Positions 1 to 51,823 of a DNA stretch of 51,823 nucleotides are shown here, in pieces (the first letter of the stretch is position 1; every line of letters begins with the position of its first letter). The position numbers and the translations under genes are program-made. The stretch lies in NCBI GenBank assembly GCA_020052515.1, contig JAGVOW010000035.1:1-51823 (forward strand), read 5' to 3'. The notes under the pieces were generated by a model. It was given only the letters and a program-made list of their open reading frames with translations, was not told where the DNA came from and did no database searches. This DNA comes from Brevinematales bacterium. Its GTDB lineage: Bacteria; Spirochaetota; Brevinematia; Brevinematales; JAOACQ01.

Positions 1-82
1 GAAGGGCGTAAACTAACACCATGATACCAAAAGGCCACAAACCGAAGTGTCCAGAATGTCCGTGAAGTGTTCTCTCTTTCAT
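1..82 (-). CDS. Partial small protein, start of gene only
   Basis: An ATG at 82 on the minus strand is preceded by GGAGG with a five-base spacer, and the frame stays open for 27 codons to the window edge. The visible peptide begins MKERTLHGHSGHFGLWPFGI and turns hydrophobic, so it may be a small His/Gly-rich membrane protein. I do not recognise a family. It is divergent from the lytic transglycosylase gene. Confidence rests on the well-placed ribosome binding site; the rest of the gene lies outside the window. Confidence 0.5.
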   Translation of the reverse strand, partial: MKERTLHGHSGHFGLWPFGIMVLVYAL

Positions 83-456
83 ACAAACCTCCAAAAATTC
101 AATTACGCCATTTCTAATTTAGCCCCGCTAGAAAGACCGTTTCCGCGGGTAAAGTATTATTTTTTCCTTTTTTAAAAACTCTAAACGCACAAAGCTAAAA
201 AATAAATTGCACTGTGCGCAGATTGCCATTTATTATACAACTAATTTTTTGAAATAAAAAATACCTCAGGTATGGTTTTTATAAACTTTCAGTCGGATTT
301 TCATACTCCCCAAAGGAGACACCCCCTCTCCAAATTTGGAGAGGGGGACGGGGGTGAGGCGCCACTATACCCTGAAGAAAAAAAGATAGAGGAAACGAAA
401 TCAGTCCATAAGGTGAAACTTTTTCGTGGATAAGATATAATATTCCGGAGGAAAAA
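83..456. other. Intergenic region between divergent genes
   Basis: This 374-base stretch has no credible gene. It is A/T-rich and separates the leftward partial gene from the rightward transglycosylase gene. It contains the perfect 26-base palindrome at 322-347, listed separately. A 16-base string at 287-302 (tttcagtcggattttc) recurs with one mismatch at 29566-29581. A tataat at 436-441 looks like a -10 box but lies too close to the ribosome binding site (447-451) to serve the 457 gene. No convincing promoter was found. Confidence 0.6.
322..360. repeat. C-run/G-run palindromic repeat with tgaggc end
   Basis: Bases 322-347 form a perfect 26-base palindrome (arms ccccctctccaaa and its complement), followed by acgggggtgaggc. 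The tail resembles the end of the element at 51702-51823 (ccggggggatgaggc). It belongs to the family of short G/C-rich hairpins seen at several intergenic sites in this window. Confidence 0.7.
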
Positions 457-2661
457 ATGACGGCAGCTGGAAAAACAATCGTTGTACTTTTATCTCTTGT
501 TATTATTCCTTACTTGTTTGCAAACGCGGCAAATCCGGTCAACTCGGAAGCTTTGGGGTTTTATTCTGACGGAGCCTACCGCCACAGCATAAGCGTCTTA
601 TCCAATAAAGGAAGCTTATCCAGCCTGGAAAACTACCTGATGGCACGTGACTTCCAGGAGTTAAAAGAGACAGAAAAAGCTTTGCCCTATTTTGAAAAAG
701 TAAACCTGAAAGATTTAAAAAAAGAGAAATACGCTTCTTTCTTCATCGAAAGCTGCTGCTATTTTTATTCAAAAGCGCTGAGGGAACATTTTGCCCCCTC
801 TCTTGCCTCATTCTCAAATGAAACTCTGGCTCTGCGGAAAATGATAAGTTCTTTAAAGAAAGATTCCATTTACTATCAGGAAGTGAATGAAATTTATCTT
901 TTTTACCTCTGGAAGAACAAAGATTACAAAGCAATTTCCTCACTTGGCGGGAAAGATAAATTGTCAAAAAGTTATCAGGCGCTCTGTCATTTTATGGAAG
1001 GAGAAACAAATACCCTGGCTTTTTTATTAGACCAGATGCCTGAAAACCTTTTGTTGACGATTTACCCGGACATCAGCAATCGAATAGAGATAAACACTTT
1101 AGAATCCTTGAATAGAGACCAATTATTTAAATTATGGACTATTTCTTTGAATTTTAACCGCTGGAACAGCGCGGAAAAGATTCTAAACCGTTATGAGACC
1201 CTCTCAAATAAGGACGAATTTCTGGAAAGGGCAAAAATGACGCTCGAAACCAAAAAAGGCAATAGACAAAAAGTAATCGATCAGCTTTTTCAAGATTTCC
1301 AGAAAAACGAGATAAATGAGAAAAAAATCCGGCTCCTCTTAAGCCACCTTTACCGGCAGGCAAATTACACAAGAGCCTATGAAGTCATCCAGAAATACCC
1401 GTTTTTTGAGAGTGATATGATTAAAATCCTTTCAAAATCCGGGAGATATGAGGAACTTTACCAGTGGTACCTGAAAAACAAGGATAAAAAAGAATTTCGC
1501 GAACAACATCAAAGAGATATTTTCCTCATTCTCCTTCAAAACAAAATAGAAGCCGCGAAAGAGATGCTTCCTTTCGCTCTTGAAAAAAATGAAGATTATT
1601 ATTTCACCTACATTTCCGCGCTTTTTGATTTGAATGAAAACAAACCGGAAACCGCTTACCCAAAACTGTTGTCGGTGTTATTAAATCATCCCTTCACTTA
1701 TGAGTGGATTGTCGCGAAAAAATACGAGGCCGGCCTGCGGACAAACTTTATGCCGCTTTATGAAACAGAAATTTTCAATCAGATAGGCAAATTAAAAAAA
1801 ATGCCTTTGAAAGAAAAAGTCTATCTCTCTCTGGGATTATTGGAAATAGACACCAATTTAACTGGCACAATCAACAAGAAAACAGCTTTCCAGAAAGACT
1901 GGCGGAAATTTCAAAATAGCGTAAAATATTATTTTGCCTTATCAGAAAAAAATTTTTCTAGTGGAAATTACTGGATCCAAAAAAGAGACCCTTTTCTCAT
2001 GGGCTGGAACCAGGAACTTTTCCAGAGGATAGAAAAAAATGTTACCAATTCTACGAAATATTACTTAGCTTACCACTACATGGATTGGTATGAAAAAATA
2101 AATTTAGGAGGGGAAATCGTTCCCCGTCTTAATTACTTTCTGACAAAAAAACTGGAAGGCAGGCAATACCACCCGCTATTAGAAAAGAAGCTATTTCGGG
2201 GGATATATCCTTTTCATGTCTTTTCTACTATTGAGTCGTTTGTATCCAATACAAACGAAAGCCTCTGGATCATTTCCGCCTTCCGGGAAGAAAGTCACTT
2301 TAAAAAAGAAGCTCTTTCTTACGCGGGCGCTGTAGGGTTTGTCCAGATGATGCCGGCTACTGCCCAAACAATTCAGAAAAACCTAAGAAAAGAAGATTGG
2401 AATCTTTATGACTATAGCGACAACAAATCTTTAGGAATCATTCATTTCCAGCATCTCTTTAAGAAATACAAAGACAACCCATACTACTCATTAGCCGCCT
2501 ACAATGCCGGCGAGACGGTTATAAACCGCTGGATCAGAAGATATACTTTTACCAATGAGCTCTGGAATGAATTGATAGAATACGATGAAACGAGGGAATA
2601 CGTAAAAAAAATTGTTCTGACACGGTACTTTTATGATCTCGAGTATGGCGCAAGCCCCTAA
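457..2661 (+). CDS. Soluble lytic murein transglycosylase, Slt70-like
   Basis: This is a periplasmic enzyme predicted to cleave peptidoglycan glycan strands between MurNAc and GlcNAc, forming 1,6-anhydro ends. An N-terminal hydrophobic segment (residues about 7-24) looks like a signal peptide. Residues 30-560 are helical and TPR/superhelix-like, as in Slt70. The C-terminal SLT domain (about 585-720) holds the expected motifs: EESHF with likely catalytic Glu612, GAVGFVQMMPATA around 625-636, and AAYNAGE at 680-686. At 734 residues it is slightly longer than E. coli Slt70. GGAGG lies five bases before the ATG. It is followed on the same strand by a small clan AA protein gene 55 bases away. The family is confident; the physiological role (turnover or cell separation) is inferred. 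Confidence 0.9.
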   Translation: MTAAGKTIVVLLSLVIIPYLFANAANPVNSEALGFYSDGAYRHSISVLSNKGSLSSLENYLMARDFQELKETEKALPYFEKVNLKDLKKEKYASFFIESCCYFYSKALREHFAPSLASFSNETLALRKMISSLKKDSIYYQEVNEIYLFYLWKNKDYKAISSLGGKDKLSKSYQALCHFMEGETNTLAFLLDQMPENLLLTIYPDISNRIEINTLESLNRDQLFKLWTISLNFNRWNSAEKILNRYETLSNKDEFLERAKMTLETKKGNRQKVIDQLFQDFQKNEINEKKIRLLLSHLYRQANYTRAYEVIQKYPFFESDMIKILSKSGRYEELYQWYLKNKDKKEFREQHQRDIFLILLQNKIEAAKEMLPFALEKNEDYYFTYISALFDLNENKPETAYPKLLSVLLNHPFTYEWIVAKKYEAGLRTNFMPLYETEIFNQIGKLKKMPLKEKVYLSLGLLEIDTNLTGTINKKTAFQKDWRKFQNSVKYYFALSEKNFSSGNYWIQKRDPFLMGWNQELFQRIEKNVTNSTKYYLAYHYMDWYEKINLGGEIVPRLNYFLTKKLEGRQYHPLLEKKLFRGIYPFHVFSTIESFVSNTNESLWIISAFREESHFKKEALSYAGAVGFVQMMPATAQTIQKNLRKEDWNLYDYSDNKSLGIIHFQHLFKKYKDNPYYSLAAYNAGETVINRWIRRYTFTNELWNELIEYDETREYVKKIVLTRYFYDLEYGASP

Positions 2662-2698
2662 TTTGATTTATTTTATAGTGAAATTTATAATATCATAA

Positions 2699-3097
<399 letters not shown>

Positions 3098-3115
3098 CAT
3101 GGATCAGGAAAAATT

Positions 3116-4453
3116 ATGTCCATTTATGAAAATTTTTACCATTTAATGCCGGACGGCACCATCAAGCAAATCAATCCCTTTAATGGCACAGAAGTCTGGT
3201 GTGTAGAGGAAAGAAAACGCGGCCCCGCGATCAATGTACCTCCTGAAATTTCTATTCCTTTAGAAAAAAGAAGCCCCGAAGATTATTGCCATTTCTGCGA
3301 AGCAAATTATGATTTCTGCACTCCGGAAAAAGCAAGGGTTTACCAGGATAATGAGGGGAAATGGCAGAAGTTTTACAATATTTCTCCTGAAGAATTAAAT
3401 AGTTTTTCCGCTGACTTTAGAAGGGTGGGCAATCTCTTCGAAATTGTCACTTTTGATTATTGGGTTAAAAACTATCATCATCAATTAAATAAAGCCGAAA
3501 AAAAATGGAAAGAAGCCTACCTTTCCTCCCCTAAGGGCTATGAGCACGCGATACATATTCTGAAATTGAAAATGCTGCGGCTGGGGATTGATTTTAACGA
3601 CCTTTCAGAAGAAGAAAGGTTGAAAAAAATAGACCCCTTCTTCGGCGGCTGTCATGAACTTATCATTGGAAAAAGGCATTACAAAAAAGACGCGTCTTTC
3701 AGCCATGAGCTCTGTTCTTCAGGAGAGCTGACCGCTGAGGAACATTTTCAGTACTTCAAATTTACTATAGAAAGTATTGTGGATATTTATGAGCAGAATC
3801 CTTTTGTGCGTTATGTCAGCGTTTTTCAGAACTGGCTCCGGCCCGCGGGCGCCTCATTTGACCATATGCACCGGCAATTAGTCGCTCTGGATGAGTGGGG
3901 GGCCCATATGGAGCGTGAAATCTGTGAGCTTCAGAAAAATCCAAATCTTTACAATGACTTCGCTATCAATTTTGCCGTGTACAATTCTTTTCTCATCGCG
4001 GAAAATGATTTTGCTATCGCGCTTGTAGAAATCGGCCACCGTTATCCCACTATCGCGATTTACTCAAAAAGTGAAAAAAGCCGCCCATTCGAGCAGACAG
4101 AACAAGAAATAAGGGGAATGAGCGAAATAGTCCACACCATTCATACGGTCATTACCAGCCAGACAACCTGCAATGAAGAGTGGTACTACGCTCCTTTTGA
4201 CTCTATTTCTCCTTTACCCTGGCACATTTCTATTAAATTAAGAGTGCATACTCCCGCAGGCTTTGAAGGCAATACAAAAATCTACATTAACCCTATCAGC
4301 CCTCAAAAACTAAAGGATGAAATAGTAGAGGCCTTGTATGAAAAAAGATCCGCCGGATCGCTAAGCCCAAATATTCGAATAGGAGATGAAATTTCGCGAA
4401 GGCCGAATATTTTGAATTATTATAAAGCCAAAGTCCTGGATACAGTCAAATGA
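3116..4453 (+). CDS. DUF4921 family protein, GalT/HIT-like nucleotidyltransferase fold
   Basis: The start (MPDGTIKQINPFNGTEVW, residues 11-28) matches the DUF4921 signature of a family related to galactose-1-phosphate uridylyltransferase. Residues 250-254 read H-M-H-R-Q, equivalent to the HxHxQ active-site motif of GalT, in which the middle His forms the UMP adduct. A cysteine group (CHFCEANYDFC, about residues 59-69) may bind metal. The protein is 445 residues and cytoplasmic. The true substrate of DUF4921 is not known to me; nucleotidyl or phosphoryl transfer on a sugar phosphate is inference. Its stop overlaps the start of the AEC transporter gene (ATGA), so the two are translationally coupled and may share a pathway. 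Confidence 0.8.
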   Translation: MSIYENFYHLMPDGTIKQINPFNGTEVWCVEERKRGPAINVPPEISIPLEKRSPEDYCHFCEANYDFCTPEKARVYQDNEGKWQKFYNISPEELNSFSADFRRVGNLFEIVTFDYWVKNYHHQLNKAEKKWKEAYLSSPKGYEHAIHILKLKMLRLGIDFNDLSEEERLKKIDPFFGGCHELIIGKRHYKKDASFSHELCSSGELTAEEHFQYFKFTIESIVDIYEQNPFVRYVSVFQNWLRPAGASFDHMHRQLVALDEWGAHMEREICELQKNPNLYNDFAINFAVYNSFLIAENDFAIALVEIGHRYPTIAIYSKSEKSRPFEQTEQEIRGMSEIVHTIHTVITSQTTCNEEWYYAPFDSISPLPWHISIKLRVHTPAGFEGNTKIYINPISPQKLKDEIVEALYEKRSAGSLSPNIRIGDEISRRPNILNYYKAKVLDTVK

Positions 4454-5358
4454 TCGAAGTATTTCTAAATGTATTAGTTCCTGTCTTGATTATCTTTTCT
4501 CTGGGTTATTTGCTGGGAAGGTTTTTTCATATTGAAGTCAGGGCTTTATCCACGCTTTCGATCTACCTGCTGACTCCGGCGCTTGTATTCCAGGCCCTTT
4601 ATCAAAATGAAAATATATTTAGCTTAGATTTTCTCAAAATCTTCGCGGCGGTTACTATTGTTATTGTATTCACATTAATCAGCGTAGAAATAATTTCCCG
4701 GATATTCTCTTTTCCCAGAAGTTTTAAAATTGTGTTGATGCTCACCCTTATCCTTTCAAATTCCGGCAATTTCGGCCTGCCAGTTAATGAATACGCTTTC
4801 GGCAAAGAGGGCATTTCCGCCGCATCGCTTTTATTAGTGATTTATGTTTTTTATACTCACACATTAGGAGTTTTTTTAGCCGCTTCAGACAAAAGCGACA
4901 CAAAAACAGCGTTACTGGGCATGCTTAAGGTGCCGGTATTTTACGCGCTCGCGCTGGCCTTAATATTACGGGCTTTCCACCTGGAAATTCCAAAACAAAT
5001 ATTGCTCCCTATTCAGTCCATCGGCCTGAGCGCGATTCCGCTCAATCTGGTATTAGTCGGAATTAATCTTTCGCAAATTGTTGTAAAAAGGAACTTACTC
5101 CTCACCGTTTCTTTGATTAGCCTGGCCAAATTGATACTGATCCCTATCTTTGCCTTCTTTGTCCTGAATATTTTGCAGGTTCAAGGTATTCTTTTCAAAA
5201 CCAGCATGACTCAAATCGCTATGCCTTCGGCTGTCTATTGTTCAATTTTAGCCAGTCATTATGGAAGCGACGGAAAATTAGCGAGTGAAATTGTGCTGGT
5301 TTCACTTTTACTCAGCATCATCAGTTTAAGCGGAATTATATTTATGCTTTTAAAATAG
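4450..5358 (+). CDS. AEC (auxin efflux carrier) family permease
   Basis: A 302-residue, very hydrophobic protein with about ten membrane segments in two halves and the family's broken-helix features (NSGNFGLPVNEYAFG near residues 98-112, and AMPSAVYCSILASHYG near the C-terminus). Members of this BART-superfamily group move organic anions such as malate, or auxin in plants. The substrate here cannot be read from sequence. The ATG overlaps the stop of the DUF4921 gene by four bases. Linkage with that GalT-like protein and with the Fe-ADH-like protein downstream hints at handling of a small organic acid or sugar derivative, but that is only context. Confidence 0.85.
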   Translation: MIEVFLNVLVPVLIIFSLGYLLGRFFHIEVRALSTLSIYLLTPALVFQALYQNENIFSLDFLKIFAAVTIVIVFTLISVEIISRIFSFPRSFKIVLMLTLILSNSGNFGLPVNEYAFGKEGISAASLLLVIYVFYTHTLGVFLAASDKSDTKTALLGMLKVPVFYALALALILRAFHLEIPKQILLPIQSIGLSAIPLNLVLVGINLSQIVVKRNLLLTVSLISLAKLILIPIFAFFVLNILQVQGILFKTSMTQIAMPSAVYCSILASHYGSDGKLASEIVLVSLLLSIISLSGIIFMLLK

Positions 5359-5424
5359 CCTCATCCCTGTTACGTTTTTTATTTTATTTCCGATAAATAT
5401 AAATGTAAAACACAGGAGTCGAAG

Positions 5425-6570
5425 ATGGCATTGATAGAATTTCAAATTCCCACAAATATTATTTATGGGAACGACAGCCTTCAGAGGCTTGCGGAAATAG
5501 CCGCTCCCAATGGAGAAAAGGTTTTCATAGTCGCTGAAAAATCCCTTTCAGAAAAAGGTTTAACCAGCAAAATAAAAAGGCTTTTAGAAGGATACGCTTA
5601 CGACATTATGGTCTATGAGGTCCCCAGCAAAGCAAATACAAAAGAGCTCTTTGAAGGCGTCAATATCGCGAAAAACGGAAGAGCCGATGTAGTGATTGGC
5701 CTTGGCGGTGGAAATGTACTCTCTGTCGCAAAGTGCATTGCCCAATTCAGTACTCAAGACCTCTCAAAAGAAGAGCAAAAAAGCCACCGGCGTTTCACGA
5801 TAAAAAAAGTACGCTATATAGAAATACCTTCTATTCAGACCCTCTATTGGGGAATCATGCCGGTTTCTTACATTATTGACGAAACAGACAAATCCAGAAA
5901 GCCTTACGTAGACAAGGATTCTCTCGCATACGGCCTCATTATAGACCCTGTCATCACAGAAGACGTACCGTTGACTGATGTGATTTATTCCGGATTGGAA
6001 GCTATTTCCTATTCTTTTGATGCCTATATCTCCAAAAAGTCAAACCCTCTTTCTGACTCATTCAGCTTAAAAGCCATTGAATACTTAAGCGTCAATTTGA
6101 AAAGGCTAGCGCTGGAACCTGCTAACACAAAAATAAAGGGAAATCTCAGCATGGGAACATTGCTTGCTTCTCTAGCGATCAACACTTCCTCTCTGGGAGC
6201 TTCCGCCGCCTGTGCTATGGCCCTGGATACAGTAGCAGACTTTCCTATGTCTATGGGTTCCACTATTATTATGCCTCATATTATGGAATTTAATTTAACT
6301 GCCGCGGCAAACAAGTTTATTCAGATTTCTATGGCTCTCGGAGAAAAAGTAGCGGACATTACCGTGATTGAAGCCGCTATTATGGGAATAGAATCTATCC
6401 GTAGAATGATGATGGATCTGCACATTCCTCAAAAATTGTCCGATTACAATATCACTCCTGACAAGCTGGAATTAGCCGCGCAGCTTGCCGCTCAGTATGA
6501 CTTTTTAGGTTTTATCCCGCGCCCAGCCGGCAGAAATGAACTGAAAGAAATATTATCCGCCGCGGCTTAA
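5425..6570 (+). CDS. Iron-containing alcohol dehydrogenase homologue with replaced metal ligands
   Basis: The 381-residue protein has the whole family III (Fe-ADH) layout: an N-terminal dinucleotide fold with GLGGGNVLSVAK (residues 92-103, normally GGGSxxDxAK) and a helical C-terminal half ending FIPRPAGR. The four residues that normally bind Fe or Zn are not conserved. Where FucO has GLDALTH, this has GLEAISY (Glu192 for Asp, Tyr196 for His). The first later His aligns near Ala261/Cys263, and the PHG His aligns with Met275. Only three His occur in the protein and none lies at these places. Either it binds metal differently, or it is a non-catalytic or altered enzyme. A CAGGAG ribosome binding site precedes the ATG. 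It is four bases upstream of pgeF. Confidence 0.85.
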   Translation: MALIEFQIPTNIIYGNDSLQRLAEIAAPNGEKVFIVAEKSLSEKGLTSKIKRLLEGYAYDIMVYEVPSKANTKELFEGVNIAKNGRADVVIGLGGGNVLSVAKCIAQFSTQDLSKEEQKSHRRFTIKKVRYIEIPSIQTLYWGIMPVSYIIDETDKSRKPYVDKDSLAYGLIIDPVITEDVPLTDVIYSGLEAISYSFDAYISKKSNPLSDSFSLKAIEYLSVNLKRLALEPANTKIKGNLSMGTLLASLAINTSSLGASAACAMALDTVADFPMSMGSTIIMPHIMEFNLTAAANKFIQISMALGEKVADITVIEAAIMGIESIRRMMMDLHIPQKLSDYNITPDKLELAAQLAAQYDFLGFIPRPAGRNELKEILSAAA

Positions 6571-6573
6571 AAA

Positions 6574-7314
6574 ATGCGGCTTTCCGATACTTTTATTCTC
6601 CACAAAGGTTTCTCAAATCCAGAAATCTCATTTGGAACAACAGTCAAAGGAAAAGACCTTAATTTCGCCCTGCACACGTCTGAAAATGATAGAGAAAGAG
6701 AAATAGCTTCCCAAAACAGGGCAAATCTCCTGAAAAAACTGAATTTCACAGGCCTTATTACATTAAACCAGACCCATTCAGATAAAATCCATTTTATTCG
6801 CTCCGGCAACCAAAAAACCTATCTGAAAAACCCTTTAACAGAGGGAGACGGCCTGCTGACTGATTTAAAAGGCATATTACTGGGCGTTTTGACAGCGGAT
6901 TGCGTCCCAATTTATTACGCTCATAAAGATTTTTGCGCTATTGTCCATGCCGGCTGGAAAGGAATAAAAAATAAAATATTCCTGCAAATGATCGAACAGA
7001 TTAGAAGCGCTTTTCACGTGCATTTAAATGAAATAGAAATTTACATTGGGCCTCATATCCGCAGCTGCTGTTATGAGGTAGGAAAGGACGTGCTAAAAGA
7101 ATTTAACACTCCTGTTTTTGAAAAAAGGAACCAATCGATTTATCTAAATATGGAAGCTATGATCAAAGAAGAATTGATTGAATCAGGGATTTTCCCTGGC
7201 AACATTAAAAACATCTTTATGTGCTCAAAGTGCAGCATTAATCCATCATTTTTTTCTTATAGAAACGGCAATCAAAAAGAGAGAATGCTTTCATTTGTCG
7301 GCAGAGCGGCCTAG
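6574..7314 (+). CDS. pgeF: Purine nucleoside phosphorylase / multicopper-oxidase-like PgeF (YfiH/LACC1 family)
   Basis: A 246-residue cytoplasmic protein with the family's metal and active-site motifs: QTHSD (His68), GDGLLTD (residues 91-97), TADCVPI (Cys110), VHAGWKG (His125) and YIGPHIRSCCYEVG. Related proteins phosphorolyse purine nucleosides and also deaminate adenosine; E. coli YfiH has been linked to editing of peptidoglycan precursors. The start is three bases after the Fe-ADH-like stop with no clear Shine-Dalgarno sequence, so translation is probably coupled. The 3' end overlaps the convergent GAF-protein gene by 24 bases. Confidence 0.9.
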   Translation: MRLSDTFILHKGFSNPEISFGTTVKGKDLNFALHTSENDREREIASQNRANLLKKLNFTGLITLNQTHSDKIHFIRSGNQKTYLKNPLTEGDGLLTDLKGILLGVLTADCVPIYYAHKDFCAIVHAGWKGIKNKIFLQMIEQIRSAFHVHLNEIEIYIGPHIRSCCYEVGKDVLKEFNTPVFEKRNQSIYLNMEAMIKEELIESGIFPGNIKNIFMCSKCSINPSFFSYRNGNQKERMLSFVGRAA

Positions 7315-8127
7315 GACTTCCTGTAAAGAATCCCAGCATACTTTATTTTCAAGTCTCATCTCAAACATAGAGACTAAAAGCCCAGCGGCATCAAGGTCAG
7401 TCTTACTAAAAACGCCTTCTTCTGTGTCCTTCTCCGAGAAATTGACCACTCCAACAATTTCTTCCTGCATAATTTTAATAGGAAAAAGCATAATAGATTT
7501 TTTTTTGTATTGAGAGCCATTTTTGCGGGCAATCTCAGGATGAGTTTCCACATTAGTCGCGTACATCCTTTTTCCGCTTTTAAACACATGCCAGAGGAGG
7601 CTATCTTTTGAGTCCATATTTACACTGACTTTACCCCCATGCTCTAATTGAAACCCAGTATGATTGACCAATTGAAGATTTTTATCTTCAGGATCGTACA
7701 TAAAAATTGAAATTCTTTTTGAAGCCGTCAGGCCTGTAAAAGTTTCTATCATTTCAGATGAGAAAGGACGAATCAAAAACATTTTTGAAATGCCCTGCAG
7801 CAAATGTTCTTCACAATCTCTCCTGATTTGCTCAGTATTGACAGAAACTAGCGGCTTTATTTCAGAAGAATTCTCTACAGGCTTCATTACTTTTGACGGC
7901 TCTATGGCCCTGGCAGAAAACAAATTGATAAAAGCTGTAATAACTATAGAAGCAATCAAAAAGAGGGCAAACAAAAGAACTTTGATATTAAACAATGTGT
8001 ACTGAGCGCTTTCATTATGAGAAGGCAAAGAAGAAAAATCCTTATAAAGAAGGTATGCCCAAACAAGAATAACCAGAGCAACTAAGACATCCAGAACCAC
8101 ATTCATTGCCCTTTTCGCAATCCTCAT
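7291..8127 (-). CDS. Membrane-anchored GAF-domain protein
   Basis: The 278-residue protein begins with two predicted membrane helices (about residues 9-27 and 49-70), followed by a short linker and a GAF-like sensor domain from about residue 105 to 265, judged by the pattern ISIFMYDPEDKNLQLVNHTGF and the closing IMQEEIVGVVNFSEK. No output domain is present, so it probably signals through a partner. A purine-rich AGGGGG precedes the ATG; a second ATG seven codons in is possible. It lies 23 bases after the TPR protein gene on the same strand, so the two are likely co-transcribed. Its ligand cannot be inferred. Confidence 0.7.
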   Translation of the reverse strand: MRIAKRAMNVVLDVLVALVILVWAYLLYKDFSSLPSHNESAQYTLFNIKVLLFALFLIASIVITAFINLFSARAIEPSKVMKPVENSSEIKPLVSVNTEQIRRDCEEHLLQGISKMFLIRPFSSEMIETFTGLTASKRISIFMYDPEDKNLQLVNHTGFQLEHGGKVSVNMDSKDSLLWHVFKSGKRMYATNVETHPEIARKNGSQYKKKSIMLFPIKIMQEEIVGVVNFSEKDTEEGVFSKTDLDAAGLLVSMFEMRLENKVCWDSLQEVLGRSADK

Positions 8128-8131
8128 AAAA

Positions 8132-8153
8132 CCCCCTAACTCACCCCGGCCTA
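8132..8153. repeat. Fragment of the C-run repeat family
   Basis: The string ctcaccccggccta at 8140-8153 is identical over 14 bases to 51704-51717, the outer end of the element at the right edge of the window. It is preceded by accccctaa. It sits between the GAF gene and the TPR gene and supplies the TPR gene's stop codon. It looks like a remnant or half-copy. Confidence 0.45.
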
Positions 8154-9863
8154 CATTAAAAAACTTGAGACTTCATCACAATGATAAAAATTTATGGATT
8201 CCACACCCTCTATAGCCCTGCTTGCTTCAACAGACAAAGAAGACGTAGACACTAAAACCAGACGATTGGCCTGCAAATTCTTGAAGGCCGCCATAATACC
8301 CATTATGGAAAGATAGCCGATGGGCTCTTTCCATCTTCTGACACTAAACAACACTCTGGAATCCCTTCTAAATTTCTCCTGACAGAGCATATCGATAGCC
8401 TGCCCTTCCGCATAGGCCATCTGGTCAATCTTAACCGCTTGATTAATCACCTTAAATCCCATGTTTTCCGCGAGTTTTAAAGACGTTGCGAGAAACTGCG
8501 CAAAATCCGCATTCATAAATTTCTCGCAAATATCTTCTGAATCTTCTTTTAAATAATCCGATTCATCTTCTATCGACAAGTCTTCTTTATGATTTCCCTT
8601 TTTGAGTGATTTAATATTTTCTTCTGAATATTTTTCCAGAATAAGACTGGGATCAAATTTTATCTTTGGCCTCGGGCCAAAAAAGTCCCATAAAATTTCC
8701 TTTTTTACAAACCTATCCCGCCATTCATCGAAAATTTTCCCCAACTCTTTTTGCGCTTCTTTCGCCCGGCTTTCCACAACAGAAAATTCAGATTCCGATT
8801 TTGATCCTTTGCTTCCGGTATACAAAACCCTGTCTTTCTCTTTTTTCAGCCTGTCTAAAGACGACACAAGTTCATAAACATGGCTCTGATTTTCTTTCAC
8901 TTTTCTCTGATTTTCCACATCCATTTTCTCTATATCAACATTTACTTTAATATTCTTTTCTATTTCTTCTAAAGCAACATCATAATAACCCTGCCAGATC
9001 CGGAAAAAAATATAAGTCATTGAAATTTCTTCTTTAAAATCATCGCGATTGATATTTGTATTCAAATTTCTCATTTGCTGGATCAGGTCCCTGACAGTAT
9101 CAAAATTCTTCGCCCTGAGATAAACCAAAACCAGCATCTTTACGGCAAAATAGAACTGTTCTGAATTTAAAGAAATATTATCCGAATTGATTAAATCTTC
9201 TATCAATTCCCTGCATTTTTGGTCCGCTCCCATTTTTAAATAGATATAAGCCAGTATAAACTTAATTTGAAAATCGCTCGAATTTATTTGATTTGCTTCT
9301 TCCAGCAAAGAAACCGCTTCCTGAGTCTTGTCTAACATTAAGTAACAAAAACCATAACTCTTTAAAAAATCCGCTTTGTTTTTCATATGTTGCAGGCCTT
9401 TCTCAAAAAAAGGAAGGGCTCTGTGAAAACATTTCTGAGAAAAAATGGTCATCGCTATATTTTCCAGCACGTCTCTTGAGGATTGAATCATCTGGTAGGC
9501 CTGCAGTAGAAAATCCAGCGCTTCCTGGTCCCTGCTAATTTTTAAATAAAGCAAGCCCACTCGCCGATACAGCTCAAAAAGAGTAAAAAGATTGGATTCT
9601 TTTCCAATATCTATAAGCTTGGTATAATAACCGATCGCTTCCGGATATTGGCCTTTCTCTTCATTGATATTTCCCAGATGCCACAAAGATTCCACGTCAT
9701 CTGGATTTTTCCTGAGCGAATTCATAAAAATGGAAAGCGCTGTATCCAGATCTCCGCTTTCCACCGCTTTTTCCGCTCTTTTAATTTTTAATTCCTGCAT
9801 TGTTGAAAATAGATAATACCCCACTAAAAGAGCCAATGCAATTATAATGACTATAAAATCCAA
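8151..9863 (-). CDS. Membrane-anchored TPR protein with restriction-endonuclease-like C-terminal domain
   Basis: Residues 1-20 form one membrane helix. Residues about 30-270 hold tandem tetratricopeptide repeats (for example GDLDTALSIFMNSLRKNPDD and DVESLWHLGNINEEKGQYPE). Residues 290-380 are charged and probably coiled coil. From about 455 to 570 the pattern resembles Mrr-like restriction-endonuclease-fold domains: a helix with GF, then QAID (Asp491), a strand LFSVRRW (507-511) where QxK is usual, then RLVLVSTSSLSVEASRAI and a final INFYHCDEVSSFL. The lost Lys suggests it may not cut DNA. The start is TTG, preceded by GGAGG. It forms a same-strand run with the secreted TPR-like gene upstream (24 bases) and the GAF gene downstream. 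Function unknown. Confidence 0.7.
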   Translation of the reverse strand: MDFIVIIIALALLVGYYLFSTMQELKIKRAEKAVESGDLDTALSIFMNSLRKNPDDVESLWHLGNINEEKGQYPEAIGYYTKLIDIGKESNLFTLFELYRRVGLLYLKISRDQEALDFLLQAYQMIQSSRDVLENIAMTIFSQKCFHRALPFFEKGLQHMKNKADFLKSYGFCYLMLDKTQEAVSLLEEANQINSSDFQIKFILAYIYLKMGADQKCRELIEDLINSDNISLNSEQFYFAVKMLVLVYLRAKNFDTVRDLIQQMRNLNTNINRDDFKEEISMTYIFFRIWQGYYDVALEEIEKNIKVNVDIEKMDVENQRKVKENQSHVYELVSSLDRLKKEKDRVLYTGSKGSKSESEFSVVESRAKEAQKELGKIFDEWRDRFVKKEILWDFFGPRPKIKFDPSLILEKYSEENIKSLKKGNHKEDLSIEDESDYLKEDSEDICEKFMNADFAQFLATSLKLAENMGFKVINQAVKIDQMAYAEGQAIDMLCQEKFRRDSRVLFSVRRWKEPIGYLSIMGIMAAFKNLQANRLVLVSTSSLSVEASRAIEGVESINFYHCDEVSSFLM

Positions 9864-9887
9864 TCCCTGCCTCCGGTTGGAAAAACA

Positions 9888-10391
9888 TTATTGATTGGTA
9901 TTCGTACTGGTATTGGTAATACTTCCTGGCCCGCTATTAAGCAGCTCATCTGATTTCTCTTTTTTACCCATTTCGAGGTAAAGCTGCGCAGCTTTTTTAA
10001 TAATCGCAGGATCTTTCTTTATTTCTAAAGCCATTAAATAATTGCTCAATCGTAAGCTTTTATCTGCCGTATTTTCTGCGCTCTTTACATAATCTGAAAA
10101 AGACTTTTCTGGGTTATATGAAATATCCAGCTTGAAATAAGCTTTTAAAAGCTTTCTCGCCTCTTCCGCGCTTTGTCCCATAGGATAAATTTCAATCACA
10201 TTCTTGAAGCTTGACTTAGCGTTATTCATCTTCGCGCTTTTGTAATATGCTTTTCCGGTTTCCAGCCAATCCGCCGCGAAAGCTTTTCTTTTTTCCGGAG
10301 ATAAATCTTTGTAAGATTTTCCGCTAGATTCCCCAGAGAAACCAAAAATAAAAAGCCCGAAAATAAACAATGGAATAGCAAAAATTCTCAT
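9888..10391 (-). CDS. Exported TPR-like periplasmic protein
   Basis: The start at 10391 is chosen because AAGGAGGG stands just before it and the peptide then begins MRIFAIPLFIFGLFIFGFSG, a clear signal peptide; the longer frame would add ten residues before it. The mature part (about 145 residues) has helix-turn-helix pairs like BamD/YbgF-type TPR proteins (AADWLETGKAYYKSAKMNNA, then SFKNVIEIYP), and a short Asn/Thr-rich tail. A promoter and hairpin lie directly upstream (10424-10490). It heads the run with the TPR/REase-like and GAF genes, so the three may work together at the inner membrane. No enzymatic role is seen. Confidence 0.65.
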   Translation of the reverse strand: MRIFAIPLFIFGLFIFGFSGESSGKSYKDLSPEKRKAFAADWLETGKAYYKSAKMNNAKSSFKNVIEIYPMGQSAEEARKLLKAYFKLDISYNPEKSFSDYVKSAENTADKSLRLSNYLMALEIKKDPAIIKKAAQLYLEMGKKEKSDELLNSGPGSITNTSTNTNQ

Positions 10392-10423
10392 ATTCACCCT
10401 CCTTATATATTGTAACTTCAAAA

Positions 10424-10447
10424 AAGCGACAATAATTATTGCCGCTT
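10424..10447 (-). terminator. Hairpin followed by T-run (terminator or leader hairpin)
   Basis: A 24-base near-perfect palindrome (11 of 12 pairs, arms aagcgacaataa and ttattgccgctt) runs into TTTTTT when read on the minus strand. It lies after glmM, for which it could be an intrinsic terminator. It also lies inside the expected 5' leader of the secreted TPR gene, immediately downstream of the promoter at 10462-10490, so it could act as an attenuator or RNA-stabilising hairpin. Confidence 0.5.
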
Positions 10448-10461
10448 GTCATTACTATTAT

Positions 10462-10490
10462 ATTTTATAACCATTTCTGTAATATGTAAA
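10462..10490 (-). promoter_or_regulatory. Sigma-70-type promoter for the TPR/GAF gene run
   Basis: On the minus strand TTTACA (10490-10485) and TAAAAT (10467-10462) are separated by exactly 17 bases. Transcription would start near 10455 and give a leader of about 64 bases containing the hairpin at 10424-10447 before the AAGGAGGG ribosome binding site. Confidence 0.6.
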
Positions 10491-10527
10491 ACAAAATAAA
10501 GAATATTTGTAAATAAACTCAGCCAGA

Positions 10528-10559
10528 TTATAGGCGCGGTTAATTAACCGCGCCTATAA
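10528..10559. repeat. 32-base perfect palindrome with ggttaattaacc core (copy 1)
   Basis: All 16 base pairs match around the centre of ttaattaa; the arms carry ataggcgcgg. The same arms and core recur as a 38-base palindrome at 32062-32099, and a diverged copy lies at 36775-36804. This copy overlaps the stop codon of glmM. It lacks a T-run, so it is not a standard intrinsic terminator; it could be a protein-binding site, an mRNA-end hairpin or a mobile palindromic repeat. Confidence 0.85.
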
Positions 10560-11915
10560 AAGTCTCTTTACCTCTTCTTCTATCAACCTTAAAGCCCTCT
10601 GTAGCTTCTCTGACTCGGTAGACTCTCCGATTACTCGAACGACAGGTTCCGTGTTGGAAGCCCGGATATGCACCCAGACGGGGGAAGAATCCTCTTCCCA
10701 ATCCAGGCGAAGCCCATCCAGCTCATTGACTGACGCAAGAGGAAATTTTCCCTTTAAAGCTATAAAAAGTTGTCCCAGATCACCGTTAAAATGGAATTTT
10801 TCTTTCACCATAAAGTATTTTGGGAAATTTTTCACCACTTCAGAAAGATTTTGTTCCCTTCTCGCCAGAAGTTCCAGAATCAAAGCGATTCCCGCCAGGC
10901 TATCGCGCGCTTTATTCATAGCGGGATAAATAACCCCGCCATTGCCTTCGCCACCAATGAGCGCACCAAACTGATCAATCCCTTCCACCACATTCGCCTC
11001 GCCGACTTTTGTCCGGTGGCATTTGACACCATGCTTCCGTGCGATTTCGTCGCATAGAAAAGATGTCGACATATTGACTACAATATCGCCCTTTTTCTGA
11101 GAAAGCACGGCTTCCAGAGCCAATCCCAGCGTCATTTCCTCGCTTAATACTTCTCCCTTTTCGTCAACCGCGACCAATCTATCCGCATCCGGGTCCTGGG
11201 CAAAAGCGATAGCCGCTTTTGCCTTCAAGACAATTTTCTCAAGATGCTTTAAATTTTCACGATTTGGCTCAGTTCCTCTCTCAAAGCGCCCGTTTATCTC
11301 ACCATGGACCAGATGCACCGAACAACCTAATCTTTTCAAGAGCTTTTGAGTAATAAGGCTTCCGGCGCTATTGACCGGATCCAGTACAACCTTAAATTGT
11401 TTCTTTTTGATTAGCGATACATCTGTGAGCTTTAGTATTTCTTCGATATGCAGTTCTGAAACTTCATCCGACAACTGATAAGTTCCTATACGATCAAAAG
11501 AAACCTCTTCTAATTCTAGAGAAAGGTTTTTCTGTATCTGTTCAACGTCTTTTTCTCCGGTAAAAACGCCGCCCTTTTTTACAAACTTCAGGGCATTCCA
11601 TTCGATGGGGTTGTGCGAAGCGGTAATAATGATTCCACCGTCTAATTGCAGCTTCCGCACTCCGAACAAAATCGTAGGCGTAGGGACAATACCCGCGTCT
11701 ATCACGGAGAGTCCCAGCGCGTTTAAAACACTGGAAACATAGCGAGTAATCAAGTCCCCCGTCGGACGGGCATCGCGGCCCAGAAGAATGGTTTTCCCGC
11801 CGGCCTCACGAATAAAATGCCCAAACGCCTTTGTATACAATAAAAGACTTTCTAATCCCAGGGAATCCGCCCAGATTCCCCTGATTCCTGAAACGCTCAC
11901 TTTTAATAGAGACAT
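10554..11915 (-). CDS. glmM: Phosphoglucosamine/phosphomannomutase (alpha-D-phosphohexomutase family)
   Basis: The 453-residue enzyme carries all four family signatures: the phosphoserine loop TASHNP (Ser100), the Mg-binding loop QDPDADR (Asp241, 243, 245), the sugar-specificity loop GGEGNGG (Glu323), and the phosphate-binding loop RASNTEP (418-424). It interconverts hexose 6- and 1-phosphates; as GlmM it would make glucosamine-1-phosphate for peptidoglycan and LPS. The SNTEP form, and IEWNALKF in place of the usual DNGIKFF, are closer to the archaeal/ManB-like branch, so glmM is the best guess rather than certain. AAGGAG precedes the ATG. It starts 16 bases after the PorV-like gene, so it is probably co-transcribed with the surface-protein locus. 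Confidence 0.85.
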   Translation of the reverse strand: MSLLKVSVSGIRGIWADSLGLESLLLYTKAFGHFIREAGGKTILLGRDARPTGDLITRYVSSVLNALGLSVIDAGIVPTPTILFGVRKLQLDGGIIITASHNPIEWNALKFVKKGGVFTGEKDVEQIQKNLSLELEEVSFDRIGTYQLSDEVSELHIEEILKLTDVSLIKKKQFKVVLDPVNSAGSLITQKLLKRLGCSVHLVHGEINGRFERGTEPNRENLKHLEKIVLKAKAAIAFAQDPDADRLVAVDEKGEVLSEEMTLGLALEAVLSQKKGDIVVNMSTSFLCDEIARKHGVKCHRTKVGEANVVEGIDQFGALIGGEGNGGVIYPAMNKARDSLAGIALILELLARREQNLSEVVKNFPKYFMVKEKFHFNGDLGQLFIALKGKFPLASVNELDGLRLDWEEDSSPVWVHIRASNTEPVVRVIGESTESEKLQRALRLIEEEVKRLL

Positions 11916-11931
11916 GGTAAAGACTCCTTGT

Positions 11932-13647
11932 TTATTTCTTCGGCGCGGTTTTTTGAGCTTTTTTCGGCACCGGAGCGGGTTTGGCCTCTACCATATTAGT
12001 CTGGTTACCATTTTCCTTTAATACCGGAGGAAAATTACTTTTCACTGTCTGAGCAGGCAAATTAGTCTCATGTTTTTGCGGAATTTCCATTTGGTTCGAT
12101 ACAACCAGGGCATTGGTATTCGTCACCGGAATAATCAGCATAAAATTAGTCACGATAGACTTTTTGTTTGTGGTTATGGAATTGGTAAACTCAAAATTCG
12201 TGAACTGATAATGAGACACTATAAAATTTGTCCCCAGATAATTGGTAAAGAAATAATTAGTCACTGGAATTCTTTTTGCTATAATATTGGTCATGATATA
12301 GTTTGTGCCTGGAAAATTCGTCAGTATGACATTCAACCCTCGGTAATTTGTCGCTATGTAATTTGTGCCCAGATAATTCGCCAATAAGTAATTTGTGATT
12401 CTATTATTGGTAAAATGGAAAACATAATTTGTCAGCCAGAGATTGGTAATGTGCTCTGCTTCCTCCATCATTTTCTCTTCCATTTGCATCTCTTTTCTTT
12501 CCGCTTCACGGTAAGCAAACGCGCTATTCGGCAGAAGAAGCTGATAGGAAAGCGCCAGCGCATGGCGGATAGCGCCCATATTAAGGCCGAAATCGATAGT
12601 GTAGTCGAGATTGATCTGATGAGATTGGCCAAGAACGTACATCAGCCCAATTCCGCCCGAAAGGTCTAAAGAACCGGTCAGCGTTAAACCCAATAGATTT
12701 AAAGTATCTCCCACCTTTGTCTGCTGGTAAATCGCCCCCAGCCTCACTGCCAGAATTTCGCCTTTAAATGAATTTTTGATAATATCTTGAGCAGTCAACT
12801 GCTTAAACTCAAAGCCCAGATTCCAGGAATTGTCCGCCTGCCTATTATCATTTGGATCCCTGCCATAGCTTACATAACCAAAGCCCAATTTTGATTTTTT
12901 CAAAACAGATAAGATGTCCCCTATTTCCCAATTTACTCCAAAGCGAAGCTCTCCCGGCAGTATATCCTGCCCATCAGCCAGAATAGATATATTAGGGGCA
13001 ATCAAATTTTTATAAGCAAGCCCCAGCCGAATAGATTGGCTGAAGTCGTAGGTAGCGCCTACATCCATGCCGAAAGAAAGCCTCTGTGTCTGAGAAATAT
13101 TAGGGTTATTCCTTACATCCACTGAATTTCCCAGCCCAATATCGTAAAGATTGAATTTCACTCCCAGGGAGATTTTGGCACCTTTTGAAATAACATCGTT
13201 TAGGTCTTTGGCGTAAGTCAAACTATAAATAGCTTCATGGTAAAATTCCACTGTACTGCCGTCAGAATCAATTCCTGAATTTCCCATCCTGTAAACGCTA
13301 AGCCCTATAGCCGCCCTTTTAGTAACAAACGGGTCAGGCCCAATGGTAAATCCACTCCAGAACGGTATAACCGCGCTGAAATTGAGAGTATTGATCGAAC
13401 TTTCATCGTTCAAAGTGGAATAAGGATTGTCCCAGGAGGAATAAACCTGCAGGCTGCGCGCCATAGAAATAGTTGCTGGATTTAAGTTCATCGTATTAAA
13501 CCCGTCAAAATCGGCAAAAACAGCATTGCCCATTGCCTTGCTCCGCGGGGTTTCGCCGACATTCTGAAAAGCCTCCGAAAAAGCAAGAGTATTTATCATA
13601 AAGACAGCGCCCGCCGTCAAAAAAATAAACTTCATCCTTTTGTTCAT
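11932..13647 (-). CDS. PorV/UPF0164-type outer-membrane barrel with C-terminal pentapeptide-like repeats
   Basis: The start at 13647 is chosen because AGGAGG precedes it and a signal peptide (residues 1-23) follows; the longer frame only translates the adjacent DNA repeat. Residues 24-60 show the PorV/UPF0164 pattern, a FadL-like barrel family (FQNVGETPRSKAMGNAVFAD, then NPATIS). Alternating strands continue to about residue 380. A charged helix (REAERKEMQMEEKMMEEAE) leads into an array of five-residue units TN(Y/F)xx, seventeen of them in phase at residues 413-497. A Pro/Lys-rich tail ends the 571-residue protein. PorV is the type 9 secretion shuttle, and two giant proteins with type 9-like C-termini are encoded directly upstream, so a role in their export or surface attachment is a reasonable inference. 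The repeat tail is not a feature of known PorV proteins. Confidence 0.8.
   Translation of the reverse strand: MNKRMKFIFLTAGAVFMINTLAFSEAFQNVGETPRSKAMGNAVFADFDGFNTMNLNPATISMARSLQVYSSWDNPYSTLNDESSINTLNFSAVIPFWSGFTIGPDPFVTKRAAIGLSVYRMGNSGIDSDGSTVEFYHEAIYSLTYAKDLNDVISKGAKISLGVKFNLYDIGLGNSVDVRNNPNISQTQRLSFGMDVGATYDFSQSIRLGLAYKNLIAPNISILADGQDILPGELRFGVNWEIGDILSVLKKSKLGFGYVSYGRDPNDNRQADNSWNLGFEFKQLTAQDIIKNSFKGEILAVRLGAIYQQTKVGDTLNLLGLTLTGSLDLSGGIGLMYVLGQSHQINLDYTIDFGLNMGAIRHALALSYQLLLPNSAFAYREAERKEMQMEEKMMEEAEHITNLWLTNYVFHFTNNRITNYLLANYLGTNYIATNYRGLNVILTNFPGTNYIMTNIIAKRIPVTNYFFTNYLGTNFIVSHYQFTNFEFTNSITTNKKSIVTNFMLIIPVTNTNALVVSNQMEIPQKHETNLPAQTVKSNFPPVLKENGNQTNMVEAKPAPVPKKAQKTAPKK
12157..12447 (-). 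repeat. Coding array of TN(Y/F)xx five-residue repeats
   Basis: Seventeen consecutive 15-base units (12411 down to 12157) encode a five-residue period, with units such as TNYLG, TNYIA, TNYRG, TNFPG, TNYIM, TNYFF, TNYLG and TNFIV. Degenerate units (LNVIL, KRIPV, SHYQF) keep the phase. Two further units (TNLWL, TNYVF) precede after a two-residue slip, reaching 12447. The pattern fits the pentapeptide-repeat consensus [STAV][DN][LF]xx with Tyr/Phe at the centre, which folds as a four-sided beta-helix in other proteins. Confidence 0.8.
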
Positions 13648-13666
13648 ATTGTCCTCCTGTGTTTCA

Positions 13667-13768
13667 TTCCCCCTTAAAAAAGGGGGCCGGGGGGTTGTAA
13701 AAAAGGCATTTCGCAAACTTATAAGCGTGCTCGGGAAACATCCCCCTACCCCCTTTTTTAAGGGGGAA
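13667..13768. repeat. Paired inverted repeat of the C-run family
   Basis: The left arm (ttcccccttaaaaaaggggg, then ccgggggg) and the right arm (atccccctaccccctttttt, then aagggggaa) are inverted copies enclosing about 45 bases. Each arm can form its own hairpin. The element fills most of the 124-base gap between the second giant gene and the PorV-like gene and could act as a partial mRNA processing or attenuation site. Its shape recalls small non-autonomous palindromic elements. Confidence 0.75.
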
Positions 13769-13771
13769 TTT

Positions 13772-16700
13772 TTACCTCACGACTATAATAGTCCCGCTGT
13801 AAGTTTTATCATCGGCTATGATCCTATAAATATAAATTCCACTTTTCACATCATAACCTTCATTGTCTTTTCCGTCCCAATAGACTTCACCCTGTTTATA
13901 TTCACCGCTTCTATCAAAACTCTTGATCAAATTTCCCCTGACATTATAAATCTTTACCTGATAACGGTCATGAGCCTCTTCAAAACCTATGCTGATTTTG
14001 ATGTTTTTGAAAGTTCTGTCATCCGCTCTGGGCGTAAAGACTCTCGGATCCGTCTTCACGCTGACAAAACCCGGCGCTCCTTTTATGGAATTGGCTTTGT
14101 CGCCAAATATCGCGTAATACTGGTGGAGGTAGCTCACCTTCACGGTTACTGTCTTTGCGCCCTTGTCGACCACACCACCAATCCGGATCCATTCTTTTGT
14201 CATACTTCTCCAGTAGTAAATAGCCAGTTTGTCTTCACTCCAGCCCTGCGCGCTGATTTCGGCTGGATTGTAATGAAGGATCACAATAATATCATTCGTG
14301 ATTTCCTGCTCTTTCATTGAGCCGTCGCTTAGATCCCGCATATCCACAAAATAAAGGGTCATGTTGTCCGGATTTGCCGGAGCTTCTATTGTTTTATTAT
14401 TCGCCGAAGCCGACTTCATATCGCCGTCAGAGAGATTGGTAACCCAGATGTCAATGGCGAAATTACGCAGAATAGAGTTTGGAGGAATAATAATTTTACT
14501 TTCACCGTCATTCTGTGAAACAATCTCTTGATTCTCCGTTGCTCGCGCGTTCAAAGGCGAATGCCTCAGTATATTTGTACCGACATTCGTAACAAAATTG
14601 GAGATCACCCCAATCGATGAAAGAGTGATATCCTTATAATTATTCACATAAAGAACCAGGTCATAAGTACCCGCCGGGATAAAGTCGACTCTGTACCTTC
14701 CACTGGAATCCGCCGTAGCAATGAGGTTAGCACCAAATTTGTTTGTCTGAATCTGGCTTGTATTCGTTTGAACGACCTTAACCGCCGTATTTAAACTGCC
14801 CGGCAAAGCCCATCCAATCAATCTGCCAAAATCAGCAACCTTTATCCAGAGAATATTTGTAGCCTCATCCGGAACGGTTGCTTTCTCATAATAATCGGAA
14901 CCATCAAATCGGATCATGCCGCCCATTGTCAGATTTGTTTCACTGGAAAAGTTATAAGCCAGATTGAAAGTCAAATTATCCGAAGCCTTTTTATCTATTA
15001 GCTTTGTCGAGTAATTTATCACTACCCCATTCGAACCATTGATATTCGTATACACAAAAGGAACATTGCTCTGGGCAAGCCAGCTGGAATAAATGCTGGA
15101 AATCTGAAGAATATTGGTGTCAATTGCCACAAAAGCGCTCTGACAGGTCAGGGCAAAAGAATTATTCTGAACTCTGTAAATCACAGAAGCGTTCGTGTCC
15201 AATGTATACAATACAGAATTTTCCTCAATAGACATCTGACTGGCGCTGGAAGGCTGATAGAAAGAAATCAAAATCCCTTTATTTGTAGCGGCGACATAGC
15301 CTTCAGAACTGCCGTTTTCCGCGTATATCGAATAATAATAATTGCCCATATTTTCAATGTGATAAATCGCGTCAAAAGAAAGTGTGTCCGTTAAAGATGA
15401 CGCCAGTCCAGCCGACAGCTCATTGGTATAATAAACAATCATCTCATTACTTGCCAGATGAATAGAGACAGCCTCATTAGTCAGGAACATACTGTTAATA
15501 TTAATAATATTGGTCAGTTCAAAAGGCATGATTATCTTCACCGCGTTAAAAGCGTTCGCTCCTTCACCCAGATTCATAATCTTGACTCTGATATGGTTGG
15601 TATCCCTGGCGGCTGGCGCGGAATTAGTCGTAATATAAAACCAGGCCGTATCAAAATAAGAAATAATCTCGGGCGCGGGCATATCAAAAGACTGCTTTAA
15701 AGCGCCGCTGCTCGTCTCTCTTGTGTTTCCATAGCCGCTTCCGTTATCCGCATTGACTTTCCATTCGACGTTATTGGTAGATCCTGTCTGCAGTTTATCG
15801 AGCAGGCTCAATTGAATCGTATCGCTTTCATTCTTGGACAAACCGCCGCTGTAAGTCACATAAACAAAGTTGGTCGAATTGATGTTACTGATCGCGGCAC
15901 TTCCCTTCAGGCTGGATGCGCTCACAGTATTGGTATAAATCAACGGCACATCAATGCGTAACGATAAGGTAGAAAGGCTGCCGGAGGAGTTGTTGTTGTA
16001 AGTAAGGACAACTGTATTGGAAAAATCTGTGCTGAGAACCGCCGAAGGAGATACGCCCGCGCTGGGAGCGCTGATAATTCTTTCAATAGAGTCGTAAACA
16101 TTGTCATTGGTTGCGGAATTACTATACATACCGTTTTCAAAGAGGGCGCTGACAAAAGCATTAGTTTCAATTGAAGCTTGATTCGTAAGGTAAAATACTA
16201 CTTCGTTTGTTTCCTGGCTGATAAAATTGGAATAAGCCATAATGTATCTATTGCCATTCCAATAAGCGTTGGTGACTCTGGAATTAGTCGTTGCCAGAAG
16301 GATTCCGCCGTTCGTAAAAATCGATGGGATTGTGACAACGCCCCTTGTAACTTTATTACTTCCCTTGCCTGTGTTGATAAATTTATAGCGCAAAGAAAAA
16401 TCATTTTGCCCCGTAAAGGCCTCGTTGAAAACTATTTTCGCTTTTACCTGCGGAGAAGGCATAGTAAACGCTAGAAGGTTTGTCCCTCCCTGCACTTCTG
16501 ACGCGGCGGTCTGCCCAAAGGAAGTGCTATAAATCAGGTTCACATTAATCCAGACGTTAGTATCCCCAAAGTCCAATTGATCCCATGCGGTGATAGACAC
16601 TACATCATTGCTGTTTGGAACAAAGACATTGCTGGAATAAAGAAGCTCTATGGTATTTGTCCCACCGAAATTGGTAAGGACAATATTGGTTGTCCTGGTT

Positions 16701-19700
16701 GAAGATACTAAAATAGCGTTTGTTATAAAGGGTGCAGGGAGCGCTATTCTCAGGCAAGAAATATTATTACCGGCTCCGCCTGTATTATTAACCTGCACGG
16801 AAAAGCTATTGGTATAATAGGAAGTATCCAGCGTGTTGGGTGTAACCCTGTAATCCGAGCGATAGCTTGGCTGAATGACTTCAAAGGCTGTATCACTGGG
16901 AACCAACAAGGCCGCCGGCACAAAAGCATCGGTGCTGGACGTATTAGCGATAAAGGCTTCCCAATTATCCGAAAAACCAGGCAAATTTTGATTGTCAAAA
17001 GCATTAAAGCTGATAACGTCAGCCATTCCGGACGCGAGATTGGTATTGGAAGTAAAATACTGTACCAGGATAGTGCCGTTTGTATAAGTTAATAAGCCGC
17101 CAATGCGGTTAGAAATAAAAGTTACATTCGTAATAATATCCGTCATTGTATTGGTGTGAGGCGGCAGTATCTTTACCATCTGAATGTTATTCCCCAGCAC
17201 ACCGTAGTTAGTAACAGTAATATTGTATCTTTCGGAAGTCATATCTTTACCTACTGTTTTAGGGCTTACAGCGGCATAAGTAGTAGGATTGGGCAAAAGA
17301 ATGGCCACAGAATTGCTGCACCCTGCCTTAATCAAAGTGCTTCGATAGCCGCCTCCATCCAGGTAATCAACTGAGACATTCCACCTTGAATTGGTGGGAA
17401 AAGAAATATAGTCTTTATTGACAACCAGTTCTATCTCACTAAAATTATTCCCAATAAAAGCATTGCCATAATCAAGAATAATGTTTGAAGCAGACACGGT
17501 AGAAGTAAAAACTTTTCCTCCTAAATAAGAAACACCAATCCCATCTGTCCGGTAAGGATAAGGAACATCTATTCTTACTTTTTTTACCGCTTTACTGCGG
17601 CTGTCCTGCCCATTAGTAATAATGAGATAAAGGACGTTGCTTACATCCGTTGTGAGGGCGGTAAGCGGAGTAACATTGATATTCGGCTGTTCCGTTGCGT
17701 AGGTATTGGAATCGTTGAAAAGGGCATTGCTCAGGGGCTGAAAAAATTCATTTCCTCCGTCCTTAAATCCATTAAACGCTGAAATCAGCCAACTATTGGT
17801 GTCCCCTACATTTGTATGAGAATGCACCGTGTGCAGCGTAATACTGTCAGAACTGCCCACTGTCAAGAATTTATTGGTATAGACAACTGTCAAATTGGTT
17901 GCGGTAATATTAAACAAGCCGGGCGCCAGGGTCGAATTGGTAGAAAGCCATGAACTTGAAACGGAAACAATAGTATTGGTAAATGCTGGCGGAAAGTTTA
18001 CCATAGCTTTAAAGAAAACATCCGATCCCGTTCCCATATTGGAAACTGTAATAGAGAAATCCTGGGCCTGATTGGTCCCTATAAAATAAACATTGGGCAA
18101 AATACCGCTTCCGCCTTTCGGCTTTGGAATCTCAAAATCAAGCGACCCGGATCCGTTGCTAATAACATTAGTAATAAAAATGCTTTCCCGGTCATTATAA
18201 ACTTTAGGCCCGACAATCAATCCAACGACATTAGAACCATCCACTTTGTCTACTAATGTAAAATCAATGCTATCGTTTGTCCCGCCGGTAAGCCTCTTGC
18301 CGGCGTTCTCGTAACTTACAACCAGAATATTGCTGTAAGCCGAGCAGATGCCCCCAAAAGCCGAACTTCCAGCGATAATAGTATCCACAACTTGCGGCGG
18401 CATCACAATGTCTACCCTTTTGATCCTATTGCCCGGCAATCCGTCATTAATGAGCTGACAGGTCAAATTATTGGTAATGGTAGTGGTATCAATAGAAGCG
18501 GGGCTGATAGAATAATGTGCTGAAACATAAGGGTGTTCTATTCTGATAGAATTTGTTAGAGTAAAAATACCTGTACCGCAATTGGTAAATAAAGATACGT
18601 CATTGGTTTCTGCGGCTGTCTTGTAAACATAAGTACCTAATTCCAAATTGGTAAGCGCCGTATTGGTATTCGAAAAACTATCCCATTCTATTTTATCCAG
18701 CGTTTTAATCACCAGCACATCTTTGTCGGCCGGCAGGCTCTCATAAGCCGAATGAAGCAGGCTTCCCCCATCTCCGGTATCCGCGGCGTATTGAATGTAA
18801 ACCATATTTGTACCGCCGATATTCGACAATACTAGATTTGCCTGATTTGATAAATGACTGCTACTCGCAGAAAGAATATTAGTAAACCAGACAGGCAATA
18901 CTACTTTAGCGAGCTTCACATTAACGCCCGCGGGAGAGGTATTGTAAATTTCATTGGTGATCGTGTTTGTCATGTCGCTGGTAAAAATCAGGGGGTTTAA
19001 AACTTGATTTTCCCCGCTGGGAAACGGAGGAGAAATCAGCATAGTCCAGCTTCCAGGTGAATTCTGGTCGCCTACATAATCTTCTGTGTTTTCGTTGTCA
19101 GCATAGACCTGCCAGTAGTTTGTAATGCTGTTTGTATCCACATTTGTAATTCTATGAATGGCTTGAAAAGTAATGGTGTCATTTGAACCCGCGAGAAGTT
19201 TATAATTGCCGGTATTGGTATAAGACAGCCAGATAGCCTGATTGGAAAAAACGGCTGAAGTTGAGTTAGTATGACTCCCCTGCCAGGATGAATGAATATT
19301 CCAGATATTTGTAAAATCAGGTGGAACAATGATCTTGGCCCGGACAAAGTCGTTGCCAAAATCCCCGCCGTTCAACAAACTGTAGCCGCAGTTCACAATG
19401 TTGCTCGCGGCAATCACATTGATAGTAACCTTTGCCGGAATAATGCTTCCATAAGGCTTCGGAGACTTTGATATCAGTTGAATAAACTGCCTGGAATAAT
19501 TTGTGTTTGTAGTCATCTGCCATGTCGTGCCTCCGACAAAGGCATCGCTATTGACATAAGATTTCCAGATATAATTGCTGATCTTTATGCCCAGAGGAAG
19601 GTCTGCCGTACCGTAGGCGCTAAAATTGATCTTATCAAAGCCCTGATTTCCGGCCAGCTTCATGCCGGCGGACGCGTAATCAATATAAATATAATTTCCC

Positions 19701-21517
19701 GCGCCGATGCCGCTTAAATTATTGGTTTTATAAATATAAGTAGAAGAAAGCGGCCCCAGAATTAAAGAAGAGAAATTGCTCACATTAAAATTGGAATCCG
19801 GAACAACTATCGCGGCCGTGCTGATATCAGGAGCATTGGCATTCCGGCTCGTATCAAATCTATAAATAAAAGAGGCCTCCGCTGTGCCTTCATAGTAGGG
19901 CGACACATTCACGCTGACGCTCGCATCTGACGCCGGCTGGGTGTAAGTCTTGACCAATAAAGCGTCCGTAAAAGCGGGAAAAGCTTTTTTTCTATCGGTA
20001 GTCGCGTATTTAATGCCCGAAGAATTGAATACAAAATCCTGCCCCGTATCCGCGTGCTTGATACAATCGGCGTATACCTCGAAAGTATCGCCTACCGCGT
20101 TTGGCACAGCGGGGGTAAATAAACTAAAGCTTACTTTCACAACAGAATTGTTATTGGTCACGATCTGATGCGACGCGCCAGACGTCATGTTAAAGCGGAT
20201 GCGCAATTCGCCGCTTGAGTTAGTGAAAATCGCGCATTTCCCCGCGGGCGGGTTGAAATTAGCGTTGGTATTGGTCAAAACAGCGTTTGAGCAGGAGGCG
20301 CTGTAGATATTGGAAACGCTTATGAGAGAAAAATTCCAATTTGATATAAAGCTGGCTGGTTTTTTGAGGGCTATTTCCCCTATTCCGCTGTCATTCGTGG
20401 AACCCATCTGGTTGGTGATAAAAACAGAAAAACTGGCAGAAGCTCCCGCTATTACTCTCTGCGGATAAACCGACGCCGCGAGATTGCTCGCCACTGAACG
20501 GATGAGAAAATTTCCCAGCTCGGTGTAAGTATAGGTATAAGTAGGCCCCACATTTCCCTCAGGAGTCGGCGATTCAGCCGCGAAGTAAGCGGCCAGGTTA
20601 TTCGCCCAGGCAGTAGAAGTTTCCGCGAATTTGATCCAGGAATTCGAAAAGCTCGCCGGATAGCGGCTCAAGGGGTCAAAATTGAGGTAAATAACCGCCT
20701 TTGATCCATTATGGGTAATCCTGATGCCCAATTCATTAGTCACTGTCCAACCATTAGCGTTGTTAAAACTGTATTGACGCTTGTAAAATGTGTTCGGGTT
20801 CATCGTGTTGCCGTCAATATCCGTTAAATTAGTCCAGGGGCTGTTGTTCCCATTGTCCCGCTCATAATCATTGAAATAGCCCCAGATATTGTTGCTTCTA
20901 TTGTTCACATTGTTGTGATTAAAGGCCTTGTCATAAAGAAAGATAAAATTATTAAAGCTGTCGCCAATATTCTGCGCGCCATTATCTTCCACCAGCCAGA
21001 ACTCTAAAAGGCCCTTGCCATAATTATCATCCAGATTCCCTGTATTATTTGGTGTGTAAGTCGGGCCAGGATCCCGATGCACATAGGTGGCATAGCGCAC
21101 CGCCATAAAACCAAAAGGCTCCTCCAGGCTCGCGTTCACGGCCTGGTTGCCCAACTCTGAATTGTTCGCCGGCCTGAAAATGGCGCCTTTTCCGGTGTAC
21201 CACTGGTCGTAAATCGGGTCCGCGTTCGGGTCACCGTATAAAATCAACCTCTGGTTCCCCTGCTGGTTGGATATAAAAAACTGCGCTCCGCCTCCGCTCG
21301 TCACATTGGTGGTATTGTCAACTAAAAAATAACGGTTCATGGGAAAATTAAAATTCCAGCCGTTCGCAAGAAGACTGACTGTAGTGCCGCTAAAGTTTTC
21401 GTAATAATAAAGAGATTTGGAGAATAAATTGAGCGGAATTTGGGAAGAGAAAATTATAGTTAATATTGAAATTCTGCAAGCTTTAAAAAATCCCTCGAAA
21501 AAAACATTTCCTCTCAT
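13772..21517 (-). CDS. Giant exported surface protein, T9SS-like C-terminus (paralogue 2)
   Basis: About 2,581 residues. The ATG at 21517 (third codon of the longest frame) is preferred because GGAG, which lies next to the upstream gene's stop, then stands six bases away. After a signal peptide (to about residue 35) comes a lectin/ConA-like region to about 330. About 13 diverged beta-sandwich modules of 130-160 residues follow; a typical one reads VSP...NNTGGAGNN...LRIALPAPFTN...sDtisf...D...TNvW. Then come a carboxypeptidase-regulatory-like domain (ADSSGRYRVDFIPAGTYDLV), a ZU5-like segment (ESKIIIPPNSI), and a C-terminal FlgD-type Ig domain (YQVKIYNVRGNLIKSF, then VYWDGKDNEGYDVKSGIYIYRI). 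Asn, Thr and Ser are very frequent. Such C-termini act as type 9 sorting signals in other phyla. Probably an adhesin or extended surface fibre; the ligand is unknown. Confidence 0.8.
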   Translation of the reverse strand: MRGNVFFEGFFKACRISILTIIFSSQIPLNLFSKSLYYYENFSGTTVSLLANGWNFNFPMNRYFLVDNTTNVTSGGGAQFFISNQQGNQRLILYGDPNADPIYDQWYTGKGAIFRPANNSELGNQAVNASLEEPFGFMAVRYATYVHRDPGPTYTPNNTGNLDDNYGKGLLEFWLVEDNGAQNIGDSFNNFIFLYDKAFNHNNVNNRSNNIWGYFNDYERDNGNNSPWTNLTDIDGNTMNPNTFYKRQYSFNNANGWTVTNELGIRITHNGSKAVIYLNFDPLSRYPASFSNSWIKFAETSTAWANNLAAYFAAESPTPEGNVGPTYTYTYTELGNFLIRSVASNLAASVYPQRVIAGASASFSVFITNQMGSTNDSGIGEIALKKPASFISNWNFSLISVSNIYSASCSNAVLTNTNANFNPPAGKCAIFTNSSGELRIRFNMTSGASHQIVTNNNSVVKVSFSLFTPAVPNAVGDTFEVYADCIKHADTGQDFVFNSSGIKYATTDRKKAFPAFTDALLVKTYTQPASDASVSVNVSPYYEGTAEASFIYRFDTSRNANAPDISTAAIVVPDSNFNVSNFSSLILGPLSSTYIYKTNNLSGIGAGNYIYIDYASAGMKLAGNQGFDKINFSAYGTADLPLGIKISNYIWKSYVNSDAFVGGTTWQMTTNTNYSRQFIQLISKSPKPYGSIIPAKVTINVIAASNIVNCGYSLLNGGDFGNDFVRAKIIVPPDFTNIWNIHSSWQGSHTNSTSAVFSNQAIWLSYTNTGNYKLLAGSNDTITFQAIHRITNVDTNSITNYWQVYADNENTEDYVGDQNSPGSWTMLISPPFPSGENQVLNPLIFTSDMTNTITNEIYNTSPAGVNVKLAKVVLPVWFTNILSASSSHLSNQANLVLSNIGGTNMVYIQYAADTGDGGSLLHSAYESLPADKDVLVIKTLDKIEWDSFSNTNTALTNLELGTYVYKTAAETNDVSLFTNCGTGIFTLTNSIRIEHPYVSAHYSISPASIDTTTITNNLTCQLINDGLPGNRIKRVDIVMPPQVVDTIIAGSSAFGGICSAYSNILVVSYENAGKRLTGGTNDSIDFTLVDKVDGSNVVGLIVGPKVYNDRESIFITNVISNGSGSLDFEIPKPKGGSGILPNVYFIGTNQAQDFSITVSNMGTGSDVFFKAMVNFPPAFTNTIVSVSSSWLSTNSTLAPGLFNITATNLTVVYTNKFLTVGSSDSITLHTVHSHTNVGDTNSWLISAFNGFKDGGNEFFQPLSNALFNDSNTYATEQPNINVTPLTALTTDVSNVLYLIITNGQDSRSKAVKKVRIDVPYPYRTDGIGVSYLGGKVFTSTVSASNIILDYGNAFIGNNFSEIELVVNKDYISFPTNSRWNVSVDYLDGGGYRSTLIKAGCSNSVAILLPNPTTYAAVSPKTVGKDMTSERYNITVTNYGVLGNNIQMVKILPPHTNTMTDIITNVTFISNRIGGLLTYTNGTILVQYFTSNTNLASGMADVISFNAFDNQNLPGFSDNWEAFIANTSSTDAFVPAALLVPSDTAFEVIQPSYRSDYRVTPNTLDTSYYTNSFSVQVNNTGGAGNNISCLRIALPAPFITNAILVSSTRTTNIVLTNFGGTNTIELLYSSNVFVPNSNDVVSITAWDQLDFGDTNVWINVNLIYSTSFGQTAASEVQGGTNLLAFTMPSPQVKAKIVFNEAFTGQNDFSLRYKFINTGKGSNKVTRGVVTIPSIFTNGGILLATTNSRVTNAYWNGNRYIMAYSNFISQETNEVVFYLTNQASIETNAFVSALFENGMYSNSATNDNVYDSIERIISAPSAGVSPSAVLSTDFSNTVVLTYNNNSSGSLSTLSLRIDVPLIYTNTVSASSLKGSAAISNINSTNFVYVTYSGGLSKNESDTIQLSLLDKLQTGSTNNVEWKVNADNGSGYGNTRETSSGALKQSFDMPAPEIISYFDTAWFYITTNSAPAARDTNHIRVKIMNLGEGANAFNAVKIIMPFELTNIININSMFLTNEAVSIHLASNEMIVYYTNELSAGLASSLTDTLSFDAIYHIENMGNYYYSIYAENGSSEGYVAATNKGILISFYQPSSASQMSIEENSVLYTLDTNASVIYRVQNNSFALTCQSAFVAIDTNILQISSIYSSWLAQSNVPFVYTNINGSNGVVINYSTKLIDKKASDNLTFNLAYNFSSETNLTMGGMIRFDGSDYYEKATVPDEATNILWIKVADFGRLIGWALPGSLNTAVKVVQTNTSQIQTNKFGANLIATADSSGRYRVDFIPAGTYDLVLYVNNYKDITLSSIGVISNFVTNVGTNILRHSPLNARATENQEIVSQNDGESKIIIPPNSILRNFAIDIWVTNLSDGDMKSASANNKTIEAPANPDNMTLYFVDMRDLSDGSMKEQEITNDIIVILHYNPAEISAQGWSEDKLAIYYWRSMTKEWIRIGGVVDKGAKTVTVKVSYLHQYYAIFGDKANSIKGAPGFVSVKTDPRVFTPRADDRTFKNIKISIGFEEAHDRYQVKIYNVRGNLIKSFDRSGEYKQGEVYWDGKDNEGYDVKSGIYIYRIIADDKTYSGTIIVVR

Positions 21518-21526
21518 ACCCATCTC

Positions 21527-24500
21527 CTACCGCACGATGATCACTGTGCCGGAATACGAACTATTGCCCGCGATCACGCGGTAAATATAAATACCACTCT
21601 TCACCGGATAGCCGCTCTCATCCTTTGCGTCCCAGGCAATTTCTCCCTGGGTATTTGCGCCATCCCGCTTGAAACTACGGATGAGGCCTCCCCGCAAATC
21701 ATAAATCTTCACCTGATAACCGGACGCTGTCTGTGCAGCATCCAATTCAAAAGTAATCCTGACATTTCCAAAGTACCCGGATTCATCTTTTGTAGGGGTA
21801 AAGACTCTTGGCCGGACTGCCACGTTCTTGATAACACCCTCTTCCGTCTTTCCGCCGAAAACGGCGTATTGATCATGCACATAGCTCGCCTTCGCTATGG
21901 CCCATTGATTCACTGTGTCAGCCTTTCCGCCTATTTTAATCCATTTTTTGAGCACCCGGTCCCAATAATAAACCGCGAGATTATCCTCACTCCAGCCCCT
22001 GGACTCAATATCGCCCTTGCTGTAAGAAAGATAAAGCGTAGCGTCCAGATTCAGGACCTCTCCCTCCACCGGATTATTATTCAGGTCATAAATCGACAGG
22101 CGATAACCTTTCAACCCTGAAACGCTCGAAGGCGAGAGAACCGCCTTGTTTTTATTCAAATCATCTTTCTGATCAGCCGTCAGGTCAAAAAGCCGGATAT
22201 CGACAGAAAAATCTTTCTTCACACTGCTGGTTGGAAATTCTATTTTAGTCTTATTGTCATCGTAAGAAACCACCTGCTGGACAGACGTGGCTTCCGGTGA
22301 TAAAGGGGCATTTTGAAGCGTAATAGTCGATATCATATTGGTCGTATTAGATATTACCGTGATGGAAGCCCGGTATGTCCTGAATTTCGAAGAAGTCAAT
22401 TCCAGAGAATAACCGCCTGCCGGAATTAAAGAAAAATTATACTGGCCATTTGTTTCAGAAAGAGTAGATACCAGCTCGCCGTCAACGTTAGTCGCCAGGG
22501 TAGAGCTTCCCGGATAATAAATCTTCACATTCACCTGATAGCCCTGAGGAGAAATATTCCCTGCGACTTTTCCCCAATTGCCCTGCGTAACTCTTAACAA
22601 TTTTGTATATCCCGCCGAAGCGGTGGCAAACCAGCCGTTTGTGGCCTGGGTTAAATAAACCTGCGAATCCATTAAGAAATTTGTAATGTTGGTAATCGAA
22701 TAGAGAATATTAAGCGTGATTTTATCCATCCGGTCAAAAGGAATTGGATTTGCTGAATAATCGACTAAAAGATAATTGCTGTTGTTCGGCTCGCTGTTAG
22801 AAATGCTCACCACAGAAGCGATCCAGGTATTAGAAACGGAAGATAAGATCAGATTGCTGTCATAGTAGATTTTCGCTTTTGTCAAAGTAGTATTAACGGA
22901 ATTATTAACAATGCGGTATTCTACTTTGTCGTTAGTGTTAATTGTGTAAATCTCGCTTCTTCCATTGATATAGCCGAACACGCTGATTGCCGGGAAATTC
23001 ATATAAATATTGAGGGCGCTTTCTCCCCCTTCACCCGCAAAGACAACCAGATTACTTTCAGTGTTCCCGTTAGTGAGGTTTGCCCCCTCTACCAGAACAT
23101 TTAGATTGGTCGCCGCTTCATAAGTGTTGGAAAAAGCACACCAGAGAACATCTGTGAAACCCGAATTAAAAAGATTGGTTGTCTGATAATCGACCAGAAT
23201 AACATTGCTGGAAACGCTGCTTAAAGCATCCGGAAAATACTGGTTGCTAAGAACGGTTAAATTAGCAAATCCAGCGGGTAAAGTCAATCTCACTTTTGTA
23301 AGTTTATTACTGCCCGTTCCTTTATTCACAACTTTTATGCCGATATTAGTCGCGGAAACAGTCGTATAGAGCTGGTTGCAGCTTAATTGCGCCGTCGCGA
23401 CAGGCGAAGGCATAACAAAATCAATAATATTTGAATACCCGAGAGCCGGGTCAAAATCAACCCAGGCATAACCATTGTAGCCTCTCATAGAGACAAGCGT
23501 GTTGGTACCCCCCATATCTATTTGGTCTAAAAGTGAGATGGACAGGTTGTCATTTCCTCCCGCGTTAATAAACTTGCCCTCAGCTTGATAGTCCAGAGTA
23601 ATCGAAGAAATCATGCCTTTGATATTGGTACTGTTGATCAAAAGGCTTTGCACAGAAAGTTTGTTGGTGAAGGGAGTACTAAAACTTACCACTACTTTAC
23701 TGAGTTTACTTAAGCCTCCGCTTCCCGTAATATCATTATTAATGTATACATTGACCGCATTACTGTAAGTGACGGTAGATAGACTGGAAGGGGATAAATA
23801 ATAAGTCGGAACCGATACAATTCTTAGCTTTTTAGCATCCAGATCTATATCACCAGCGCTCGCGGAATAAGTAGAATTTGAAATAAAACAGTCCATATTG
23901 AAATTTGTCTCTGATAGAGTTCCATTGGCAAAACTGAGATAAACCAGGTCATTGCTCGCTGGCTTAAAATTATTCGAGTAATAAAGAGCCAGAACGCCGT
24001 TGGAAGAATTGTAGATGATATTCGTAGCAAAAGAATTGCTCGCGTTTCCTGTACTAAAACCAGCCCGGTAAGGCGCTGGAATAGTAATAAAAGCCGCCCA
24101 TAAATCAGCTGTTCCGGAACCTGTATTGCTGATACTATAAGCAATCGTATAGTTCGTTGTTTTTGTATAAACTTCGGCTGGATTTGGATAGACTATTCCA
24201 GCCAGAGCGGAAGGAGAGGGCATATCAAAAAAAAGCGTCCAGGAATGGCCGCCGTAAGGAATGGCCGCCTTGAAACGATTGTCAGAAGTATCATAAGCGG
24301 AATCATTAGTCCAGTTAAGATTTGTCTCACCGTAAGAGAGGTTGTCATTGATCCTGAATGTTAAAACATCGCCTGAGCCCGGCACTAAAGGGGTATTATA
24401 AACAATGGTAATCGCTTTATTGCTCACAGAAATTGCCGCCGGCATGAGATTGGTGACGATTTGGAGCGAATTCGTATCAAACAGGCCCGGCACACCGGGT

Positions 24501-27500
24501 ATATAAATCCTGGTTTTGGTCAAATTGTTGCCAGAGTCACTCTGGTTGTAAACAGTGTATTTAAAAGTATTAGAGGTAATTGTTGTCCAGATCCTGTTTT
24601 CATAGCCGCTGACTCCGCCTATCGCTTCGATGTAAGCGGCGGCTTTGCAGTTTGGTTTGTAAATTATATTAGAAAGGGTCGTGCCATTGGGAACATTAAC
24701 AGCAATTAAATACTGCTCGTTCGTTGTAAACTCGCCGTTTGTCGCGTTCGCTATTTTGAATCCCCAATTGGAATAAACATCACCGTTGGTAACATTGTCA
24801 TAACCTATCAGGCGAATAGTGTCTGTCTCAGAAATCTGCAGATCCATAGAAGAAGCGGCGTAGTTCACCCACACATTGGTCCCGTCATAAACACCGCTGA
24901 CACCTTTTACTACTGAAGTAATAAAACTAATATTGGTAATGGTAGAAGGCGGTGTTATTTTAACCAATTTAATATTGTTGCCGCTAAATATGGTTGTATT
25001 CTTTAGATAAAATTCATAAGTATAGTTAGTAAAGTCTTCGGGCACCATTTCTCCTCTGGTCACATAGGCCGTAGCGGCGGCCGGTGGGAATGAAAAATCA
25101 ACGGTAATGCTCTTATTAGATTGAATGAGCGCGCTTCGGAATCCGCCGCCATCTCCATAATCCACGCTGGATCTTAAAATGGCAGTGTTTGTCCCGACAG
25201 CCCAGTTATCATCCAGAGTGAATCGGATGGTGTCCGCTTCACCGGGATTTAAACCCAGCGGGTAATTCGCGAAAACTCGATTAGTCCCGTTTATATTGGT
25301 AAAAACTGCCGTACCATTATTTCCACAGGAAAGGTTCGCCGCGTTGGTAAAAGGCGACAGTATATCAATTAAAACTCCAAAAATCTGAACCCCTCTGGAA
25401 TCACCAATTTTACCATTATTGATCACGTAGGCAAAAGCATTGGTGTCACTGGAAGTAAGAATCCCATTGGGGGAAACAGAAGCTTCCGCACGGTCCACAA
25501 AATGAATTACATTCGAATAAGCCGGCAGAATGTCTAAATTGGTTTCCGGAGGGCTTTCCAGACGAAAATTATCCGCTTTTAGATTCCAAAGACAGTTTGT
25601 TTCATTGGTGAAATTATTCCGAAAGTAAATGGACAAAGTGTCATTGCTTCCTGAAGGTAAAACGCTTGATAAATAATAATTGATATAAATTGTATCCTGA
25701 GGCCCGCTGATAAATATTTTAGCAGCGTCCTGAGAGTTGCTGAGATTCATCCAGAGGTCATAAATATCCAGGATTTTTCCCTGTAAAGCGGTGGGAACAT
25801 CAATTTTCAAATAATCCAGTTTGTTGCTTCCCCGGCCCCGGTTTGTGATAGAAAAAACAATAGTATTTGTCTTCATGTTTGTTTCAGTAAATAAAACGCT
25901 GGGCTCTATCTTATAACTCGCCATAACCGGCGGGTTCTGAATCACAAGGCTCTGGCTTTTACCATTGCTGACGCTCAGGACCGCGCTCTGCCTATTATTG
26001 GAAATCATATTTGTAATCACAATAGTCTGATTGTTACTAACTATATCAATAGCGTAAAAAACGACAGTGTCATTTGTGCCGCCGGAAAAAGCAAGGGCAT
26101 TCCCGTCGATAAAAGCCTGCGCGTAATTCAGGCTAAAAATACCGGTGTTTTTGTCATAAGAAAGATAACTGCTTGTATTGTTCGTGATCAAAGCACTGCT
26201 GTAATCCTTGACGTTTGTAATAAAATTAGTCGGTATAAAAATATCTGACTTTAAGATAACATTTCTTGCATTTCCACGGTTAGCTACCTCATAACGCAGT
26301 TCATAATAATCATTGGTAGAAGAATCCACAAAGCCATCCGGCATAACCAGAAAACCATCCGCGTTCACAGGGGGGTAAATATAAGAAAGCCTCGCGTCAT
26401 AAGGAATTTCCACCGCCCTGGTATAATTGGTCTTGCAGTTTTTAGTACTGATCTCAATCTGGGCCATGCTGGGAGTATTGATCACGTTCCAGATCCTTAA
26501 ACTGACGCTATCCTGTTCAGCGATGGTCGCTCCTGTTTTCGGTTTGAGGGTGTTTGTGTATTGAAGGTACAAAACCGCATTGGTATTCGTTATACCTCCG
26601 CCAATATTTGTTCTTTCATTGGATACCACACTCATAGCCAACTTATTGTCACCCAGTAACTGAGCATTTGTAATACCTGAAGGAAATAATATTCTGGCGT
26701 TCGTAATCTCATTTCCCTCTTCGCTGTCATTTTTTATTACCAGCACTATATTGGTGATATCCACATCCGTATAAATATGGTGGAAAGTCCTATCCGACAC
26801 ATTGGTTTCCTGATTTGGGCTGTCCACATACCCGAGCGCCCTGGCTGGCGGCGTAAAGAAAGCCATATCCCAGCCGTTTACCGGGTCCTCAGACAAAGAC
26901 GTCCAGCCATCTCCATTCATATTATCCGCTTCTACATTAGAAACAGAAACATTTGTCAGGTCGCTCTGGGCAGCTACATTGTCCTGAAGAGTCAAATGAA
27001 TATTATCATACCCATTATTTACAATAAAGTTTGTCGCGCTTCCATTTGTATAATCCACAATCAGATAAATTGAACCGTTCGAAGTAAAAGCAGATGGTGT
27101 TCCCAAAAGATCGGAGGAAATATTCGCGGCGTTAGTAAACAGCTCCGGAAGTTTTATTCTGACCAGCTTTATTTTATTGTCTGTTCCGGCAGCCGTATTC
27201 TGTACAACAATAGTAAAATTATTGGATACCAGAGTATTGGAAACAGTTAAAGGAGAAATGGAAACTAAGCCGGACGGCGGTTTCTTCCGGGTCAAAACCA
27301 TCTGAGAGGGATAAAAGCTGTTTGTCCCCGTATTGGTATAATCCCCTGTCAAAGAAGAATAAAATACCGCTGGCCAATAATTGGTAAGGCCGGGATTATT
27401 ATCCGGCACCGCTGGAGTATTGGTAAAGCGAATGGTAATGGTATCCACGCCGCTTCCAGCGGGAAGGTAGGTGTTATTGCTTTCATAATTGAGCACAATG

Positions 27501-29248
27501 ATGTTGGAACCGTTCGCGTTCGATAAATAGAAAATACCAGGCGTATTGCTGATTCCCATTTTTTCACTGTAAAGATAATTTGTATCAATAGAAAAAGCAT
27601 TGGTAACAATAATAAAAACTTTTGATACATCCGCGTTGTTATTGGTAGCAAAAAGAGCGGAAACGTTGTAATAGAGAATTCCTAAATCACCTTCATAAAC
27701 CTTATTGGGGCTAATACTGCTATGGCCAGATGGCCCATTGTAGGTTTTTAATGCCAGAACATCATAATTTCTGAGCCCAGAAGCAATGAGAGGCATATCC
27801 ACAGCGTTTCCTGCGAATGATTTCATTTTACCCGTAGTCGCCGCCTTTGTCCAGGCAGAATCCGGATATTTTTCATTATTCACATAAATCTCAAAAGCCT
27901 TGCCGACGGCATCTGCTGTTTGAAGCGTAGTAAAGTTTGAAACTATTAATAAAATAGCGTTTGTAGCGGCTGTTCCTCCGCCATTATCGGGGTGAAATGT
28001 TTCCCCGGAGTTAAACCGTATCTTTAATCTGCGCCTATCGCCAGAACTGACATTTTTCAGCGTTACATTGACATTACCGGCGGAAGGATTGGCGTCAATG
28101 CCGTAGGTCCTTCCAAACGTTTTGGCCAACGTCCCTGTACTGGAAATAAAATGAACGCTCATAGCGTTTGTCAGGCCGGCATTAGTCCATGAATAGCCGC
28201 TCGGCAAGTCTACATAAAACTCACCCACTCCCGCTTCCTCATTGGTTGAAAAATTGGGCTTTATCCCAAAATAGAGCGCGGATGTCGCCCCGGCTTTCAG
28301 CTCCGCCGGGGAAATTTCCGAAACCACATTGGAACAGACACTTCGCACAATAAAATTAGAAAGGCCCAGCTGTAAACGGGAAGTGCCTGCTGACAAACAA
28401 CCTGAAAAACCATTGTAGTTTAAAGTGGCTATTCCAAGAAAAGGCCTTAAATTATTTGAAAACACAACTGACGTTTTACTCAAAAGATAATATGTATTGC
28501 TATAAGCCGCATTATTGCCGCGCGGATTCGGATTCGCGTACCAGTATATATTCTCGCCGTCATTGACAAAACGGAAAGTGATCGCGTTTGTATTGGTAGC
28601 CGCGTTGTGGTCCCACTCCAGGATATTTTGAAGGCTATTGACGAGTCCCGCTTCATTACTGGGCCCAGTCAAAATAATCTTAGAATTTGTAAACAGCGCT
28701 TCCTGCCAGCCGAAATAAGATGTCGGTGATTTGTCCTGCCAATCCAGCTCACTGATAATGGCTGTCTGGTCAAATTTCTGGCCTTCCATCCCATTGATCG
28801 TAGCGCCATTTGTCACGCTGGCCTTTGCTTCCACAAAACCAATATTGAAAACACCCGCGAGCCATGATGCGCTTCCATTGTCATTTCGGAGGAAAGACCT
28901 TGTGATTTCAAAACCGACTGGATTTTCTTTTGAAGCGTTCAAATTGCCGTTTGTAAACAGGGCATAAATGCCATAAAGGCTGGTAGTGTATCCTACCGGC
29001 CCGGCGGCATAGCCATTGGTCAAAAGCAACTGATTCCCGGCAGTCGTAAAATTAGTCAATTCCGGTCCCTGATCGCCGCCTGTCAGCTGATAAAGATTCG
29101 TCCAGACACCCAGAGCCATATTGTACTTTAAATTTGGTATCCAATTATTAGGGCTGGAAAAATTATCGCTCACATAATAAGCTGAAACGCTTTGATTCCA
29201 GGAGAAAAAAAACACAAAAAGCGCCGCAAGCCAGCAGGCAAAGCGCAT
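21527..29248 (-). CDS. Giant exported surface protein, T9SS-like C-terminus (paralogue 1)
   Basis: About 2,573 residues. The start at 29248 is chosen because GGAGGA lies five bases upstream and the peptide begins MRFACWLAALFVFFFSW, a signal peptide ending near SVSA; the longest frame adds six residues. The architecture mirrors the next gene: a lectin/ConA-like N-terminal region (about 24-320), about 13 diverged beta-sandwich modules (for example ISPLTVSNTLVSNNFTIVVQ, then KLVRIKLPELFTN), a regulatory-like domain (NGQYNFSLIPAGGYSLEL), a ZU5-like segment, SRGWSEDNLAVYYWDRVLKKW, and a FlgD-Ig domain ending SGIYIYRVIAGNSSYSGTV. The last 150 residues are the best conserved part between the two. 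The genes are three bases apart and arose by tandem duplication. Function as adhesins or surface fibres is inferred from size, repeats and export signals. Confidence 0.8.
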   Translation of the reverse strand: MRFACWLAALFVFFFSWNQSVSAYYVSDNFSSPNNWIPNLKYNMALGVWTNLYQLTGGDQGPELTNFTTAGNQLLLTNGYAAGPVGYTTSLYGIYALFTNGNLNASKENPVGFEITRSFLRNDNGSASWLAGVFNIGFVEAKASVTNGATINGMEGQKFDQTAIISELDWQDKSPTSYFGWQEALFTNSKIILTGPSNEAGLVNSLQNILEWDHNAATNTNAITFRFVNDGENIYWYANPNPRGNNAAYSNTYYLLSKTSVVFSNNLRPFLGIATLNYNGFSGCLSAGTSRLQLGLSNFIVRSVCSNVVSEISPAELKAGATSALYFGIKPNFSTNEEAGVGEFYVDLPSGYSWTNAGLTNAMSVHFISSTGTLAKTFGRTYGIDANPSAGNVNVTLKNVSSGDRRRLKIRFNSGETFHPDNGGGTAATNAILLIVSNFTTLQTADAVGKAFEIYVNNEKYPDSAWTKAATTGKMKSFAGNAVDMPLIASGLRNYDVLALKTYNGPSGHSSISPNKVYEGDLGILYYNVSALFATNNNADVSKVFIIVTNAFSIDTNYLYSEKMGISNTPGIFYLSNANGSNIIVLNYESNNTYLPAGSGVDTITIRFTNTPAVPDNNPGLTNYWPAVFYSSLTGDYTNTGTNSFYPSQMVLTRKKPPSGLVSISPLTVSNTLVSNNFTIVVQNTAAGTDNKIKLVRIKLPELFTNAANISSDLLGTPSAFTSNGSIYLIVDYTNGSATNFIVNNGYDNIHLTLQDNVAAQSDLTNVSVSNVEADNMNGDGWTSLSEDPVNGWDMAFFTPPARALGYVDSPNQETNVSDRTFHHIYTDVDITNIVLVIKNDSEEGNEITNARILFPSGITNAQLLGDNKLAMSVVSNERTNIGGGITNTNAVLYLQYTNTLKPKTGATIAEQDSVSLRIWNVINTPSMAQIEISTKNCKTNYTRAVEIPYDARLSYIYPPVNADGFLVMPDGFVDSSTNDYYELRYEVANRGNARNVILKSDIFIPTNFITNVKDYSSALITNNTSSYLSYDKNTGIFSLNYAQAFIDGNALAFSGGTNDTVVFYAIDIVSNNQTIVITNMISNNRQSAVLSVSNGKSQSLVIQNPPVMASYKIEPSVLFTETNMKTNTIVFSITNRGRGSNKLDYLKIDVPTALQGKILDIYDLWMNLSNSQDAAKIFISGPQDTIYINYYLSSVLPSGSNDTLSIYFRNNFTNETNCLWNLKADNFRLESPPETNLDILPAYSNVIHFVDRAEASVSPNGILTSSDTNAFAYVINNGKIGDSRGVQIFGVLIDILSPFTNAANLSCGNNGTAVFTNINGTNRVFANYPLGLNPGEADTIRFTLDDNWAVGTNTAILRSSVDYGDGGGFRSALIQSNKSITVDFSFPPAAATAYVTRGEMVPEDFTNYTYEFYLKNTTIFSGNNIKLVKITPPSTITNISFITSVVKGVSGVYDGTNVWVNYAASSMDLQISETDTIRLIGYDNVTNGDVYSNWGFKIANATNGEFTTNEQYLIAVNVPNGTTLSNIIYKPNCKAAAYIEAIGGVSGYENRIWTTITSNTFKYTVYNQSDSGNNLTKTRIYIPGVPGLFDTNSLQIVTNLMPAAISVSNKAITIVYNTPLVPGSGDVLTFRINDNLSYGETNLNWTNDSAYDTSDNRFKAAIPYGGHSWTLFFDMPSPSALAGIVYPNPAEVYTKTTNYTIAYSISNTGSGTADLWAAFITIPAPYRAGFSTGNASNSFATNIIYNSSNGVLALYYSNNFKPASNDLVYLSFANGTLSETNFNMDCFISNSTYSASAGDIDLDAKKLRIVSVPTYYLSPSSLSTVTYSNAVNVYINNDITGSGGLSKLSKVVVSFSTPFTNKLSVQSLLINSTNIKGMISSITLDYQAEGKFINAGGNDNLSISLLDQIDMGGTNTLVSMRGYNGYAWVDFDPALGYSNIIDFVMPSPVATAQLSCNQLYTTVSATNIGIKVVNKGTGSNKLTKVRLTLPAGFANLTVLSNQYFPDALSSVSSNVILVDYQTTNLFNSGFTDVLWCAFSNTYEAATNLNVLVEGANLTNGNTESNLVVFAGEGGESALNIYMNFPAISVFGYINGRSEIYTINTNDKVEYRIVNNSVNTTLTKAKIYYDSNLILSSVSNTWIASVVSISNSEPNNSNYLLVDYSANPIPFDRMDKITLNILYSITNITNFLMDSQVYLTQATNGWFATASAGYTKLLRVTQGNWGKVAGNISPQGYQVNVKIYYPGSSTLATNVDGELVSTLSETNGQYNFSLIPAGGYSLELTSSKFRTYRASITVISNTTNMISTITLQNAPLSPEATSVQQVVSYDDNKTKIEFPTSSVKKDFSVDIRLFDLTADQKDDLNKNKAVLSPSSVSGLKGYRLSIYDLNNNPVEGEVLNLDATLYLSYSKGDIESRGWSEDNLAVYYWDRVLKKWIKIGGKADTVNQWAIAKASYVHDQYAVFGGKTEEGVIKNVAVRPRVFTPTKDESGYFGNVRITFELDAAQTASGYQVKIYDLRGGLIRSFKRDGANTQGEIAWDAKDESGYPVKSGIYIYRVIAGNSSYSGTVIIVR

Positions 29249-29626
29249 AATTTCCTCCAACCGCAAGAATTAAAACCAGATTCGTCATAAAAAACAAATA
29301 AACTTTTTTTTATTGCTTTATAGTATCGGAAATTGTTGTCTAATAGTTTACTTTTAACTCGCCCCGCTACAGATACCATCTCCCCTCTTGGGAGGGGTTG
29401 GGGGTGGGTTATCTCGGTAGTGCCAGAAAAACAAAACCCACCCCTGACCCCTCCGCGGGAGGGGAAATGGTTTTGACCGGCTGAATAGTTATTTTCATAG
29501 CATTCTTAATTCTAACGACAAGGAAAACAAAAAACAAGCTCCACAAGGTACTGTTGTTATCCCTCTTTCGGTCGGATTTTCTTTTCTCTACATGATATTA
29601 CTGTATTTCCGGATAGAAAATGAAGT
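29249..29626. other. Intergenic region upstream of the giant-protein genes
   Basis: 378 bases without a credible gene, between the ispG stop and the first giant gene, both on the minus strand. It must hold the promoter of the surface-protein locus. A TATAAA on the minus strand near 29320 is the best -10 candidate, but no good -35 box is spaced correctly, so I do not call it. The paired inverted repeat at 29376-29470 lies in the middle. A string tttcggtcggattttc at 29566-29581 repeats 287-302 with one mismatch. No clear ispG terminator is seen. Confidence 0.55.
29376..29470. repeat. Paired inverted repeat, C-run family
   Basis: A left arm (29376-29410) and right arm (29435-29470) of about 35 bases are inverted copies of each other, beginning ccatctcccctc/ccatttcccctc and ending gggtgggtt. 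Each arm also contains a smaller hairpin (cccctc...gagggg). Only 24 bases separate the arms. It is the most symmetrical member of the family in this window and resembles a miniature palindromic element. Confidence 0.8.
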
Positions 29627-30676
29627 TTATTGAAAAATTTCCTCGAGCAAGGCAGAAATGATTTGATCTTTGGAAATGTTTTTTATGACTTTGCCGTTTT
29701 TGAAAAGAACGGCGCCTGTTTTGCCGACAGCCACACCGACATCGGCTTCGGAAGCCTCTCCCGGGCCATTCACCACGCAGCCCATTACAGCTACTTTTAA
29801 ATATTTTTTAACGTGCTTTGTTTTTTCGAGAAGTTCATTCACGGCCGCTTCGACGTCAAATTCCTTTCTGGCGCAGGTAGGACAGGATATAATCTCAATT
29901 CCTTCCTTCCGAAGTCCAAGCGAGCGAAGGATAGTACGAGCCGCTTCTATTTCTTTTACCACATCGCCCGTGATAGAAACCCGGATAGTATCACCAATTC
30001 CATCCAGCAATAAAGCACCGATGCCAATAGAACTTTTGACAATAGCCTGCTCATAAGTACCAGCTTCCGTCACTCCCAGATGAAGCGGATAATCCCGAAT
30101 TTCGGCAAAAAGCCTGTAAGCCCTCACCATTGTGGGAACATGCGAAGATTTCAATGAAACCTTAATTTCAAAAAATTCTAATTCTTCCAGAATTTTTATA
30201 TGTTCCAAAGCGCTGTCCACCAGCGCTTCAGCGGTGGGATGAGAAAATCTGGTTTTATCAATGGATCCGGAGTTGACACCGATACGAATAGGAATATTTT
30301 TATCGCGGCAAGCTTTGACAAGCGCTTGAACTTGCTCTTTATTTCTCAAGTTCCCGGGATTGATGCGCAAAGCATCGGCCCCAGCCTCTATGGATTCTAA
30401 AGCTAAGCGGTAATCAAAATGAATATCGGCCACAATAGGAATTCTGGTTTCATTCTTAATCAGCCGGATGGCCCTTGCGGACTCCTCATCTGGAATTCCA
30501 AGCCGGACAATCTCGCACCCCGCTTCTTCCAGCCTTTTGATTTCGGCCAGGACTAAAGGAATATTTTTGGTCGGACAGGAAGTCATCGATTGAATAGAAA
30601 TGGGAGCATCCCCTCCAATCGGAACATTCCCAATGTAAAGCTGCCTTGTTTTTCTTCTGCCGGTCTGATCACTCAT
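29627..30676 (-). CDS. ispG: 4-hydroxy-3-methylbut-2-enyl diphosphate synthase
   Basis: IspG (GcpE) reductively opens the cyclic diphosphate MEcPP to HMBPP in the MEP isoprenoid pathway, using a [4Fe-4S] cluster. The protein is 349 residues, the usual bacterial length. The cluster ligands are visible: CPTC (Cys265, Cys268), GCVVNGPGE (Cys300) and Glu307. The N-terminal TIM-barrel part includes SIQSMT and VADIHFDYRLA. The start overlaps the hisA stop by eight bases, so the two genes are translationally coupled although their pathways are unrelated. Last gene of the leftward run from fapA. Confidence 0.95.
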   Translation of the reverse strand: MSDQTGRRKTRQLYIGNVPIGGDAPISIQSMTSCPTKNIPLVLAEIKRLEEAGCEIVRLGIPDEESARAIRLIKNETRIPIVADIHFDYRLALESIEAGADALRINPGNLRNKEQVQALVKACRDKNIPIRIGVNSGSIDKTRFSHPTAEALVDSALEHIKILEELEFFEIKVSLKSSHVPTMVRAYRLFAEIRDYPLHLGVTEAGTYEQAIVKSSIGIGALLLDGIGDTIRVSITGDVVKEIEAARTILRSLGLRKEGIEIISCPTCARKEFDVEAAVNELLEKTKHVKKYLKVAVMGCVVNGPGEASEADVGVAVGKTGAVLFKNGKVIKNISKDQIISALLEEIFQ

Positions 30677-31388
30677 ACTGCATAGCTTCGGAAAGTTTGA
30701 AACGCCCTTCGTAAAGGGCTTTGCCGATGATGACGCCCCTTAAACCCAGCCTTTCATACTCTTTAAGCCTTCTGATATCATCTAAAACAGAAATCCCGCC
30801 TGATACAATAATGGGAATATCCGTTACCGTAAGCATAGTCTCTATCGCATCGTAATTAGGACCTTCTAGAGTGCCATCTCTGGTGATATCGGTATAAATC
30901 ACCTCTTCGACTCCAAATTCTTCCAGCTCCTTTACAATGTCCACCGCGCGCAGTGAGGTTGTTTCTTTCCAGCCGTTTTTTACCACAAAGCCGTCCGCCG
31001 CGTCAATAGCGACAATCACGCCATGCGGATCATTTTTGCAGAGCGTCTTGATAAATTTCTTATTCTCAATGGCCGCCGTACCAATAATAATCTTCTGCAC
31101 TCCGCGATTTTTCAAAGCGCGGATGATTCTATTATCCCGAATACCGCCGCCCACTTCAATTTCTATCTTGACTTCTTCCACAATTCTTTGAATAATGTCC
31201 AGATTCTTTGTTTTACCTTCAAAAGCTCCGTCTAAATCAACAATATGAAGCCTTTTCGCGCCCTCACGCTCCCAGAATTTCGCTTGAAAAACAGGCTCAT
31301 AAGAATAAACCGTTTCAAAATTGGGGTCACCTCGTACCAATCTCACACATTTTTTATCTTTTATGTCTATCGCGGGAATAATCAACAT
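30669..31388 (-). CDS. hisA: ProFAR isomerase (histidine biosynthesis)
   Basis: HisA converts ProFAR to PRFAR, an Amadori rearrangement on a TIM barrel. The start at 31388 gives MLIIPAIDIKDKKCVRL with catalytic Asp8 and a 239-residue protein of normal length; AAGGA precedes it. The longest frame would add eight residues and overlap hisH. The second catalytic region is visible as YTDITRDGTLEGPN, and the phosphate-binding loops as VGGGI and VSGGI. It lies 13 bases after hisH and overlaps ispG. HisF, which uses its product together with HisH, is not encoded in the window. Confidence 0.95.
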   Translation of the reverse strand: MLIIPAIDIKDKKCVRLVRGDPNFETVYSYEPVFQAKFWEREGAKRLHIVDLDGAFEGKTKNLDIIQRIVEEVKIEIEVGGGIRDNRIIRALKNRGVQKIIIGTAAIENKKFIKTLCKNDPHGVIVAIDAADGFVVKNGWKETTSLRAVDIVKELEEFGVEEVIYTDITRDGTLEGPNYDAIETMLTVTDIPIIVSGGISVLDDIRRLKEYERLGLRGVIIGKALYEGRFKLSEAMQYE

Positions 31389-31401
31389 TTTCCTTGCCCC
31401 C

Positions 31402-32004
31402 TTATAAAGCAATAAAATTTTCTATCATTTTTAAACCATTTTTATGGCTTTTTTCCGGATGATACTGAACAGCGCTGACATTATCTTTTGTGACAGCCGA
31501 AACATATTCTAAACCATAGACTGTTTTAGCGGCAATGACAGAACTGTCCGAAACAATCGGATAATAAGAATGATCAAAATAAAAATAAGCATTTTCCGGT
31601 AAATTGTCAAATATGCCTTTCTTTGTTATTAGCTCTACCTGATTCCAGCCGATTTGGGGAACAGGCAGATTTATATCGAAACGCACTACTTCTCCTTTTA
31701 ACACACCCAACCCTTCAAACGAACCGTTTTCATAGCTTTTCTCAAAGAGAAGCTGCAGTCCCAAACAAATTCCCAAAAAAGGTTTTTCAGAACGGATAAA
31801 ATCCAGGATAGGCGAAATAAGCCCAAACTTTTCCAAATTCTTCATCGCGTCTTCAAACGCTCCCACTCCCGGAAGCACTATCTTTTCCGCTAAACGCACA
31901 TCTTCAGGGGAAGATGTGATTTTTATATTTTCAGCTCCCGACTTCTTAAAAGCGTTATAAACACTGGCCAAATTTCCCATTCCATAATCAATAATACCGA
32001 TCAA
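31402..32004 (-). CDS. hisH: Imidazole glycerol phosphate synthase, glutamine amidotransferase subunit
   Basis: A class I glutaminase that supplies ammonia to HisF for making IGP and AICAR. The 200-residue protein has the nucleophile elbow GICLGLQLL (Cys80) and the His/Glu of the triad in QYHPEKS (His182, Glu184). The N-terminus IIDYGMGNLASV and the oxyanion-region PGVGAF are typical of HisH. It sits between hisB (94 bases upstream, with a palindrome in the gap) and hisA (13 bases downstream). Its partner hisF must lie elsewhere. Confidence 0.95.
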   Translation of the reverse strand: MIGIIDYGMGNLASVYNAFKKSGAENIKITSSPEDVRLAEKIVLPGVGAFEDAMKNLEKFGLISPILDFIRSEKPFLGICLGLQLLFEKSYENGSFEGLGVLKGEVVRFDINLPVPQIGWNQVELITKKGIFDNLPENAYFYFDHSYYPIVSDSSVIAAKTVYGLEYVSAVTKDNVSAVQYHPEKSHKNGLKMIENFIAL

Positions 32005-32061
32005 TTCTTCTCTCCTTTCTAATTAATTCATATAAGGCTAATCCAGACTTCTTGGATGCAC

Positions 32062-32099
32062 ACGCCATAGGCGCGGTTAATTAACCGCGCCTATGGCGT
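32062..32099. repeat. 38-base perfect palindrome with ggttaattaacc core (copy 2)
   Basis: Nineteen of nineteen pairs match. The inner 28 bases are identical to the palindrome at 10528-10559; the outer arms are extended by acgcc/ggcgt. Its last base is part of the hisB stop codon. Like copy 1 it follows the stop of a minus-strand gene and has no T-run. Confidence 0.85.
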
Positions 32100-32692
32100 C
32101 AACTTTGAATAAAATCTTTCGTAGAAGGAATAATATTTTTCATTCTCTCATCTTTTTCGACAGCCATTCGTAGCGCTCTGGCAAAAGCTTTGCAGGAAGC
32201 TTCTAAGATATGATGAAGATTGGCCCCTCTCTTTACCACAATGTGAACAGTAAAACCCATTGAGGCAAACCCATTGAAAAAGACATCCCCCAGCTCAAAA
32301 TTGAAATTTCCTATCTCCCCTTTGAACTCAGTAAAGTTAGTTACGCACAAAGGCCTTCCGCTGATATCAACGATTACTTCAACCAGGGCTTCGTCCAGCG
32401 GAACAGCCGATTGGCCAAAACGCCTCACTCCCTTTTTGTCGCCTAAAAGCTCTTTTACTCCGGCACCCAGCGCTATCCCCACATCTTCTACTAGATGGTG
32501 AAAATCCACATGGATATCTCCGCTGGCATCCAGCCGCATATCGATGAGACTGTGCATAGAGATAGTCTCCAGCATATGATTAAAAAATCCGATGCCCGTA
32601 TTCACCTCATATTTTCCCTGGCCATCCAGATTTAATTTCAATTCAATGTGCGTTTCCCTGGTCTTCCGGGAAAAATCCCCTTTTCTTTCCAT
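32099..32692 (-). CDS. hisB: Imidazoleglycerol-phosphate dehydratase
   Basis: Dehydrates IGP to imidazole acetol phosphate in histidine synthesis, with a di-Mn site. The start at 32692 (MERKGDFSRKTRETHIEL) has GGGAG seven bases before it and gives 197 residues, the family norm; the longest frame adds 17 unconserved residues. Metal-binding motifs are present: GFFNHMLE (His39), DFHHLVEDVG (His65, His66, Glu69) and the C-terminal NLHHILEASCKAFARA. It is a monofunctional enzyme without the phosphatase domain of E. coli HisB. The gene follows the SpoIIE-type phosphatase gene by 69 bases. Confidence 0.95.
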   Translation of the reverse strand: MERKGDFSRKTRETHIELKLNLDGQGKYEVNTGIGFFNHMLETISMHSLIDMRLDASGDIHVDFHHLVEDVGIALGAGVKELLGDKKGVRRFGQSAVPLDEALVEVIVDISGRPLCVTNFTEFKGEIGNFNFELGDVFFNGFASMGFTVHIVVKRGANLHHILEASCKAFARALRMAVEKDERMKNIIPSTKDFIQS

Positions 32693-32761
32693 AATACACT
32701 CCCACCTGGTATATATTTTAAAAATAAAACCAAAAAATCGCAATAGAGAGCCATAATATTT

Positions 32762-34930
32762 CTATTCTTTCTCCACAATCACCAGAGTCATATCGTCAAA
32801 TTGACTTCTTTCTCCTGAAAACGCCTTTATCCCGGCGATAATTCCCTTTCCCATTTCTTCCCCACCCTTTTTTCCCTGCTCCTTTAGCAATTCAGTAAGA
32901 CGTTCCATCCCGAAAAAATCCTCTTCTTTGTTTTTCGCTTCTTTCAGTCCGTCCGTATAAAGAACCATTTTATCTCCTGAAAACAGGCTTACCATGCTCT
33001 CCGATTTTAAATACTTATCCAGTTCTTTATCCACTCCCAAAATCAATCCACCAGTAGAGAGCGCCTCAACTTCCTGCTTCTCACTCCGGTAGACCAGAAT
33101 ATCCTCATGGCCAGCACCGCTGAAATAAACTTCATTTTTATTTTCTTCTATCTCGCAGTACAAAAATGTCATGAATTTTTCCCCTTCCATACTTACATAA
33201 AGCAAATTGTTTAATGTTTTTATAACTTCCTTTGTGTTTGTTGCCTCTCTAGCCGCAAAATAAAGCGCCGACTTCACCATTGCCATTACCAGCCCAGCTC
33301 CCACACCCTTTCCTGACACATCTCCCACCGCGATACCCACCTTATTCCCCTTTTCCACATAATCATAATAATCCCCACCTACTTCCATCGCAGCTTCATT
33401 GTACCCAAAAATTTTATACCCCTTGATCTGGGGCGTTTTCTTTGGAAAAAGATGGCTTTGAATATCTTTTCCTATTCTCATGTCATAAGCCAGCCTCTGC
33501 CTTTCCAACACATCTTCATGGTGTAGAGCATTGTTGAGCGTAACTCCGATTTGCAGGCCAAAATCCTGTAAAAATCTGATGTCCTGCCTCTTGTACGGCC
33601 TTAGATTTTCTCGTTTACCAATACCTAAAATACCTATCACTTTACCCTCGAGCATAAGAGGCACCGTCATATCAACAGCCGTTTCACGGGAAAATTTGAG
33701 ATAATCTCCTTTGATATCTCTATACTGCGGGTCCGCGTTTACTACATCTTTTTCCAGCACTATTTTATGATCAATGATATATTGGATAACCCTTTTGTAT
33801 TCCGCGGGGCTGAAATCTTTCAACCCTCTTTGATTTAATAAATCAAGCTGGTAATCACTTTCACTTTCCCTGGGCTTAAGAAGAATAAACATCTTTTCCA
33901 GATACAAAATACGATAGAGGTTTTCTGCAATCTTGTGTGTGAGTTCTTTCATATCCAATATCACAGAAAACCGCTTACTCATATTCTGCAGTTCTTTCTC
34001 AAAATCGTATTTGCGCCTTTGAAAAAAATGATCAATGTGCGGCTGTACAAATTTATAATAATAGAGAAATAGATAAAACAGAGCCGATATAAAAAGTGTC
34101 TTTTGCAGAATATTCAGCTGATTATAGGCATTTCCCGAAAAGTAAAGCACCGCGCCGATCGGAATAATAATCAATGATGTAACAGCCAGCCAGCCAGCGG
34201 TCTTATGAATCACGGTTTCAACACCTAACGCTTTGTACCTGATGAAATTGTAGATATTCAGCGTCAGGAATACAGTCACAAACACATAGCCAACAGGATA
34301 AACCCCTATTCCATAGGCGGCCAAATAGTCTATCACGGCAAAATACCCAAAAGAATAACTGAGCAGATATATTCTCAGCTTATTTTTCTCTAAAGCGTTT
34401 TTTTCCTGCCTGTAAGCAATGATCAGGTTAAGAATGGATTTTACTCCAAACCCTACCCAGAAAGCAAAAAAGAGATGGTGAAGCGGCCCGACATGGACAT
34501 AATAGCCCCAAAAATACTGATACGGCGGGTATTGCGCAATTAAACCAGAGAATACATTAACCAGCACAAAACCAACCATGACCAGGTAACCCAGGTACAA
34601 AACGATTCTCTCCTTTTTCCGGTAAATTCTTTTTGTGACATCCAGCGCGAAAAAATAGGAAGAAATGGATATAAATGGAACAGCTGCTAAATAATCTATC
34701 CGGATCCATAGATAAGCGGCTTCGGGAGTTTTTGACATATATTGAAAAAAGTATTCAAGCATGTACATGCCTATGAAAAAACTGGTGAGAAAAAGGCTTA
34801 ATCCCTGCCTCTTTTTCTTCCATAAGACAAAGAAAGCCAGAATGAAACAATACGTTGAAGAAAACAGATAGGGAACAGCAAAAGGGCTTAAATAATAATT
34901 GGAAAAATCGAACAGCTTATCTAACCCCAT
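32762..34930 (-). CDS. 7TM-GAF-SpoIIE serine phosphatase
   Basis: Residues 1-290 hold about seven to nine membrane helices like the N-terminal 7TM region of some sensor kinases. A GAF-like domain follows (about 320-475), then a linker helix, and a PPM/SpoIIE phosphatase domain (483-722) with its metal motifs intact: GGDYYD (Asp520), GDVSGKG (Asp537), YTDG (Asp660) and FDDMT (Asp712, Asp713). Such RsbU-like enzymes dephosphorylate anti-sigma-factor antagonists or other phosphoserine targets in response to a membrane signal. The ATG at 34930 follows an in-frame TTG; the ribosome binding site is weak. No antagonist or anti-sigma gene is adjacent; the neighbours are fapA upstream and hisB downstream. 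Confidence 0.85.
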   Translation of the reverse strand: MGLDKLFDFSNYYLSPFAVPYLFSSTYCFILAFFVLWKKKRQGLSLFLTSFFIGMYMLEYFFQYMSKTPEAAYLWIRIDYLAAVPFISISSYFFALDVTKRIYRKKERIVLYLGYLVMVGFVLVNVFSGLIAQYPPYQYFWGYYVHVGPLHHLFFAFWVGFGVKSILNLIIAYRQEKNALEKNKLRIYLLSYSFGYFAVIDYLAAYGIGVYPVGYVFVTVFLTLNIYNFIRYKALGVETVIHKTAGWLAVTSLIIIPIGAVLYFSGNAYNQLNILQKTLFISALFYLFLYYYKFVQPHIDHFFQRRKYDFEKELQNMSKRFSVILDMKELTHKIAENLYRILYLEKMFILLKPRESESDYQLDLLNQRGLKDFSPAEYKRVIQYIIDHKIVLEKDVVNADPQYRDIKGDYLKFSRETAVDMTVPLMLEGKVIGILGIGKRENLRPYKRQDIRFLQDFGLQIGVTLNNALHHEDVLERQRLAYDMRIGKDIQSHLFPKKTPQIKGYKIFGYNEAAMEVGGDYYDYVEKGNKVGIAVGDVSGKGVGAGLVMAMVKSALYFAAREATNTKEVIKTLNNLLYVSMEGEKFMTFLYCEIEENKNEVYFSGAGHEDILVYRSEKQEVEALSTGGLILGVDKELDKYLKSESMVSLFSGDKMVLYTDGLKEAKNKEEDFFGMERLTELLKEQGKKGGEEMGKGIIAGIKAFSGERSQFDDMTLVIVEKE

Positions 34931-34975
34931 CAAAAGAAACCCCAGTTCATTTTGACAACCCCCAAAATGCTTATC

Positions 34976-36706
34976 TTAAGACCCGGCAGGTACGTATTTA
35001 ATGATCTTTTCTTCCGGTGATTCAAAAAACTTCGCGTTAGGAATCTCGCTTTCCACTTTAAAAGCGCTCTTTTTTATATTCAGCAGAGAGCCAGGATAAA
35101 TTTTTTCCTTTACGACAATGAACGGCTCTTCGTCCAGAACCAGCTTTTGCTCAATCTTGCTGGCGTCTTCCATTAGCTCTTTTAATCTTTTATTGAGAGC
35201 TGATTCTTCAGACAAAAGCTCCAGACATTGCTTTCTCCGAAAATCCGGAAGAGTAGACAGATATTTTTTTGGGTCTTCAAACAAAAGCGTCCCAAAAGAC
35301 GAGGACAGTTTGTTCATTACTGCATGAAGCGCTTCTTTCTTCAAATTGATTTCCTGCCTGACCGCTTCCATTTCATGTTCCAGTTCCAGGTTTCTCCCGA
35401 CAGAAAGAACCGTGTTTGGCACTGTCTCCGAACCCACTGTGTTTACCTCAATACGCTTCAGGGCAATCGTTTCCCCTGCCAGAATCTTGCCGTGCTGGCC
35501 TAAAACAAGCACCCGTTGGTTTGAGAACACTCTACTATTAATAATTGAATCCTCAACCACAATTTCTCCCTTTGCTTCCACTTTGGAATGAAGAATAAAT
35601 TTGGCGCGGATGCTGCCTCCCGCTTTAATCGTCGCTGTGCCTTTACCGGAAATTCCCATTTTAACGTCAATGTTTCCCGCAGCCTCTAGTTGCGCGTCAT
35701 CCACACTTTGCTCGACAGTAATATCTCCAGCCGCTTTCACGGAAAAACCGGAATCAACATTGCCCTGAATCAAAACAGAGCCTTTGAAGTCAATATTTCC
35801 TCTTTCGTAGTTGACATCTCCGCTGATAGTCAGAATGGATTTAATTTCCACTCTATTTTTATCAATATCCAGATAACCATCAATGGCCGCGGTAAATATT
35901 TCCGGATTTTTATCTGACTGAATAAAATTATCACCCTTTTCATAACCATTGCTTTTCTGCATAATCGCCGGAACCGGGTTTCCAAAAATGTCTGTCCCAT
36001 CCACCGGCTTTATTTCCTCATACCGCTTTAAAAGCTCCTCTCCTTTGGTGACCTGGATAATAGAATCCCTCTCTTTAAAATCAATCCTTCCATTTTCCAA
36101 TAATTTCCCGGCTTTTTTTGTTGTATCAACGAGCAACTCATAATACTCCGGTCTGCCATGAGCCGGTTCATTTGGCGTTTCCGCGACTTTTAACTTCGTG
36201 ACATGATCCTGAGCGTCAATTTTTGAAAGTTCAGCGATTACAATATTCTGATCTACAGGTGTAACAATATGGCGGCTGGTAATCAAGTCCCCTATTTCTT
36301 TATAAACAGGAAGTTTTCCAGAATTTGTGGGATGAACAAAATAATAGGCTTTTGTTTTATCCTGAGAAATCTGAAAAGGCACAACCACATGCAGTCCATT
36401 CACATTGTCAAGAATAACAAAACCGTAACATCTTGCCTTGAAAGTTTTTGTCGACTCTTCAAATTGGATGCCGTTTCCCGTTTTTAAGTTTGAATAGGGC
36501 AAAATTTTATGGTAATGATACGTCGGATCAACAAATCTTTTTGCGTCTTCCAGATCATTTGCTTCTACTATACGTCCTACCAATTCTTCTTCCGATGTAA
36601 AATTATGATGAGATGAAAGAACGGTATGGACTGCTCCTGCCGCGTCTTTTGATTCAACAAACATCCGGCTGACATGCTCGTCAAAATAAAGTATAAGTGC
36701 CTTCAT
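34976..36706 (-). CDS. FapA family protein (DUF342)
   Basis: The 576-residue protein has the FapA/DUF342 order: a variable N-terminal part (1-180), a segment containing KEGDSIIQVTKGEELLKRYE-like strands and VDGTDIFGNPVP (about 230-250), a right-handed beta-helix core (about 290-430; GSVLIQGNVDSGFSVKAAGD, DGYLDIDKN), and a C-terminal coiled coil (about 440-530). FapA proteins are cytoplasmic or membrane-associated and have been linked to polar flagellum placement in Vibrio, but most homologues are uncharacterised. No flagellar gene is in the window. The gene heads the leftward run; a GGCGGAG-like ribosome binding site precedes the ATG. Confidence 0.75.
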   Translation of the reverse strand: MKALILYFDEHVSRMFVESKDAAGAVHTVLSSHHNFTSEEELVGRIVEANDLEDAKRFVDPTYHYHKILPYSNLKTGNGIQFEESTKTFKARCYGFVILDNVNGLHVVVPFQISQDKTKAYYFVHPTNSGKLPVYKEIGDLITSRHIVTPVDQNIVIAELSKIDAQDHVTKLKVAETPNEPAHGRPEYYELLVDTTKKAGKLLENGRIDFKERDSIIQVTKGEELLKRYEEIKPVDGTDIFGNPVPAIMQKSNGYEKGDNFIQSDKNPEIFTAAIDGYLDIDKNRVEIKSILTISGDVNYERGNIDFKGSVLIQGNVDSGFSVKAAGDITVEQSVDDAQLEAAGNIDVKMGISGKGTATIKAGGSIRAKFILHSKVEAKGEIVVEDSIINSRVFSNQRVLVLGQHGKILAGETIALKRIEVNTVGSETVPNTVLSVGRNLELEHEMEAVRQEINLKKEALHAVMNKLSSSFGTLLFEDPKKYLSTLPDFRRKQCLELLSEESALNKRLKELMEDASKIEQKLVLDEEPFIVVKEKIYPGSLLNIKKSAFKVESEIPNAKFFESPEEKIIKYVPAGS

Positions 36707-36774
36707 TTCTCCGCCTGATCCATATTTTCTTTATTATCGGTAGATAGAGAGAACTAAATTGAGAGATTTTTATT

Positions 36775-36804
36775 TTTGGGTGCAGTTAATTAACCACACC
36801 CAAA
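36775..36804. repeat. Diverged palindrome with ttaattaa core (copy 3)
   Basis: A 30-base palindrome with 13 of 15 pairs matching (arms tttgggtg...gttaa). It shares the gttaattaacc core and a G-rich arm with the copies at 10528 and 32062 but has changed arms. It lies between the divergent fapA and rplU genes, about 27 bases before the rplU -35 box, so here it cannot be a 3' end hairpin of a coding gene. Confidence 0.65.
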
Positions 36805-36830
36805 CATTTTTAATATAAAGCATTTTAAAT

Positions 36831-36859
36831 TTGACAAAAAGGAAGGCGGAATTTAAAAT
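36831..36859 (+). promoter_or_regulatory. Promoter of the rplU operon
   Basis: TTGACA (36831-36836), a 17-base spacer, and TAAAAT (36854-36859) give a near-consensus housekeeping promoter. Transcription should begin near 36866, leaving a leader of about 57 bases before rplU. It would drive rplU-prp-rpmA-dksA-mltG. Confidence 0.75.
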
Positions 36860-36922
36860 ATTACTCTAAATTTTTTGCGGGCATCGTTTTGCTGATATTA
36901 CCTATAAAGAAAGGAGAATTAT

Positions 36923-37303
36923 ATGTACGCTATTCTGGAAATCGGCGGCAAAAGCTATCGTGTAGAAAAAGGAAGCGAAGTTTTAGTAGATTTAATGCAG
37001 GCCCAGGAGGGAGAGAATGTAAAATTTAAAACGGTTTCTTTATACAAGACTGACAAAGAAATTTTGATAGGCCAGCCTTTTGTAGAAAAGGCAGAAGTAG
37101 ACGCAACCGTTGTGACTCCTCTGGTTGCTGGTAAAAAACTTGTAATATTTAAATACAAGCAAAAAACTGCTTATAGAAAAAGAAATGGGCATAGACAGAA
37201 ATACACAAAGTTAAAAATTACAAACATTCATCTGGCAGAGAAAACCGCTTCTGCAAAAGCAGAAAAACCAGCCAAAGCTGAGGCGGAAAGCAAAAGCGAA
37301 TGA
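36923..37303 (+). CDS. rplU: 50S ribosomal protein L21
   Basis: L21 binds 23S rRNA in the large subunit. The first 103 residues match the family from MYAILEIGGKSYRVEKG to KLKITNIHL; HRQKYTKLKI is the conserved C-terminal signature. A 20-residue Ala/Lys/Glu tail ([15 protein letters not shown]) extends beyond the usual end. AAGGAG precedes the ATG. The stop overlaps the prp start by four bases (ATGA). Confidence 0.97.
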   Translation: MYAILEIGGKSYRVEKGSEVLVDLMQAQEGENVKFKTVSLYKTDKEILIGQPFVEKAEVDATVVTPLVAGKKLVIFKYKQKTAYRKRNGHRQKYTKLKITNIHLAEKTASAKAEKPAKAEAESKSE

Positions 37304-37632
37304 TAAAAATAACCTTTTCGATTAATGCTGATGAAATCAGTGTAAACGCGGAAGGGCATGCGCTTTTTGACGCTGAAGGGAAAGATGTTGTCTGCGCTTC
37401 TGTATCAACCCTTCTACAAAGCTGGTACTTTAGTGAAAAAGAGCTTTGTCAAGCTTCTGTAGAAGCTGAGATGAAAAAGGGCTTTTTTAAAAGTAAGATG
37501 AGAAAACACGGAGAAAAAGAAGACTTGTTGTTTCAGTCTCTTGTTCTGAATTTAGCGATTTTAGAAAAACAATTTCCAGATCACATCAAAGTAAATTTGG
37601 AGGAAAAAGATGGCAGGCAGCAGCACTGGTAA
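37300..37632 (+). CDS. prp: Ribosomal-processing cysteine protease Prp
   Basis: Prp (YsxB family) removes an N-terminal extension from ribosomal protein L27 in Firmicutes and relatives. The 110-residue protein has the catalytic His in EGHA (His20) and Cys in [10 protein letters not shown] (Cys32) at the expected spacing. It sits between rplU and rpmA as usual and overlaps rpmA by 23 bases. The L27 encoded here has no extension to cut (see findings), so its substrate is uncertain. Confidence 0.9.
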
Positions 37633-37855
37633 AAACGGCAGAGATAGTCACTCCAAGAGATTGGGAGTTAAGAAATACGAGGGAGAATTTGTAAAAAGCG
37701 GAAATATTATCATCAGGCAAAGAGGGACAAAATTCCACCAGGGAACAAACATTGGAATAGGAAAAGACCACACTCTCTTCGCTTTAAAAGAAGGGTTTGT
37801 TAAATTTTCAGACAGAATGGGAAGCAAAGTAGTCAATATTGTAGACAAACTTTAA
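37610..37855 (+). CDS. rpmA: 50S ribosomal protein L27
   Basis: The 81-residue protein starts [19 protein letters not shown], the conserved L27 N-terminus that reaches towards the peptidyl-transferase centre, but shorter than E. coli L27 (no HKKAGG). GGAGG lies just before the ATG, and an in-frame stop (taa at 37592-37594) shows that no longer start is possible. The FF-containing prepeptide that Prp cuts in other bacteria is absent. The gene overlaps prp at its 5' end and dksA follows closely. Confidence 0.97.
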
Positions 37856-37866
37856 TGGGAGGAGCT

Positions 37867-38208
37867 ATGAACTCCAAGAAGCTAGAGTATTACAAGAACA
37901 AACTAAAGACGATGGAAAATGATATTTTAGAAAACATTAAAAGCGAAACCATTGACGAAGAAAACCCTTTTGAAATAGACGGCGATCTGGTAGACCGCGC
38001 GGATGCTTTCAATTCCGCTACTATCAACGAGGGTTTGTCTGCTTCTCAAAAGAAAATGATCGAAGAAATCAGAAGAGCCTATCAAAGAATAAAAGATGGT
38101 AACTTCGGCAAATGTTCCGTATGTGGGGAATCTATTGAAGAAGAGCGGCTGGAAGCGGTCCCCTACGCTGAAAAATGCAAAAAGCATATGAATATTCCCG
38201 GAAAGTAG
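37867..38208 (+). CDS. dksA: DksA/TraR family zinc-finger transcription factor
   Basis: The start at 37867 is preferred over an upstream in-frame ATG (37855, overlapping the rpmA stop) because GGGAGG stands five bases before it. The 113-residue protein has a coiled-coil with the DxxDxA tip motif (DLVDRA, Asp40 and Asp43) that reaches the RNA polymerase active site, and a zinc finger CSVC...CKKH (Cys83, Cys86, Cys104, His107), with His in place of the usual fourth Cys. It likely acts with ppGpp to tune rRNA and ribosomal gene transcription, which suits its place after rplU and rpmA. Confidence 0.85.
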   Translation: MNSKKLEYYKNKLKTMENDILENIKSETIDEENPFEIDGDLVDRADAFNSATINEGLSASQKKMIEEIRRAYQRIKDGNFGKCSVCGESIEEERLEAVPYAEKCKKHMNIPGK

Positions 38209-38223
38209 CTAAAAGAATTTTAT

Positions 38224-39240
38224 ATGAAAAGCAAACCTTTATCCATTTTTTATTTACTGTTTTGTTTTTTTTTATGGGACTGCGGTAATAAAACTCTAAA
38301 TGAAGAAAAAGTTCTTTTTGAGATTAAGAAAGGCGATTCTATTCATATTGTTTCAGAACACTTGAAAAGCGAAAATATTATTCGGAGTCCTTTTAATTTC
38401 AAGCTTTTAGCAAAACTAAAAGGAAAAGATTCAAAATTAAAGTTTGGTGTCTATCAAATCAAAGAAAATGCTTCTTACGCTGAATTAATTGACCTTTTTA
38501 CCTCCGGGCAGATTTATTCTGTTAAGGTCACAATTCCAGAAGGATTCAATATTTTTCAGATTGCCGACCTGCTATCCCAGGAAGGATTAGTGAAAAAAGA
38601 AGTGTTTTTAAACGAAACCATCCATCCATCGATCTACATAGGAGAGTTTCCTTCGATCAAAAACCTGGAAGGATGCCTTTATCCAGACACTTATCTCATT
38701 CCTTATAATTATAACGCCGGACAAATTATTGAATTAATGGTAGAAAATTTTCGCAAAAACGTTTCCAGGGAAACATTGAATCAAATCAAGTCAAAAGGAC
38801 TTAACTTAAACAAAATCCTTATTATGGCTTCGATTGTAGAAAAAGAAGCAAGATTGGAGTCTGAAAAGCCAATTATAGCCGGTGTTTATTACAATCGATT
38901 AAAGAAAGGAATGAAGCTTCAAGCGGACCCTACGCTGATTTACGCGCTCATTTTAAGCGGGCGATACGACGGAGAAATACGCTTCAGGGATTTCCCACTT
39001 GACTCACCTTACAATACTTATAAATGCTATGGCCTGCCGCCCGGCCCGATTGCAAATCCCAGCAAAAGTTCTATTCTAGCCGCAATTCATCCCAAAAATG
39101 TAGAATTCTATTACTTTGTAGCAAAGCAGGATGGAACTCACTACTTTTCTAAAACTCTGCAGGAACACAATCAAGCGGTTTATCAGTATCAGAAACTTCC
39201 AGCTATTGAGAAAAGAAGAAAAAAGAAAGAATCAAGCTAA
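38224..39240 (+). CDS. mltG: Endolytic murein transglycosylase MltG
   Basis: MltG cuts nascent glycan strands and so limits their length. The 338-residue protein has the LysM-like N-terminal part (about 30-100) and the YceG catalytic domain with ASIVEKEA (Glu206/Glu208), VYYNRLKKGMKLQADPT, and SPYNTYKCYGLPPGPIANPS. The N-terminus MKSKPLSIFYLLFCFFLWDC has a single hydrophobic stretch ending in Cys20; it could be a membrane anchor, as is usual, or a lipoprotein signal with an unorthodox lipobox (LWDC). The ribosome binding site is weak; the gene follows dksA by 15 bases. Its 3' end overlaps the convergent PilZ-protein gene by nine bases. Confidence 0.93.
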   Translation: MKSKPLSIFYLLFCFFLWDCGNKTLNEEKVLFEIKKGDSIHIVSEHLKSENIIRSPFNFKLLAKLKGKDSKLKFGVYQIKENASYAELIDLFTSGQIYSVKVTIPEGFNIFQIADLLSQEGLVKKEVFLNETIHPSIYIGEFPSIKNLEGCLYPDTYLIPYNYNAGQIIELMVENFRKNVSRETLNQIKSKGLNLNKILIMASIVEKEARLESEKPIIAGVYYNRLKKGMKLQADPTLIYALILSGRYDGEIRFRDFPLDSPYNTYKCYGLPPGPIANPSKSSILAAIHPKNVEFYYFVAKQDGTHYFSKTLQEHNQAVYQYQKLPAIEKRRKKKESS

Positions 39241-40410
39241 CACTTCCGTGTTTTCGAGCCTCACAACACTTTGAATAAACTCGTCTAATTTGTTTTTATC
39301 TTTCCAGTCAATATTAACCGAGAACTTTACTCCGATCACCCGATATCCTTCCGGAGTATCATCATAAACATTTACAATGGTTGCCATAGTTTTCACAATG
39401 GTATCATCCGGAAAATAAATCTGCACATAAATGCGTTTCATGAGCCGAAGGTATTTATAGAGATCGGGATCTGTCGTCATAAATTTTGCGCCATTTACTC
39501 CAATATCCATAATAGTTTGAGGTTCCTTAGAAACAACCTCGAAAGCGCAACGGGTAAACAAATTCTCTACCGCGTTGATAGCCAGATTGTTTAAACGAAG
39601 GATATTCGACTTGCTGATAGCTTCTTTCATAGAGACTACACGAATCTGCCCAATCACTTCTTCCTCAAAAAGCAGAGGGACCACAGCCTCACTTTTTATA
39701 TTGTTTTTTTTGTAAAAAGCTTTGATTTTGTCCAATTGGGAAAGAATATCCTTAAAATTTGACCCTTCCTCGCTGAGAAGCTTTACATAATCTTCATAAG
39801 TCAATGCTGTATCATCTTTTAAAGATAGATTAGAGGTATTAAAGGCCACAAAAGGTTTTTGAAATTTTCGCAGTAGTTTTACAATGACGCTTTTTTCCGT
39901 ACCGTCAAAAAGCGAAATTTTAGCTAAATCATAATTTTCAGAACGAACCAGGGTACTTTCAATTGTATTCAAAATAAGATGTATTTTCTGCGCCAATTCC
40001 TGATCCTGAATAGTAGGATCCACTATTTTTACTGATATACTGACATACATTTTTGAAATAAATGGATTTCCCGCTACTTTTATACGGACATTTTTACGCT
40101 TCGGATGAGATTTTATACCATCAGGAATAGAAATACTTTTACTGGAAGTGGGAATAGCCGTAAAGAGGTATACATTTCCACCCAGATTAATTTCTGTGTC
40201 CAAAGGGCGCATATTGTAATCGTCTAAAGATAAGCCTGGTTTTGAGCACTCCACTTGAGAAAAATAGATTTGATCGTTTTTCACATCTTTGAAGCGAACA
40301 TTGAATTTAACATCTCTATCTTTTAGAATCCCATTTGCCCCATTGGCGCAAATGATAGAGACAACCTTATAAATTTCCTTCTCGTCCCGATATATTTCTT
40401 CTGTAATCAT
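39232..40410 (-). CDS. PilZ-like domain protein
   Basis: A 392-residue cytoplasmic protein. The N-terminal 90 residues look like a YcgR-N/PilZN beta domain, followed by a HPKRKNVRIKV segment resembling the c-di-GMP-binding RxxxR motif. A central mixed part (about 150-285) contains a helix and GAF-like strands. The C-terminal 100 residues (IMDIGVNGAKFMT, then RIYVQIYFPDD, then VIGVKFSVN) form a second PilZ-like barrel with DIGxxGA in place of DxSxxG. It could be a c-di-GMP effector; the GGDEF-PilZ cyclase at 45.9 kb is a possible source of the signal. Domain borders are estimates and the exact family is uncertain. Confidence 0.6.
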   Translation of the reverse strand: MITEEIYRDEKEIYKVVSIICANGANGILKDRDVKFNVRFKDVKNDQIYFSQVECSKPGLSLDDYNMRPLDTEINLGGNVYLFTAIPTSSKSISIPDGIKSHPKRKNVRIKVAGNPFISKMYVSISVKIVDPTIQDQELAQKIHLILNTIESTLVRSENYDLAKISLFDGTEKSVIVKLLRKFQKPFVAFNTSNLSLKDDTALTYEDYVKLLSEEGSNFKDILSQLDKIKAFYKKNNIKSEAVVPLLFEEEVIGQIRVVSMKEAISKSNILRLNNLAINAVENLFTRCAFEVVSKEPQTIMDIGVNGAKFMTTDPDLYKYLRLMKRIYVQIYFPDDTIVKTMATIVNVYDDTPEGYRVIGVKFSVNIDWKDKNKLDEFIQSVVRLENTEVLA

Positions 40411-40486
40411 ACTATACTCTCAAAAAAAAATGAAGACCTGAACATTATATCGGAAAAAGATCAAAATCCTTTAAATTTACAGACGC

Positions 40487-40804
40487 TTAACCCTTCATAA
40501 TGATTTGTTTCATTTCTCTTCCAGCTTTAAAGAAAGGAGATTTTCGAGAAGGTACTTTTACTTCTTGACCTGTTTTTGGATTTCTAGCGATTCTTGCTTT
40601 TCTTTTTTTAATTCCAAATGTGCCAAAACCTCTGAGCTCAATTCTCTCATTTTCATCTAAATTCTCTATGGATTCTTTCAGCTTTTCAACAAACTTAACA
40701 ATCACAGCGGCCACTTCTTTTCTGGACATGCCGCATTCTCTTATCTCCGAATCCTCATAAACTGAATCCACTATATCTGATTTCGTCATTTTGCTTCTAC
40801 CCAT
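40487..40804 (-). CDS. HU/IHF family DNA-binding protein
   Basis: The 105-residue protein has the full HU fold: N-terminal helices (TKSDIVDSVYE), the strand ERIELRGFGTFGIKKRKARIARNPKTGQ, where RNPKTG is the DNA-intercalating arm tip, and C-terminal PFFKAGREMKQIIMK. It bends and compacts DNA. AGGAGG precedes the ATG at 40804. The gene follows rpsT by 11 bases and probably shares its promoter. Confidence 0.92.
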   Translation of the reverse strand: MGRSKMTKSDIVDSVYEDSEIRECGMSRKEVAAVIVKFVEKLKESIENLDENERIELRGFGTFGIKKRKARIARNPKTGQEVKVPSRKSPFFKAGREMKQIIMKG

Positions 40805-40815
40805 ACAATGGCCTC

Positions 40816-41100
40816 CTAATTTGGCTCTTTGTTAAACATTTTTTTATACAAATGATCCATTCTTGATTTCAATCTGGATGATTTATTCCTTTTGAATATC
40901 CCTTTCGACCAGGCCCTATCAAGCCTTGATTTATAAAAATCCAGAGCTTTTAAGACATCTTCCTGTTTAGGACTCTCTGCATTAAAAACAGTCAAAGTAT
41001 GCTTCTTAAGGTTCTTCATATAGGTCTTTAATGACTTGTTTCTTTCTCTTCTTTTTGCTTCCTGCTTCACTCTCTTTTTAGCAGACTTGATGATTGGCAC
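40816..41100 (-). CDS. rpsT: 30S ribosomal protein S20
   Basis: A GTG start at 41100 is chosen: AAGGAGG lies three bases before it and the protein then begins (M)PIIKSAKKRVKQEAKRRER, the usual S20 N-terminus. The longest frame would add seven residues that overlap the ribosome binding site. It is 94 residues and highly basic, with SRLKSRMDHLYKKMF at the end. GTG/TTG starts are known for rpsT and weaken translation. First gene of the rpsT-HU pair. Confidence 0.93.
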   Translation of the reverse strand: MPIIKSAKKRVKQEAKRRERNKSLKTYMKNLKKHTLTVFNAESPKQEDVLKALDFYKSRLDRAWSKGIFKRNKSSRLKSRMDHLYKKMFNKEPN

Positions 41101-41133
41101 ACGTCCCTCCTTTTCATACAATCATTAGCCAAT

Positions 41134-41162
41134 ATTTTATTCTATATTATAGATTTAGTCAA
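41134..41162 (-). promoter_or_regulatory. Promoter of rpsT
   Basis: On the minus strand TTGACT (41162-41157), a 17-base spacer and TAAAAT (41139-41134). The predicted start near 41127 leaves a leader of about 27 bases. It is back to back with the ruvB promoter, with only five bases between the two -35 boxes. Confidence 0.75.
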
Positions 41163-41167
41163 ATTTT

Positions 41168-41196
41168 TTGTTAAAAATCCTTACCTGTTTTATAAT
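41168..41196 (+). promoter_or_regulatory. Promoter of ruvB
   Basis: TTGTTA (41168-41173), a 17-base spacer and TATAAT (41191-41196). Transcription would begin near 41203, giving a leader of only about 17 bases that just includes the AAAGAGG ribosome binding site before the ATG at 41220. Confidence 0.75.
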
Positions 41197-41219
41197 ATTG
41201 GCCTCAGAAAGAGGTTTTT

Positions 41220-42233
41220 ATGATTGAAGAAAAGCTCACTACCGCAGATTTCCTCAAAACAGACATAGATGACACGCTTCGCCCGCAGAGTTTCGCTGAT
41301 TTCATTGGCCAAAACAAGGTAAAAGGCAATATAAAAGTATTTGTTGAAGCCGCGAACATCCGAAAATCTACATTGGATCACACCCTGCTCTATGGCCCGC
41401 CCGGACTTGGAAAAACCACGCTGGCCAAAATCATTTCCAACGAACTGGGGAAGATTATCAAGATTACCAGCGCTCCCGCTATTGAAAAACAGGGCGACTT
41501 GATGGCTATTCTCACTACCTTAGATGAAGGGGACATTCTCTTTATTGATGAGATTCATCGCCTCAAGAAAGTGCTGGAAGAAATTCTTTATTCGGCGATG
41601 GAAGACTTCAAAGTGGACATTGTCATTGGAGAGGGCACTGGAGCCAGGACTTTAAGGCTCGCGGTGCCTCACTTTACACTGATCGGCGCTACCACACGCG
41701 TCGGATCGATCACAGGGCCTTTGCGCTCCAGGTTTGGCATCATAGAAAGGCTTGATTTTTACGACACGGAAAGTATAAAGAGGATATTAGAAAGAAGCTC
41801 TGGGATTCTTAAAGTAAATATCAATCCTGAAGGAATCACAGAGGTCGCAAAGCGCTCGAGAGGCACTCCCAGAATAGCAAACCGCCTTCTAAAACGCATC
41901 AGCGATTTTTGCCTGGTAGAGAAAAAGAACCTCATTGATAAAGAGTTTGCGGACTACGCTCTCCTCCAGCTGGAGGTAGATGAAAAGGGGCTGGACGCTA
42001 TGGATAGAAAAATACTCAAAATCATTATTGACCACTACGAAGGCGGCCCGGTAGGCGTATCGGCTATCGCGGCGGCAGTGAGTGAAGAAGCGGAAACGAT
42101 TGAAGACGTCTATGAGCCTTTTTTGATTCAGCAAGGATTCTTAAAGAGGGGACCGCGAGGCAGAATGGCTTCCAGCGCGGCATACGAGCACATGGGATAC
42201 CCCTGCAAAAAAGAAGAATCATTATTTCAATAA
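41220..42233 (+). CDS. ruvB: Holliday junction branch migration ATPase RuvB
   Basis: RuvB hexamers pump DNA through the RuvA-Holliday junction complex in recombinational repair. The 337-residue AAA+ protein has Walker A GPPGLGKTT (Lys65), Walker B FIDEIHR (Asp110, Glu111), sensor 1 GATTR, the arginine-finger segment GPLRSRFG, and the winged-helix C-terminus (GPVGVSAIAAAVSEEAETIE). ruvA and ruvC are not adjacent. The last seven bases overlap the end of the convergent dnaE gene. Confidence 0.97.
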   Translation: MIEEKLTTADFLKTDIDDTLRPQSFADFIGQNKVKGNIKVFVEAANIRKSTLDHTLLYGPPGLGKTTLAKIISNELGKIIKITSAPAIEKQGDLMAILTTLDEGDILFIDEIHRLKKVLEEILYSAMEDFKVDIVIGEGTGARTLRLAVPHFTLIGATTRVGSITGPLRSRFGIIERLDFYDTESIKRILERSSGILKVNINPEGITEVAKRSRGTPRIANRLLKRISDFCLVEKKNLIDKEFADYALLQLEVDEKGLDAMDRKILKIIIDHYEGGPVGVSAIAAAVSEEAETIEDVYEPFLIQQGFLKRGPRGRMASSAAYEHMGYPCKKEESLFQ

Positions 42234-45200
42234 AACCAATAACCTTTAATATTTGGAAATTTTAAAATTTGATCCATCAACACGGTTGAATAACGAACGC
42301 GAAATTTGTCCGAAGCCAGAATCGTCTGGCTTTCTTTATGATTTACAATATGAAACACAAGCTGAATCATTCCCCGGGATTGGTCGGAAAGGGCTGTTTC
42401 TCTCAAATTACCCAGGTGTTTCCGGGCCTCTTCAACAGAATAGCCTTCATCCAGACAAATATGAAGCTGGGTAAATTTCTCATCCCTGATAGACTCAAGC
42501 GGCTTGATTCCCGCGACTTCGTACTGAATACCGTTCTTCCCCTCTGATAAAACCAGCTTCGCCGCCACAAAGTGATTTTCCACTATCTGATTCTGAAACT
42601 GCTCGTATTTTTCAGAAAACAGATACAGCTTAAAACTATCCAATCCATTGTCAATAGAAAAAATAACATAATTCTTTTTATTATTAGCCACCTTTATCGT
42701 GACTTCGCGGATAAAGCCCCACACCAAAACTCCTGTCCCAATTTTTAACCGGTTGATCAATTCTTTCGTACAGGAAGAAATCTTCCCAAATTGATTGGAA
42801 TGATGAGAAAAAAGCTTGCCGCTCAAGTAAAAACCAAAAAGAGAAACCTCGTTTTGAAAATCATCTTTTAAAGAAAGAGGCGGAACGTTTCTCTGGATAT
42901 GAATTTCTTCTTCTCCCTGCGTGCCGAAAAAAAGCCCAATCTGCCCTAATTTTTTATCCTTTTCCCGCTTCTGTTTTTGCACAATCAGCCCATCGAGATT
43001 GTAAAGCAGGATCGCTTTTTCCTGAAGACAGTCTTTTTGTGAAAAGAAAGCATCAAAACACCCCGCCTTGATCAAAATTTCCACGGCGCCTTTTTTAAAC
43101 TCCGCGTATTTTATCATCCGGTTAATAAAATCATCAAAAGAGTGAAATTGCCCCCCTATTTCCCTTTCTTCAACCACCGCTCCGGCAATACCCTCACCAA
43201 AACCCTTTATTCCGCCGAAGCCGAAAACAATCAAATCTTTTTTACTTTCCTGTATTTCCTTAAATTCCCATAAACTCAAATTGATGTCCGGCGGAACAAT
43301 CTGAATCCCCCTGGAAGCCGCTTCCTGGCTATAGGCCCTCACATTATCCGTATCGCTCATATTCAACGTTAAAAGAGAAGCCATAAATTCAAGAGGATAA
43401 TGCGTTTTCAAATAAGCGATCTGATAAGCCAAAACGGCGTAAGCGGCCGAATGTGATTTATTGAAGGCATAATTTGAAAAAGGCACCAGAATATCAAATA
43501 TTTTTTCCGCCAGTTCTTTTGAATAACCCCTCGAAACCGAGCCCTCTATCCACTCCGGGCGAATTTTATCGAGCTCTTCGGGTTTTTTTTTGGCCATCAT
43601 TCTGCGCACGACATCGGCTTTTCCCAGCGAAAAGCCTGCCAAGACCTGCGCTATCTGCATTACCTGTTCCTGATAGACTATCACCCCGTAGGTGGCTTTT
43701 AAGATCGGCTCCAGATTCTGGTGAAAACAATCGATCTTTTCCCTTCCCTGTTTGCGGGCGATAAAAGAGGGGATATTGTCCATTGGGCCAGGCCGGTAGA
43801 GCGCATTCATAGCGATTAAATCTTCCACGCAAGTAGGCTTGAGCTGTTTCAAATACTCCGTCATCCCGGCGGATTCAAATTGGAAAATACCCATTGTTTC
43901 ACCCTTCCAGAAAAGCTCAAAGACTTCGCGGTCATCCATCGCGATAGCGGAAAGATCAATTTTAACATTATGGTTTCGGCGGATTTTCGCCAGGCTGTCT
44001 TTAATCATGGTCAGGTTCGAAAGCCCCAGGATATCCATTTTGAGAAGCCCATTTTTCTCGAGATACTCGCCTTCAAACTGTGTAGAAACCAATCCGCTGC
44101 TGACATCCCGATAAAGAGGTACAATTTCGCTTAAATCTATATCTGAAATAATTAAGCCTGAAGCATGCGTGCCAATATTGCGGATTGTTCCATCTAAACT
44201 AATCGAGTCCGCTATCCAATCCTTTTCAAGCGGTGTTCCTTTTTCTCTTAAAACTTTTAATTCCGGAATTTTCTCCACTACTTCAGAAAGTTCCTCATTC
44301 GCGGTTTTATTGTCAATAAGTTTGGTAATCCGGTTCACGTTTTCCAGAGGAATCGCCAGCACTCTGCCGACATCTTTTAAAGCCGCCCTTGATTTCATCA
44401 CTCCAAAAGTAATGATATCAGCGGTTTTGTCATAGCCGTATTTAGCGCGGATGTATTCCTTTACCTCGTCCCTTCTATCATCCTGAAAGTCCACGTCAAT
44501 ATCAGGCATGCTAATTCTCTCTGGATTGAGAAAACGCTCGAACAGAAGTCCATACTGAATAGGATCTACATCGGTAATTCCCAGTGAATAAGAAATAAGC
44601 GCGCCTGCCGCGGAACCTCTTCCAGGACCTACCAGAATACCTGTTTCTTTGGCGTAATTTACAAAGTCGGAAACAATAAGAAAATAATTGGAAAAACCCA
44701 TTTTCTTTATGAGGTCTATTTCTAAAAGAAGCCTCTCCTGATAGGTTTCTTCTGGCTTACCCGCAAATCTTTTACTGAGTCCTTCCTGACAAAGAAAAGA
44801 GAGAAAACTATCCGCTGTTTCTCCTTCTGGAAGCCTAAAAAGCGGGGTATGTTTTCCAAATTTCAAATCCACATCGCACATTTCGGCAATTTTTCTCGTG
44901 CAGGAAAGCGCCTCTGGAATGCCGGAAAAAAGTTTCTCCATTTCTTCCGGCGACTTAAGATAAAAATCATCGTTGGCAAAGCGGTAGCGGCCTGGATCAC
45001 TCAGAATATTTTTATCCCGAATAGCAAAGACAATTTCCTGAAGTTTTGAGTCTTCTTTGCGAATATAATGCGCGTCGCAACTCGCGGCAACGCCCAAACC
45101 CATTTTTTGTGAAATCTGGAGCAACTTTTTTGAAACAATGTGCTCTTCCGGTAAATTGTGGTTTTGTATTTCCAGAAAAAAATTTTCTCTTCCAAAAGTT

Positions 45201-45685
45201 TCGACGTACCAATCCAGGGCTTTTTGAAGCTCCTCTTCTTTCTCGGCAAGAATCAAACGGGGTATTTCTCCGCTTAAGCAGGCGGTCAAAACCACCAGGC
45301 CTTCGGAATATTCACGCAGGACTTCTTTATCAATTCTCGGCTTTGAGTAAAAACCCTCCAGATAGCCTATAGAACAAAGCTTGATCAGGTTTCTATAACC
45401 CGCTTCATTCTTTGCCAGAAGGACTATGTGGTAATACTTCTCTTCTTTATTTTTTTCAAAGCGGCTTTTTGGCGCGATATAAAGTTCTGCCCCGTAGATC
45501 GGCTTTATTCCGGCAGTTTTACATTCTTTCTGAAATTCCATTACGCCAAACAAATTGCCATGGTCAGTCAAAGCTACTGTATTCTGTCCGAAAATCTTTG
45601 CTTTTTCAACCAATTCATTGATTTTAATAATTCCATCCAGGACGCTGTAATGAGAATGGACGTGGAGGTGGATAAAATCGGACAT
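42227..45685 (-). CDS. dnaE: DNA polymerase III alpha subunit
   Basis: The replicative polymerase, 1,152 residues, normal for DnaE1. The PHP domain keeps its metal His residues (HLHVHSHYS, His6, His8, His10), so it may have phosphoesterase or proofreading activity. The catalytic Asp residues are in PDIDVDF (Asp395, 397, 399), with GPGRGSAAG upstream and the fingers/HhH region following. The C-terminal OB domain is present (TGVLVWGFIREVTIKV). The extreme C-terminus NIKGYWFY resembles no beta-clamp motif that I can name. GGGGAAA precedes the ATG. The 3' end overlaps ruvB tail to tail. Confidence 0.97.
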   Translation of the reverse strand: MSDFIHLHVHSHYSVLDGIIKINELVEKAKIFGQNTVALTDHGNLFGVMEFQKECKTAGIKPIYGAELYIAPKSRFEKNKEEKYYHIVLLAKNEAGYRNLIKLCSIGYLEGFYSKPRIDKEVLREYSEGLVVLTACLSGEIPRLILAEKEEELQKALDWYVETFGRENFFLEIQNHNLPEEHIVSKKLLQISQKMGLGVAASCDAHYIRKEDSKLQEIVFAIRDKNILSDPGRYRFANDDFYLKSPEEMEKLFSGIPEALSCTRKIAEMCDVDLKFGKHTPLFRLPEGETADSFLSFLCQEGLSKRFAGKPEETYQERLLLEIDLIKKMGFSNYFLIVSDFVNYAKETGILVGPGRGSAAGALISYSLGITDVDPIQYGLLFERFLNPERISMPDIDVDFQDDRRDEVKEYIRAKYGYDKTADIITFGVMKSRAALKDVGRVLAIPLENVNRITKLIDNKTANEELSEVVEKIPELKVLREKGTPLEKDWIADSISLDGTIRNIGTHASGLIISDIDLSEIVPLYRDVSSGLVSTQFEGEYLEKNGLLKMDILGLSNLTMIKDSLAKIRRNHNVKIDLSAIAMDDREVFELFWKGETMGIFQFESAGMTEYLKQLKPTCVEDLIAMNALYRPGPMDNIPSFIARKQGREKIDCFHQNLEPILKATYGVIVYQEQVMQIAQVLAGFSLGKADVVRRMMAKKKPEELDKIRPEWIEGSVSRGYSKELAEKIFDILVPFSNYAFNKSHSAAYAVLAYQIAYLKTHYPLEFMASLLTLNMSDTDNVRAYSQEAASRGIQIVPPDINLSLWEFKEIQESKKDLIVFGFGGIKGFGEGIAGAVVEEREIGGQFHSFDDFINRMIKYAEFKKGAVEILIKAGCFDAFFSQKDCLQEKAILLYNLDGLIVQKQKREKDKKLGQIGLFFGTQGEEEIHIQRNVPPLSLKDDFQNEVSLFGFYLSGKLFSHHSNQFGKISSCTKELINRLKIGTGVLVWGFIREVTIKVANNKKNYVIFSIDNGLDSFKLYLFSEKYEQFQNQIVENHFVAAKLVLSEGKNGIQYEVAGIKPLESIRDEKFTQLHICLDEGYSVEEARKHLGNLRETALSDQSRGMIQLVFHIVNHKESQTILASDKFRVRYSTVLMDQILKFPNIKGYWFY

Positions 45686-45738
45686 ATTTTCCCCTATTTG
45701 AAATTATTATAAAGTAAAATGCCTTTTTTGGCAAAATT

Positions 45739-45756
45739 CCCCCTTTTCAAAGGGGG
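45739..45756. repeat. C-run/G-run hairpin, single arm
   Basis: The sequence cccccttttcaaaggggg folds as an eight-pair stem with a two-base loop. Its flanks (ttccccctt) match one arm of the element at 13667-13768. It lies in the leader region between the divergent dnaE and diguanylate cyclase genes. Confidence 0.55.
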
Positions 45757-45824
45757 AGTTAGAGTCTATTTATTAGCCGCGCTATAACCCTGCAAAAAAT
45801 AGTAAAATATCTCCCCCATTCTCT

Positions 45825-45853
45825 TTGCAAAAATTTTAAGTTTTCTTTAAAAT
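45825..45853 (+). promoter_or_regulatory. Promoter of the GGDEF-PilZ gene
   Basis: TTGCAA (45825-45830), a 17-base spacer and TAAAAT (45848-45853). The predicted start near 45860 leaves a leader of about 38 bases. Confidence 0.65.
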
Positions 45854-45897
45854 AAACTGTGTTTTTTTGTTGAAATTTCAAAAAGTTGGAGAGTCCT

Positions 45898-47082
45898 ATG
45901 AGTCTGACAGACTATCAGGAAAAGTTAAAAGAGCAAGTCATTGCCCTTCTCTCTTCTGAGGATGAATACAATCGATCCTATTTTCTGGCTCAGGTGGAAG
46001 AAATATACAAAAAAAGCAAAGACAACTTTTTTTCCCAGCTATTAGAGCTTTTTGTTCATCTGCAGTTTAAGGAAGACGAGGCTATACAACACTGGAGAAA
46101 GCTCATAGAACAGAGCTGCATATTATCAGAAGCTTTAAATCGTGACATTGGCTTAAGAGTAGCCATGCTTGATTATTTTTTTAATTTGAACAAACTTTTA
46201 TCCAACCCAATGCTCATTGAAATCCATGTTTTTAAGCAGACGGAAAAGATGGCAATGATTGACGGCTTGACCGGGATTTTTAACCGGCGTTATATGGATA
46301 TAGCCTTGAAGAAAGAATTCAACCGCAGCTTCCGGTACAATAAAGAATTGTCTATTATTATTCTGGATATTGATAATTTTAAGATACTAAATGATACCCG
46401 CGGACATATGTTTGGCGATACTGTTCTGCGTGAATTATCGGATTTTCTTAAAAAATTGGTGCGTGAAGAAGACATTCTCTGCCGGTATGGCGGGGAAGAG
46501 TTTTTGATTATTCTTCCGGAAACTTCTATTCAAGGCTCGTTGATATTCGCGGAAAGAATTAAGGGAAAAATGCACGAAATTAATTTCTTTAACAAGAATT
46601 CGATCACGGTAAGCGGCGGTGTTTCCAATTACCCCTATTCCGGGAAGACCATCAGTGATCTGCTCAATGGAGCTGATCGGGCTCTTTACCAGGCGAAGTT
46701 TTCCGGAAAGGACCAGATGGCCGCTTGCGATGAAGACAGAAGGAAATTTGACCGCTTCGACCAGGCCTGGTGTTTTAGTTTTTCTATAGCCAGCGATGAA
46801 AAAGACACTAAAAAAAGCAAAGAAATCCTCGTTCATAATGTCTCTCTGGGCGGCGTGCGTTTTCAGACAAATCAAAGGCTGGAACTGGATACTCAGTTAA
46901 ATTTACAAATCCGGTTAACTGAAAAAAACAGCGCACCTATAACTATACCTGGAAAAGTTATCTGGGCTAGAAAAACCGAAGAAGATGGATTTACTTATGG
47001 CGTTGTTTTTCAAGATTTAACCGCCGCTCAAATAGAACGTTTAAAGATTTGCCTGCCAGCCAGCTACCTCTACACTTTCTAA
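45898..47082 (+). CDS. Diguanylate cyclase with C-terminal PilZ domain
   Basis: The ATG at 45898 has GGAGA seven bases upstream; the in-frame TTG four codons earlier overlaps that site. The 394-residue protein has a helical N-terminal part (1-115), a GGDEF domain (about 115-275) with DGLTGIFNRR, the active site GGEEF (198-202) and an intact inhibitory I-site R-E-E-D (Arg189, Asp192), and a C-terminal PilZ domain (about 280-394) with RRKFDRF and NVSLGG, the two parts of the c-di-GMP binding signature. It should make c-di-GMP and also bind its product, giving two layers of feedback. It has no membrane segment. The flippase gene follows by 22 bases, which suggests c-di-GMP control linked to surface polysaccharide. 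Confidence 0.9.
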   Translation: MSLTDYQEKLKEQVIALLSSEDEYNRSYFLAQVEEIYKKSKDNFFSQLLELFVHLQFKEDEAIQHWRKLIEQSCILSEALNRDIGLRVAMLDYFFNLNKLLSNPMLIEIHVFKQTEKMAMIDGLTGIFNRRYMDIALKKEFNRSFRYNKELSIIILDIDNFKILNDTRGHMFGDTVLRELSDFLKKLVREEDILCRYGGEEFLIILPETSIQGSLIFAERIKGKMHEINFFNKNSITVSGGVSNYPYSGKTISDLLNGADRALYQAKFSGKDQMAACDEDRRKFDRFDQAWCFSFSIASDEKDTKKSKEILVHNVSLGGVRFQTNQRLELDTQLNLQIRLTEKNSAPITIPGKVIWARKTEEDGFTYGVVFQDLTAAQIERLKICLPASYLYTF

Positions 47083-47104
47083 TCAGCATAAATAAGGAAC
47101 AAGG

Positions 47105-48325
47105 ATGAAAAACGGTTTTGCGAAAAATACGCTTTACAGCATGGCAGGGTTTGGCATATTGGTCATTTCTAATTTTGTCTTCAATGCCTTGACAGCCCGG
47201 TGGTTGGGCGCTTCTAATTATGGGATCTTCACCTCTTTTTTTTACCTTTTACTGGGTTTTTCCCAGCCGAATAATTCCCTACAGCTCGCGACGGCAAAAT
47301 ATTCCGCGCTTGAAAACAAAAGCTTGCCGGAAACTTTAAGCAAAGTATCTTCGACATTATGGCTATTCGCTCTGGTTCTGTTTTCTTTTTTTGCAGCTAT
47401 TTCACCCTTTTTAAAAGAGCTTTTTAATCTTCCCAGCGTCTTTGATGTTTTTATCGGCGGCGGTGTAGTTGCTTTCTGGCTGGTTCTAGCCGGATTTAGA
47501 GGGGTTTATCAAGGAAAGCTAAATTTCTTTGCATATGGTTTAAACATGGGTTTGGAAGGGTTGATCCGGGCTGCTCTGGGAATAGGCCTTATTTTACTTG
47601 GTTTTGGGATCAGAGGAGCGTTTGGCGCTTCTATTCTTGGCAGCTCAATAGCTATATTGCTCTTGTTTTTTAGCTTCTCCGGCTTTCGGTTCAAAAAAAT
47701 CAGCTTCTTTAAAATAGAAAAAAAAATCGCAGTAGAATTCATAAAAGGATGCGCGATTCTGCTTCCTTTTGGAATCATTACCGGGCTTGATTTGACTATG
47801 GTTCAAACCATTATTAAAGGCGCTGAAAGCGGTTATATCTCCACATGTGGTATCTACGGCAAAAACTTTATCACTATTTCTCTTCTTTTCGCGAATCTTG
47901 TCTATACTTACGCTCTGAAACACCGGGAAAAAACTTTGTGGATTGGGATAGGGTTATCCAGTCTTTTGTTTATTATGGCTACAATTTTTTCTCTTTTCTT
48001 TGGAGATTGGCTAATTTTACTGATCCAGGGACAGGATTTCCTGCCCGCCGGGCAGTTTTTACCCCTTTACATTCTTGCATCACTCCCCTTAGGCATTATG
48101 CAGAATCTGATCAGTTTCGCGATCGCGAAAGAAATAAAAGCGGCATCTTTATTTGTATGGATTGCTTTGATTTGCCTGGCTATCATTTATTACTTTACCT
48201 TAAAATCCTTACCGATAGAAACTTTCTTATGGATTATGATGCTGTCTACCGCTTTGATGGATATCATTTTGCTGATCATCATCAAGAGTTTTCGACCGCC
48301 AAAGGGCAGGTTGTCGATAAATTAA
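47105..48325 (+). CDS. Wzx/MATE-like polysaccharide flippase
   Basis: A 406-residue, very hydrophobic protein with about 12 membrane helices. The N-terminus ALTARWLGASNYGIFTSFFY matches the polysaccharide-biosynthesis (Wzx/RfbX/MurJ superfamily) signature, with a second typical region near LNFFAYGLNMGLEGLIRA. These proteins flip undecaprenyl-linked saccharides across the inner membrane. No glycosyltransferase is adjacent. An AAGGA-type ribosome binding site precedes the ATG. Likely co-transcribed with the diguanylate cyclase gene upstream. It is followed by an inverted repeat that may end the transcript. Confidence 0.85.
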   Translation: MKNGFAKNTLYSMAGFGILVISNFVFNALTARWLGASNYGIFTSFFYLLLGFSQPNNSLQLATAKYSALENKSLPETLSKVSSTLWLFALVLFSFFAAISPFLKELFNLPSVFDVFIGGGVVAFWLVLAGFRGVYQGKLNFFAYGLNMGLEGLIRAALGIGLILLGFGIRGAFGASILGSSIAILLLFFSFSGFRFKKISFFKIEKKIAVEFIKGCAILLPFGIITGLDLTMVQTIIKGAESGYISTCGIYGKNFITISLLFANLVYTYALKHREKTLWIGIGLSSLLFIMATIFSLFFGDWLILLIQGQDFLPAGQFLPLYILASLPLGIMQNLISFAIAKEIKAASLFVWIALICLAIIYYFTLKSLPIETFLWIMMLSTALMDIILLIIIKSFRPPKGRLSIN

Positions 48326-48327
48326 AA

Positions 48328-48384
48328 TGTAGTCGCAAGCTTTAGCTTGCGTTTGATTTACGCGGGCTAAAGCCCGCGGCTACA
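48328..48384. repeat. Inverted repeat pair tgtagycgc..gcttt..agc
   Basis: Two 24-base arms (48328-48351 and 48361-48384) are inverted copies with five differences, all transitions. Each arm is itself a hairpin (gcaagct tt agcttgc; cgcgggct aa agcccgcg), and changes within an arm are compensated. The element lies between the convergent flippase and lptB genes, so it may also act as a two-way mRNA end. Similar tgtagccgcgggc repeats are common in metagenome-derived genomes, to my knowledge. Confidence 0.75.
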
Positions 48385-48407
48385 GCAGGATTGATGAGGC
48401 GCGAATG

Positions 48408-49172
48408 CTACATCGTAAAGTCACGGCCAAGATAGATTCTGCGGGCTTCTTCATGACTGATCAACTCTTTTGAACTTCCGCTCACCAATATTTTACCTTC
48501 ATGGATAATATAGGCCCGGTCAGTGATTTTGAGAGTCTCTCTCACATTATGGTCAGTAATCAAAATCCCAAGGCCTCTCTTATCTTTTAAATGAAGGATG
48601 ATTTTTTGAATATCAGCTATCGCAATTGGGTCAATACCGGTAAAAGGCTCATCCAGAAGTAAAAAATCCGGCCTGATAGAAAGAATCCGGGCCACCTCTG
48701 TCCTTCTTTTTTCGCCGCCGGAAAGCGTGTACGCCATTTGTTTTCGAATCTTATCCAGCCCCAATTCCAGCAAAAGCTCGTTCGTTATTTGTTCTATTTC
48801 GTCCTTCTCTTTTCCCTGAAGCTCCAGCACAGTTTTGATGTTATCTTCCACCGTTAATTTTCTGAAAATAGACATTTCCTGCGGAAGATACCCTATCCCC
48901 ATCCTTGCCCTTTTATACATGGGGTACGAAGCAATATTTTCACCGTTGAGCATTACCTGGCCCGCATTTGGTTTGACCAGGCCCACTATCATATAAAAAG
49001 TCGTGGTTTTACCAGCGCCATTCGGCCCCAAAAGCCCTACTACCTCACCCTTATTAACATGAAAACTCACGCCATTCACAACTTTTTTTTGTTTATAGTT
49101 TTTTGCTAAATTGTCCGCGACAATCCCATTTTTCTCAAATTTTTTAACATCTTCACTCTGGAGTATTTGCAT
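48408..49172 (-). CDS. lptB: LPS export ABC transporter ATPase LptB
   Basis: The ATPase of the LptB2FG complex that extracts LPS from the inner membrane. The 254-residue protein has Walker A GPNGAGKTT (Lys55), signature LSGGEKRRTEVAR (150-162), Walker B LLLDEPFTGIDP (Asp174, Glu175) and the LptB-type GIGYLPQEMSIFRKLTVEDN. The N-terminus is about 15 residues longer than in E. coli. GGAGAA precedes the ATG. It is third in the ctpA-accD-lptB run, 20 bases after accD; lptF, lptG and lptC are not in the window. Its presence supports an LPS-bearing outer membrane. Confidence 0.93.
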   Translation of the reverse strand: MQILQSEDVKKFEKNGIVADNLAKNYKQKKVVNGVSFHVNKGEVVGLLGPNGAGKTTTFYMIVGLVKPNAGQVMLNGENIASYPMYKRARMGIGYLPQEMSIFRKLTVEDNIKTVLELQGKEKDEIEQITNELLLELGLDKIRKQMAYTLSGGEKRRTEVARILSIRPDFLLLDEPFTGIDPIAIADIQKIILHLKDKRGLGILITDHNVRETLKITDRAYIIHEGKILVSGSSKELISHEEARRIYLGRDFTM

Positions 49173-49192
49173 TTATTTTCTCCAATCAAAAC

Positions 49193-50035
49193 CTATTTAG
49201 AAAGATAATTAATAAGAAAAGATAAAATATTTTTCAATTCCTTTCTTTCAGCGACCATATCCACAAATCCATGCTCCAACAAAAATTCCGCTGTTTGAAA
49301 ATCCGGCGGCAACTTTTGCTTCATGGACTGCTCTATCACTCGAGGCCCCGCAAAGCCTATAAAAGCGCCCCTTTCCGCGATATTTAAATCGCCCAGCATC
49401 GCAAAAGACGCTGTCACACCGCCTGATGTAGGGTTAGTCATAACTGAAAGATAAAGCCCGTCGGCATCACTCAATTTTTTCAAAGCCGCGGAAGTCTTTG
49501 CCATCTGCATTAAAGAAAGAATGCCTTCATGCATTCTCGCTCCGCCGGAGGAAGAAACAATAATAAGCGGCCTCTTGTTTTTTAAAGCGGACTCAATCGA
49601 AAGCGTAATTTTTTCCCCTACAACTGAACCCATGCTCCCGCCGAAGAAAGAAAAATCCATTACCGCTATTTCGACGCTTTTTCCACTCAGCTCGCCATAG
49701 CCTGTCACCACAGCTTCTTTGAGTTTTGTTTTATCCATCGTTCTTTTTAATTTATCCGAATAAGCGGAATCTCCGTCATGAAAATGAAGGGTATCTACGC
49801 TCACCAGATCATTAAATGTTTCCACAAAAGTCCCCGCGTCAATGAGCGTCTGAATCCGGTCAAAAGCATTCAGCCTATCATGATAACCGCAATGGTTGCA
49901 GACATGAAGGTTTTCCTCCCAATCTTTATTATAAACAATTGAATTACATTCCGGGCATTTTCTCCATAAGCCCTCATTAATTTTCACATTTTCGCTTTTT
50001 TTAACGCTGTATCTCGGCTTCGTTAGCCAGGCCAT
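49193..50035 (-). CDS. accD: Acetyl-CoA carboxylase carboxyltransferase subunit beta
   Basis: AccD and AccA transfer the carboxyl group from biotin to acetyl-CoA, the first step of fatty acid synthesis. The start at 50035 gives MAWLTKPRYSVKKS, preceded by a purine-rich GGGGGAAAG stretch, and 280 residues, the family norm; the longest frame adds 27 residues that overlap ctpA. The N-terminal zinc ribbon is intact (Cys27, Cys30, Cys46, Cys49), and the crotonase-like core has SSGGARMHEG and NPTSGGVTASFAMLGD. Located 19 bases after ctpA. Confidence 0.95.
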   Translation of the reverse strand: MAWLTKPRYSVKKSENVKINEGLWRKCPECNSIVYNKDWEENLHVCNHCGYHDRLNAFDRIQTLIDAGTFVETFNDLVSVDTLHFHDGDSAYSDKLKRTMDKTKLKEAVVTGYGELSGKSVEIAVMDFSFFGGSMGSVVGEKITLSIESALKNKRPLIIVSSSGGARMHEGILSLMQMAKTSAALKKLSDADGLYLSVMTNPTSGGVTASFAMLGDLNIAERGAFIGFAGPRVIEQSMKQKLPPDFQTAEFLLEHGFVDMVAERKELKNILSFLINYLSK

Positions 50036-50054
50036 ACCCACTTTCCCCCTCTTC

Positions 50055-51545
50055 TTATTTGGCTTCTTTATAAACTTTAAAAGGTTTTTTGTATTGCGGA
50101 TAATTATCCAGCACATCCAGAGCCTTTGTTAATTGATTGTCAAATTCACTGTCATAAACTACCGGCAGCGAAGATTCGCTCTTTTTCATTTTAATCATCC
50201 ATTCCAGCGATTTTTTGCCGACCTTATAACCCCTTTCCTGCAAACTTTTTTGAAATTCTAAAACCTTCGCTTCGTCATAATTAGGGCTTTGAGCCAAAAA
50301 TTCCTTAATAAAATTGGTGGTTTGTATTTTTACTAAAGCGTTCTTTTCTTCGTCATTGATCATGTCATACCACATTTTTTCTTCCACATCCGGAGAAAGG
50401 CCTTTTTTGTCAATCGATCTTCCAGCGGGAGTAAAATATTTCGCTACCGTAAACTTGATCTGCGAGCCATCGTCCTGGAATGGGTATGTCTTCTGCACAG
50501 AGCCCTTTCCAAAACTTTTCATCCCTACCAGCACCGCTCTGCCTGAATCCTGCATCGCTCCGGCGAATATCTCGCTCGCGCTCGCGCTTCCTTGATTAAT
50601 CATAACAACCATCGGCAGGTCTTTAGAAACAAATGTGTTTTCCAGGGCCGCTGTATAATCCGCGTTATTTTCCGGCTGACGGCCGCGCGTATAAACAATC
50701 AGCCCTTCATCCAGAAAGTCATCCGCGCAATTTACCACCACATTCAGAAGCCCGCCCGGATTATTCCTTAAATCAACAATTAAACCGTCAATCTGCTTAT
50801 CCAGAACGCCCTTCAGCTGAGTCTTAAACTCTTCGCCTGTCGGCATACTGAATTCCAGCATTTTTACATAGCCGTAAGTTTTATTGCCTTTTTTTATCAC
50901 ATCCGACTTAACTGTTTTGAGTTTGATTTCCTCTCTCTTCAGCGGGACTTTGAAAGGCTCATTGATGCTCTCCCGTACAATAGTAATAGTAACCTTAGTA
51001 CCTGGCTTGCCGCGAAGCTTATTCATCGCTTCCTTCACGGAAATACCCTTCGTAGTAATATCATCAATCTCGATAATTTTATCGCCCGGTTTGATCCCGG
51101 CCCTCCAGGCGGGCGTGTCTTCTATAGGAGAAACCACGGTCAGCCAGCTGTCGCGAATATCAATCTGGATTCCCAACCCGCCGAAACTTCCCGCCATTTC
51201 AATATTAAACTCTTTGGAAATAGAAGGATCCATAAATGTTGTGTAAGGATCTTCCAGATTTTCCAGCATTCCTTTGATCGCTCCATAAATTAACTTCTTC
51301 GCGGTCACCTCATCTTTATTATAAAATTCGCGCTTAATCACGTTATAGGCCTCGCGAAACATAGGAAAATACTTAAAATAGTTGTCATCTTCCGGATCAG
51401 GGATTTCGGTAGAATTCGTCGATAAAGTCTGCGCGTAAACACTGGAATTAAAAACAAAAAATTTAGAAACAGTCAAAAAGCTGATCCCAAAAATAAACCC
51501 CACCAGAAACACAATTAAAACGGTCAATTTTTTAGACTGATTCAT
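50055..51545 (-). CDS. ctpA: C-terminal processing peptidase (S41 family, PDZ)
   Basis: A periplasmic serine protease of 496 residues. An N-terminal membrane helix (about 7-28) anchors it. A PDZ domain (about 100-190: GSFGGLGIQIDI, GIKPGDKIIEIDD) is followed by the S41 protease domain with the GSASASEIF serine motif (319-327) and the general base Lys347 in SFGKGSVQ. A 110-residue helical C-terminal extension follows. Family members trim the C-termini of envelope proteins and peptidoglycan hydrolases. GGGGAG lies before the ATG; the promoter is at 51590-51618. First gene of the ctpA-accD-lptB run. Confidence 0.93.
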   Translation of the reverse strand: MNQSKKLTVLIVFLVGFIFGISFLTVSKFFVFNSSVYAQTLSTNSTEIPDPEDDNYFKYFPMFREAYNVIKREFYNKDEVTAKKLIYGAIKGMLENLEDPYTTFMDPSISKEFNIEMAGSFGGLGIQIDIRDSWLTVVSPIEDTPAWRAGIKPGDKIIEIDDITTKGISVKEAMNKLRGKPGTKVTITIVRESINEPFKVPLKREEIKLKTVKSDVIKKGNKTYGYVKMLEFSMPTGEEFKTQLKGVLDKQIDGLIVDLRNNPGGLLNVVVNCADDFLDEGLIVYTRGRQPENNADYTAALENTFVSKDLPMVVMINQGSASASEIFAGAMQDSGRAVLVGMKSFGKGSVQKTYPFQDDGSQIKFTVAKYFTPAGRSIDKKGLSPDVEEKMWYDMINDEEKNALVKIQTTNFIKEFLAQSPNYDEAKVLEFQKSLQERGYKVGKKSLEWMIKMKKSESSLPVVYDSEFDNQLTKALDVLDNYPQYKKPFKVYKEAK

Positions 51546-51589
51546 ACCACTACTCCCCTGTTTTATTAAAATAAAAAATCACTGTTTAT

Positions 51590-51618
51590 ATTATAGGCTA
51601 TTATTCTATTCTATACAA
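51590..51618 (-). promoter_or_regulatory. Promoter of ctpA-accD-lptB
   Basis: On the minus strand TTGTAT (51618-51613), a 17-base spacer and TATAAT (51595-51590). The predicted start near 51583 gives a leader of about 38 bases. Confidence 0.7.
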
Positions 51619-51701
51619 ATTTTTAAGTTGTAAAATCACCTGTTATAAAACAATAAAAAAATCCTTGCGGATTTAAGAGTTTGTGGTAGAATAATAGCGC
51701 C

Positions 51702-51823
51702 GCCTCACCCCGGCCTATCGGCCACCCCTCTCCACTGCGGCGGAGAGGGGAGTAAATTGCTCCCCCTTCTCCGTTCCGGCGGTTTCGCAACCGGAATGGA
51801 GAAGGGGGCCGGGGGGATGAGGC
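51702..51823. repeat. Composite hairpin repeat, C-run family
   Basis: The element opens with gcctcaccccggcc and closes with ggccggggggatgaggc, imperfect inverted ends. Inside are two hairpins: 51725-51750 (cccctctcc...ggagagggg) and 51762-51808 (a long stem, cccccttctcc...ggagaaggggg, with a second stem around ttccgg). It lies at the window edge and may continue. Parts are shared with 322-360 and 8140-8153. Confidence 0.75.

Follow-up and report, generated by a model that had tools for sequence, protein, structure and literature searches.

A probable SprA-dependent, type 9-like export route for two giant surface proteins of a Brevinematales spirochaete

Brevinematales is an order within the Spirochaetota. 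The stretch of DNA analysed here (the window, 51,823 nucleotides) is one entire contig of a Brevinematales MAG of 2.6 Mb in 114 contigs that is 99.6% complete. Two giant genes lying 3 bp apart are followed after 55 bp by the gene of an outer-membrane barrel, all on the minus strand (Table 1). This arrangement agrees with an earlier sequence-only reading of the window, the ATG at 29248 fitting the end given there for the first gene. Type 9 secretion (T9SS) has been assigned to Bacteroidota, with other FCB phyla as possible further holders, and is stated to be absent elsewhere (PMC11285876), an earlier survey having placed it only in Bacteroidetes (PMC4793230). The suspicion that type 9 secretion might be poorly described in this lineage is borne out by these accounts, in which the phylum is without it. 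The literature searched yielded no account of SprA or of T9SS from spirochaetes, most subscription journals lying outside that search. A putative SprA-type translocon in spirochaetes, with cargo bearing a C-terminal sorting-like domain (CTD), would be new, the phylum being said to lack T9SS.

Table 1. Features of the giant-barrel locus (positions in the window)
Feature	Position	Strand	Remarks
Giant surface protein 1	21527..29248	-	~2,573 aa from ATG 29248; open frame 21527-29266, 2,579 aa
CTD of giant 1	21530..21823	-	PF13860 27.1 bits, TIGR04183 22.9 bits; clade CTD model
Giant surface protein 2	13772..21523	-	2,583 aa; architecture same as giant 1
Array of 12 divergent ~140-aa modules, giant 2	14918..19945	-	Cross-validated module profile from giant 1
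CTD of giant 2	13775..14059	-	PF13860 27.1 bits; clade CTD model
PorV/PorP-family outer-membrane barrel, probable dedicated shuttle	11932..13647	-	NF033709 E=1.5e-6; AlphaFold; synteny; frame 11932-13716, likely ATG 13647
Barrel C-terminal tail	11935..12516	-	~194 aa, TN-rich, lysine-rich end

Giant 1 comprises a signal peptide, an N-terminal domain of ~300 aa, 11-12 modules of ~140 aa, a CarboxypepD_reg-like segment and the CTD, and is 28% identical to giant 2 across more than 2,300 residues. The signal peptides previously noted on both giants are recognisable by eye in the predicted sequences. Self-BLAST of the giants revealed no internal repeats and a cross-validated module profile was needed; the profile built from one giant detected 11-12 copies of the ~140-aa module in its partner, and likewise in relatives, with all scores exceeding the best of 50 shuffles. 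The repeated modules are confirmed, at a count of 11-12 instead of the "about 13" first proposed. A lectin-like start was unsupported, the N-terminus yielding no Pfam match at E<=1. The giants are probably adhesive surface proteins, and both appear to combine the signal peptide and C-terminal sorting-like domain expected of T9SS cargo.

The Bacteroidota system sends its cargo through SprA onto a docked carrier barrel, and the GldK-N chain supplies the energy that sets this complex free (PMC12635249). Type B substrates or adhesins require an SprF-like carrier encoded directly downstream (PMC12618676), and the carrier also anchors them (PMC9143113). For the giants, an SprA-dependent, type 9-like export with dedicated shuttles is considered the probable route, with transport itself, the pairing of cargo with shuttle and surface retention all read from sequence. 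Sec would take the giants across the inner membrane, and an SprA/Sov-type translocon, whose gene lies elsewhere in the genome, across the outer one. The FlgD-Ig-like domain at their C-termini would serve as the sorting signal; the downstream barrel of the PorV/PorP family would receive this domain from SprA and keep the giants attached to the cell surface, in the manner of SprF with SprB in Flavobacterium.

The window holds no PorK, PorL, PorM, PorN, SprA or PorU gene, as had been stated. A full-length homologue of SprA/Sov (1,905 aa) was found on another contig of the host genome (C24:10922-16636) with a match to TIGR04189 at E=1.2e-23. Matches of spirochaete SprA proteins to this model range between 60 and 135 bits and do not reach its equivalog cut-off of 200 bits. 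A profile of 25 spirochaete sequences aligned with SprA of F. johnsoniae (6h3i_A) over two collinear segments (E=3.9e-38); a single-clade profile (A1) gave no PDB match, whereas the broader A6 profile did. The AlphaFold model of residues 130-1300 (1,171 residues, pLDDT 79) retrieved four T9SS SprA structures as its best PDB matches (8gl6, 8gl8, 6h3i and 6h3j, E 5e-43 to 3e-31), the next match falling to E 1.5e-8. The identity of SprA is thus backed by both sequence and fold, and by homology and predicted structure the host genome encodes an SprA/Sov-type translocon. Since this lies on a different contig, the locus is better described as cargo with a probable shuttle than as the self-contained unit originally envisaged. 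No other recognised T9SS genes were found beside the SprA gene, either in the host genome or in the relatives examined; its neighbours encode an integrase and large proteins of phage-like or tail-like character (L033 9892-16969). Residues 835-894 of the homologue (P0004) include an acidic EDxDxDG...TEDLN motif, conserved among the spirochaete SprA homologues and weakly calmodulin-like, which is possibly a calcium site in the translocon.

The genome-wide search that the sequence-only reading had proposed recovered, besides SprA, a PorV-family barrel that scores better than that of the window and additional CTD proteins, so the genome is devoid neither of T9SS core genes nor of other proteins sharing the domain. 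The remaining machinery had been expected to lie elsewhere or to be absent: SprA does lie elsewhere, and PorU, PorL, PorM and PorN were undetected in the host genome, which counts against the SprA-dependent route. In Bacteroidota these four energise or complete transport. A PorU-like Peptidase_C25 was lacking from the host genome and exceeded the cut-off in only two of 55 genomes searched, G047 carrying a strong C25 protein. The 55 nearly all possess SprA or sets of CTD and PorV-family genes. GldM/PorM, GldL/PorL and GldN/PorN gave no credible match in any of them, the host included, an absence that is provisional because no T9SS-positive genome was among the controls. Weak GldL matches were rejected as coiled-coil noise.

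Two readings of this gap may be entertained. The T9SS of Spirochaetota may be complete, with PorK-N and PorU present in forms too divergent for models based on Bacteroidota, a possibility that deserves serious consideration while falling short of being favoured. Even SprA stays at 60-135 bits where the cut-off is 200, hence shorter, faster-evolving parts could escape detection; the 14 control genomes, none T9SS-positive, were likewise without matches to C25, GldM or GldN, and G047 does have its C25 protein. Conversely, PorM, PorL and PorN found no credible match even where a genome has 60-88 candidates for PorV and for CTDs, and the weak GldL matches are confined to its coiled-coil part, mostly within much longer frames. 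It is suggested, equally tentatively, that SprA-based export in Spirochaetota, whether ancestral or stripped, proceeds without a PorK-N energy chain or PorU, that every large cargo comes with a PorV-type shuttle of its own, and that motor coupling is taken over by the basic periplasmic tail of this shuttle or by a different envelope protein. If SprA-dependent export operates as proposed, this would be a naturally occurring example of a translocon that may need no rotary motor, making the energy requirement of SprA testable. The spirochaete set resembles the T9SS of Bacteroidota in its giant SprA homologue, in 14-strand FadL-type barrels of the PorV family, in a C-terminal Ig-like domain of the FlgD_ig/Por_Secre_tail/CHU_C kind and, in related spirochaetes, in hydrolase cargo. 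It differs in lacking a detectable PorU sortase, PorL/M motor and PorN hub, and in having several PorV-family barrels, each paired with a single cargo gene, where Bacteroidota have one shared PorV.

The final FlgD-Ig domain reported for both giants was upheld by the HMM check, with PF13860 (FlgD_ig) at 27.1 bits lying just above the Pfam cut-off of 27 and TIGR04183 (Por_Secre_tail) in giant 1 at the very edge of its own (22.9 bits, cut-off 23). CHU_C and PF18962 remained below cut-off, and type B CTD models gave no match to the window proteins at E<=1. Four proteins of the host genome bear a terminal CTD, a subtilase (C76) among them. FlgD_ig copies in proteins of contigs C95, C67 and C13 are internal and were therefore left out of the count of CTD cargo. 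On contig C95 (G000, L041), kdpA/kdpB are duplicated as a perfect inverted repeat, and the FlgD_ig matches recur in mirror image on either side; this palindrome is probably an assembly artefact of the MAG. Genes on a further contig, C80, presumably encode FlaA-type flagellar sheath proteins.

When the CTD profile was searched against the PDB, the best matches, WD40 and NHL propellers, were discarded as repeat artefacts of 20-27 residues. FlgD was among the best matches, and by sequence the domain is no less similar to FlgD than to T9SS CTDs, a point against the SprA-dependent route. The CTD might accordingly be a mere terminal Ig-like domain as in FlgD, without a sorting role, and spirochaete SprA might do something else; the internal FlgD_ig copies in non-CTD proteins of the host genome would suit this explanation. 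It is nevertheless unlikely, since the domain is terminal and ends in K/R across unrelated proteins (giants, subtilase, GH, CBM and pectin-lyase-like enzymes), several CTDs exceed the CHU_C cut-off, one comes within 0.3 bits of that of Por_Secre_tail, and strong CTDs co-vary with SprA.

The barrel had been called PorV/UPF0164-type, of which the PorV part stands by weak sequence similarity (NF033709, PorV_fam, E=1.5e-6, 28 bits, cut-off of 90 bits not reached) and the UPF0164 part does not, the model returning no match. TraF_2 matched above its cut-off at 37.5 bits; PorP/SprF models gave nothing at E<=1. Orthologues of the barrel match both PorV_fam and the PorP/SprF family, the latter at about 1e-5 and below cut-off, and the family profile, searched against the PDB, returned PorV and nothing else at E<=10 (E=0.029). 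AlphaFold predicted a FadL-type barrel (pLDDT 73), for which Foldseek placed FadL, CymD and TodX on top and PorV 20th. PorV and FadL are both FadL-type barrels. The structural comparison proposed earlier thus ranks FadL-type channels first by fold, while sequence favours PorV; the fold search was set aside as an arbiter because it cannot separate the two. Members of the barrel family extend 36-202 residues past the last strand and most end in a lysine-rich stretch. From FadL topology this tail is presumably periplasmic; that it anchors or energises anything is speculation.

The pair formed by SprB and SprF provides a close parallel in layout, consisting of a very large repetitive surface protein and a FadL-type barrel encoded directly downstream, as here. 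The spirochaete CTD is nonetheless nearer to type A/FlgD_ig than to type B, and the window barrel is nearer to PorV_fam than to PorP/SprF, though its orthologues match both; the combination of a type B CTD with a PorP/SprF-family barrel was not found among the window proteins. SprF binds GldK through twin cysteines (PMC12635249), whereas the mature window barrel contains no cysteine. With FadL/TodX channels and Treponema UPF0164 proteins the barrel shares its fold superfamily, but it differs from them in having no Toluene_X support above cut-off, no UPF0164 match and a genomic link to CTD cargo.

A second PorV-family barrel of the host genome, on contig C45, scored 108 bits against the NCBI cut-off of 90 that the window barrel fails to reach, and is encoded 78 bp behind a 409-aa CTD protein; the match of the C45 barrel to UPF0164 is weak (E=0.02). 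The barrel protein (L034:10775-12346) has TPR and AMPK1_CBM-like domains after the barrel, an unusual fusion. The presence in one genome of SprA, the C45 pair and the CTD subtilase argues for the SprA-dependent route.

The order of two giants followed by the barrel is kept in three genomes of another family (G059, G088 and G083); a giant precedes the barrel in the sister family f5 (G052, G045 and G108), and a CTD gene does so in G021, with gaps, including that of the window, of -1 to 55 bp. A CTD gene followed by a PorV-family barrel also recurs in other lineages, one contig of G025 holding three such pairs. The putative shuttle gene lies directly downstream of its cargo: the gap is 55 bp in the window and ranges from -4 to 78 bp over 16 further pairs; some of the contigs measured were picked for holding both genes, so order and tight spacing are informative and frequency is not. 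The complete single-contig genome of family f2 (G026) has four giants and one barrel orthologue that are unlinked, which speaks against the proposed route, as does a barrel scoring under the PorV_fam cut-off with a model at least as FadL-like as PorV-like. Brevinematales family f4, with reduced genomes of 1.5-2 Mb, has lost or lacks the whole set, SprA, barrel and CTDs all being absent, which together with the conserved gene order speaks for the route.

The barrel might then be an ordinary FadL-type nutrient channel that stands beside the giants by chance, the giants leaving by another route. Its Foldseek ranking and sub-threshold PorV_fam score are what such a channel might give. This explanation is improbable, given that the cargo-barrel order is kept in several families, that giants and barrel are both retained in f2 and jointly absent from f4, and that by sequence the family finds only PorV in the PDB and its orthologues match PorP/SprF. 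The window barrel is the probable dedicated shuttle of the giants.

Of 393 genomes sampled across the phylum, 96 gave a match to SprA, representing 67 of 167 genera. SprA was present in 44 of the 48 genomes with a PorV-family barrel above cut-off and in 29 of the 31 with a strong CTD, both exceptions being less than 80% complete. Odds ratios were about 60 for either association at genome level, uncorrected for shared ancestry. As genomes are not independent, the family-level figures are safer (p=1e-4 for the PorV-family barrel and p=2e-3 for the strong CTD, with SprA counted as present at any E<=0.001). Contamination of the MAG or recent transfer of the SprA and CTD genes from Bacteroidota is very improbable: the host genome is indeed a MAG of 114 contigs and SprA of G021 seems out of place, G008 of the same genus being negative, but SprA extends over the 67 genera, single-contig genomes included, and its identity drops with taxonomic distance (about 48%, 36%, 30% and 25%), as expected under vertical descent. 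If the SprA-dependent route is correct, the presence of SprA and CTD cargo in many spirochaete genera would move the origin of T9SS back or sideways.

Three genomes from two families (G025, G036 and G012) each yielded 60-88 first-look candidates for CTDs and for PorV-family barrels. Cargo sampled from these and from G002 carries GH125, GH2, CBM11/30, BNR and pectin-lyase-like domains, a predicted set typical of a type 9 secretome and large in candidate number. SprA-dependent export would, if true, give the surface adhesins of spirochaetes a predicted route, one that dozens of hydrolases would share in some lineages.

The SprA and CTD-barrel pair of G021 (L056/L112) show near class-level similarity, same-genus G008 being without SprA, and represent transfer or contamination. 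A 3.2-kb contig in an Omnitrophota bin (L076) encodes an SprA 50% identical to that of the host genome and is likely to be contamination from a Brevinematales genome.
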